Of a stretch of 64,000 bases of DNA, positions 1-64,000 are shown piece by piece. Source of the stretch: Sycon ciliatum (lineage: Eukaryota; Porifera; Calcarea; Leucosolenida; Sycettidae); contig NC_088645.1 in assembly GCF_964019385.1 (NCBI RefSeq), positions 36,380,303 to 36,444,302 of the forward strand, in the 5' to 3' direction. Position 1 is the first letter of the stretch. Each line of letters opens with the position of its first letter. Below the pieces are notes generated by a model. It searched no databases and was not told where the DNA came from. It saw nothing but the letters and a program-made list of their open reading frames with translations. Both the position numbers and the translations under genes were made by a program.

Positions 1-485
1 GCTATGCATGTGTTGCCGACAAAGTTACGAAGGTAGAACTTGTTCTCATGACGACACTTGGACACAAGCTCTGACCTCTTGTAGAGCGGGTCCCAGTATA
101 GGCAATCTCTAGCTTCCTGGCCAGACATAGACACAACCAAGATGTTAGAGTATGGTGCAGCTCCACTACTGCACTACAGTCCGTTTCAAAAAGATTTGCA
201 ATCCTGGCGATCGCCCGCGGAGTTTGACGTCTTACCGTATGAGCACTCGAGCGCTGCCTGGAAAAACTCTCTGTGAACTCGAAGAAATATTCCCCGCGAA
301 AGCAGGAAAAATGACAACTCACTCACGTTGATACAGTCGAGTCATGAACGTCTGGTTTACAACAAACTAGCGAGGGAAAAATAAAGAGTAGCAAAACGAA
401 CAGCAACAACAACTCCGTAAAGAAAGATACTGTCAAATAAAAACAGTGAAAAACACAGAGACGCAAAGGACATGTGGATAATGAG
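1..485. other. 3' flank of a decayed LINE, no gene seen
   Basis: No coding region is supported here. Read on the minus strand, this is the sequence downstream of the LINE C-terminal fragment at 486-803 and is probably its 3' UTR or insertion flank. It is T-rich in that orientation. I could not find a terminal microsatellite that would mark the end of the element. Confidence 0.4.
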
Positions 486-2982
486 CTATGCATGTCGCAG
501 TAAATAAGGGGCGGCACGGATCTTAAACAGGCGGAGTGAGGTCAGGTCCTTAACTTCTCTGGGTAGAGTGAGCCAAACAGAATAAGCAATAAAGAGAGGG
601 GAGCGCAAAGGAGTGGATGAGTTACACTTAGGGAGTAAGAGTGAGTTTCTAGTTCTTAGAGAAGAGAACCAATTAAAACACATGAGATGAGGTGGGCACA
701 ACTCAAGCTTAATAGAATGGACAAGAGAAGCCAGGTGTGCACTGCGTCCATGTGATAACGGGGTTGTGTGAGCGATTTTATAAAGGGCGGATGATGAGAG
801 CATGCGGGGTTGACGGAGGAGAATTTTAAGGATTTTCTTGTGATGTATTTCAAGCTTTGCAGCAGCGGAAGAGGATAACCCAACCCAAGACGTATCTGCA
901 TAATGAAATATTGGGCGAAGGTAGGCGAAATAAAAAAGAAGCTTGCAAGAAAGTGGGAGGTAGGAGCAGTGGGGGGGAGAGAATTCCTAAGGATTTACTT
1001 GATTTTTTACAGATATATTCGATGTGAGGTACCCAAGAGAGTGCAGAGTAAATCACAATGCCAAGGTGTTTGTGAGAAGACACTATGTCAATTGGATTTG
1101 GAAAGTTGGCATGGATGAGGGTTGTGAACTCCGGCTGGGGCGGGAAGAGCATGATCTTTGTTTTTGATAGATTTGGGGACAACCTCCAGGACGACATCCA
1201 GGAAAGAACTTCCTGAATGCCAGCACGCAAGTTGTTTTTCAGGCCAGTGAGGGAAGCTGATGAGGTGAGAAGGGTCGTGTCGTCAGCAAACAGAGACGTT
1301 CCAGGGAAGACTGCAGGTAAGTCGTTTACGTAAATTATAAATAGTAGGGGACCAAGAATTGATCCTTGAGGAACGCCCGACAATACTGGCTCTGCAGCCG
1401 AGGATGTGCCAAGCACAGTTACGTACTGATAACGCCCAGAGAGATAAGATTTCAGCCAGGAGAGTGGCTGTTTGCGTACCCTGAATGCATGCTCGAGCTT
1501 TGCCAAAAGTCCTCGATGCCAGACGGTATCAAAAGCCTTGGCCAAGTCAAAGAAGCAAATGCCAGCAAGCGCTCTGTTATCCTTATGCTGGCACACCTGC
1601 TGCACGATGCGGGTCAGTTGAAGAGAGGTGGAGTCGCCTTTACGAAACCCAGATTGTGCGGGACTCAGAAACGGCGAAACATGTCTGTATAAGTGGTCAT
1701 AAAAGATGCGTTCACATACTTTGGACACGCAGGGAAGAAGAGAGATAGGGCGGTAGTTTGCAGGTTCGTGGCGGGAACCTTTCTTGAATACAGGTATGAC
1801 TTTCTCTGTTTTCCATGCGGAAGGGAATATGCCCGTGGTAAATGACATGTTGAAAATATGGCACAAAGGGAATGCTATGGATGGTGCCAGGGCCTTGAGG
1901 ACCCGGTTGGGGATGCCGTCCGGACCAGACGCCTTGCACGTCGGAAGCTTCTTCAGATGACGCCGGACAGTGGCAGTTGTGGTGATGACGGACGTGAAAC
2001 AAGCTGAGGGCTCCGAGGGGGTGAGAATAGGGGGAATAGAGAGCAACGGGTCATCTGGCCGAGTCACAGAGGCAAACTGGGCGTTTAATGCCGTAGCTTT
2101 GGCCAAAGGGTCAGCCGCCTGCTGAGTCCCTGTTGTGAGTGACGGAATTTCCCGTGATACGTTTCGAATTCTTGCTTGTCTCACAAACTGGTGAAGCGAT
2201 GGACGGTGTCTACCCTGCAAAGTAGTTTTCATTGAGCGGATATAAGCTCTGTACTTTGTCCGCGTCAGGGTTTTCACTATATTTCGCTGCTGTTGGTATG
2301 CTTGTTTGTTTTGTTGTGTTGGGTACTTCCTAAAAATGCTATAGAGATCATATTTCCACTTGATTGCTGTGCGGAGATGGGCATCAACCCAGGGTGGCTG
2401 ACTGGGCCGTGGGCAGCGGTGAGAATACGGCTGCTTTCCGAATGGCCAGAGGTGCTTCTCAAGGGCACTGTTGAGAATGGAAGAAAAGTGTGAAAGCGCA
2501 TCATCGACGTTGCTGGCACGCAGGTGCCAGCTCCAGTCAATATCAGAGAGCTCTGCATTCACACTATCCCAGACGGAAGATGGCACGGATTTAAAGTCAT
2601 ATTCCGGCTTTTCAGGAACATTGCTGAAGTGGCTTTGGGGTGCAGCAGCGGGATGTCCGCTTGCAGCAGGTTCCTCACGGTAAACAGCATCAGTAGGCAG
2701 TAGGAAATGACTGAGGATCTGTGCGTGGTCAGATGCACCAAGAGGAGCAACAGATGTAACAGAGAGTAGTAGGTGAGGATGATCCGTGAGTACAACGTCA
2801 ATACACGATGTTGAGCCGTGGGGGGTAAAGTGTGTGGGGAATGTCACCATTTGCTCAAGGCCAAAACAAGAGAAGAGGTTACGGAACTCCCTTCCAGCAC
2901 GATTCGTGGTGTCACTAGGAGACCAGTCAATCACAACACTTGAGGATCTTAGTTTTAAAAAAATACTGCTTTCAACACTTGT
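486..2982 (-). pseudogene. 5'-truncated CR1/L2-like LINE ORF2 (end of endonuclease, RT, C-terminus)
   Basis: Relic of an APE-type non-LTR retrotransposon. The main open frame runs from about 2982 down to 850. It begins inside the endonuclease domain, after the catalytic GDFN region, and keeps the late SDH motif (GASDHAQI). The reverse transcriptase follows with YRPISLL, motif A FFDLAKAFDTVWH, motif B GVPQGSILGPLLF and the catalytic FADDTT of motif C. About 100 residues after motif C the frame becomes nonsense. A second frame at 486-803 carries the typical C-terminal end (a PREVKDL/LRLFKIR region), so at least one frameshift lies between about 800 and 1000. The 5' end stops at an in-frame TAA near 2982, where homology to LINE endonuclease also ends. 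This copy cannot be autonomous. The clade is inferred from motif style only. Confidence 0.85.
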
Positions 2983-3317
2983 TTAGTCCGACCAAGAGTC
3001 CATCTTGGCTAACACCTCATGGGTGACTTGTACGAGTACTGCGCCAACATGCATGAATAGGAAAGAGGACCACGAGGAGAAAAGGTCTTCTCGCTTTTCA
3101 TCCTGTGTGTGATTATTGTGAGGTTTTGTGTGAAATTATAATTTTCGGCGATCAAATTTCGTTAATTTCTTACTTTTTAGACGGGGTCCATGGACTAGAA
3201 CACAAAAACTTTTTTTAGAAAACTGCCATTAAGCAGTTTTTATTGCTATAATGTACATGGAGTTGTACACTCTTGGGTGATGTGCTCTGGCGGAGGAGGG
3301 AGCTAACAGGAAGGTTC
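2983..3317. other. Spacer between LINE relic and Gypsy element
   Basis: No gene seen. A short perfect hairpin (AAAACTGC ... GCAGTTTT) lies at about 3221-3242. The last five bases of the spacer region, CGGAG at 3318-3322, are the left target-site duplication of the Gypsy element. Confidence 0.5.
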
Positions 3318-3322
3318 CGGAG

Positions 3323-3503
3323 TGTAACAGTCCAACTAACTTCAGTAGTCATTCTTGGATTAAGCAATGATCCTTGCCATAATGCATTCTTATATACATG
3401 AACAAGCAATGATGGACATAACACCTAACAGCAGCAGCGTGATAATAGCAGGTGATAAGTGTATCCTATTCCTAGTGTTAGTAGTAACAGTGAATCTGTT
3501 ACA
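3323..3503 (-). repeat. 3' LTR of the Gypsy element (181 bp)
   Basis: Runs from TGTAACAG to CTGTTACA and matches the outer parts of 8286-8781 with few differences. It is only 181 bp, short for a Gypsy LTR. The polypurine tract abuts it at 3504. Confidence 0.93.
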
Positions 3504-3517
3504 CCATTCCCCCCTCT
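3504..3517 (-). promoter_or_regulatory. Polypurine tract
   Basis: Minus-strand GAGAGGGGGGAATGG lies immediately before the 3' LTR. This is the expected position and composition for plus-strand DNA priming. Confidence 0.85.
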
Positions 3518-3743
3518 CAACTGTCAGAACGGTACCAATTCGAAGGAACAGTTATGGAAACTAATGATCATGCATGGATATGTGGAATGCATGGTAGCCG
3601 AAAACAACACTGATGAACTCAAGATCCAGTGCATGTCCTCTGCAAATAACGCCTGGCTGGCAGGGAAGCACTATCCTAATCATGCAGAATGCTACATTTC
3701 TATTGCAACACGTAGAAACTAGCAATACAACTGTGGCTGCCAA

Positions 3744-6700
3744 TTAAATAGCAATTTTATGAAAACGGTCCAGGTAGGTTTTCAGTGGAATAATAGCGTT
3801 TCCCGCTTCATCCATCAAGTATTCCTCCGGCTCCCAGGTGGCATCTCGGTAGCCCTTCCATTTCACTAGGTACTGCGTGCGCCGTCCTCTCTTCTTGTGC
3901 GACAACACCTTTTCGACAATGTACCGCGTATGGCCATCCGCATCGGTTAGGGGTGGAGGTGCCGGCTGAGTACGGCCCGGTATCTCATTGCCATGGTACA
4001 GCTTGAGGGCAGCAATATTGAACACTGGATGGGCCCGAATGATTCTTGGAAGAGCTAATCTGTACGCATTCGGGGCCACTTTCTTCTGCACCTTGAACGG
4101 CCCATACCACTTGGGCCTTAATTTGTGTGAAGGCCTGTCTCGTTCCTCGGGCGTCAGCAGGAAGTCCCTGAAGACCAACACGTCATCCCCCTCCTTCAGG
4201 GCGTCCTCCACCCGTCCTCGATCCGCATACAATGATTGCCGGGCCTGCGCCGCCACGATGGCATCCTGTGCCTCACGTAGTGCCTCTACGCGGCCATCCA
4301 GCCATGACAGCGGACCATTCGTGTCCATGCCAGCTCCAGCTTTCTGCTTCGTCAATAAGCTCGAGGGAGTAACTGGATGGCATCCATGGTTGAGGAAAAA
4401 TGGCGTGTTACCTGTTGACGCTTGATCGGCATTGTTGATCGCAAACTCACATAGCGATAGGAGTTCATCCCAATTGTTTTGCCTATGGTTGACGAAAGCT
4501 CTTAGCGTATCCTCAATGACACGGTTCACACGCTCAGTCATGCCATCGGTCTGCGGGTGGTTGGCCGTGCTCATTTTTAGCTTCACGCCAAGAATACTGA
4601 AAACCTCCTTGAAGACCGCCGACGTGAATCGCGGATCTCGATCACAAACTATCGTTTTGCTCAAGCCATGGGCAGCAAACACATGATCCACGTACAATCG
4701 GGCTGCCTCCTTAGAGTCAACATGAACAGTCGTCGGGATCAGGTGCACATACTTCCTCAGACGGTCCACAAAGGTTAGAATGGCGCTATGTCCTCAGCAG
4801 GTCAGCGGCAGTGCCATGATGAAATCCATGCTGATGTCTGTCCAGGGCTGTTCGGGGACTGGAAGGGACTGCAACAGTCCTGCCTTGGTCTGGCTACCCT
4901 TTACGCGTTGGCACCGGTCGCAAGATTTAACGAAGTCCTTCACAGTACTTCTCATGCCTGGCCAATAGAAGTATCTGCTCAGCTTCAGGTAGGTCCTGTC
5001 TCTCCCCGGATGGCCGGCCGTCAGGCAATCATGATTCTGTTTCAGCAGTTGCAGCCGTACCGGACCGCGAGGAATGCAGAGGCGAGCATCGCCCGATGTT
5101 ACTAGGTACAGCCGCCGGTCCACACTGTTCCAGACGTATCGCTCATGCATGGCGTCTTCGCTGCAAGCCATCAAGCGCTTGATTACTGGCGAAAGCTCTG
5201 GGTCACTATCATACCCTGCTGAGATCTGATTCGCAATTCCTTGATTCACATCGAGAGAGAACTCGATTCCATTCAGTTCCAAGTCTGGTCGACGTGACAA
5301 CGGGTCTGCTATGTTGCACTTCCCTGGCTTGTGATGTACCGTGTAGTCATAGTCGGCCAGGAATTCAATCCATCGAGCCTCTCTCTTGGTTAAGTTTGGT
5401 TTGGTCCTGAGGTAGACAACTCCCATGTTGTCGGTGTAGAGTTGAAAGTGGCGAAATAGGTAGACTCGCCAGCACTGCAGGGCGTACACTACAGCCAAAG
5501 TTTCTCGCTCGGCGGCCGTGTAATTCCGTTCGGCAGAAGACAGCTTTCGGCTCACGTAAGCCACAGGATGCCAGGACTGGTCCTCTGCTTGCTGCGTCAA
5601 GACTCCTGCCACAGCGAAGTCACTTGCGTCAGTCTCAACGCGGAAATCCTGACTGACGTTTGCTAGTCGCAACACTGGTGCATCCAGCAGAGCAGACTTC
5701 AATCGCTCAAATGCCTCCTGTCGAGTCTGATTCCACTCGAAGCGCACATGTTTCCCTGTCAGTTCCTCCAGGGGTTTGGAGATGGCCGAGAAATCGTTAA
5801 TGAACCTTCTAAAGTAATTAGCGAATCCCAGAAACTGTCTTACGTGCGTGACCGTCGTCGGGACAGGCCAGTTATGCACGGCCTTGATCTTCTCTGGATC
5901 TGGAGAAATGCATTGGCCGTCTATCCGGTGCCCAAGAAACAGAACGTCTGTCCGGCCGAATTCACATTTAGACGGTTTGCAATATAGCTCATTCCTCCTG
6001 AGGGTGTTTAAGATGGTTCTGACATGATCGAGGTGCTCCTCCCATGATTTGCTGAATATGAGGATATCGTCTAGAAACACCACAACGAATTTACGCAGGT
6101 ATGGCTGGAGGACACTGTTCATCAAGGTTTGGAATGTTGCCGGGGCATTTGTTAGGCCGAAACCCATCACTGTGAACTGAAAGTGACCGAATGGGGTATT
6201 TATTGCTGTCTTCGGAATATCTTTTTCTTCTATTCGAATCTGATTGTAACCGGACCTCAGATCTAGCTTGGTGAAATACGCACTGCCTTGGACGGTATCA
6301 AAGAGGTCGTCAATATTCGGTAGGCATGCCTTGTTCTTAATGGTTATGCGGTTTAGCTCACGCCAGTCGCATACCATTCGAAGTGTTCCATCCGCTTTCT
6401 TTACGAAGAACACAGGGGATCCGTATGGGGATTTGCTGGGCTGGATGAATCCTCTACGGAGCAGCTCGGTGAGCTGAGCTTGAAGCTCATCCATCTCTGG
6501 TTTTGGTAAACGATATGCTGCACGAGATGGCGGTTTAGCTCCTTCTTCCGTTTTTATCTCGTGATCTGCGCCTCTTCTGGGTGGCAGCTTGTTTGGAAGC
6601 TCATCGGGAAAGACGTCCCCGAACTCCTTCAGCAGGTCCTTGAAATCCTTCTAATCCTCCCTACCCGGACTATCCACCGTCTGTGGCTCGTCTGGATCTG

Positions 6701-7478
6701 CTGTCACATACGCTAGGATTCCTTCTGCGCCACCTCTCATTGCATGCCTAGCCTGCTTCCCTGAGATGAGGAACGTCTCGATCGGTGGGTTGGATTTGTC
6801 CGTGCCATCACTTTCACTCGGTTGACAGATGATGGATCCACCCTCCAGCTTGATTTCATTGGTACGAAAATTGATCTGTGGGTTCGTCCGGGTCAGCCAT
6901 GGTTTGCCGAGGATCACGTCACACCGCATCATAGGGAATACTAGGAACTGTTGGTGCTCGCTAAAGTCGCTGTCCGTTTTCGTAATAGGCTGTGAGCGGA
7001 CCGATCCATCAGCAAGTGTGACGTTCAGGACGTCGCTACCGGTTGTTGTGGAGATGTTGTGCTTCTTGACAAGGTCAGTTGAAATGAAGTCGTGGGTTGA
7101 CCCAGTATCCAGTAGCATGGTAACGCGACGTCCATTTATCTTGCCCTGGACGCGCATTAGGTCGTGTTCGTTGTCGGCGGAAATGCTCCCTGTGCTGGCG
7201 GTTACTTCATTAGGCCGGCAAACAGTATCAGGTGACGAATGCTTGAGAGGCGAGGCTTGAATTTCGGTCTCCTCGAGGCGTGGTTCCTCATTTGCTAAGG
7301 GGCTGAATTTGTTCTGAACTTTGATTCGTGGCCTATTCCTGGGTGCTCTCGTGTTCGCCAGTAGTCGCACTCCCTTCCTTACTGGCGTCCATCGTTTAAA
7401 GAAGGCTTGCTTGTGGCGTTCCTCCCTCCTTCTGGACAGAATCTGGCAATGTGGCCGGGTTTCCTGCAGGTGAAACAC
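3744..7478 (-). pseudogene. pol: Gypsy pol: protease, RT, RNase H, integrase, chromodomain (two in-frame stops)
   Basis: One reading frame from 7478 to 3744, broken by TAG at 6651-6653 (between protease and RT) and TGA at 4794-4796 (inside integrase, just after the first catalytic Asp region, SMDFIMALP). The protease has DTGSTHDF. The RT has the WRELN region, KLDLRSGYNQI (motif A) and VVFLDDILIF (FLDD catalytic box). RNase H has TDASD and the YTDN motif. Integrase shows the zinc-binding His/Cys region (AGHPGRDRT through CDRCQ), the second Asp in CDRDPRFTS and the Glu in MTERVNR. The final ~55 residues are a chromodomain (YLVKWKGYRDATWEPEEYL), known in this family to direct integration toward modified chromatin. 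The frame is -1 relative to gag, consistent with a programmed -1 shift in the overlap at 7379-7478. Both stops are simple nonsense mutations in an otherwise open frame. Confidence 0.93.
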
Positions 7479-8271
7479 AGCCTTGAACGACCCTCTGGCT
7501 CCCTGGTTTCTCTCCCGCCGGATGGTGTTGGTTGGCTTGACCAGGGTCCAGGCTGGCGCCTCTGATGCCCTGGTGCGCGCACTGCCTTGGCGTAGCTTGC
7601 TTGGGCTAGCCGCATCGACTGGTCTGCTGAGACCGCAGCTCGTATGGCTTGGGCCAAATGTTGCGGATGCTCCCTAAGTACCTCACCGCTCAGGCCCTGA
7701 GCCAGCCCACGCGTGAACAAGATAGCTCTGGAGTGGTCATCAAGCTCGGGAACTTGTAAGCTAAGCCGCGAAAATTTGTTGATGTATTCGTCAAGAGTCT
7801 CAGAGTCTCATCTTGGTGAAGAGCGAATAAGTCGATGCGCGCCTGTTCCCTGTCATAAACCGGGCCGTACACTTCTCCCAGCTTGCTCTTCAGGTCTGGC
7901 AAGTCGGAAAACAGCGTGTTTGCCTCCTGAGAGGCGATAAACCAAAGACGAGCGTTGCCCTCTAGAAAACTCGCCGCGTAGCTCAAGCGCTCCTCCGCGT
8001 TGTCCAGCTGCAGGGACTTCATGGCGAGTTCGATGGCGAAGGCCCACTCCTTGAACTCTCTTGTATCTCCACGAAACACAGGCGGAGACTTAACATGGCG
8101 CATGCGTGGCCTCTCTCCGCTGGGAGCTTGAGCACGTCTTGGCGTTTGATCTGATCCATCGCACTGACCGAGTGCGATAAGGTGCTTCAGACGCTTCTGA
8201 ATCTCGAATATACCGTAGGCGACTAATGCGGCCACTGCGCAAAGCCCGAACATGACGAAAAGAAAAACCAT
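7379..8271 (-). pseudogene. gag: Gypsy gag with CCHC zinc knuckle (frameshifted)
   Basis: Upper frame from an ATG at 8271 (inside the primer-binding site; another at 8253) to about 7800, lower frame from about 7800 to 7379. The switch sits at an 8-bp tandem duplication (AGAGTCTC twice, about 7792-7809), which moves the second half into another frame. The N-terminus is unusually hydrophobic (residues about 8-24 after the first ATG look like a membrane segment). A capsid-like region follows. The C-terminus carries a nucleocapsid knuckle CFTCRKPGHIARFC (CX2CX4HX4C). An ATG at 8298 lies within the LTR and is not the likely start. Confidence 0.85.
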
Positions 8272-8284
8272 CCTCTTGCTACCA
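8268..8284 (-). promoter_or_regulatory. Primer-binding site, initiator tRNA-Met type
   Basis: One base after the 5' LTR the minus strand reads TGGTAGCAAGAGGATGG. The complement of the animal initiator tRNA-Met 3' end is TGGTAGCAGAGGATGG. The two match except for one extra A. This is a known primer choice among LTR retrotransposons. Confidence 0.8.
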
Positions 8285-8285
8285 G

Positions 8286-8781
8286 TGTAACAGTCCAACT
8301 AACTTCAGTAGTCATTCTTGGAATAAGCAATTATCCTTGCAAACCAGGCAGGCACAGTGGGTTGGTCAGAGACCATGATTGAGATACGAGAGGTACCTGG
8401 TTCAAGTCCTGCCTGGGAGCGGTTTTTCCAGCCGTGCTGCTACCCACAGTCAACTGGGAACTTGTGGCCAGGCACAAGGGGTACATGGATGCAGCTAATG
8501 GGGTCGCTTTCGGCACTTGTGCCAGTGGTTGTGAGACTTACCCACTCACCCCCACCGTTAGGTGCTGCATCTGCCGCTAGGGTTTATCGGGTGTTAGCGG
8601 CCGTCGTGAGTTCCCTTCGGGAACGGATAAGATAATTTACTTTTACTTTACTTGCCATAATGCATTCTTATATACAGGAACAAGCAATGATGAACATAAC
8701 ACCTAACAGCAGCAGCGTGATAATAGCAGGTGATAAGTGTATCCTATTCCTAGTGTTAGTAGTAACAGTGAATCTGTTACA
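8286..8781 (-). repeat. 5' LTR of the Gypsy element, split by a SINE
   Basis: The LTR body (8286-8340 plus 8656-8781) is the same 181 bp as the 3' LTR. The difference of 315 bp equals a 310-bp SINE plus a 5-bp target duplication. The SINE therefore inserted after the Gypsy element. Confidence 0.93.
8341..8650 (+). mobile_element. tRNA-derived SINE (family SINE1)
   Basis: 310 bp flanked by CTTGC (8336-8340 and 8651-8655). The head contains a tRNA-like B box GGTTCAAGTCC about 50 bp in, preceded by a weak A box. A unique body follows and the 3' end is a TTTACTTTTACTTTA-type repeat. Related copies lie at 12257-12560 (-), 13765-14068 (-), 29325-29595 (+) and 55358-55632 (+). Multiple copies, an internal Pol III promoter, target duplications and an empty site in the sister LTR together define a SINE. 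It has no coding capacity. Confidence 0.88.
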
Positions 8782-9192
8782 CGGAGTACGATTTTTCGTG
8801 CCATTAGGGAGGTTTAGTTCCCACGTAACGGAAACGCGTACGTGGATGAAGGGCACCCACGTTGCAAAGTTGTGTTTAGTCACACGGAACAAACAGAAGC
8901 ATGAAGCGAAAGACCCAAACCTGGTCAAAGACGAAGCTACCCGGGCCTTAGAAGCTCATCCAGTATTAATCCTAGTGTTAGTAGTAACAGTGAATCTGTT
9001 ACACGGAGTACGATTTTTCGTGCCATTAGGGAGGTTTAGTTCCCACGTAACGGAAACGCGTACGTGGATGAAGGGCACCCACGTTGCAATGTTGTGTTTA
9101 GTCACACGGAACAAACAGAAGCATGAAGCGAAAGGCCCAAACCTGGTCAAAGACGAAGCTACCCGGGCTTAAGAAGCTCATCCAGTATTTTG
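8749..9192. repeat. 222-bp direct tandem duplication (LTR end plus flank)
   Basis: 8749-8970 and 8971-9192 are near-identical direct copies. Each contains the last ~33 bp of the Gypsy 5' LTR, the CGGAG target duplication and the start of a MITE. The duplication must therefore postdate the Gypsy insertion. Confidence 0.9.
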
Positions 9193-9401
9193 ATTTCCTA
9201 CTTCGGAAACTTCTTCAGCTGAGCACCCTCACAGCTTGCACAATGCACTCCATTCTGATTTTCACCCACGTTCTGGCGGAACGTGGGTGAGCCTTCATAC
9301 ACGGTATGTCCTGAATCAGAAAACGTCTGTACGTGGGTCACTGAGTATCACGTGGTACACACACGTAAAGTACCCACGGATTACGTGGGACTAAACCTCC
9401 C
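8807..9401. mobile_element. MITE with GGGAGGTTTAG... terminal inverted repeats, TA target
   Basis: The ends GGGAGGTTTAGTTCCCACGT and its inverse (ACGTGGGACTAAACCTCCC) are flanked by TA on both sides, as for Tc1/mariner-like non-autonomous elements. Several internal ACGTGGG hairpins are present (for example around 9262-9292). The apparent length of 595 bp includes the later 222-bp duplication. The original element was about 370 bp (9029-9401). No coding region. Confidence 0.75.
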
Positions 9402-9403
9402 TA

Positions 9404-10082
9404 AAATAATAATTTGAAACTCGGATGTTGAGCCAAAAATAAATGTAGAAGAGAAAAGGACATATGGATACGAGTTAAGAGTAACTCTCCATCACTGTAA
9501 CATGATACTATATACAGTCAGAAAGTGCAATAACTAGGCACAAAACTGACAGAGTACTGAAACATTCGACGTCCTGAGACCTAGCTTCAACACATCTCCG
9601 TAGCGCTAACCGACAGCCTTCCAACTTGGAAGGTTCAAGGTTATGGAAAGACCAAAGAGGGGAAGGCAAGCGCAACGAAAACGAGCAAAAGCGACAGTCC
9701 CAACGGAACAAAGAATGTCGATTGTTACTGGACGCTGACGAGACCAGTACGATATTTTGACAAACTCTTACTGGTGTCGTCAGCGTCCAATAACAATCGA
9801 CATTCTTTGTTCCGTTGGGACTGTAGCTTTTGCTCGTTTTCGTTGCGCTTGCCTTCCCCTCTTTGGTCTTTCCATAACCTTGAACCTTCCAAGTTGGAAG
9901 GCTGTCGGTTAGCGCTACGGAGATGTGTTGAAGCTAGGTGTCAGGACGTCGAATGTTTCAGTACTCTATCAGTTTTGTGCCTACTTACTGCACTTTCTGA
10001 TTGTATATAGTATCATGTTACAGTGATGGAGAGTTACTCTTAACTCGTATCCATATGTCCTTTTCTCTTCTACATTTAAAAT
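9404..10082. repeat. Inverted pair of truncated retrozyme units
   Basis: 9413-9768 is a minus-oriented and 9769-10081 a plus-oriented partial copy of the 597-bp unit of the 11.6-15.9 kb array, giving a large palindrome with a junction near 9768. Neither arm contains the hammerhead. Both outer ends abut short (TAA)n/(ATT)n runs, the same flank seen at the ends of the main array. Confidence 0.85.
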
Positions 10083-10240
10083 CATAATAATAATAATAAC
10101 TTTATTAGGATGACCCAAAGGCTGACCGCCTATCGTGGGGTCCGTCGCATTGATGGATGATGGTACAAGAGAGTACAGATTGGGAGGGGGGGGGAAATCC
10201 GTGGGGGCGCTATGGATATTTTATACGTCGTTTTCGAGCA
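10083..10240 (-). mobile_element. 3' end of an unidentified retroelement with (TTA)n tail
   Basis: Read on the minus strand the sequence ends CATCCTAATAAAG followed by (TTA)n. An AATAAA signal followed directly by a microsatellite tail is the same design as the LINE 3' ends in this window, but the body is a different family. No coding sequence is retained. Confidence 0.5.
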
Positions 10241-10245
10241 CTGAA

Positions 10246-10896
10246 AAGTTCCGGGGTACGAGGTGAATAGCAATTTCTGGACATGAAACTAAAATAGAGG
10301 CCCACTGGCTGTGTGTTTTACATTTTTCATATCATTTTGTATCTATTGTATGGCCTAATCCTTCATCTTTCCAAATATGTGACAATTGCTCATGCTGTGA
10401 TCCCAGAGACTTTATAGCAGGATGTTTTCGACAGGCCAATATTTTGGCCTAAATTTCAGTGTATGGAATTCTGAACATGAAAGTAAAATAGCGTCAATAG
10501 GCATCCTATACTGCACCATTTTTTGTTATTTTTTCGATTGATATACTGCAGTTGGCCTCTTCACACTTCCAGCCAACAAGTCCAAGACTATACAGCGTCT
10601 GAAGTGGAGTGCACATGGGGAAGCCAACGATTCGTCCATTACTTCTTATTTTACTCAAAATTTAAAATTCTCATGCGACATAGTACCACAAAACTCGTGG
10701 AAATGCCTCCCAAGAAAAGGCTATCAACAAGGCACCGACACGAGGAGAAACTAAAACAGCCCAGCTGTCAACTACAACAAGAAAACACTTCATCAACCTG
10801 ACTGACTTGACTCTAAACGCGACGAAAAATTATTTTACTCGAAATGTCCAGAAATGTACAATGTCCAGAAATAGCAATTCACCTCGTACGGAACTT
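10246..10896. mobile_element. MITE-like element with ~38-bp terminal inverted repeats
   Basis: Left end AAGTTCCGGGGTACGAGG and right end CCTCGTACGGAACTT are inverted, and the match extends through a TTTCTGGACAT motif. The 651-bp interior has no convincing ORF. I could not settle the target duplication. Confidence 0.6.
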
Positions 10897-11064
10897 ATGT
10901 GTTTGCCGTCATGCTTAGGTTACGATCGCAAACACAGTACTCTCTTTGTTTCTCTCCTTATTATTCAGTTCGCCGTGGTTGGCTACCACCCGACTTCTCA
11001 TATATATTGGCAGTCTTCTGACGAGCCGGGAGATGTTGGATTAATAATAATAATAATAATAATA

Positions 11065-11220
11065 ATCAAAGGATCAGTCGGGGAAGTGAACTGCCTGAAA
11101 AGAGAAAAAAACGCCAGACCCACCAGGACACGGACCTGGGACCCTGCTTGTCATGAGCAATGCTCTAACCACTGAGCTATGGGACCAGGCTGAACCTAGA
11201 AGGCGCTGACAAGTTTTTCA
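11065..11220 (-). mobile_element. tRNA-derived SINE (family SINE2) with (ATT)n tail
   Basis: The minus strand contains an A box TAGCTCAGTGG, a weak B box (GGTCCGTGTCC), a GTGGGTCTGGCG segment, a T-rich CTCTTTTCAGGCAG body and an (ATT)n tail at 11041-11066. The same head occurs at 19496 and 59575, each with intact B box GGTTCGAGTCC. It is better explained as a SINE than as a tRNA gene. Confidence 0.7.
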
Positions 11221-11342
11221 CTCCAAAGGCAGCTCACAACACGTGCCACACATACTGATGGCACTTGGGTCTTTTTCCCTCCCCCAGGGGACCAACCACG
11301 GTCAGTTTCTGGAAACTACCAGAGGTGAAAGAAAGTGATTAA

Positions 11343-11545
11343 ATTTGGAAAGGATTGGGAGAACTTCATATTCAAAGGATCAGTCGGGGAAGTGAACTGC
11401 CTGAAAAGAGAAAAAAACGCCAGACCCACCAGGACATCCTGGTGGGTCTGGCGTTTTTTTTGTTTTTGTTTTTTTTTTCTCTTTTCAGGCAGTTCACTTC
11501 CCCGACTGATCCTTTGAATATGAAGTTCTCCCAATCCTTTCCAAA
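11343..11545. repeat. Large palindrome of SINE2 body sequence
   Basis: Two inverted arms of about 92-110 bp meet at 11435-11436 (AGGACATCCT at the centre). The arms are SINE2 3' sequence. The right arm has an extra T-rich stretch. As single-stranded DNA or RNA it would form a long hairpin. Confidence 0.85.
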
Positions 11546-12078
11546 TAATAATAATAATAATAATGGTAGAAGAGAAAAGAAAAGGACATATGGATACGAG
11601 TTAAGAGTAAATATCCATCACCGTAACATGATACTATATACAGTCAGAAAGTGCAATAACTAGGCACAATACTGACAGAGTACTGAAACATTCGAGGTCC
11701 TGACACCTAGCTTCAACACATCTCCGTAGCGCTAACCGACAGCCTTCCAACTTGGAAGGTTCAAGGTTATGGAAAGACCAAAGAGGGGAAGGCAAGCGCA
11801 ACGAAAACGAGCAAAAGCTACAGTCCCAACGGACACAAAGAATGTCGATTGTTACTGGACGATGACGAGACCAGTACGATATTTGACAAAGCGGTCTAAC
11901 TACAATTCGAAGCAGCAAAGCAGCACACCACCCAGCTTGGGTGGGTCATAAATATCAAAGATAAGTAAAGAAAGGGAAGCTTTGCGAAAACGAATTGTAC
12001 AAGCCGAAAGCCAAACTCCTACAGTACTCCTCATGCATGACATTGTGATGGACTAGTTGACTACAAAACAAATTGTTT

Positions 12079-12127
12079 CACACGACATACGTTTCGCCGT
12101 ATGGTTTGCGACGGCTCATCAGGTGTG
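12079..12127 (-). ncRNA. Hammerhead ribozyme 1
   Basis: Minus strand: stem I CACAC/GTGTG, core CTGATGA, stem II GCCGT/ACGGC with a 10-nt loop, GAAA, short stem III within ACGTATGT, cleavage triplet GTC. All conserved core bases are present. Stem III alone is 2 bp with a 4-nt loop, but ACGTATGT is self-complementary (8 pairs including two G-U), so two adjacent ribozymes could pair as a dimer, as known for short-stem-III hammerheads. Confidence 0.92.
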
Positions 12128-12256
12128 CAATTTGAAACTCGGATTATGAGCCATAAATAAATGTAGAAGAGAAAAGAAAAGGACATATGGATACGAGTTA
12201 AGAGTAACTATCCATCACTGTAACATGATACTATATACAGTCAGAAAGTGCAATAA

Positions 12257-12560
12257 AAAGTAAAAAGTAAATTATCGTATCCGTTCCCGAAGGGAACTCA
12301 CGACGGCCGCTAACACCCGATAAACCCTAGCGGCAGATGCAGCGCCTAACGGTGGGGGTGAGTGGGTAAGTCTCACAACCACTGGCACAATTGCCGAAAG
12401 CGACCCCATTAGCTGCATCCATGTACCCCTTGTGCCTGGCCACAAGTTCCCAGTTGACTGTGGGTAGCAGCACGGCTGGAAAAACCGCTCCCAGGCAGGA
12501 CTTGAACCAGGTACCTCTCGTATCTCAATCATGGTCTTTGACCAACCCACTGTGCCTGCC
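12257..12560 (-). mobile_element. SINE1 copy inside a retrozyme unit
   Basis: 304 bp with target duplication AGTGCAATAA at 12247-12256 and 12561-12570. The uninterrupted sequence is seen in the neighbouring units, which gives the empty site. Confidence 0.92.
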
Positions 12561-12989
12561 AGTGCAATAACTAGGCACAATACTGACAGAGTACTGAAAC
12601 ATTCGAGGTCCTGACACCTAGCTTCAACACATCTCCGTAGCGCTAACCGACAGCCTTTCAACTTGGAAGGTTCAAGGTTATGGAAAGACCAAAGAGGGGA
12701 AGGAAAGCGCAACGAAAACGAGCAAAAGCTACAGTCCCAACGGACACAAAGAATGTCGATTGTTACTGGACGATGACGAGACCAGTACGATATTTGACAA
12801 AGCGGTCTAACTTCAATTCGAACCAGCAAAGCAGCACACCACCCAGCTTGGGTGGGTCATAAATATCAAAGATAAGTAAAGAAAGGGAAGCTTTGCGAAA
12901 ACGAATTGTACAAGCCGAAAGCCAAACTCCTACAGTACTCCTCATGCATGACATTGTGATGGACTAGTTGACTACAAAACAAGTTGTTT

Positions 12990-13038
12990 CACACGACATA
13001 CGTTTCGCCGTATGGTTTGCGACGGCTCATCAGGTGTG
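12990..13038 (-). ncRNA. Hammerhead ribozyme 2
   Basis: Same 49-nt motif as ribozyme 1 with an intact core (CTGATGA, GAAA, GTC), stem II GCCGT/ACGGC and stem I CACAC/GTGTG. Confidence 0.92.
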
Positions 13039-13586
13039 CAATTTGAAACTCGGATGTTGAGCCATAAATAAATGTAGAAGAGAAAAGAAAAGGACATATG
13101 GATACGAGTTAAGAGTAACTATCCATCACTGTAACATGATACTATATACAGTCAGAAAGTGCAATAACTAGGCACAATACTGACAGATTACTGAAACATT
13201 CGACGTCCTGACACCTAGCTTCGACACATCTCCGTAGCGCTAACCGGCAGCCTTCCAACTTGGAAGGTTCAAGGTTATGGAAAGATCAAAGAGGGGAAGG
13301 CAAGCGCAACGAAAACGAGCAAAAGCTACAGTCCCAACGGACACAAAGAATGTCGATTGTTACTGGACGATGACGAGACCAGTACGATATTTGACAAAGC
13401 GGTCTAACTACAATTCGAAGCAGCAAAGCAGCACACCACCCAGCTTGGGTGGGTCATAAATATCAAAGATAAGTAAAGAAAGGGAAGCTTTGCGAAAACG
13501 AATTGTACAAGCCGAAAGCCAAACTCCTACAGTACTCCTCATGCATGACATTGTGATGGACTAGTTGACTACAAAACAAGTTGTTT

Positions 13587-13635
13587 CACACGACATACGT
13601 TTCGCCGTATGGTTTGCGACGGCTCATCAGGTGTG
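13587..13635 (-). ncRNA. Hammerhead ribozyme 3
   Basis: Intact 49-nt hammerhead, 597 bp from ribozyme 2. This interval defines the monomer length that two cleavages would release. Confidence 0.92.
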
Positions 13636-13764
13636 CAATTTGAAACTCGGATTATGAGCCATAAATAAATGTAGAAGAGAAAAGAAAAGGACATATGGAT
13701 ACGAGTTAAGAGTAACTATCCATCACTGTAACATGATACTATATACAGTCAGAAATTGCAATAA

Positions 13765-14068
13765 AAAGTAAAAAGTAAATTATCGTATCCGTTCCCGAAG
13801 GGAACTCACGACGGCCGCTAACACCCGATAAACCCTAGCGGCAGATGCAGCGCCTAACGGTGGGGGTGAGTGGGTAAGTCTCACAACCACTGGCACAATT
13901 GCCGAAAGCGACCCCATTAGCTGCATCCATGTACCCCTTGTGCCTGGCCACAAGTTCCCAGTTGACTGTGGGTAGCAGCACGGCTGGAAAAACCGCTCCC
14001 AGGCAGGACTTGAACCAGGTACCTCTCGTATCTCAATCATGGTCTTTGACCAACCCACTGTGCCTGCC
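13765..14068 (-). mobile_element. SINE1 copy, duplicated together with its host unit
   Basis: Occupies the same site in the unit as 12257-12560 and has the same target duplication (one copy mutated to ATTGCAATAA at 13755-13764). It is a duplicate of one insertion, not an independent event. Confidence 0.92.
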
Positions 14069-14497
14069 AGTGCAATAACTAGGCACAATACTGACAGAGT
14101 ACTGAAACATTCGAGGTCCTGACACCTAGCTTCAACACATCTCCGTAGCGCTAACCGACAGCCTTTCAACTTGGAAGGTTCAAGGTTATGGAAAGACCAA
14201 AGAGGGGAAGGAAAGCGCACCGAAAACGAGCAAAAGCTACAGTCCCACCGGACACAAAGAATGTCGATTGTTACTGGACGATGACGAGACCAGTACGATA
14301 TTTGACAAAGCGGTCTAACTTCAATTCGAAGCAGCAAAGCAGCACACCACCCAGCTTGGGTGGGTCATAAATATCAAAGATAAGTAAAGAAAGGGAAGCT
14401 TTGCGAAAACGAATTGTACAAGCCGAAAGCCAAACTCCTACAGTACTCCTCATGCATGACATTGTGATGGACTAGTTGACTACAAAACAAGTTGTTT

Positions 14498-14546
14498 CAC
14501 ACGACATACGTTTCGCCGTATGGTTTGCGACGGCTCATCAGGTGTG
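14498..14546 (-). ncRNA. Hammerhead ribozyme 4
   Basis: Intact 49-nt hammerhead on the minus strand. The next unit (14547-15087) is cut off before its ribozyme by an inversion junction at about 15087. Confidence 0.92.
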
Positions 14547-15268
14547 CAATTTGAAACTCGGATGTTGAGCCATAAATAAATGTAGAAGAGAAAAGAAAAG
14601 GACATATGGATACGAGTTAAGAGTAACTATCCATCACTGTAACATGATACTATATACAGTCAGAAAGTGCAATAACTAGGCACAATACTGACAGAGTACT
14701 GAAACATTCGACGTCCTGACACCTAGCTTCGACACATCTCCGTAGCGCTAACCGGCAGCCTTCCAACTTGGAAGGTTCAAGGTTATGGAAAGACCAAAGA
14801 GGGGAAGGCAAGCGCAACGAAAACGAGCAAAAGCTACAGTCCCAACGGACACAAAGAATGTCGATTGTTACTGGACGATGACGAGACCAGTATGATATTT
14901 GACAAAGCGGTCTAACTACAATTCGAAGCAGCAAAGCAGCACACCACCCAGCTTGGGTGGGTCATAAATATCAAAGATAAGTAAAGAAAGGGAAGCTTTG
15001 CGAAAACGAATTGCACAAGCCGAAAGCCAAACTCCTACAGTACTCCTCATGCATGACATTTTAATGGACTAGTTGACTACAAAACAAGCTAGGTGTCAGG
15101 ACCTCGAATGTTTCAGTACTCTGTCAGTATTGTGCCTAGTTATTGCACTTTCTGACTGTATATAGTATCATGTTACAGTAATGGATAGTTACTCTTAACT
15201 CGTATCCATATGTCCTCTTCTTTTCTCTACTACATTTATTTATGGCTCAACATCCGAGTTTCAAATTG

Positions 15269-15317
15269 CACACCTGATGAGCCGTCACAAACCATACGGC
15301 GAAACGTATGTCGTGTG
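15269..15317 (+). ncRNA. Hammerhead ribozyme 5 (inverted unit)
   Basis: Same motif on the plus strand, in the inverted terminal segment. One base of the stem II loop differs (A instead of G). Core and stems are intact, so the difference is neutral for folding. Confidence 0.92.
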
Positions 15318-15862
15318 AAACAACTTGTTTTGTGGTCAACTAGTCCATCACAATGTCATGCATGAGGAGTACTGTAGGAGTTTGGCTTTCGGCTCGTACA
15401 ATTCGTTTTCGCAAAGCTTCCCTTTCTTTACTTATCTTTGATATTTATGACCCACCCAAGCTGGGTGGTGTGCTGCTTTGCTGCTTCGAATTGTAGTTAG
15501 ACCGCTTTGTCAAATATCGTACTGGTTTCGTCATCGTCCAGTAACAATCGACGTTCTTTGTGTCCGTTGGGACTGTAGCTTTTGCTCGTTTTCGTTGCGC
15601 TTGCCTTCCCCTCTTTGGTCTTTCCATAACCTTGAACCTTCCAAGTTGGAAGGCTGTCGGTTAGCGCTACGGAGATGTGTTGAAGCTAGGTGTCAGGACC
15701 TCGAATGTTTCAGTACTCTGTCAGTATTGTGCCTAGTTATTGCACTTTCTGACTGTATATAGTATCATGTTACAGTGATGGATAGTTACTCTTAACTCGT
15801 ATCCATATGTCCTTTTCTTTTCTCTTCTTCATTTATTTTTGGCTCAACATCCGAGTTTCAAA

Positions 15863-16828
15863 AAATAATAATAATAATAATAATAAACAAGTCACATTCC
15901 CGCGCTATGCCTTTATATTTTGAAAATTTGTACCGAAATCAAAACTTCCCGCGGAAAATCGATGTTTCTCGTACCAAATTTGTCCGCGAAAAATCTTTCT
16001 GCACCCGATGACGCAAAATCTCCATACGAACCATGGTTCGTATGAAAGCCAGTCCACACGGATTTTCCGTGCCGAAAAATCGAGTGGAGCGTCTGGAAAA
16101 AAATCCGTAGCGCCAATACGGATTTTGGCACGGAAAATCGTACCCCGGAACCTCTCTATTGTACTATCAAGAGTACATAACCCGGGGGGGGGTAAGTACT
16201 CTTGGTAACACTCCCTGCTTGCCAGCACCCCTAGTGGTGCACTTTGAGACAGTCCCGGTGCCGAAAGGCGGGCTCACGCCCCTACATCGGGCTGCCCTTA
16301 AGACAGACGGAGGATACTCTTTTCTCTATCATTACATCATTACCTTATGGGACAATATGTGTAGAGAGTCACAGGCAGAGACCGTAGGCATACAACGTAT
16401 CAGACTAAAACAGAGCTGCAACACTAAATGGATTTAAAAAAGACGGAGACTTCTCATACTTATCAAGGGTACATAAATAAATAAAAATGGTTATGGCTTG
16501 CTATTATTATGATAGATCATTTTGGTAGGTAGAAGGCCATCAGCAGAGGTCAACTCGGCATACACATTATCAGAGCAAAGCAGAGCTGCAGGTCTGGACA
16601 GTATTCAGCCAAACTCACTGGCCACTAGCTACTGATGACCAGTACTAGTAAGTAGGCGCTTGCGTGACGTCATGCATGGTGTTCAAGTGAATGCAATGGC
16701 GCGGCCAACAAGCATGTGCATACACGGGCCGAGGGAGTGCATCTGCTTGTTTGAGTGTGTGTGGGGGGTGGGGGGGTGAAATCATTTTTGTCTACTCTCT
16801 ACGTACATTCTGCAAGTAACATGGAACT
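15863..16828. other. (TAA)n, short repeats, no gene
   Basis: Begins with (TAA)n at 15864-15887. A region rich in GGAAAATC-type short repeats follows (15930-16140), with a perfect 22-bp palindrome at 16023-16044 centred on CCATGG. Poly-G runs lie near 16183 and 16760. No ORF is convincing. Confidence 0.5.
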
Positions 16829-17328
16829 CTAACACGAGTATTCTTTTCTAATCAGTTTAGGGCTGGCGTATCTGTTGGTCTCGTCGAAGTTCTCCTCCTC
16901 CTCGCATGATTTCTTTTCTTGGGCGGCTTTGCTGGCGTACCTGCTGGTCTCGGAGCTGGACTCATCATCGCCGCACGATGGTCCCCGGTCCCAGGCGTTT
17001 TTGCTGACGTATCCGCTGGTGTATTCGCTGGTCAGGGAGCAGGCTGCCTCCTGACACGGCGGCCGCTGTACGATGGTTCTAGTGTCGGACGTTGCGCGCG
17101 GTCGCTCGCTCTGCACGGGAGACATTCTGGACCTTAGGAGCATGGACGTGCTGAGCATTCCCGTGAGCGGCGCTAATGGCTTTCTCCACTCCGCGTTGCC
17201 AGATCTCCGCGAGCGACGTCGCAGTACTACGAAGGCCACCACAATAAGTACAATTACAGCGGCAGCGATAGATCCGGCAATGGCAGCCACCAAGTTCGTC
17301 GAGTTCAGTCTGCCAGGTGTCTTCAGAT
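16829..17328 (-). CDS. Last exon of host gene: transmembrane segment and Tyr-rich cytoplasmic tail
   Basis: Proposed terminal exon of a single-pass membrane protein. A splice acceptor (CCTGCAG) ends at 17329, and the exon starts in phase 1, which matches the phase-1 donors of the EGF and sushi exons upstream on the same strand. The 165 residues comprise a short extracellular stub, a transmembrane helix at about residues 13-36 (AAIAGSIAAAVIVLIVVAFVV) followed by the stop-transfer cluster RRRSRRS, and a tail of about 130 residues. The tail has repeated tyrosine contexts (EYTSGYVS, SRYAS, NRYAS, KEYS) among acidic patches, possibly phosphorylation or sorting sites. The stop is at 16829-16831. 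No transposon homology was recognised, and the composition differs from the surrounding repeats. I do not recognise a named family. Confidence 0.65.
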
Positions 17329-18216
17329 CTGCAGGCCAGATAACACACGAACAATTGTTGCACATAGCAGCTGGAAGGTATGGGTCATTAGGGCTGAAAC
17401 GATTATACCAATTCAGGGATAAATTTATTATCATATTAATTTTTTGCATAGTAGTTTCTGCTATACAAAATCACAATTGTGTAGGACTCTTTGATTTTGC
17501 ATCTTTTGATTAGCAATTTCTTTGAAGGTTGGGTGTTTACCACATTGTCCTTCTTGAGAGTGATGCCAGAAAGCCCATTTGCAAAAAAACTCGACTGAAT
17601 CATAATGTGCACGCAGATTGAGTGCCTGGAGCACATACACTGAACTGCATGCGTGTTACTTGACAGCGCAGGCTAGGCATGGATAGTCTGTATGTAACGC
17701 AGTTTTCTGCGAGTCATGGTGACTTTTGAATAGCATTAGATTGATTTTGCATCGCAAACTGCGATGCGATACAGGATAAATTCATCCTTGCAATTACTCG
17801 TTACGCGATCGATAATTCCTTATCAATCAAGTAATCGTTACGTTATAGATTACACGTTAGGGATTTTCAGTCAAAAAGTACTGAAAACCCTCGTTTTTGT
17901 GAAGTTTGAATCAGTTTCCACTGTGAGCATGCAGTTGCCAGGTTCATGGTGCATATTCTGAGGTTAAATTGAATTTATAACTGCCATGTTTAAGAGCTAC
18001 CCTGTCACTAATGCAAATTTGTGGTATTATGAAAGCCTAGGTTTTGGAAACAGAGTATTTTTCCACAAAATTCTGACACTATTGTTTTGCTAACGATTAT
18101 AAACGATTAATCCATCGTTAAGCTAAGCTAAAAGTAGTCGATAGGGGAAATCCACGATCGTTTCAGCCCTAATAATAATTATTATTATAAGCATTCCCAC
18201 GGTGAAGCGTAGCAGC
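17329..18216. other. Putative intron of the host gene, no feature
   Basis: AT-rich sequence without an exon-like frame on either strand that I could support. A TAATAATTATTATTA stretch lies near 18170. Confidence 0.4.
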
Positions 18217-18309
18217 AGTGTACAGTATACTGCATACTATACACTGCATACTATACACTGCATACTGTACACTGCATACTGTACACCGCATACTATACAC
18301 TGCATACTA
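18217..18309. repeat. 14-bp minisatellite, first part
   Basis: Tandem CTGCATACTATACA with single-base variants. The same array resumes at 18895-19005 and again at 31596-31826. The three parts are one array split by insertions. Confidence 0.9.
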
Positions 18310-18894
18310 CCGTACTGGCAATATATGTTGCCGCGTAACGCGTAACGCAGGGGGGGGGGGTGCGGTGTAACGCGCGACCAGGCTAGTGCGACACATTTTC
18401 GTTGAGTTCGTAACGCGCGTCCGGCGGGGTGCGGCGATCTTTTCACTGCAGTTTGCACTGCAAAAAAAGGCTGAAAACTGTGAAAGCACGTGTACCGCGT
18501 GGTGAAAAGTAGTTTTTAGAGGAAGCGCTCTTCCCCTATGTCACTTTCCTTTTGATGATCTTTTTGTGAACAGATCACTCTGATGGTTAAAATATGCAGT
18601 CTTCTATTGATATCGTTGTCGCCCTTTGCCGTCGGGTTTGTAACAGTTGGATAGCAACTGAATTTCTGTGCCTTCAATGTGGATGAAAAGAAAAAATGAT
18701 GCGGCAAAAGCAAAAAAATGATGCGGCAATAGCAAAAAAAGTGATGCGGCAATAGCAAAAAAAGGACTGCGGCAATATAGAAAACTGTGTAACGGCTCCT
18801 GTGCGACTTTGCATGTAACGCCCTGCGTGCGGCAAACATGTGCCAATGTAACGCTTCATGGCCTCACTGCGGCAACATTGTATTACCAGTACGG
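18310..18894. mobile_element. MITE in the minisatellite (TIR CCGTACTGG...)
   Basis: 585 bp with inverted ends of about 25 bp (CCGTACTGGCAATA... and ...TATTACCAGTACGG) and TA duplicated at 18308-18309 and 18895-18896. Removing the element and one TA restores the 14-bp repeat exactly. Inside are GC-rich GTAACGCG repeats and three ~20-bp GATGCGGCAATAGC repeats (18700-18770). No coding sequence. Confidence 0.88.
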
Positions 18895-19005
18895 TATACA
18901 CTGCATACTATACACTGCATACTATACACTGCATACTATACACTGCATACTATACACTGCGTACTGTACACTGCATACTATACACTGCATACTATACACT
19001 GCATA
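18895..19005. repeat. 14-bp minisatellite, second part
   Basis: Continues the array of 18217-18309. Its last five bases, GCATA, are the left target duplication of the LTR element that follows. Confidence 0.9.
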
Positions 19006-19384
19006 TGTTGTGAAACCACAAGTTCTCGAGAGTGAAAGGCCTTCTCGCTTGTGACATTGTGTTCTTTCCAATGCAGTTGTATCCCGACTTCGCCGTACAG
19101 CTGATGATTACGACGTAGTATACGCTACATGCGCTATGTGCGGTTTGCTGTGTGCGCTGTAGTTGTATGTTGTATGTGTATCCTTTTCTCATATACGCTG
19201 TCATTTTCACGCTATAACTACCTGGTGGTTTTAGTGTTAGTTGTTCAGTTGTTCATTCAGTCATTCATTGTTCATTGTTATTAGTCGATGGAAGTGAAAT
19301 ATACTGTTGAGAATAAATAGTTGTCCTCGTGCCGTGTGGGGTCGTTCGTTCCTGACACTTTAGAGAACCAGAGGGTTCACAACA
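19006..19384 (+). repeat. 5' LTR (379 bp)
   Basis: Starts TGTTGTGAAACC and ends TTCACAACA. It contains AATAAA near 19312, a possible polyadenylation signal. Confidence 0.9.
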
Positions 19385-19385
19385 T

Positions 19386-19402
19386 TTGGCGACCACGCCA
19401 GG
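19386..19402 (+). promoter_or_regulatory. Primer-binding site, tRNA-Arg-like
   Basis: TTGGCGACCACGCCAGG follows the LTR directly. TGGCGACC matches the complement of an animal tRNA-Arg 3' end. The remainder differs from the tRNA-Arg I know, so the primer identity is tentative. An ATG at 19415 opens a short gag-like start that ends in TGA after 18 codons. Confidence 0.65.
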
Positions 19403-19495
19403 ATACGAAGCGAGCATGGCACAGGAACTATGGATCATGAAGCAAGCCAGATATGAATTGATCGAAGAATGATAGATTTACCATCACTGTGGATA

Positions 19496-19700
19496 AGAGT
19501 CATACTGTAGCTCAGTTGGTTAGAGCATTGCTCGCGAATAGCAAGGTCCCTGGTTCGAGTCCCGGTGGTGTGACTGATGATTTTTTCTTTCTTTCATATC
19601 TGGCTTGTAAGTGTTGAGTTTCGGAGACAAAAGAGCAGTAGGTGGCATGTGGCCTCTAATTTCCTAAAAACTTTGAAATTCTCCTTGAAGTCCAAATTTG
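19496..19700 (+). mobile_element. SINE2 copy with tRNA-like head
   Basis: A cloverleaf can be drawn for about 19503-19573: acceptor CATACTG/TGGTGTG with wobbles, D arm GCTC...GAGC, perfect anticodon stem TTGCT/AGCAA and T loop TTCGAGT. It has a T-stem mismatch and G instead of T before the anticodon. The A box TAGCTCAG and B box GGTTCGAGTCC are intact. A T-rich body and (CAA)n follow, so this is a SINE and not a functional tRNA gene. Confidence 0.7.
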
Positions 19701-19707
19701 AAATTGC

Positions 19708-19775
<68 letters not shown>

Positions 19776-19841
19776 CGGCGGCGGCGGCGGCGGCGGCGGC
19801 GGACGACGACGACGACGACGACAACAACAACAACAACAACA
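19708..19841. repeat. Compound microsatellite (CAA)n(CGG)n(ACG)n(CAA)n
   Basis: About 24 CAA units, then about 8 CGG, about 7 ACG and a second CAA run. The same order occurs twice at 31873-32182. Confidence 0.95.
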
Positions 19842-20308
19842 AGTACACATCTCTGTATGTATGCTCGTGTGGCGACCACCCCTGCCCGTACACTAAAGTA
19901 GTCATTAACACTCAAGCCCTGCCCACCCAATTCTTCCCCACCCTTTCTCCTTTCTTACACTATTATCTCTTATTGGCCACTGGCTATCGTAAGAATAAAG
20001 ATTTGAAACAACAACAACAACAACAACAACGCGAAATCCCTTCTCGTACTCCCTTCAAATCCGAGATATCCCTGCTGTTGCACAACTCTGTATGCTCGTG
20101 TAGCGACCACCCTGCCGTAAAAGTACGCAACTCTGTATGCTCGTGTGGCGACCACCCCTGCCCGTACACTTAAGTAGTCATTAACCCCTAGGCCCTGCCC
20201 ACCCAATTCTTCCTCACTGTTTCTCCTTTCTCACACTATTATCTCTTATTGGCCACTGGCTATCGTGAGAATAAAGATTTGAAACCACAACAACAACAAC
20301 AACACAAC
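19842..20308 (+). mobile_element. Two short LINE-A 3' ends, each with (CAA)n
   Basis: 19842-20006 and about 20032-20284 are 5'-truncated copies of the last 165-250 bp of LINE-A (end of ORF2, the TTATTGGCCACTGGC stem-loop, GAGAATAAAG). Each is followed by (CAA)n (20008-20031 and 20285-20305). The second starts directly at the end of the first one's CAA tract. Confidence 0.9.
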
Positions 20309-22889
20309 GACATACAAACTCTGCTACACACATACGGCCTCACACAACATGTCAGATTCCCTACTTACATCAACCGACAAACACCTCTCTCATGTCTAGA
20401 CCTTGTTATCTCCTCACCCCACACCAATGATATTCATATCCAATCACTTCCACCGTTTGGCGCATCCGATCACACTACTATCAGTGGCCACATCAATAAT
20501 CAACTGCCCCCCATAATTAACAACTCCCCTCCACGATCCAAAAGCACCACTTTCTGGTCATGGACAGACAGCACTATCCACCTTCTTCGAGAAGCCCTTT
20601 CACGCACAAATCTGAACCACCATCCAAACCAACACGACCCATGCCCAGTTGACACCTTCTGGCGATCCTGGCGCGACAATGTCCTGAGCATCGCCCAAGA
20701 ACACTGCCAAGTTACTCACACTCACCCCCCTTGGGACAGGAAGAACGTGCCAGCACGACCATGGATATCAGAGGGCCTCTTAAAAGAGATCAAGGATAAG
20801 CACAGAAAACACAGAATATACCTTCACTCCCGCTCGCCTGACGACTGGAACACGTTCACTGCCCAAAGAAACCGTGTCACCACCCTCCTGCGTCGTGCTA
20901 AATTGGATTTCGTAAACAACTCAACAGCCTCCTCTACTTCCCTACACCGCCTCATGAAGCACCTAACTACAACTACAAAACAACGCATACCCGAACTCGT
21001 CAGCCAAGCAACTCCTGCAACGACACCAGCACAAAAAGCCGCTGCCCTCAACGAATTCTTCATTTCCCTGAGCAAGCTGTCCATGGCCACTGCGGATGAG
21101 CAAACTCCAGCCATCAACACCACCCCTGACATCCTCAGTCCCCTTCAAGAAATCTCGACTTCCCAAGCTGAGGTCGAAAAACTCCTCCGCGGAGTTGATA
21201 CCAACAAAAGCCCCGGGTTTGACTCTATTCCAAACCGCCTACTCAAAAAAGCGGCTAAGGAACTTGCACCGTCGTTATCGTCCCTCTTTAATCTATCGTT
21301 CCAAAATGGAGAAATCCCACAGGAGTGGAAAGATGCCACCATTACTCCAGTACCCAAGCCGGGTGACCCAACCCAACCAACAAATTATAGACCCATCTCT
21401 CTCTTGAGCACTACATCAAAAATCCAAGGAAAAATTGCACATCAACTCCTCTACAAGCACATCACACCCCACCTGCCCAACCAGCAGTCCGGATTCCGCG
21501 AGAAAGACGGCACTGAGCAGCAGCTCGCCCGTCTCGTCCATACCCTCTCCACTGCGAGAGACGACGGAAAACACGTCAATGCCTGCTTTTTCGATCTAAG
21601 CAAGGCCTTCGATGGTGTGTGGCATGCAGGCCTTCTAGCAAAACTCTCCCACTATGGTGTCCAGGGCAACGTCCTGGAGTGGTTCCGACGGTACCTGTTG
21701 GGGCGTCGGCAAAGGGTCCAGGTGGATGGCGACCTATCGCCTTTCCTCGAGATCCCTGCCGGTGTCCCTCAGGGATCTGTTCTTGGGCCGCTTCTATTCC
21801 TCGTCTACACCATAGACCTTCCACACGCATGTGAGAATCCCAGCACCACCTGTAGCCAGTTTGCAGATGACACCGCTCTGATTTCCATAGCGAGAACTCT
21901 TCAAGACTGCACCCGAAACCTACAACAGAGTGTCACAGCAGCTGGAGACTGGCTTCAAAGATGGCACCTGCTGGTTAACACAAAGAAAACAGTCGTCCTC
22001 CCGTTCTACCACAATAACCGCCCCCCTGAACAGCTACCCCAGATCACCCTCAGGAATAGTCCGCTTACCGTAGCACAAAAAAACAAACACCTCGGAATAA
22101 TCTTTCAGCATGACCTCCGTTGGACGGAGCATGTTGAATACATAGTCAAAAAATCACTCAAGTCTTTCAATATTCTTTTTAGACTAAGGTCTACACTCAC
22201 CAGTGATTCTTTATCTCACATCTATCAGACATACATACTACCTATATTCTCATATGCGAGCACTGCTCTCACACCGTTGTCCCACACTTCCCTTGACAGG
22301 CTAGAACGACTCCAGCGGAAAGCCGCCAGAATATGTCTCCACCTTCCCCTTTACACACACTTAGAACACTCCCACCTTTTGCATCGCATCAAATGGCCAA
22401 CATTATTTTCACGCTTTAAAGTTAAACATATACTCTTCGCGCATTCTCTGCGCCACGATTATGCCCCACCACATATACTCTCGCTGCATACTGCTAGCAA
22501 CGTGCAACCTTCGTATAATTTACATCGCTCTCGTACTTGGGACTTGCCAACTCCGCGGACTGACCGCTGTCTCCATTCTCCCCTGTACAAGGCCCTTCAT
22601 TACTTTAATTGCCTGCCCACCCAGCTTCGCGAAATCCCTTCTCGTACTCCCTTCAAATCCCAGATATCCCTGCTGTTGCACAACTCTGTATGCTCGTGTA
22701 GCGACCACCCCTGCCCGTACACTTAAGTATGCAACTCTGTATGCTCGTGTGGCGACCACCCCTGCCCGTACACTTAAGTAGTCATTAACCCCTAGGCCCT
22801 GCCCACCCAATTCTTCCTCACTCTTTCTCCTTTCTTACACTATTATCTCTTATTGGCCACTGGCTATCGTGAGAATAAAGATTTGAAAC
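20309..22889 (+). mobile_element. LINE-A copy, 5'-truncated in the endonuclease, ORF2 open
   Basis: Non-LTR retrotransposon copy. The frame runs through the CAA tract and stays open to 22726 (about 805 LINE codons). It begins in the last third of the endonuclease and keeps the SDH motif (GASDHTTI). RT motifs are YRPISLL, CFFDLSKAFDGVWH (a G where sister copies have R), GVPQGSVLGPLLF and QFADDTAL. The C-terminus ends with the Cys motif SVCSCSDHPC. The 3' UTR repeats the last ~55 bp of the coding region once and ends with stem-loop, AATAAAG and TTTGAAA. It is nearly identical to 48170-50749 and probably belongs to the segmental duplication. RT could be intact; the endonuclease is not. Confidence 0.92.
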
Positions 22890-22891
22890 AA

Positions 22892-23370
22892 TGGATCATT
22901 CAACACTGCTCCATCGGCTCAAATGGCCGACAATGTTCTCTCGCCGCGAAGTGAAGCTCACCCTTCTTGCTCACTCCATAAAATACCAATATGCCCCACA
23001 ACACATACGCTTGCTCAACACCCCCGCTCAAGTTACGGCCCAGTACAGCCTTCGACACGCACGCACTTGGCACCTCCCACCCTCCAGAACCGATCGCTGT
23101 AAAGACTCCCCACTGTACAAGTCCCTAGAATACTACAATGCCCTCCCTGCTAGCATTTGTGACATCTCCTCCCGACCTGCTTTCAAACAAGAAATCTGCT
23201 CACTGCTGATTAACTCAATCTGCTCCTGCAGCGCTCACCCTCTCCCATACTTGTAAAGTTCAAAGTGATGTAAATCACTTTCCAACTGTTTAACCCACAA
23301 TCTCACCTTCTCATCAATTTATCTCTTATTGGCGATGGTGCCATCGTGAGAATAAAGAATTCAAAATTCA
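22892..23370 (+). mobile_element. LINE-B 3' fragment
   Basis: Starts directly after the LINE-A tail (TTTGAAACAA) and matches the last part of LINE-B ORF2 at 32980-33337 (C-terminus SICSCSAHP) and its 3' UTR. It ends with GAGAATAAAGAATTCAAA. Absent from copy 2 of the duplication, so it inserted later, again at a CAA tail. Confidence 0.9.
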
Positions 23371-23387
23371 AACAACATTAACAACAA

Positions 23388-23531
23388 CGCTACAAAGAAG
23401 CTACAAAAAACCGTCATCCTCCCGTTCTACCTTGCTAAGCGACCCCCACAACGACTACCCGAAATAAAACTTGGCCAAACCCTACTAGTAACAGTAACAC
23501 AACATCGTCACCTCGGCATCATCTTTCAGCG
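23388..23531 (+). mobile_element. LINE-B internal fragment, 3'-truncated
   Basis: A short piece of LINE-B RT following (CAA)-rich sequence and ending abruptly at ATCTTTCAG. It has lost about 65 bp present in the paralogue at 50831-51022. Confidence 0.8.
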
Positions 23532-23544
23532 TCGCCCTTCATGG

Positions 23545-23990
23545 ACCTGCTAACAAACTTGATGAGGCTTGGCGTGATGCGCTCGAAGAGTATTGGGTTC
23601 ACCCGCTGTGAGTCGGCTGGCACCACCCATCAGCCAGGAACCGCCAGTGAAGAAGACGGGTGCTTGTCATACAATACCTCACGCACAGTCTTGTCACCAC
23701 CAGCCGAGTCCTCCATCCCGAGTACTGAGCCAGGTGAGTCATCACCCACGATCCTCGCTGCAGAGTTAATCTTCCCTGCGAATACTTGTCGACTGAAGGT
23801 TGTATCATTCACTGTAGCAGGCAGTTTCTGGCGACGGTTTCCAGCGGGTAGGTGTGCTTGAATACATCTTGCCTCGTCCAGGAAGTCCTCAAACCTGCCA
23901 CATGACCACGATTTCGCGATTTGGGTTGCATTCTCAGCAGCTCGGGACTCCGGGTGAGGTCGCTGTAATAGTGTAAAATCAACACTACTT
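23545..23990 (-). pseudogene. Retroelement ORF fragment (N-terminal region before RT)
   Basis: The minus frame includes DEARCIQAHLPAGNRR and NDTTFSRQVFAGKINSAAR, then a region around ITPSLIKF. I recognise this as the segment upstream of the RT in a multicopy metazoan retroelement family whose C-terminal module appears at 56025-56767. An in-frame stop interrupts it at about 23627. The same fragment lies in copy 2 at 51030-51480. No RT is attached. Confidence 0.6.
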
Positions 23991-24468
23991 CCAACCCCAC
24001 CTGCAAATGTGCACACACATATATGACTTGTGTGACTTAAGAGAGCATGTCTGAGAAAACCAGAACATATGTGCAAGTAGGCCTCTCAGATTTCGCTCAA
24101 ATTTTGCAGGTAGGTTTGCTTTGGGGTATAGATCGACATTCCAAAGCCCGCGCAAAACCTTTTGAAGGGAACCATGAAATTTGCATACCCTTAAATATTG
24201 GCCCAATATTGGCACGATTTATGGGTCTACAAACGAGCCACGGCACAGCGTACAAAAACAAGCTACGAACAAAACTTCATCAAGCCAACATTACCTCACC
24301 CTAGAAGACTTCTTGGGGCAGCACCATTTAGCCACGCCAGCATCCCAGAAGACGAGGGCAATCATCCCTTGACGCCACAAATGATCGTCTTGAAAATAGC
24401 CCAATTGCAAGCGCTGATAAAACAGCGAGCTACGTCCTCAATTAGCAAACACTATACAGCGGCAGGAG

Positions 24469-24735
24469 ATTGGAGCGGACGACTTCACTGGTCCGAGTTC
24501 GAGGATCTCGAAATTCTCTATACGCCGTGAGGCATATGGCCAGAACAGTTTTGTTAAGACAAGCCGACGCGAAGTCGGGGTGATGTGTAACGTATGTCAA
24601 AGGGCTGCCAATGCTAACAGCTGCAGCGCTCTCTCGACAGTGAAGGTAATCGACTGCCCTCTACATCACCCCACATTTTTGGCAGAAACACCAATCTTTA
24701 TTTGATTGTCGACCAGTGAAGTCGTCCGCTCCAAT
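24469..24735. mobile_element. 267-bp MITE with 27-bp perfect inverted ends (copy 1)
   Basis: Left end ATTGGAGCGGACGACTTCAC and right end its perfect inverse (GTGAAGTCGTCCGCTCCAAT). A second inner inverted pair (GGGTGATGTGTA / TACATCACCCC) is present. Present at the same place in duplication copy 2 (51963-52229), so it is older than the duplication. No ORF. Confidence 0.75.
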
Positions 24736-25487
24736 ATTCTGGCCCTCACCAGGCTGCGCTTCTACCAGGGGCACCTCAGGAGGTCCTTCAGGTTCCTTAT
24801 AGCCAAATATCTACGACTATCCTTCGATCAGTAAATCCATCATATCTCAGTCATTTCTTGACCAAATTTCACGATCGAAGGGTCCATCGCCATTTAATAG
24901 AAAACACCATCTCGAACAATCGCCGAAGAGCTACGACACTCCCTTGCAACGATATCGTCCGCCGAAAGTAAAATCACGGCAATTGCAATTTTTCTGCGCT
25001 CAAGAACATTTCAAAGTCAGATTTTTCTTTTTTGCATGACATGTTCTGTACACAAAAATTCAAAGTCCAGCGATGGGAGAGAGTGAAATGGCGAGACAAT
25101 TTGGATTCTGCCCGCAGATCTGGCGCTGGGGCAAGTTTGGCAAGTGGGGGCTCTCAACTTGTGGCATTATAGATGTCGAATGTGGGCTCTGTGCATTCGT
25201 CGCTGACGGACCTTTCCAAGAAGCGCAAGATCATGGAATCGGCCAATGGTGAAGTTATGATAATTTGAAGGTAAAATATGTCGTGAAATTGCAATTTGGG
25301 CCTGCGCAGCGAATTTGATAATGCGTAAATGATCACCGGTGCACTGCAGGCAGTCATCTTGGGTATATGTCATTTCCGGTGCATTCCTCATTTCCCAAAC
25401 AATATGAGCCGCCTGCCAAATTCAATATAAAAAAAGACAAAAGTTGGGACTGAAGACGTGGCCAGGGCATGTGTGGAAAGAACGTAC
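24736..25487. other. Intronic-type sequence, no gene
   Basis: No supported feature. Conserved with 52230-52981 at a level like the rest of the duplication. Confidence 0.4.
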
Positions 25488-25610
25488 CTGTACAAGAAAA
25501 TCCATCTCCAGTAAATCCAGGCTTGCAAACACATGAGAATGTCCCAGTCTGATTAGTACAGTGAGCATCACTGCTGCATGCAAAATTCCGCTTTTCGCAT
25601 TCATTAAGTT
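25488..25610 (-). CDS. EGF-like exon (duplication copy 1)
   Basis: A 123-nt symmetric phase 1-1 exon. The acceptor is CCTGTCCAG and the donor is GTACGT. The 41 residues fit a calcium-binding-type EGF module: LNECEKRNFACSSDAHC, TGTFSCVC, GFTGDGFSC, with six cysteines. Its paralogue at 52982-53104 has the same borders. Extracellular EGF modules of this class mediate protein-protein contacts; the NEC start suggests calcium binding. Because the exon is phase-symmetric, including or skipping it keeps the frame. Confidence 0.8.
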
Positions 25611-25660
25611 CTGGACAGGGTTAACACCAAGGCATGAACAACAATGTCTTATTGTGACAG

Positions 25661-26390
<730 letters not shown>

Positions 26391-26993
26391 AATTTAATCA
26401 TGAATATGTAACGAACAAGTAAATCTAACGAGTTAACGAGAAAAGATTTGTCGTTATTTTAAAATTCGTTAGCAAAAGTCGTATGATTTGGGCCTCGCAC
26501 GATTGAAATCGATCATTTCACATTGTGGCATGCAGCGCGTGTTCAACGGATCGTAACTCGGTCAGTTCTCAACGGAATTCAACAATCGAAAGATCTAGAT
26601 GATAGCAGAGACGCTCAGCAGTCGGCTCGAACAACTCCGAAGTCTTTCAAATGAATTTTGACGAAGCTGCAGGAGATCGAATAATTTGAATTTTTTACGC
26701 TGGATAAAATTCATTTTCTTTATTCTCCTGACGTCGAGGTATACAATTCCTGTGATGGACAGCAATGAATGTCCTTGACGAGCATCTGTCTGAGAAAATC
26801 GTTAACTTTTCAAACCGTTTCCCTTCGAATTCAGAAAATCTTTAACTTTGCAGGTCGTTAACATAATATGATTAACTGTAGATAGATAGACAGAGAGAGC
26901 AGGGCGTACGCAGCTCGCCTCCAGGAGTGGTTTCCATGTCACTGATCAATTAACAATCCACAACAAAAGGTCTTTAATAAGTGGTGCTATACG
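26391..26993. other. Spacer, no gene
   Basis: AT-rich sequence with no supported ORF. Parallel to 53690-54230 in copy 2. Confidence 0.4.
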
Positions 26994-27295
26994 TGTATCA
27001 GGCCGCAGTCTCCCGGAGGCAAAAATACAAGGGTCACAGTGAACACACTGTAACTGGCAATTGAAATGTTACTATAACTGGCAATGAAATTACTTGGCAA
27101 TGGAAGTAACTGACTGGCAACTAAATTAACTAACTGGCCATAAAAGAATCGTGAGCAGCAGCTTTGATACAAAGGCAGACTCCGTACGCTAATGTACGGG
27201 GATACGCTAACGTATGGGGATACAGTACTGGGATATGCTATACTCTAAACGCTAAACGCTATACGCTTTGAAGTCACCAGCGTGCCAACGCTACA
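26994..27295 (-). repeat. 3' LTR of the captured-gene element (302 bp)
   Basis: Paired with 28597-28898. The polypurine tract lies at 27296-27307 (plus strand CCTCCCCTCTC). Confidence 0.88.
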
Positions 27296-27944
27296 CCTCC
27301 CCTCTCAAATACAATCACGTCCTCGTGATTCGAATACTACATGTAGGTGATAGCTGGACATCAACAACTGGCTGCTATTTAGAAAAAAACTGGCGGCATG
27401 CATGGTCGCGTCGGAATAAACTCGACGATAAGAGATAGGCAGAATGGATGACTTGCGTAATAGAATACAGGTATGGAGTCTTGAACATTATAGTAGATCG
27501 CGAATTGCTGGGAGAGCGTCAACCGGAGTATGTCAAATAATATCGGAAATGATAACGTTTGGAATAGACAGAAGAATGAACTGATAAACAAATCATAAAG
27601 TAGAAGCACGCCAGGTTCACACGATCTCATGGGGTCAAAAGGGGAAAGAACTGTCCTCCAAATAGGACCTGAAAAACCACAGCACTCTTGCTGCACAACG
27701 CTGGCACAACCCGCCAGAAACAGCGCAGTTCAAAAACCGAACCGAATACACTATAACTATAAGGGACGTTGTCACACACATTGTCCCACGTTAGCTGGGT
27801 AAACCGTGGCTCACCATGATCAGACGCCTACCAAACTAAACTGGATTCACACACTCGCATAAAGGAAGACTGAAGAGAACAGGGAGACTGAAGGAAGACA
27901 GGAAAGAAAATGCCATACCTGGAATCAGCGTTAGTAACCACGGC

Positions 27945-28245
27945 GGCGGCTGGAGCTACGGTGGTCGGCAAGCCAGGTTTTATCTTCATCTTGGTTGAGC
28001 CGGTCACTCAGAGCGGCTAGCTCTGCGTCAGACAAATGACCTCCCTCCTCGTCTTGAATCGTGGTCTTCACATTGTCGATAGCATCGTAAAGAGTGATGG
28101 TCTAGCCAGGAAGAGTGTTGATGAAAATCTGCATCCCACTACGGAGGTGAAGTACCAAATGAAGAGTGGACTCCTGCTTCCGACTGCCTGCCGGCGAAAA
28201 TCAAACGCTGCTGGTCTTGGGGAATACCCTCCTTGTCTTGGGCAG
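27945..28245 (-). pseudogene. Permuted, decayed ubiquitin unit and downstream basic tail
   Basis: Read on the minus strand, the interior contains ubiquitin codons 31-49 ([17 protein letters not shown]), a 32-nt deletion replacing codons 50-63, codons 64-76, then the next unit's codons 1-35 ([30 protein letters not shown]). The span between the two Q31 codons is one 228-bp unit less the 32-nt deletion, and here also less 12 nt. A TAG replaces K11, and the deletion shifts frame. After the second QDEEG the frame becomes GHLSDAELAALSDRLNQDED and ends SSSRRRGY-stop near 27945. Joins at CAAGAC(A/G)AGGAGG suggest recombination at matching bases. The relationship to ubiquitin is clear; function is lost. 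Confidence 0.8.
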
Positions 28246-28459
28246 CAGCCTGCCTGTTGTCGTCCTCATCAGCTTCGCCATCACCACCGGTAGTATACAT
28301 GTAGGTAGCGGGTCGCTTGGAATCGCCATCGAAGTCTCCAGTGTGTGCCGTGCGGAGAGAAGGGTGATCCACGCTAGCACCCTGACTGTGCTGCACGCTA
28401 ATAAGCAGGGCCAGGCCCAGGAAGGCAAGAAACATGATTCTCATCTTGATTTGTCGCAC
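28139..28459 (-). CDS. Signal-peptide ORF fused in frame to ubiquitin fragment
   Basis: A 106-codon frame. Residues 6-28 are a clear signal peptide ([20 protein letters not shown]). An acidic, low-complexity propeptide-like region follows ([10 protein letters not shown]), then at residue 74 it runs into ubiquitin residues 31-49 and out of frame to a stop. ATGs at 28459 and 28444 are both possible starts. Its position just after the primer site of the small LTR element suggests transcription from the 5' LTR. The precursor-like layout (signal, acidic spacer, later basic RRR tail) recalls small secreted peptides, but I recognise no family. It is absent from duplication copy 2, which has a ~1-kb deletion here. 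Confidence 0.55.
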
Positions 28460-28548
28460 GAAGCTGCAGCGGGTTGAGCCATTGGGGTCTGGGGTCGAAT
28501 CACGTTGTTTTATTTAAAACTACACCGCTGCCAGCAATGTAACGGGCC

Positions 28549-28591
28549 GCAGTCTCTCCGGAGGCGTGGGTTCGAATCCCACCGCTGCAAC
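28549..28591 (+). other. 3' half of a tRNA-Ser-like sequence (extended primer-binding site)
   Basis: The plus strand reads as a type II tRNA 3' half: variable arm CTCCGGAG, T arm GTGGG-TTCGAAT-CCCAC, acceptor CGCTGC. The minus strand is therefore a primer-binding site about 40 nt long instead of the usual ~18. This is consistent with copying of tRNA sequence into the element. A partial repeat of the LTR end and primer site follows at 28500-28560. Confidence 0.65.
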
Positions 28592-28596
28592 CAATT

Positions 28597-28898
28597 TGTA
28601 GCGGGCTGCAGTCTCTCGGAGGCAAAAATACAAGGGTCTCAGTGAACACACTGTAACTGGCAATTGAAATGTAACAATAACTGGCAATGAAATTACTTGG
28701 CAATGGAACTAACTGACTGGCAACTAAATTAACTAACTGGCTATAAAAGAATCGAGACCAGCAGCTTTGATACAAAGGCAGACTCTGTACGCTAATGTAC
28801 GGGGATACGCTAACGTATGGGGATACAGTACGGGGATATGCTATACTCTTAACACTAAACGCTATACGCTTTGAAGTCACCAGCGTGCCAACGCTACA
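28597..28898 (-). repeat. 5' LTR of the captured-gene element (302 bp)
   Basis: Same length and ends as 26994-27295. It contains short repeated GTACGGGGATACGCTAACGT motifs (28790-28840). Confidence 0.88.
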
Positions 28899-29324
28899 CG
28901 TGTATCTCTGCATATTCTCCTCAGACTGGGTGGAATTACCATCCGCAAGCTGCTGGGCGATTTTGATTAAAATGACTGAACATTTCCAAGGCGTTTTATA
29001 TATTATGGATTTTCTGTTCAGCGTGATGATTGCATGCAGTCTTGAACCGGGTTAAATTCTCGAAAGGACTTCGGTAAAGCTGCCCAAGCTTCGAATCGTC
29101 TGGAGCAAACATCACAAAGGGGAAGCAGAAGCCAACACTGCACACCGGTGAAAAACTCCTCCAACCAGGATCGTTGAAAGCGGCGCTGTTTTCCATCCGT
29201 CTGTCAGGGCACGCACAGAAAGTGCAACAAAGGTTTGTCTGTGCCCTAAACAACGGTGTTATCACTATGCTTATTAGTATATTCAGCTCCGGGGGTGTTT
29301 CACCAATAGTGTTACATATAAGCC

Positions 29325-29595
29325 CATGCGGTGGGTCAAAGTCCGTGATTGACATACGAGAGGCACCTGGTTCAAGTCCTGCCTGGGAGCGTTTTTTTCC
29401 AGTTGTGCTGCTACCCACAGTCAACTGGGAACTTGTGGCCAGTCACAAGGGGTACGTGGATGCAACTAATGGGGTTTCTCGGCACTTTTGCCAGTGGTTG
29501 TGAGACGTATCTCCTCATCCGCCTCTAGGGTTTAAAGGGCATTAGCAGCTGTCGTGAGTTCCCTTCGAAAACGGACACGATAATTTCCTTTTTTT
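29325..29595 (+). mobile_element. SINE1 copy (duplication copy 1)
   Basis: Diverged SINE1 with B box GGTTCAAGTCC and a TTTCCTTTTTTT end. The orthologous copy is at 55358-55632. It was present before the duplication. Confidence 0.8.
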
Positions 29596-29612
29596 ACGGG
29601 CCTGTGTTAAAC

Positions 29613-29760
29613 TGAACCGTGTGGATGGTTGTAGAAAGGTCGCTGTTTCCGAACACGGTGTCCTCCACCTTTTTTCATGCTGCTGTCAAACTATGAACGC
29701 TAAGTATAATTGCAGGCAAATATCCCCTATCCCTGGTTTCGCTGCCTCTGACTCAGACAT
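29613..29760. repeat. Dispersed repeat X
   Basis: Contains the GGTTGTAGAAAGGTC...CACGGTGTCCTCCACC...TTTCATGCTGCTGTCAA segment. Related copies lie at 55650-55790 and, as an inverted pair, at 59205-59345 and 60125-60270. Type unknown. Confidence 0.6.
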
Positions 29761-30110
29761 AGGTTAAAGAGGCAGCGCCGTCGTGCCACTTTACAGTACA
29801 TCTCTAAATGGATTGAATCGATGTGAAATATGACCACAAGGATGTACCCAATGTACTCAAGGAATACTTAACCCCAACTGTGACAATTTCAATGATCTAC
29901 GAACACACGTGCGTATTGAATAGCATGTCAACAGACCAGGGTGGGATGTTGTGTCAGGGCGGGATGTTGCGTCAGGAGAGGACGTTGGGACCGAAGGGAG
30001 TTGCGTCAGGGTAAGATGTTTGGTCAGCTTAGTAGATTGAAACATTGCAGCACAGCCTCAAAATGATCATAAACCTGATATAAGATAACATCATGAGCGC
30101 TGGGAAATAC

Positions 30111-30239
30111 CTTGACAGTCAGTGCCATTCCAGGTTTTAAACCCTGGACGGCACTCGCATACATAGGACCCATAGTTATTAGCACATGTTGCTGACTGGC
30201 TACTGCAGTTGTGGGTCTTCAGATTACATTCATTAATAT
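30111..30239 (-). CDS. Calcium-binding EGF exon (duplication copy 1)
   Basis: A 129-nt phase 1-1 exon with acceptor CCCGAACAG and donor GTATTT. The 43 residues start (D)INECNLKTHNCSSQSATC and continue NNYGSYVCECRPGF with the final Cys in GTDC. The DINEC start and the aromatic residue in YVCEC match the cbEGF consensus. The paralogue at 57091-57216 lacks one codon in the loop after PGF. In transcription order it precedes 25488-25610. Confidence 0.82.
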
Positions 30240-30440
30240 CTGTTCGGGTAAAAAAAAGAATTCTTAGCACAGTGGTGTGAAATTGTGACTACTTGGCACT
30301 CTGAGTATGGTTTCTAAAATCAATCGCCCTCCAAACTCCTCCCCTCCCCCCCCACTCTTTGAAAATTTGTTCGATTCCCTAAGCACCCATCATCAGGATT
30401 TTGCGCGACACTAGCGGGGGGGGGGGGCTACAGTACACAA

Positions 30441-31224
30441 CGCTCAGAAGCAGCTGGAGTCTCGGCCGAACGACGTAGAAGCGCAAGACGTAGACGCGCA
30501 AGACGTATACGAGCAAGACGTAGAGGCGCAAGACGTAGAGGCGCAACACGTAGAGGCGCAAGACGTAGAGGCGCAACACGTAGAGGCGCAAGACGTAGAG
30601 GCACAAGACGTAGAGGCGCAAGACGTAGAGGCGCAAGATGTAGAGGCGCAAGACGTAGAGGCGCAAGAGTTAGAGGCGCAAGAGTTAGAGGCGCAAGACT
30701 TAGAGGCGCGAGACTTAGAAGCGCAAGACGTAGAAGCCGAGAAAATGAGAAGGGCGATGCTGGTTAGCACGGAAGAAGTAAGGGGCGAGACTGTGTGGAC
30801 CGCGGAGATCGAATGTAGGTTATCTGGTCCAGCGTCCGCCCCACGAGGCAGTGACCCAGTTACTGTGTTGTGTGTGACAGCCCAGATCGGCAAGCTTGGT
30901 GTTGAGACTGTTGAGGTGAAGCCGTTCGGTGCGGAATCAAGCCAACAGCGGATGGACAAGTTCGCCATCACGATCCTGGGTAGCTCCGCAGTCATTCCGG
31001 TATGTGCTCTGGTGAAGCCAACGTTAGAGCTTGATCTGAAGTGCGCGAGTCTGCAGACCATTGCTCAGTTGGCAGAAATGGTGAGCACTGGTAATATTCC
31101 ACCGTGGCCACCCCCACAGCAGCGGATGACTCGTTCTGGGCGTGTAGTCAGAGCCCCGATCGTTTTTTTACTTATGAGTTGTTGTACGGCGGTGAGAAGC
31201 CCTTTGGTGGGGAGAATGTTGTGA
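30441..31224 (+). pseudogene. 3' coding end of the 19006-31595 LTR element, with pentapeptide repeats
   Basis: Open frame entering from the duplication border. About 17 tandem 15-bp repeats (30470-30740) encode AQDVE pentapeptides, with AQELE and AQDLE variants at the 3' side. They lead in frame into [15 protein letters not shown] and a ~150-residue domain I do not recognise, ending near TRSGRVVRAP, an arginine-rich end of the sort seen at pol C-termini of LTR elements. The stop is just inside the 3' LTR (31222-31224). The 5' part of the gene is missing. Confidence 0.6.
31200..31216 (+). promoter_or_regulatory. Polypurine tract
   Basis: GGTGGGGAGAA lies directly before the 3' LTR start TGTTGTG. 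Confidence 0.75.
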
Positions 31225-31595
31225 AACCACAAGTTCTCGAGAGTGAAAGGCCTTCCCGCTTGTGACATTGTGTTCTTTCCAATGCAGTTGTATCCCGACT
31301 CCGCCGTACCCCTGATGATTACGACGTAGTATACGCTACATGCGCTATGTACGGTTTGCTGTGTGCGCTGTAGTTGTATGTTGTATGTGTATGCTTTTCT
31401 CATATAAGCTGTCATTTTCACGCTATAACTGCCTGGTGGTTTTAGTGTTAGTTGTTCAGTTGTTCATTCAGTCACTCATTGTTCATTGTTATTAGTCGAT
31501 GGAAGTGAAATATACTGTTGAGAATAAATAGTTGTCCTCGTGCCGTGTGGGGTCGTTCGTTCCTGGCACTTTAGAGAACCAGAGGGATCACAACA
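31217..31595 (+). repeat. 3' LTR (379 bp)
   Basis: Paired with 19006-19384 at about 97% identity by eye. Followed by the GCATA target duplication. Confidence 0.9.
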
Positions 31596-31826
31596 GCATA
31601 CTATACACTGCATACTGTACACTGCATACTGCACGCTGCATACTATACACTGCATACTATACACTGCATACTATACACTGCATACTATACACTGCATACT
31701 ATACACTGCATACTATACACTGCATACTATACACTGCATACTATACACTGCATACTATACACTGCATACTATACACTGCATACTATACACTGCATACTAT
31801 ACACTGCATACTGTACACTGCATACT
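31596..31826. repeat. 14-bp minisatellite, third part
   Basis: About 16 units of CTGCATACTATACA continue the array interrupted at 19005. Together the three parts give about 430 bp. Confidence 0.92.
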
Positions 31827-31872
31827 GCTCTCATGTAATTAGGCTTGCTGCCTGTTTGCTTCTGCGAATTAG

Positions 31873-31876
31873 AATA

Positions 31877-31957
<81 letters not shown>

Positions 31958-32006
31958 CGGCGGCGGCGGCGGCGGACGACGACGACGACGATGACGACAA
32001 CAACAA

Positions 32007-32105
<99 letters not shown>

Positions 32106-32182
32106 CGGCGGCGGCGGCGGACGACGACGACGACGACGATGACGACGACAACAACAAAAACAACAACAACAACAACAACAAG
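31873..32182. repeat. Duplicated compound microsatellite (CAA)n(CGG)n(ACG)n
   Basis: The order CAA, CGG, ACG, ATGACG, CAA occurs twice, so the whole block was duplicated. It follows AGAATAAAA at 31868, a LINE-type 3' end. Confidence 0.95.
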
Positions 32183-33448
32183 TACGTTGTAACGTGTTTC
32201 TTCGATCTCAGTAAAGCCTTTGATCGTGTATGGCATCAAGGCTTGCTGAAAAAGCTGAGCCACTATGGTGTCGACGGCAAGGCTCACAATTGGCTCGAAG
32301 CCTACTTGACAGGACGCAGACAGCGGGTGCAGGTTGAAGGCACAACATCCGCCTTCATACCAATACCAGCAGGAGTGCCCCAGGGCTCGGTCCTGGGACC
32401 ACTTCTGTGCCTGGCGTACACCATTGACCTGCCCACTGCCTGTGAAAATGCTACAACCTCGTGTAGCCAGTTCGCGGACGACACCGCACTGATTGCCATT
32501 GCAGGCAGCTACATTGAGTGTGAGGCTGCGCTACAAAGAAGCGTCGATGCCGCAGCAGAATGGCTAGAGCACTGGCACCTGCTAGTCAATAAAACGAAAA
32601 CCGTCATCCTCCCGTTCTACCATGCTAACCGACCCCCACCACGACTACCCGAAATAAAACTTGGCCAAACCCTATTAGAAACAGTAACACAACATCGTCA
32701 CCTCGGCATCATCTTTCAGCACGACCTAAGATGGTCAGCCCACCTTGACTTTGTGCTGAAGAAAGCCGTAAAATCTTTTAATATTCTCTTTAGGCTCAAA
32801 TCAACTCTACACACTAAATCACTCTCTCTCATTTACAAAACGTATATCCTGCCTATAATTGAATATGCATGCATTGCTGTCACCCCGCTCTCAATCGCAG
32901 CTCTTGACCGTCTTGAGCGAATCCAGCGCAAGGCGGCCAGAATCTGCCTCCGTCTCCCCCTTTACACTCCTCTCGATCATTCAACACTGCTTCATCGGCT
33001 CAAATGGCCGACAATGTTCTCTCGCCGCAAAGTGAAGCTCACCCTTCTTGCTCGCTCCATAAAATACCAATATGCCCCACAAACCATACGCTTGCTCAAC
33101 ACCCCCGCTCAAGTTACGGCCCAGTACAGCCTTCGACACGCACGCACTTGGCACCTCCCACCCTCCAGAACCGATCGCTGTAAAGACTCCCCACTGTACA
33201 AGTCCCTAGAATACTACAATGCCCTCCCTGCTAGCATTCGTGACATCTCCTCCCGACCTGCTTTCAAACAAGATATCTGCTCACTGCTGATTAACTCAAT
33301 CTGCTCCTGCAGCGCTCACCCTCTCCCATACTTGTAAAGTTCAAAGTGATGTAAATCACTTTCCAACTGTTTAACCCACAATCTCACCTTCTCATCAATT
33401 TATCTCTTATTGGCGATGGTGCCATCGTGAGAATAAAGAATTCAAAAG
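32183..33448 (+). mobile_element. LINE-B copy, 5'-truncated within RT, ORF open
   Basis: Starts at the end of the CAA tract just before RT motif A (CFFDLSKAFDRVWH) and stays open to 33337. Motif B is GVPQGSVLGPLLC, motif C QFADDTAL, and the C-terminus SICSCSAHPLPYL. The 3' UTR ends with TTATTGGCGATGGTGCCATCG, GAGAATAAAG and AATTCAAA. It lacks the endonuclease and RT fingers, so it is dead, but it is young enough to keep an open frame. The frame extends upstream through the microsatellite only because CAA repeats contain no stop. Confidence 0.92.
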
Positions 33449-33611
33449 TACACAACCCTGTATGTATGCTCGTGTGGCGACCACCCCTGCCCGTGCACTT
33501 AAGTAGTCATTAACACTCACGCCCTGCCCACCAAATTCTTCCTCAATCTTTCTCCTTTCTTAAACTATTATATCTTATTGGCCACTGGCTATCGTAAGGA
33601 TAAAGATTTGA
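33449..33611 (+). mobile_element. LINE-A 3' fragment
   Basis: The last ~160 bp of LINE-A, joined to the LINE-B 3' end at GTACACAACCC and followed by (CAA)n. Confidence 0.88.
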
Positions 33612-33833
<222 letters not shown>

Positions 33834-34982
33834 AACATTTCCTCTAAATCCCTGCCGGCGTCCCTCAGGGATCTGTTCTTGGGCCGCTTCTATTCCTCGT
33901 CTACACCATAGACCTTCCACATGCATGTGAGAATCCCAGCACCACCTGTAGCCAGTTTGCAGATGACACCGCTCTGATTTCCATAGCGAGAACTCTTCAA
34001 GACTGCACCCGAAACCTACAACAGAGTGTCACAGCAGCTGGAGACTGGCTTCAAAGATGGCACCTGCTGGTTAACACAAAGAAAACAGTCGTCCTCCCGT
34101 TCTACCACAATAACCGCCCCCCTGAACAGCTACCCCAGATCACCCTCAGGAATAGTCCGCTTACCGTAGCACAAAAAAAACAAACACCTCGGAATAATCT
34201 TTCAGCATGACCTCCGTTGGACGGAGCATGTTGAATACATAGTCAAAAAATCACTCAAGTCTTTCAATATTCTTTTTAGACTAAGGTCTACACTCACCAG
34301 TGATTCTTTATCTCACATCTATCAGACATACATACTACCTATATTCTCATATGAGAGCACTGCTCTCACACCGTTGTCCCACACTTCCCTTGACAGGCTA
34401 GAACGACTCCAGCGGAAAGCCGCCAGAATATGTCTCCACCTTCCCCTTTACACACACTTAGAACACTCCCACCTTTTGCATCGCATCAAATGGCCAACAT
34501 TATTTTAACGCTTTAAAGTTAAACATATACTCTTCGCGCATTCTCTGCGCCACAATTATGCCCCATCACATATACTCTCGCTGCATACTGCTAGCAACGT
34601 GCAACCTTCGTATAATTTACGTCGCTCTCGTACTTGGCACTTGCCAACTCCGCGGACTGACCGCTGTCTCCATTCTCCCCTGTACAAGGCCCTTCATTAC
34701 TTTAATTGCCTGCCCACCCAGCTTCGCGAAATCCCTTCTCGTACTCCCTTCAAATCCGAGATATCCCTGCTGTTGCACAACTCTGTATGCTCGTGTAGCG
34801 ACCACCCCTGCCCGTACACTTAAGTACGCAACTCTGTATGCTCGTGTGGCGACCACCCCTGCCCGTACACTTAAGTAGTCATTAACCTCTAGACCCTGCC
34901 CACCCAATTCTTCCTCACTCTTTCTCCTTTCTTACACTATTATCTCTTATTGGCCACTGGCTATCGTGAGAATAAAGATTTG
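33834..34982 (+). pseudogene. LINE-A copy, 5'-truncated before RT motif B, frameshifted
   Basis: Begins just before the GVPQGS region. A run of eight A near 34172 shifts the frame relative to the sister copies, and TTTTAACGC near 34503 adds a stop. The C-terminal frame reappears at 34599-34823. The 3' end is normal for the family. Confidence 0.88.
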
Positions 34983-41795
<6,813 letters not shown>

Positions 41796-42774
41796 GAGCA
41801 CCAATTCGGCTGCACTCCCTGGATCACAACTGAGCTCGGGTTCAAGTGCGCCCGATGCAGGAGGTAGTGAGGCTGTTGTGAGTGCTAGTTCAGGTAGTAG
41901 CTGTACAAACACGGACCCCAGCGCGGAGCCAGAGAGCTCAAATCAATCCACCAGCTCAGCACGCACGCGCACAGAGCCCAAGGGTTCACACTCGTACGCC
42001 AGCGCAGCTCAACAGGGAGCCCGCGCACAGTTCAACTGTACGCACGGGGCGGCCGAACAGGTGAGCACTGCACCCGACGGATCCCCTACTAGTACAGTTG
42101 CGCTCGGTGAAATCCGGCCCAAAGTGCAAAGCCGGCGCCGCGAAGCCAGCTCCCATTACATCACTGGCGATTTGTGTGTATGAACTCAACTGTACGCACC
42201 TCGTGTAAAAGTTCGGAGTGCTAGTGTTGCATGCTAAAAACAGTTCAAAATTTCTTTCATTCACTTCACTCAAGAACAGTAGGATCTTCTCGATAGCGGA
42301 GTACCCAACATCCTGTTTCAACCTCCTTGCTCGCCGGACATGAATCCGATCGAGAATGTTATGCACTTCGGGCCGGATTTCACCGAGCGCAACTGTAGTA
42401 CTAGTAGCAAGGATGCAACACAGAAAACCGCTGAAATGAACAGCGCCAGTGCGTCTGAGAACACAACCAGCGACGGGGGATCCAAGGAAATACAGAGCAA
42501 TACTCCATCCTCTGCCGACCAAACTGAGGTAGCTGAGAGTTCCAGCTTGCAGGTAATCGCTCCCAGTACACCCCCAATGTCCGGCACCCCTCCGCCTACA
42601 GGCACTGGGGCAGGCCACGACGACGGGGCCACCAAGGTTGCCTCTGACGATGCGGATTGGATACCCAGCGGTCCTCGTCGTCGCCGACACAGCCACGGCC
42701 ATTCTACCATGGAGGAGAAAGCCAAGGCCGATGGGACATGGCCCTCCCCTCAGAGGAAACACCCGAAACACTGA
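41796..42774 (+). pseudogene. LINE-A ORF1, interrupted by a MITE
   Basis: The frame is open from the CAA tract, Ser/Ala/Gly-rich, with SYASAAQQ like the YAQAA segment of LINE-C ORF1, to the MITE at 42095. After the MITE the same frame resumes (301 bp plus a 5-bp duplication is 102 codons). It ends in an acidic stretch, DDADWIPSGPRRRRHSHG and a stop at 42774. The MITE introduces a stop at 42181-42183. Confidence 0.78.
42095..42395. mobile_element. 301-bp MITE in LINE-A ORF1
   Basis: Terminal inverted repeats of ~35 bp start CAGTTGCGCTCGGTGAAAT and are flanked by TAGTA (42090-42094 and 42396-42400). No ORF. Confidence 0.88.
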
Positions 42775-42862
42775 GTCCAGATAAGTTTCAACAACTAGCC
42801 AAAAGACAAAAAACATAAAAAATAAAAATAAAATTCCCCCAAAAACAAAAAAAACAATACCA

Positions 42863-42971
42863 ATGTCAGTGAATTTGAACTTTCTCAGCACCAACGTGCG
42901 TTGCATATTCAACAAAATGGACGAGTTACTTACCTTTACCCGTTCGTGCTCTGAATCTCAGAACGAACTAT
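42863..42971 (+). pseudogene. 5' exon-like piece of LINE-A ORF2, cut by LINE-E
   Basis: First 36 codons of ORF2 (FLSTNVRCIFNKMDEL, the N-terminal Asn motif of the endonuclease) up to the AACTAT duplication. It continues in frame at 47781. Confidence 0.88.
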
Positions 42972-43048
42972 GTTCTTCATTCGAGTGATTGTTTTAAAAA
43001 AATCAAGTGGAAGAACATTAGTACTGTGTAGAAAAAGCGGTCCGAAAA

Positions 43049-44098
43049 TGTCTCGAGTATGTTCCATACAGCTGAGTGGCAACCTTCCCACGAAGGACCA
43101 TGCCTTTTTTATTAGACTGTTGCTTTCCTCTGGTGTCAAACCAGATGAAATAAAACAAATCGACCTGAGCGGAAGGCACGGAGCTTGTAGAGTTTCGTTC
43201 TCCTCCACATCTGTCAGAGACGAGGTATTATCAAGAGGGCTCACTGTCGACGGAGCTCAATTAGTACTGTTAGTTGGTGACGGAGCTGTAGTCTCTGTGC
43301 ATATCTTTGGCGTGGCGGATGATACTCAGCTGTCGGCCATTACATCGGCGATGGAGAAGTTTGGAACCACCGTTGGTCCCCCAAAGCGGGAAGAAAAGTC
43401 TGTGGATGGCTGTACGTTCACGACTGGCACTGTATTTGTAAATGTTGTACCCAAGTCCACCGTACCGTCTACAATCGTGCTGCCTGGCTCCGGTCAAAAA
43501 CTTCGCGCTTGGCACAGGGGTCAAGTTCCCACGTGCTTCAAGTGTGGCTCCCGTACGCACCGGTGCGCACCTCGCGAAGGACTGTGGCCAGCACAACAAC
43601 AACTCTGCATCTGTCGGCAACTCCACGCTGTACTCTCGGATCCACAAGGCTGGTTCAAGGTCGAATACAGGTCAGGTCATGGACCCTGAGCGTGAAGTTC
43701 ATGATAGTTCAACTGCTGCCTCAGAGATGACTACATGTACATGTAGTACAGATGGAGCTGCTGGACAGTCTGCAGTTCAGGGCGGAGTGCAAACATGTCA
43801 AACCACTGACATGCTTTCACAGACACTGCATCAGGAACGCAGTGAGACCAGGACGCCAATGCAGGAGGGCAACAGATTTTTCAGTGGCAGAGGGAAGGCA
43901 CCTCATCAGTCACCTGACACTGACAAAGATGGATTCACCATGGCGTCAGGGAAGCATACATTCTCAGCAACTCCTCGGGCTGACAAACTCGGCAATGCTT
44001 TCTCCACTGCAGCTGAAAGTGATGAAGTTTCAGGTGCTGAGGATACGGATAATAGTGGCGCACAGGTCACAATCGACGGAATAACATTTGAGTGCTAA
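43049..44098 (+). pseudogene. LINE-E ORF1, gag-like with zinc knuckle, frameshifted
   Basis: A likely start is ATG 43049 (MSRVCSIQLSGNLPTKDHAFF). The N-terminal ~150 residues look like an RNA-binding ORF1 domain. At CFKCGSRTH (about 43537-43563) the frame is lost. A 10-bp near-repeat (CCGTACGCAC then CGGTGCGCAC, about 43552-43571) inserts bases between the His and the last Cys, so LAKDC continues in another frame. The second frame runs to TAA at 44096-44098 and is Ser/Thr/Asp-rich. Without the extra 10 bp the knuckle would be CX2CX4HX4C. Confidence 0.8.
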
Positions 44099-44100
44099 CT

Positions 44101-47004
44101 TGAAAACAGTACCATATTTCGACAACCTCTGCTCCTCAAGCCCTAGTTCCTCTCAATCCGAACGCTACACCTTTCCAACCCACTGTTACAAGAACAGTGC
44201 TTGCACCGTTGGAGCAAGATTTGACCATTGCATTCCTCAACATTTGTAGTCTGCGCTACAAAGTACATGAACTGTCGGACCTGGTGCATTCGATGGACTG
44301 GGACATTGTCGGTGTGGCCGAGACTTGGCTCACCAACACAGTAGCTAACAATGAGATAGAAATATCTGGATACAGCCTTGTCAGGCTGGATCGAGCCGGC
44401 CGTCCTGGTGGAGGTGTGTGCCTGTATTACAGGGCTACACTTCCTGTCACCGTACAACCAGATTAGAAGGTGGACGGTATTGAAGCCGTGTGGATCAGTC
44501 TGCACCACTCCAAACAGCGGCACCTTTTTGCGTGTATGTATCGCCCCCCTGCTGAATCAATTCATTATTGGGACAGATTTGAGCAGGCTCTTCACCAGGC
44601 TGCAGTGGTATCACCATCTGTCACCCTGCTTGGTGACTTCAACATTAATGTTAGCTCAGCTGTAACACCTCAGCTCCACCGTTTCAATGATGCAATTCAC
44701 TCTTTCGGTTTGAGAAATTTAGTTTCTGTCCCAACCCGAATAACCCCAAGATGTCCCGTCGGCACAACACTGGACCTGATCCTCACCAGTAGCCCTGCTA
44801 CAGTCTCCTGCAATGTCGTACCCTGCACTCTGAGTGATCACTCGGCCGTACATGCTAGACTGGACCTCGCGCTACCGTCCGCTAAGCATCAACACTCCTC
44901 GCAACGCCGGGGAACCAGTTTAACCCGCAACATGCGCACCATAAACCTTCCAGAATTTCGGGATGAGCTTGCCAATGCCAACCTGAGCGTGTTCCAATCG
45001 ACTTCATCCACTGATGAGATGTGGAGCACTTGGCACACTAAATTCATGTGTGCTCTTGACAGACATGCCCCTCTCAAATCCACCAGCAGGAAGGCGAGCT
45101 CATATCCCCCATGGTCTGACAGGGAATTGTACCAACTCCAGTGTCGCAAGAAAAGGCTACGTCACCAGTGGCTTCAGAAGAAGGACAGCACCCATCTCTA
45201 CTCGGCATTCAGGCGTGCCCGTGCGGCTGCCAGAAATGCCTATCGTAGGAAACGCAATGAGTATTTCCAAATCCAATGTGCTGAACATAGTCGCAATCCA
45301 CGCAAACTGTGGCATATCATCAACACTGTAACATCTCGAACTCGCCAACGTATTGAGCCAACGTGTGATGTGGAGGATGTCGCCACAGCCTTCAGTAAAG
45401 TTGTGACTGATAATGATAGACCCCCTGTGCTCACCATGCCACAGGGTCCATCACGCCCCACAGCGTTATCAGCTTTCCAGTATGTCCGAACCAACTCTGT
45501 TTATCGTCTCCTGAGAGGCATCAATGCAGCCAAGGCCACAGGCAGTGACAGCATCCCAGGAGTACTTCTGAAGTGCTGTGCTGATATCATTGCTCCGTCT
45601 GTTGCTGCTCTCTTCAATGCCTCACTATCCCGTGGTACAGTACCCTCTGCCTTCAAGCTTGCACACGTATCACCGCTATATAAAGCTGGTGACCCAGCAG
45701 TTCCCACTCACTTCCGTCCCATTTCCCTTCTCCCAATCCTGTCCAAGCTTTTAGAGAAGCTAGTGCAGAAGGAACTTGTATCAGTCATGAACATCACGGA
45801 GTCACTTCCCTCCACTCAGTTTGCATTTCGCAGCGGCCATTCCACTGAGGATGCACTAGCTCTCATCACCAACCGTATCCTTACTGCCCGGGTCAAAGGA
45901 ATGTACACAGGTGTCTGCTTACTGGACATGTCCAAAGCATTCGATAAAGTTAGACATCACCAACTAATTCTCGACCTCTTCAATGTTGGTGTCACGGCCA
46001 CAGCCCTGCGGTGGTTCATTTCTTACCTCTCCGAACGGACCCAGCGTGTGTGTATCGGACCATCACGCAGCACTATCACTCTCTGCACCTGCGGAGTGCC
46101 ACAGGGATCTGTGCTCGGCCCCATTTTGTTCAACATATACACTCGGGAAATACCCAATGTTGCTGGACATGCTTTGTCTTTGCAGTTTGCAGATGACATT
46201 GGTCTCACTTGCAGCAAACCGACTAAGTCTGAAGTGTCTGCAATTCTGTCTGCGTCAGCTTCAGCTATTGCTAACTGGCTAAACGACCGTGGCTTGATCC
46301 TGAATGCTTCCAAAAGCCAGGTGATCTCCATTTCCGGGAACCTACCTGAGAAGCATACTCCACTCTCGGTGAACTGTAACGGGACCCTGCTGCCTCTTGT
46401 GGAGTCTGCCGGGTACCTTGGCGTAACATTTGATAGCAACATGTCTTGGGATGACCACGTAACCCGCTGTGCAAACAGTGTATCACGAAAGATCGGAGTC
46501 CTGTGGAGGATGCGGCGTTGCCTCAGCACACAGGGTCGGATAACTTATTTCCAGTCCATCATAATGCCCGATCTTCTATATGGATCAAATGCATTTTCGA
46601 CATCTCTGGCAGCCAGGCACTGTCATCGACTACAGGTTCTGCAAAACCGTGGTGCCCGTGTAGTGTTCGGACGCCCGCCGTGGACATCCGCACATGACCT
46701 ACTGGAGCGCCTCTCACTGTATCGGGTTACCGAAGTGTACAAGCAGAAGCTGGCATTCCTTGCATGGCGCTGCCGTTACGGCCAAGCAAGTCCTGAGCTT
46801 CAGGTTCTCTTACTGCCAGCTTGTGGCCGGTCCACGCGCCTGGACTCCAGCATGGGTCTCTGCCTGCCACCCGCCCGCAGCAACTCTGGAAAGGGGACAT
46901 TCGCCTTCCAGGGTGCGCTATGCTGGAACAACCTGCCAAGCAGTATTCGCTCCATCTCTGTTCCTCGTCAATTCCGTGCTGCCGCAGTCCCGTTTCTTCT
47001 ATGA
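44101..47004 (+). pseudogene. LINE-E ORF2: endonuclease and RT with one in-frame TAG
   Basis: One frame with a single TAG at 44464-44466, inside the endonuclease between AETWL and the MYRPP motif. Endonuclease motifs are LNICSL, VAETWL, MYRPP, LLGDFNIN and LSDHSAV. RT motifs are FRPISLLP, CLLDMSKAFDKVRHH, CGVPQGSVLGPILF and QFADDIGL. The C-terminus includes LQVLQNRGARVVFG and ends at 47004. No ATG is present at the 5' end of the open region; the first usable codons are GTG 44197 or an internal ATG. The frame opens three bases after the ORF1 stop, so coupled translation is plausible. Confidence 0.9.
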
Positions 47005-47774
47005 ACTGAGAACATTGCAAAGCAATTGTATGTGTGGCTGTCAATGTACATGTGTGTGTGTGTATATGTGTGTGTGTTGTGCGTGTGTGTGTGTGTGTGT
47101 GCACGCGCGCGTGTGTGTGTGTGTGCACGCGCGCGTGTGTGTGTGTGGGGGGGGGGTATGTGTCTAAGTATGTGTGTATTGGTGCGTAGGTGTGGGTATG
47201 TACATGTAGATGTATGTGTGTGTGTTTGTGTGGATGTGTGGATGTGTGGGTGTGTGGATGTGTGGATGTGTGGGTGTGTGGATGTGTGGGTGTGTGGATG
47301 TGTGGATGTGTGGATGTGTGGGCGTACATGTAGATGTGCAATGCTTCGATTTCTCTATCTTCTCTTCTCTTCTCTCTTCCTTTCGGGGTCTCCCGCTTCT
47401 GGGCCGGCATGGCCCATGCTTCATGCGTGCTTGTTCCTGGTGTTGTTTTGTCTACTGTGTCCTGCCGCTACTCCGGCTTTGGCCGTGACCACGATGTGTC
47501 TCCCCATTTTCTCCTTCATCCTTTCCTTTGTCTTTTTGCTAAAAGCTTTCTTCTCGCCGTGACCACGATTTTTCTTCTTCTTCTTCTTGTCCATTATTCT
47601 TTTTTTTTCCTTCCTTTCTCTTCTTCCTTTGCCGAGAACCTTCTGTTCCCATTATTTTCTTTTCATCTCTGTCCCCATTCCTGGGTTATTTGGACTTCAT
47701 TCGCTTCCTTGTCATTGGACATGTTCAGTCCGTTCGGTTTGCGAATTTAAATAAACACAACCAACCAACCAACC
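47005..47774 (+). repeat. LINE-E 3' UTR with (TG)n and pyrimidine-rich tract
   Basis: TG/CACG repeats at 47050-47160, GTGTGGAT repeats at 47225-47325, then a CTTCT-rich segment to about 47740 and the end TTTAAATAAACACAA(CCAA)n. Confidence 0.85.
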
Positions 47775-47780
47775 AACTAT

Positions 47781-50587
47781 CAGTCATTGCAGTCCAGGAA
47801 ACCTGGGCTGACACATCAGACCCTGACAGTCTCTATGCAATCCCAGGCTACAAGCTGATCAGAGCTGACAGACAGGACTATGGTGGTGGTGTTGCCTTGT
47901 ACACAGCGGAAAGTTTCAACACAAGGGTACTGACAATACCAATGACAGCAGCAGAATGCATATGGACGAGAATTTCCACCGGTAACCTTTCCCTCGTTGT
48001 TGCAAACATTTACCGACCACCCCGTAGCGATGGCACCCTCTTCTGTGCGGAACTGGAAAGAAGCATCAAAACCGCTAGAGCCGAAGGTGACGACCTCCTA
48101 CTACTTGGAGACTTCAATGCCAAGAACAGTGCGTGGCTCACCACAGACAGAACAGATCGCCTTGGGGACGACATACAAACTCTGCTACACACATACGGCC
48201 TCACACAACATGTCAGATTCCCTACTTACATCCACCGACAAACACCTCTCTCATGTCTAGACCTTGTTATCTCCTCACTCTACACCAATGATATTCATAT
48301 CCAATCACTTCCACCATTTGGCGCATCCGATCACACTACTATCAGCGGCCACATCAATAATCAACTGCCCCCCATAATTAACAACTCCCCTCCAAGATCC
48401 AGAAGCACCACATTCTGGTCATGGACAGACAGCACTATCCACCTTCTTCGAGAAGCCCTTTCACGCACAAATCTGAACCACCATCCAAACCAACACGACC
48501 CATGCCCAGTTGACACCTTCTGGCGATCCTGGCGCGACAATGTCCTGAGCATCGCCCAAGAACAATGCCAAGTTACTCGCACTCACCCCCCTTGGGACAG
48601 GAAGAACGTGCCAGCACGACCATGGATATCAAAGGGCCTCTTGAAAGAGATCAAGGATAAGCACAGAAAACACAGAATATACCTTCACTCATGCTCGCCT
48701 GACGACTGGAACACGTTCACTGCCCAAAGAAACCGTGTCACCTCCCTCCTGCGTCGTGCTAAATCGGATTTCGTAAACAACTCAACAGCCTCCTCTACTT
48801 CCCTACACCGCCTCATGAAGCACCTAACTACAGCTACAAAACAACGCATACCCGAACTCGTCAGCCAAGCAACTCCTGCAACGACACCAGCACAAAAAGC
48901 CGCTGCCCTCAACGAATTCTTCATTTCACAGAGCAAGCTGTCCGTGGCCAATGCGGATGAGCAAACTCCAGCCATCAACACCACCCCTGACATCCTCAGT
49001 CCCCTTCAAGAAATCTCGACTTCCCAAGCTGAGGTCGAAAAACTCCTCCGCGGAGTTGATACCAACAAAAGCCCCGGGTTTGACTCTATTCCAAACCGCC
49101 TACTCAAAGAAGCGGCGAAAGAACTTGCACCGTCGTTATCGTCCCTCTTTAATCTATCGTTCCAAACCGGAGAAATCCCACAGGAGTGGAAAGATGCCAC
49201 CATTACTCCAGTACCCAAGCCGGGTGACCCAACTCAACCAACAAATTATAGACCCATCTCTCTCTTGAGCACTACATCAAAAATCCAAGAAAATTTTGCA
49301 CATCAACTCCTCTACAAGCACATCACACCCCACCTGCCCAACCAGCAGTCCGGATTCCGCGAGAAAGACGGCACTGAGCAGCAGCTCGCCCGTCTCGTCC
49401 ATACCCTTTCCACTGCGAGAGACGACGGGAAACACGTCAATGCCTGCTTTTTCGATCTAAGCAAGGCCTTCGATCGTGTGTGGCATGCAGGCCTTCTAGC
49501 AAAACTCTCCCACTATGGTGTCCAGGGCAACGCCCTGGAGTGGTTCCGACGGTACCTGTTGGGGCGTCGGCAAAGGGTCCAGGTGGATGGTGACCTATCG
49601 CCTTTCCTCGAGATCCCTGCCGGCGTCCCTCAGGGATCTGTTCTTGGGCCGCTTCTATTCCTCGTCTACACCATTGACCTTCCACACGCATGTGAGAATC
49701 CCAGCACCACCTGTAGCCAGTTTGCAGATGACACCGCTCTGATTTCCATAGCGAGAACTCTTCAAGACTGCACCCGAAACCTACAACAGAGTGTCACAGC
49801 AGCTGGAGACTGGCTTCAAAAATGGCACCTGCTGGTTAACACAAAGAAAACAGTCATCCTCCCGTTCTACCACAATAACCGCCCCCCTGAACAGCTACCC
49901 CAGATCACCCTCAGGAATAGTCCGCTTACCGTAGCACAAAAACACAAACACCTCGGAATAATCTTTCAGCATGACCTCCGTTGGACGGAGCATGTTGAAT
50001 ACATAGTCAAAAAATCACTCAAGTCTTTCAATATTCTTTTTAGACTAAGGTCTACACTCACCAGTGATTCTTTATCTCACATCTATCAGACATACATACT
50101 ACCTATATTCTCATATGCGAGCAATGCTCTCACACCGTTGTCCCACACTTCCCTTGACAGGCTAGAACGACTCCAGCGGAAAGCCGCCAGAATATGTCTC
50201 CACCTTCCCCTTTACACACACTTAGAACACTCCCACCTTTTGCATCGCATCAAATGGCCAACATTATTTTCACGCTTTAAAGTTAAACATATACTCTTTG
50301 CGCATTCTCTGCGCCACAATTATGCCCCACCACATATACTCTCGCTGCATACTGCTAGCAACGTGCAACCTTCGTATAATTTACGTCGCTCTCGTACTTG
50401 GCACTTGCCAACTCCGCGGACTGACCGCTGTCTCCATTCTCCCCTGTACAAGGCCCTTCATTACTTTAATTGCCTGCCCACCCAGTTTCGCGAAATCCCT
50501 TCTCGTACTCCCTTCAAATCCGAGATATCCCTGCTGTTGCACAACTCTGTATGCTCGTGTAGCGACCACCCCTGCCCTTACACTTAA
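47781..50587 (+). pseudogene. LINE-A ORF2, main part (endonuclease and RT), open
   Basis: 935 codons without a stop, continuing the frame cut at 42971. Endonuclease motifs are VQETW, IYRPP, LLGDFNAKN and GASDHTTI. RT motifs are YRPISLL, CFFDLSKAFDRVWH, GVPQGSVLGPLLF and QFADDTAL. The C-terminus is SVCSCSDHPCPYT. The first ~36 codons are 4.8 kb upstream, so the protein cannot be made intact. It is labelled broken only because of LINE-E. Confidence 0.93.
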
Positions 50588-50746
50588 GTACGCAACTCTG
50601 TATGCTCGTGTGGCGACCACCCCTTCCCGTACACTTAAGTAGTCATTAACCCCTAGGCCCTGCCCACCCAATTCTTCCTCACTCTTTCTCCTTTCTTACA
50701 CTATTATCTCTTATTGGCCACTGGCTATCGTGAGAATAAAGATTTG

Positions 50747-50749
<3 letters not shown>

Positions 50750-50815
<66 letters not shown>

Positions 50816-50816
50816 C
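50750..50816. repeat. (CAA)n tail of LINE-A
   Basis: About 22 CAA units, followed directly by a LINE-B fragment (ACATTAACAACAACAACGC). Confidence 0.95.
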
Positions 50817-50830
50817 CACATTAACAACAA

Positions 50831-51022
50831 CAACGCTACAAAGAAGCGTCGATGCCGCAGCAGAATGGCAAGAGCGCTGGCACCTGCTAGTCAATAAAAC
50901 GAAAACCGTCATCCCCCGTTCTACCATGCTAACCGACCCCCACAACGACTACCCGAAATAAAACTTGGCCAAACCCTACTAGTAACAGTAACACAGCATC
51001 GTCACCTCGGCATCATCTTTTA
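50831..51022 (+). mobile_element. LINE-B internal fragment
   Basis: RT region (CTACAAAGAAGCGTCGATGC to ATCATCTTTTAGC), truncated at both ends and frameshifted. Paralogue of 23388-23531. Confidence 0.85.
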
Positions 51023-51029
51023 GCGTCGC

Positions 51030-51480
51030 CCTTCATGGACCTGCTAACAAACTTGATGAGGCTTGGCGTGATGCGCTCGAAGAGTATTGGGTTCACCCGC
51101 TGTGAGTCGGCTGGCACCACCAATGAGCCAGGAACCGCCAGTGAAGAAGACGGGTGCTTGTCATACAGTACCTCACGCACAGTCTTGTCACCACCAGCCG
51201 AGTCCTCCATCCCGAGTACTTAGCCAGGTGAGTCATCACCCACGATCCTCGCTGCAGAGTTAATCTTCCCTGCGAATACTTGTCGACTGAAGGTTGTATC
51301 ATTCACTGTATCAGGCAGTTTCTGGCGACGGTTTCCAGCGGGTAGGTGTGCTTGAATACATCTTGCCTCGTCCAGGAAGTCCTTAAACCTGCCACATGAC
51401 CACGATTTCGCGATTTGGGTTGCATTCTCAGCAGCTCGGGACTCCGGGTGAGGTCGCTGTAATAGTGTAAAATCAACACT
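51030..51480 (-). pseudogene. Retroelement ORF fragment (copy 2)
   Basis: Paralogue of 23545-23990, with the frame open further: DEARCIQAHLPAG, DTTFSRQVFAG, then PADSQRVNPILFERITPSL. A TAA at 51220-51222 interrupts it. No RT follows. Confidence 0.6.
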
Positions 51481-51962
51481 ACTTCCAACCCCACCTGCAC
51501 ATGTGCACACACATATATGACTTGTTCGACTTAAGAGAGCATGTCTGAGAAAACCAGAACATATGTGCAAGTAGGCCTCTCAGATTTCGCTCAAATTTTG
51601 CAGGTAGGTTTGCTTTGGGGTATAGATCGACATTCCAAAGCCCGCGCAAAACCTTTTGAAGGGAACCATGAAATTTGCATACCCTTCAATATTGGCCCAA
51701 TATTGGCACGATTAATGGGTCTACAAACGAGCACCGGCGCAGCGTACAAAAACAAGCTACGAACAAAACTTCATCAAGCCAACATTACCTCACCCTAGAA
51801 GACTTCTTGGGGCAGCACCACTTAGCCACGCCAGCATCCCAGAAGACGAGGGCAATCATCCCTTGACGCCACAAATGATCGTCTTGAAAATAGCCCAATT
51901 GCAAGCGCTGATAAAACAGCGAGCTACGTCCTCAATTAGCAAACACTATACAGCGGCAGGAG

Positions 51963-52229
51963 ATTGGAGCGGACGACTTCACTGGTCCGAGTTCGAGGAT
52001 CTCGAAATTCTCTATACGCCGTGAGGCATATGGCCAGAACAGTTTTGTTAAGACAAGCCGACGCGAAGTCGGGGTGATGTGTAACGTATGTCAAAGGGCT
52101 GCCAATGCTAACAGCTGCAGCGCTCTCTCGACAGTGAAGGTAATCGACTGCCCTCTACATCACCCCACATTTTTGGCAGAAACACCAATCTTTATTTGAT
52201 TGTCGACCAGTGAAGTCGTCCGCTCCAAT
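51963..52229. mobile_element. 267-bp MITE (copy 2)
   Basis: Same inverted ends as 24469-24735. Confidence 0.75.
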
Positions 52230-52981
52230 ATTCTGGCCCTCACCAGGCTGCGCTTCTACCAGGGGCACCTCAGGAGGTCCTTCAGGTTCCTTATAGCCAA
52301 ATATCTACGACTATCCTTCGATCAGTAAATCCATCATATCTCAGTCATTTCTTGACCAAATTTCACGATCGAGGGGTCTATCGCCATTTAATAGAAAACA
52401 CCATCTCGAACAATTGCCGAAGAGCTACGACACTCCCTTGCAACGATATCGTCCGCCGAAAGTAAAATCACGGCAATTGCAATTTTTCTGCCCTCAAGAA
52501 CATTTCAAAGTCAGATTTTTCTTTTTTGCATGACATGTTCTTTACACAAAAATTCAAAGTCCAGCGATGGGGGAGAGTGAAATGGCGAGACAATTTGGAT
52601 TCTGCCCGCAGATCTGGCACTGGGGCAAGTTTGGCAAGTGGGGGCTCTCGACTTGTGGCTTGATAGATGTCGAATGTGGGCTCTGTGCATTCGTCGCTGA
52701 CGGACCTTTCCAAGAAGCGCAAGATCATGGAATCGGCCAATGGTGAAGTTATGATAATTTGAAGGTAAAATATGTCGTGAAATTGCAATTTGGGCCTGCG
52801 CAGCGAATTTGATAATGCGTAAATGATCACCGGTGCACTGCAGGCAGTCATCTTGGGTATATGTCATTTCCGGTGCATTCCTCGTTTCCCAAACAATATG
52901 AGCCACCTGCCCAATTCAATATAAAAAAAGACAAAAGTTGGGACTGAAGACGTGGCCAGGGCATGTGTGGAAAGAACGTAC

Positions 52982-53104
52982 CTGTACAGGAAAATCCATC
53001 TCCAATAAATCCAGGCTTGCAAACACATGAGAATGTCCCAGTCTGATTAGTACAGTGAGCATCACTGCTGCATGTAAAATTCCGCTTTTCGCATTCATTA
53101 AGTT
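52982..53104 (-). CDS. EGF-like exon (duplication copy 2)
   Basis: A 123-nt phase 1-1 exon with the same borders as 25488-25610. Six cysteines are kept (NECEKRNF, SSDAHC, TFSCVC, GDGFSC). It differs by a few residues (for example FIGDGF instead of FTGDGF). Conservation of frame and cysteines in both copies argues for selection or recent origin. Confidence 0.82.
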
Positions 53105-53151
53105 CTGGACAGGGGTAAACACCAAGGCATGAACAACAATGTCATATTGTG

Positions 53152-53690
<539 letters not shown>

Positions 53691-54227
53691 TGTAAAATTT
53701 AATCATGAATATGTAAGGAACAAGTAAATCTAACGAGTTAACGAGCAAAGATTTGTCGTTATTTTAAAATTCGTTAGCAAAAGTCGTTTGATTTGGGCCT
53801 CGCATGATTGAAATCGATCATTTCACATTATGGCATGCAGCGCGTGTTCAACGGATCGTAACTCGGTCAGTTCTCAACGGAATTCAGCAATCGAAAGATC
53901 TAGATGATAGCAGAGACGCTCAGTAGTCGGCTCGAACAACTCCGAAGTCTCTCAAATGAAATTTGACGAAGCGGCAGGATATCGAATAATTTGAATTTTT
54001 TACGCTCTTACGCTGGATAAAATTCATTTTTTTTATTTTCCTGACATCGAGGTATACTATTCCTGTGATGGACAACAATGAATGTCCTTGACGAGCATCT
54101 GTCTGAGAAAATCGTTAACTTTTCAAACCGTTTCCCTTCGAAAATCAGAAAATCTTTAACTTTGCAGGTCGTTAACATAATATGATTTACTGTAGATAGA
54201 TAGACAGAGAGAGCAGGGCGTACGCAG
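53691..54227. other. Spacer, no gene
   Basis: Parallel to 26391-26990. No ORF supported. Confidence 0.4.
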
Positions 54228-55290
54228 ATACGCTAACGTATGTGGATACAGTACAGGGATATGCTATACTCTAAACACTAAACGCTATACGCTTTGAAGT
54301 CACCAGCGTGCCAACGCTACACCTCCCCTCTCAAATACAATCACGCCCTCGTGATTCGAATACTACATGTAGGTGTTAGCTGACATCAACAACTGGCTGC
54401 TATTTAGAAAAAAACTGGCGGCATGCATGGTCGCGTCGGAATAAACTCGACGATAAGAGATAGGCAGAATGGATGACTTGCATAATATAATACAGGTATG
54501 GAGTCGTGAACATTATAGTAGATCGCGAATTGCTGGGAGAGCGTCAACCGGAGTATGGCAAATAATATCGGAAATGTTAACGTTTGGAATAGACAGAAGA
54601 ATGTACTGATAAACAAATCATAAAGTAGAAGCACACCAGGTTCACACGATCTCACGGGGTCAAAAGGGGAAAGAACTGTCCTCCAAATAGGACCTGAAAA
54701 ACCACAGCACTCTTGCTGCACAACGCTGGCACAACCCGCCAGGAACATCGCAGTTCAAAAACCGAACGGAATACACTATAACTATAAGGGGCGTTGTAAC
54801 ACACATTGTCCCACGTTAGCTGGGTAAACCGTGGCTCACCATGATCAGATGCCTACCAAACTAAACTGAATTCGCACACTCGCATAAAGGAAGACTGAAG
54901 AGAACAGGGAGACTGAAGAAAGACAGGAAAGAAAATGCCATACCTGGAATCAGCGTTAGTAACCTCGGCGGCGGCTGGAGCTACGGTGGTCTGCAAGCCA
55001 GGTTTTATCTTCATCTTGGTTAAGCCGGTCACTCAGAGCGGCTAGCTCTGCGTCAGACAAATGACCTCCCTCCTCGTCTTGAATCGTGGTCTTCATATTG
55101 TCGATAGCATCGCTTTGCGCGACGTGAAGAGTGATTGTCTAGCCAGGAAGAGTGTTGATGAAAATCTGCATCCCACCACGGAGGCGAAGTACCAAATGAA
55201 GAGTGGACTCCTGCTTCCGACTGCCTGCCGGCGAAAATCAAACGCTGCTGGTCTTGGGGAATACCCTCCTTGTCTTGGGCAGCACAACGG
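54228..55290 (-). mobile_element. Damaged copy of the captured-gene LTR element
   Basis: The 3' LTR is reduced to 54228-54323. The interior with the ubiquitin fragment is kept. The 5' LTR, primer site and signal peptide are deleted: the sequence jumps from GGGCAGC near 55283 to ACAACGGTG, which in copy 1 lies at about 29250. Confidence 0.8.
54960..55280 (-). pseudogene. Permuted ubiquitin unit (copy 2)
   Basis: Same structure as 27945-28245, but closer to ubiquitin: it keeps LRLRGG at the unit join and the 12 nt missing in copy 1 (TITLHVAQSDAIDN). The TAG at codon 11 and the 32-nt deletion are shared, so both defects predate the duplication. Confidence 0.8.
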
Positions 55291-55357
55291 TGTTATCACT
55301 ATGCTTATTAGTATATTCAGCTCCGGGGGTGTTTCACCAATAGTGTTACATATAAGC

Positions 55358-55632
55358 CCATGCGGTGGGTCAAAGTCCATGATTGAGATACGAGAGGCAC
55401 TTGGTTCAAGTCCTGCCTGGGAGCGTTTTTTTTCCAGTCGTGCTGCTACCCACAGTCAACTGGAAACTTGTGGCCAGTCACAAGGGGTACGTGGATGCAG
55501 CTAATGGGGTTTCTCGGCACTTTTGCCAGTGGTTGTGAGACGTATCTCCTCATCCGCCTCTAGGGTTTAAAGGGCATTAGCAGCTGTCGTGAGTTCCCTT
55601 CGAAAACGGACACGATAATTTACTTTTTTTTT
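55358..55632 (+). mobile_element. SINE1 copy (duplication copy 2)
   Basis: Orthologue of 29325-29595. Confidence 0.8.
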
Positions 55633-55855
55633 ACGGGCCTGTATTAAACTGAACCGTGTGGAAGGTTGTAGAAAGGTCGCTGTTTCCGAACACGGTGTCC
55701 TCCACCTTGTTTCATGCTGCTGTCAAACTATGAACGCTAAGTATAAGTGCAGGCAAATATCCCCTATCCCTGGTTTCGCTGCCTATGACTCCGACATAGG
55801 TTAAAGAGGCAGTGCCGTCGTGCCACTTTACGGTACATCTCTAAATGGATTGAAT

Positions 55856-56767
55856 TTTTTATTTTATTTTATTTTTTACGAGGTGATAAAGCCTCTTGTA
55901 CGGGCAAAAGCAACACAATGATGAGAAACCAGGGTATGATAGGAACTGATAATATTAAAAATACTACACAGGTGTGGAAAATATGTCTCCGGAATGGTGA
56001 GAGTCACACTAAAACACAATGGTTTTAGATCCGGCTTTCAACCACTGCCAGCTCCCTGAGCTCGTTACCTGGACGATGGTATGCCGACCGAGACCCACGA
56101 ACACACATGACAGCGGACCGGAGCAGCGCGAAAGACAGCCTGCAGCGCACATATGCAACATGGTGTGCATAGGGCATGCTGGAATCAGCCCTGGCAAGCA
56201 AGCCACAGAGGCGCTTAAGGAACATTTCGCATTCAGGGGCGGCAACACCAGAAGTTGACAACACCAGCGGGCTGAATGTGCCACGATCCACAATGAGGAT
56301 TCGCTCTCCATACTGCAGCTTCTTCTGGCGCTCGTGCTGAAGCAGTAGGGCATCCAGTGGTTGGGCTGAGTAGGACGCCGCATCAGGATGGAAGACGCGT
56401 ACATCAAAGAAAGCATCCTGTGCTCGGGTCCAGAAGCCACGGGCACGGACATCAGCGCGGGCATCCTCGGCGGTGTTTGTCGATGCAGCCGTAAACACCT
56501 CTCCAGAGAGCGGGGCTAGCTGAGGCTCGATTGCCACTGCGTGGCAGACCTCCGTGAGCAGCTCCCCTACCATGTCACGGACTTCGTTATGGCGGATTGT
56601 AGGGAAGCCACCCCGGGGGCAACACATGGCATGAGCAGTGGAGAACAGAACTCCGAAGGCACACTTCGTGGGGACATCGAGGAGAGGCCAGTCATACCGC
56701 AAGGCAAGGCCGTCCCTGAACTCCTGCTTCGAGAGGTGGAACCCATGTTCCTTGAGAGGAAAAGCAG
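55856..56767 (-). mobile_element. 5'-truncated retroelement, post-duplication insertion
   Basis: A 912-bp insertion with a 13-bp target duplication AAATGGATTGAAT (55843-55855 and 56768-56780). The empty site is present in duplication copy 1 at about 29804-29820. The 3' end (minus reading) is CACCTCGTAAAAAATAAAATAAAATAAAA. Confidence 0.92.
56025..56767 (-). pseudogene. C-terminal ORF of the inserted retroelement (possible PD-(D/E)XK nuclease-like region)
   Basis: The minus frame is open through the insertion to a stop at 56025. Recognisable blocks are GFHLSKQEFRDGLALRYDW, CCPRGGFPTIRHNEVRD, ARGFWTRAQDAFFDVRVFHP, GERILIVDRGTFSPLVLS and RCRLSFALLRSAVMCVRGSRS. I know this as the C-terminal module of a multicopy metazoan RT-containing element. 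The spacing of acidic and aromatic residues around AFFDVRVFHP resembles a restriction-like nuclease, which is inference. The RT part is lost by 5' truncation. Codons upstream of 56767 belong to the flank. Confidence 0.65.
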
Positions 56768-57090
56768 AAATGGATTGAATCGATGTGAAATATGACCACA
56801 AGGATGTACCCAATGTACTCAAGGAATACTTAACCCCAACTGTGACAATTTCAATGATCTACGAACACACGTGCGTATTGAATAGCATCTCAACAGACCA
56901 GGGTGGCATGTTGTGTCAGGGTGGCATGTTGTGTCAGGGTGGCATGTTGTGTCAGGGTAGGATGTTGGGACCGAAGGGAGTTGTGTCAGGGTAAGATGTT
57001 TCGTCAGTTTAATAGATTGAAACATTGCAGCACAGCCGCAAGATGATCATAAACCTGATATAAGATAACATCACGAGCGCTGGGAAATAC

Positions 57091-57216
57091 CTTGACAGTC
57101 AGTGCCATTCCAGGTTAACCCTGGACGGCACTCGCATACATAGGACCCATAGATATTAGCACATGTTGCTGACTGGCTATTGCAGTTGTGGGTCTTCAGA
57201 TTACATTCATTAATAT
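57091..57216 (-). CDS. Calcium-binding EGF exon (duplication copy 2)
   Basis: A 126-nt phase 1-1 exon; acceptor CCCGAACAG, donor GTATTT. Same module as 30111-30239 with one codon less after the PG turn (PGLTW against PGFKTW). DINEC start and six cysteines are retained. Confidence 0.83.
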
Positions 57217-57497
57217 CTGTTCGGGTAAAAAAAAGAATTCTTAGCACAGTGGTGTTTGGAAATTGTGACTACTTGGCACTCTGAGTATGGTTTCTCAAAT
57301 CAATCGCCCTCCCAACTCCTCCCCTCCCCCCCCCCACTCTTTGAAAATTTGTTCGATTCCCTAAGCACCCATCATCAGGATTTTGCGCGACACTAGCGGG
57401 GGGGGGGGGTCTACAGTACACAAGACAAGGTGGAATGAATTATGCCATGCAAGATAACGGTCAAAATCATTAAACGATGCACTTCTCAATCACTTAC

Positions 57498-57653
57498 CCT
57501 CACAAATTGGCCACAAGCTTTGACCGTCACAGTACTGCAGTGTTGGTGTGCCAGGCGGGAATTCCAAGCCCGGAAGGCAGGCCAATCTCTTCAACAAAGG
57601 GGTTATGTCGGTGACGGTGCCTCTGAGACTACTCACGGATGGGCATGCTTGTA
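57498..57653 (-). CDS. Sushi (CCP) domain exon
   Basis: A 156-nt phase 1-1 exon with acceptor CTCCTTCAG and donor GTAAGTG. The 52 residues carry the sushi pattern: ACPSVSS (Cys I), ACLPGLEF (Cys II), QYCDGQSLWPIC (Cys III, conserved Trp, Cys IV). Sushi modules are extracellular binding domains often combined with EGF modules. It lies 280 bp upstream, in gene orientation, of the EGF exon at 57091-57216. It is outside the segmental duplication, so it occurs once here. Confidence 0.8.
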
Positions 57654-58382
57654 CTGAAGGAGAAGAAACAAAGAGAGTTTTCAACGATGTATGCGGACAG
57701 CAAAGGAGTGAATGACCGACCTGCAACTCTGGACTGTGATCGAACTCATATTTTACTTAGGTCATTTAGTGCACTATTAAGCCGTACTTGAAATCATAAC
57801 ACAAGTGTCGTGATGAATAGAGAGTACAATACTTAGACAGCAGCGACACGTCCAAGACCTTCTCTGCTGTTAGTCATAGTTTAGTGCTCAAAACACCCAT
57901 CAGACACCTGATCAGAGAGTTCATTTTTTCACTGGAGAATGTCTCCATTCAGTTTGTGGTAGAACCGAGATATGTGGCTAGTCAGTAAGCCATCTCGGTT
58001 GACGGGTGCGTGGAAAATGAAATTATCGATCAAGTACAGAGTTAAAATGAAATTGAAGACACCACTGCAGCTGTACTTATGGTTGATGAAGACACACCTG
58101 CATCGACACATCTGCATCGACCAGGCGCCAGGCGCGAACCGTAGGCTGATGGTGGTGAGAAGGAGAGCTCTGTGCCAGAACTTTGCAGCCTAGAGAGCGT
58201 GTGTGGGCAGGCGTATGTTTCCTAGTGTGTTTACCGCCATATTGCCAGGTGTGTCTTTACCACCATATTTATCAACCATAAGTACAGAGTTATGGTGAAA
58301 ATCCGAGTTAATTAAACCAAGTACAGAGTAAAACTTTTCTAAGCACTCGCAGACTCCATTGCAGTTGAATGGTTTTCTTTTT
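57654..58382. other. Intronic/intergenic sequence, no gene
   Basis: No supported exon or repeat. A recurrent AGTACAGAGT(T/A)A motif appears at about 58035, 58278, 58320 and 58520, possibly an old dispersed repeat. Confidence 0.4.
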
Positions 58383-58417
58383 CACCCTGAAGATGGGCCA
58401 TGCCCGAAAATTTGGTG
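58383..58417 (+). other. Degenerate hammerhead-like fold
   Basis: CACC-CTGAAGA-TGGGC-CAT-GCCCG-AAAA-TTT-GGTG can be drawn with stem I CACC/GGTG and stem II GGGC/GCCC, but the core reads CTGAAGA instead of CTGATGA. It is probably a relic and not active. Confidence 0.3.
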
Positions 58418-59068
58418 CATTCAATTTTTATCTAATTATTATTTGTTTTTTTTGGAAGTGAAGTGAACATATGCAGCGAAGAGACCGTAGTTGGAGAGTT
58501 TGAAGTGAGGTACCCTATAAAGTACAGAGTAAATCGAATACCAACATCATGTGAGCCAGAGGACGCTAAAATATGACCACAGACCAAAATTCGATTATCA
58601 GTTTTGTTCAAAAACGATCAAACACACCTAATGTTCACTCTGTGAAAGTTTTGGATTGATCTAACATGTCTAAGGGTTGCTACAATGGTATTTTAATTAT
58701 GCAGCACTTTTGAAATGGTGAAATTCTATGTACAGCAATGGGATTGTCATTTTTGCATACAGTTGATAATTATGTCCCTCAGTTCATCCTGTCCGGGTCA
58801 GTTCCTCCGCCCAGGGTCTTATAGCATGAGCTGACAGGTACTCGACCACATCCAAAATGTCTATAGGCAGGCCAGCTGGGTGTCCGAAATACCTCCTGGT
58901 TAGAGCACCACTGGAGAACCGCCAGCGAAAACACCGTCAACATCTGTAGACGTCCGAAGACGTTGGCACTCCGCATCCTCTCCATCACACTCCACCCGTA
59001 CTTTCAGATATACAGTATACACTGCTGCGCACAGTCTTCTTCAACAGACTCGGCGTCGCACTAATTAC
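58418..59068. other. No gene seen
   Basis: No convincing coding region or repeat family. Confidence 0.4.
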
Positions 59069-59107
59069 TTTCTACATTTATTATTGGCTCAACATCCGAG
59101 TTTCAAA
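59069..59107 (+). repeat. Retrozyme 3'-end relic
   Basis: Short match (TATTGGCTCAACATCCGAGT and flank) to the end of the 597-bp unit near 15835-15862. No ribozyme. Confidence 0.65.
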
Positions 59108-59574
59108 TTTGAAGAATGGATAGAGGAACATGGCCGCCACACGTACATCATGATATAATCCAACACTGGTAAACCAGCATTAGATAAACCGTGTTGTAGT
59201 TCACGCAATTGTTAGATTGACAGCATGAAACAAGGTGGAGGACACTGTGTTCGAAAACAGTGACCTTACTACAACCTTCAGCGGTTGGCAGAGCCCCGGT
59301 CCCTGCGGACCATTTGAACCATATGGGTATCGCATCCGGTTCGAAAATATTGAACATACATGTTAGTATCTAGCTCTTCCGTCAATGCATCCAACGTGTA
59401 TCCGACGTGAACCCAACGTGTAAAAAAAGACAAACTCTCAGTTCTAAAGCGTGCTAGTTTGTACGTGAAGTGTCTGGGTTACAGTGAGGGCTGCGTCCCA
59501 CCCGCCTGTGTGGATTCACAGGAAGTGTGAGTTACGAAGTCTGAAAAAAATGTTGAACGGCCTCTGCTGGGATG

Positions 59575-59700
59575 ACGACTACACCATAGCTCAGTGGTTA
59601 GAGCATCGCTGGCTACAAGCGAGGGTCCCTGGTTCGAGTCCTGGTGGTGACAGTCAATTTTTTCTTCAGACTTTTCCCGTTTGTCTCTTTCCCTCAAACC
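59575..59700 (+). mobile_element. SINE2 copy with tRNA-like head
   Basis: A box TAGCTCAGTGG, perfect anticodon stem TCGCT/AGCGA, B box GGTTCGAGTCC, then a T-rich TTTTTTCTTCAGAC body. Acceptor pairing fails at two positions. Confidence 0.7.
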
Positions 59701-59722
59701 AGTTTAAAAAACTCTCAGTTCC

Positions 59723-59790
59723 CTCAGGTTTTTCTCAGGTTTTTCTCAGGTTTTTCTCAGGTTTTTCTCAGGTTTTTCTCAGGTTTTTGA
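59723..59790. repeat. 11-bp minisatellite CTCAGGTTTTT
   Basis: Six tandem perfect units. Confidence 0.95.
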
Positions 59791-60297
59791 AACAAAACTA
59801 CACAGTAAGATCAACAACGAAGTGATTTACAAACATAAGTAGTTGACGTGACCAACGTGTAGCCGGGATGTTCCGACGTGGTGAAGGCCTAGACATGGCC
59901 ACATTGGGACATCACCAACCCCGTCTACAGAGAGCACCTTGTCGCGACGGTGTCATGGTGATGCCAAAAAAACTGTTGACAGCTGACGAGCTGAGAGAAG
60001 GACGCCATGGGCAGAAGTTGGAAGAAAAAAGAAAAAGAAAAAGAAGTTTTTATACAAGTTAAAGAAAAGAGCGAAGACAACAAGACGGCATCAGGAGTAG
60101 TCTCCTAACCCCCTAGCATAATGAGGGTCAGAACCGGGTGCGATACCCATATGGTTTAAATGGTCCGCAGGGACCGGGGCTCTGCCAACCGCGGAAGGTT
60201 GTAGTAAGGTCACTGTTTTCGACCACAGTGTTCTACACCTTGTTTCATGCTGTCAATCTAACAATTACGTACAGCATGTAGTAGTGCCGTAGCTGTC

Positions 60298-60493
<196 letters not shown>

Positions 60494-60618
60494 ACCTTCC
60501 CTTCCTTCGCCCACTGCCACGATAGACTATGTGTCCCCAAACGGGGCGACTTGAAGGAGTGCTGTCTTCGGGACGCGGCATGAGGCCCTGCGAGTCCGGC
60601 GGGACGTGAACGGCTGTT

Positions 60619-61725
60619 TCACTGTTTGTCTTTTGCTTTTGCAGAGCGACAAGAGGTGCAACTATGTCTAGCGATGTCTTGAGGACGGCTGAAACGGCGT
60701 GTGCAGGCCATACACAGGAGTGTTTTCACGGCAGGTTGTACACATGAGCATACCACGCTGTAGACTCCATCCTGACACCTGGCTCTCCAATTAGACCTAT
60801 CGTCTGCTGTGTCAAGCCACTCATTTATGCCAATGGACACCGCCGCCAGGTCATGTTTGACTGGGTCTTTCCACCTCTTCCGGGGGCCATGTGGAGGTCA
60901 TTTAGACGGCAAGGCACCAAAGAGCAATTGGCGGGTAATACGGTCATCCATGCGAGCCAGGTGGCCGAGCCATTGGAGACGATGGCGCCGGACCTTGTCC
61001 GAGACCCACTCCTTGTCTCCCCACCACTGCCGCACCTGAATGGTTGTTACGTGCTCGTCCTTCTGGCGCGTCCGACTGATGCCCAGGACCATGCGTATAG
61101 ATTGCAGGTGAAACGACTCCAAACGCTGGAGATCCCGCTGCCTCGGTGGCCAGTTCTCAGCACCATACAGGAGTACCGCCAGCACAGTGACTCTGTGCAC
61201 AACACGCTTCAGACCGATAGGAAACTCGGGGTTCGCAAACACAGCCTTCTTCAAGGCGCCAAATGTACCCGAAGCTGCAGCGATCCTGCGAGAGACATCA
61301 AAGCTACTCCTAGTATCATGAGTGATCTGGCAGCCAAGATAGCGAAAGCTGTCCACGTATTCAACGGTTCCAACCAAAGGCAACATATCCGACGCCACCA
61401 CACCAACGCCCCTAGGCATGAACTCAGTTTTGCCCAGATTGACTGACAGGCCAAAATATGCTGCAACCTCCCGAAACGAGGCCAAGGCCCTTTCAGCACC
61501 ACCGTAGGTTTTGGCGAACAGCGACGCATTGTCCGCAAACTGACACTCCATTGTAGTCACTCTGCGACACTCTCTGAGGCGCGTATTGAACCAGCAGTCT
61601 CTGCGGAACTGCGACACCTGGATACCGATATCCCCGTCATTGGCGATGGAAGCATGCCACTTTTCAACAACCGCACCCATGAACAAGTTGAACAGGATCG
61701 GGGCAATAGTCTCTAACACATTGAG
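60619..61725 (-). pseudogene. RTE-like LINE, 5'-truncated, with C-terminal C2H2 finger
   Basis: The minus frame runs from about 61725 to 60619 with one in-frame TGA at 60898-60900. It begins inside RT after motif B (PILFNLFMGAVVEKWHAS). Motif C is QFADNASLF: the second catalytic Asp is Asn, so RT activity would be lost. Further motifs are LGKTEFM, FRYLGCQI, VLLYGAENW and ESFHLQSIRMVLGIS, typical of RTE/BovB-like elements. The C-terminus has a C2H2 zinc finger, CMACTRRFSRPQDIARHSC. The 3' UTR ends in (TG)n. Confidence 0.82.
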
Positions 61726-62411
61726 ATGAAGTAGAATGGTAGACAAATATGTATAGTTTCGAAATATCCCAACTTGGTGAGGTGTCCGAGTGAGTCCAAA
61801 TGAGAAATTCAGGTTCGTGTTACACCATGTCAAGATGAGAAAATTCCATCACGTTACTTACCTAGGATAGCGCCCTCCATATTCGTCACTTCCATCCATT
61901 TTGGGGAGTCGAGACTTGGCAGCAGTGTGGACGATGTACCAGACTAGCTCCCAAAAAAGGCTCGAGCTGAAGAGAACAAGTGGCAGGTTGCCACGAAGGG
62001 ATACGTCTGGTCTTCTCGTCACTATTTGAAGGTTTCTCAGCGCTGTCAAAAGAGCAAAAATTTGAATTTTCGCGCGGTTTGTATTTTTTTTGTGAGGCAA
62101 AGCTCGTAATCCCGGATGTTTGCCCGTGTCATCTCCCGGTATTGCACTACTCCCTCAACGCAAGCATAGCATAATTGCGCATACATACATACATACATAC
62201 ATGCACATGCATGGGCGCACACACACACACACCCGTTCACAAGCGAACCAAAGCACAATATGAGCAAGTTGTAGATTACAACGTTCAAACGGACCCATGC
62301 AGCGGGCCGGTTTTGAACGGTTCTTGCACTCGGATTCATGTGACCCGTCTACTGTACAGTAGGACACTTGCAGGACAAGTGCATGCACCACGTACTTATG
62401 GCCATGTTATG
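61726..62411. other. No gene seen
   Basis: Contains only a short (CATA)n/(CA)n run at 62183-62234. Confidence 0.4.
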
Positions 62412-62595
62412 TACCATATTTTCCGGAGTATAGTGCGCACTTTAGATGTGGTATTTTAGGCCCTTAATCGCAGGTGTGCACTATGCTCCGAATATGAAAT
62501 GCATGTACTTCAATGAAGATTGAAGTGCGCACCCCCAATGAAGATTGGGGGTGCGCGTTATACAAAGGTGCGCACTATACTCCAAAAATACGGTA
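62412..62595. mobile_element. 184-bp MITE
   Basis: Inverted ends of 28 bp (TACCATATTTTCCGGAGTAT and the inverse of ATACTCCAAAAATACGGTA) sharing the GTGCGCAC inner block. An inner palindrome CCCCCAATGAAGATTGGGGG is present. No coding sequence. Confidence 0.75.
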
Positions 62596-62829
62596 TCTTT
62601 TTCACATTTTATTTATTATTATTAAAAAGCATGTCCGCGTAGGTGGCGGGGTTGCCACTTTCGCTTATGCCATTCAGGATTGATGTCTAAAGAGTAATAC
62701 GATACAATGAAATGACAGAAGTGACGTCAACAAAAGCCGTTAGCAACAATACCAATAGGACTACTGGAAAACTTCATCCAAAGTATACAATAAAATAGAA
62801 TATGCATACAACATGTCTGGCGGAATCAC

Positions 62830-63090
62830 GTGGATCACGAGAATCAGTCGATCCGCTGCCATTGTGCGTACTGCGTCAGCATCTAGCGGCTGGTGGAGGG
62901 TAAGTCCATGCCATAATGACAGTTCCGTTTGCAAGACCGTTACCAAAGTCGTCCGAGGTCGACCCCTGAAGCGTTCAGTGCCCTCGTCGTTGGCCAAGAG
63001 AAGATACATATCCACTGCCAATTGTGGAGGTGCAGTTGGGGCCAAACGAAAGATATGGCCAGCGAGATTGTAGCGCTGCCTTGTGATCAT
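62830..63090 (-). pseudogene. C-terminal fragment of another LINE
   Basis: The frame keeps RYNLAGHIFRLAP and FRGRPRTTLVTVLQTEL, the end pattern of RTE-like RT proteins (GH..R, RGRP..T, W..A.DR). No RT core. Isolated. Confidence 0.6.
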
Positions 63091-63803
63091 AACATATGTG
63101 CGAGTTGATAAGGGGTTTTCCTTCTATCGACTCAACCTTATCAACTGGCCAATCGACTTATTGACGCAGTCATTTCACCTCTAGTTCTGACTATGACAGA
63201 CTGAGTGCAATCGCATGATATGACCTACTGGACTTGTTGTTTGATCTTTGTCCTCCGCTGTAGAATTTCCCTTTATTCGGTCTGTCAGCGCTTGCTGTCA
63301 CCCAGCGCTGGGGAGGTTGGGGGGGGGGGGGAGGGGAGGGGAGGGCAAGCACCCCCTGGCAAACGCATACTTCATTCTCTACTTGACACATTGATTGTTC
63401 TCTCAAACTTAAAACTAGATGTAAACACAGGTGCCTTGTCAATTCAAATAATCCATCCGGAATAAATCGTCTGTCTGGAATTCCTGTTGCGGCCAATAAC
63501 TACAGCACCGTTGGGCGCCGAAGAACTAGTGGGTCAGGGTTCTAGCCTAGCCCCCTCTCACTTTTAGCGAATACAGCAGTTTCGTTCTTATTTGATGGCA
63601 CCGACTTACATGTACACATATGCAGAGTTATACGTCTGAGTGTACATTATAGTGTACATTACGGTTTCCGTTCTTATCTGCAAAACATACAGCCTAGACC
63701 TGTCTTAAAAAAAATGTGAAAATATAGCCTGGTCGTTCTTCGACGGTCCGTTCTTCGGCGCCCGACAGTCATGTAAAGCTTAATGTAGATCAACAGTACT
63801 AAC
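63091..63803. other. Intron sequence, no gene
   Basis: A poly-G rich stretch at 63317-63345. No other feature supported. Confidence 0.4.
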
Positions 63804-63935
63804 TTGTACATTCTTCGATCCCTGGAATTGTCCTATTGGCTCTATACCCGAGTTGGCAGCATGAATATTTTCCCACCTCATTGATGCACCTTTTATAGTC
63901 ACAGGGTGGTGAGGGCAGAAAACACTCATTGATGT
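63804..63935 (-). CDS. EGF-like exon of the host gene
   Basis: A 132-nt phase 1-1 exon, acceptor TTTTTTCGCAG, donor GTTAGT. The 44 residues start (D)INECFLPSPPCDYKRC and continue EVGKYSCCQLGYRAN with a last Cys in IEECT. The DINEC start fits cbEGF. The CC pair and long last loop are unusual. It is the most upstream exon seen; the gene continues beyond the window. Confidence 0.72.
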
Positions 63936-64000
63936 CTGCGAAAAAATAATACACATGCATACACATACACATCAAGTCCTTCCAAGAAAAACTTTTTATC

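Follow-up and report, generated by a model that had tools for sequence, protein, structure and literature searches.

A hammerhead-bearing tandem repeat family of Sycon ciliatum with insertion ends resembling those of Penelope-like elements

Described hammerhead retroelements and the Sycon unit

Metazoan non-LTR retrozymes, as presented in the main text of Cervera and de la Pena 2020 (PMC7229834), carry a type I hammerhead ribozyme once per tandem unit, are dispersed and multi-copy, and coexist with Penelope-like elements (PLEs); in amphibians, a weak stem III acts as a dimer. Expression as linear and circular RNA is a further trait of the class. The retrozyme RNAs given there measure ~170-400 nt and the genomic repeats 150-450 bp. 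The enzyme moving animal retrozymes is left open in the discussion of that paper and in the pertinent part of a 2024 review, with LINEs or PLEs being named. Plant LTR retrozymes, according to the same main text, are likewise hammerhead retroelements with a circular RNA, but differ from the element analysed here by a type III hammerhead, LTRs and 4-bp duplications.

PLEs, in the available text of PMC3846280 and PMC11167929, show head-to-head copies, target duplications, AT-rich targets, a hammerhead and an optional tail of ~31-34 nt on one of two inverted ends. For Penelope, a 31-bp tail on one inverted pLTR and a target site duplication are described (PMC3846280), the tail lying between two reverse transcription start sites, with a preference for ATT and cutting of both strands (PMC11167929). 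PMC3846280 reports pLTRs carrying foreign sequence in trans, but nothing was found there to indicate that PLE families of a rotifer mobilise one another.

The insertion described here lies in a stretch of 64,000 nucleotides of the Sycon ciliatum genome (the window), and is a small parasitic DNA repeat, the RNA of which probably cuts itself by a hammerhead ribozyme. With metazoan retrozymes it has in common the single type I hammerhead per tandem unit, dispersal in many copies beside PLEs, and a similar stem III. The unit was found to be 584-597 bp long (858 and 911 bp with inserts), exceeding the reported repeats, as the first-pass annotation had noted in calling it longer than usual. With PLEs it shares the head-to-head copies, target duplications, AT-rich targets, hammerhead and tail, but the unit, holding fewer than 200 codons, is too short for a reverse transcriptase, and tblastn with one PLE protein revealed no PLE coding sequence in the window. 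The unit is, thus, non-autonomous, without an encoded reverse transcriptase; two open reading frames of 194 aa in the window span a SINE-like insert plus unit.

A link between retrozymes and Penelope was proposed earlier by others, and the insertion ends now suggest it. The words 'inverted' and 'tail' are absent from the main text of PMC7229834, and a literature search confined to main texts, mostly outside subscription journals, returned no report of a Penelope tail in a retrozyme. A sequence test based on insertion ends could be applied in the same way to every other genome with retrozymes.

Array layout and hammerhead motifs

The features of the insertion are as follows.

11566..15860, no strand assigned: whole insertion, a long minus-strand arm plus a shorter plus-strand arm, with (AAT)n on both sides
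near 15086: inversion junction, where the minus-strand arm meets the plus-strand arm
11566..11580, minus: short-type 3' end adjoining (AAT)n, placed by eye
15827..15860, plus: tail of ~34 nt, separating the two favoured 3' ends at unit positions ~565 and ~599 (placed by eye)
12079..12127, minus: hammerhead motif (core/stem scan and Rfam)
12990..13038, minus: hammerhead motif (core/stem scan and Rfam)
13587..13635, minus: hammerhead motif (core/stem scan and Rfam)
14498..14546, minus: hammerhead motif (core/stem scan and Rfam)
15269..15317, plus: hammerhead motif of the inverted arm (core/stem scan; no Rfam listing)
12257..12560, minus: SINE-like insert of 304 bp in one unit (orientation and SINE label by eye)
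13765..14068, minus: second copy of the SINE-like insert (310/310 compared bases identical)
12247-12256 and 12561-12570: 10-bp duplication AGTGCAATAA flanking the insert at 12257..12560

The five 49-nt motifs reported in the first-pass annotation were recovered by an explicit scan with intact core and stems I and II, each of 5 bp, the CTGATGA element being located at 12122, 13033, 13630 and 14541 on the minus strand and at 15274 on the plus strand. The spacing along the array was 911/597/911/597, with one motif per unit. A similar scan detected five motifs in the window, none of them outside the array, and none in 150 dinucleotide shuffles. The inverted arms were confirmed as well; the inverted terminal segment, earlier taken for an oddity, furnishes the strongest evidence on the mode of insertion.

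Absence of a covariance match above threshold had been named in the first-pass annotation as refuting its reading, and this was formally the outcome, with no hammerhead in the whole window at the Rfam gathering score. Searching with RF00163, the four minus-strand copies scored 23.2 bits (E 0.04) against a gathering score of 34, and the plus-strand copy was missing from the matches at E<=10. The low score is likely due to the short stem III. The type I core is present in each tandem unit; within the family, the ribozyme region was no better conserved than the remainder of the unit (0.025 vs 0.022).

The extra 314 bp of the 911-bp unit consist of the 304-bp SINE-like insert and the 10-bp duplication. 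With one exact pattern, the unit/SINE junction was found once in the genome, in the window, the second window copy being off by one base. SINE-bearing units differ at 4/911 positions and units of unlike type at 11-12/597, and the two 1508-bp pairs are identical at 1496/1508. This match, together with the unique exact junction, points to a local duplication of a 1508-bp pair in the window array. That SINE-carrying circles of 911 nt are made, which the first-pass annotation had put forward as a possibility and at which the two SINE-bearing units might hint, and that they move, is highly improbable, given the single genomic occurrence of the exact junction. Its reading of a hammerhead array with a retrozyme-like, probably dimer-acting ribozyme is supported by the sequence, the number of genomic copies and the self-complementarity of stem III, whereas its 597-nt circles are a prediction.

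Elsewhere in the window, a perfect 75-bp inverted repeat at 11343-11546 adjoins the insertion, and a 222-bp unit occurs in two repeats with 98% match at 8748-9189. Frames resembling, by eye, LTR (integrase, reverse transcriptase) or non-LTR retrotransposons were seen at 3744-8298 on the minus strand and at 20192-22726, 38309-41245, 44467-47004 and 47543-50587 on the plus strand.

Genomic copies, insertion ends and target sites

An exact 35-nt ribozyme pattern matched the genome 1193 times (575 + 618 by strand), and the reversed control pattern gave 0 + 0 matches. The first places listed were all on one contig, many neighbours being 591-596 bp apart and some further. A DNA search of the genome yielded at least 96 matches, with 40 scored of 898 first-look candidates. 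Copies elsewhere in the genome, the absence of which the first-pass annotation would have taken as refutation, are, hence, present by both routes. The window element belongs to a real, large family that, judged by its anatomy, would be a retrozyme of unusual size.

On six array strands from the window and five loci, units of the same array diverged by 0.2% on average (25 pairs) and units of different arrays by 2.6% (128 pairs). Of the within-array pairs, 15 come from the six units of L073 and show zero differences, whereas L022 contributes none; the insert-bearing units (911 and 858 bp) can inflate the between-array value. Near-identical units within arrays are what repeated copying of a single circle, or duplication at the DNA level, could give.

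When the unit was compared by BLAST with the fetched loci, a non-random sample, 58 clusters emerged, 41 inverted and 17 not (non-inverted copies are found, e.g., in L003, L008, L016 and L072). In inverted clusters, by the definition used, the 3' ends of the hammerhead strand face outward. L001, L002, L005-L007, L009, L012 and L020 were left out of the end count for overlaps and L011 as near-identical to L010, L073 and L074 were added only after it, and HSPs shorter than 30 nt or with less than 82% identity were discarded. Excluding the two inverted clusters at a locus edge, in L064 and L069, 39 were counted, with wide bins of 553-567 for the short end and 584-600 for the tail end.

A short end paired with a tail end, ~34 nt apart, was found in 27 of these 39 clusters (16 short/tail, 11 tail/short), so that the Penelope-like trait of inverted copies with a tail of ~30-40 nt at one end is present in these; four of the 27 come from L022 and two from L028, which contains a repeated stretch, and in three cases (L022 at 7465, L052, L061) an end counted as tail terminates early. 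Short/short ends were seen in 0/39, tail/tail ends in 2/39, both in L028, and one end elsewhere in 10/39. As the script treated a plus piece with a minus piece after it as two insertions, tail-to-tail copies could not appear. In the window, the BLAST alignment extended into the microsatellite, for which reason it is counted with the ten, its left end being short-type by eye; L023, L026 and L030, also among the ten, resemble, by eye, elements split by later insertions.

Many copies reside in TAA/TTA repeats, and (TAA)n sites and target duplications flank copies. Inside such a microsatellite, a target duplication is unmeasurable; in several copies outside, both the duplication and the AT-rich target expected of Penelope-like insertion are present. 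The duplication in L029 is TAAACCATATTC, outside plain microsatellite, as is the case for L014 and, by eye, for L060 and L065. Duplications of ~7-13 bp were obtained for L029, L014 and L016 and, by eye, for L059, L060, L062 and L065.

Ribozyme action, insertion and alternative origins

Stem III reads ACGTAYGT in most copies examined and is self-complementary if G-U is counted, with 8/8 positions matching in four variants and 14/14 in the 14-nt version of L031. A copy in L023, ~71% identical to the unit, has kept the hammerhead core. The earlier proposal that stem III self-complementarity favours dimer action, thus, gains support at the sequence level from the 8-nt stem, and dimeric cleavage is the likely mode of ribozyme action. 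Hammerheads of PLEs reportedly act as dimers (Lunse et al. 2017). Fold prediction was rejected as support for a monomer ribozyme: the best fold was not the hammerhead in 3/3 sequences of one set, and in 4/5 variants an alternative fold was more stable than the monomer hammerhead, L031 being the exception; for the plus-strand copy, the monomer hammerhead fold had -7.6 and the best fold -12.4 kcal/mol.

We consider it probable that the element belongs with the animal non-LTR retrozymes, as a non-autonomous hammerhead retroelement, and owes its insertion to Penelope-like machinery. From the established motif, copies, ends, duplications and unit identity, we infer the following course of cleavage, circle formation and enzyme action. 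A multimeric RNA would be transcribed on the hammerhead strand, the ribozymes would cut as dimers after pairing via stem III, which is self-complementary, and the unit RNA would probably be circularised. A Penelope-like enzyme would then cut both strands of AT-rich DNA, and reverse transcription starting at two sites ~34 nt apart would result in head-to-head copies, unlike ends and the target duplication; repeated passage round the circle would give identical tandem units, which could also arise by DNA-level duplication.

Penelope-driven insertion is suggested because inverted copies, unlike ends ~34 nt apart and target duplications match published Penelope-like anatomy and PLEs occur in the genome. 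Against the overall reading count the Rfam score below gathering, the ribozyme region without extra conservation, the lack of a PLE with common ends among the loci scored, the rotifer result on cross-mobilisation and the alternative source of identical units by duplication. For animal retrozymes of this kind more broadly, we give an even chance to insertion by Penelope-like enzymes from two reverse transcription start sites ~34 nt apart, usually one per DNA strand, in which case unlike ends would be normal.

At least 148 GIY-YIG matches were found in the genome (150 scored of 944 candidates), some of the elements being in tandem with a 2935-bp period. A frame in L058 matched two models at E<0.001, RVT_1 and GIY-YIG, the scores falling just or clearly short of the curated cut-off. 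The 26 PLE loci scored, six of which were compared by BLAST, yielded no partner PLE with the same ends as the unit; at the single PLE end inspected, the likeness was limited to the 8-nt TTCTCTTC. L041 and L052 among these loci carry the unit, and L048 a 34-nt match. In L041 and L052 the unit looked at first like a PLE pLTR, and by eye the arrangement was then read as nested or adjacent insertions.

Some as yet unseen autonomous PLE may, though this is unlikely, have supplied the unit as its pLTR or in the form of a deletion derivative, in which case there would be no separate retrozyme family. The Penelope-type ends and tail would suit this origin, as would minimal hammerhead-like motifs obtained with a relaxed scan in 3/26 PLE loci (L037, L045, L058) and a PLE coding piece between unit copies in L022 (2563-3096). 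Yet both unit copies flanking this piece have short and tail ends of their own, the coding piece in L013 comes after one unit copy, and these two loci gave the only matches when one PLE protein was compared by tblastn with the window and 39 unit-bearing loci (182,395 bases, with L015 and L025 overlapping, and mostly the best-scoring of the 898 candidates). Even less probable is a satellite of the ordinary kind that DNA duplication has spread and homogenised, its hammerhead being a relic. The apparently local duplication in the window, with its identical insert and unique junction, and the unexceptional conservation of the ribozyme region agree with a satellite, but the dispersal of the copies, the recurrence of their ends and the target duplications argue against it.

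Copies of the window element were also seen in or beside Penelope-like coding sequence at L041 683-957 and L013 1128-2056. L058 represents a tandem Penelope-like element with a period of 2935 bp and an open frame of 902 aa, in which the relaxed scan picked up a pair of minimal hammerhead-like motifs separated by 2935 bp. Additional hammerhead-like motifs, differing in sequence, were located on the minus strand in L021 (9049), L026 (74) and L028 (4343, 5588 and 6839). In L008, a second hammerhead family with motifs at 808 and 1294 on the plus strand, a 486-bp period and a head-to-head inverted repeat of ~1 kb was found beside a copy of the window element.
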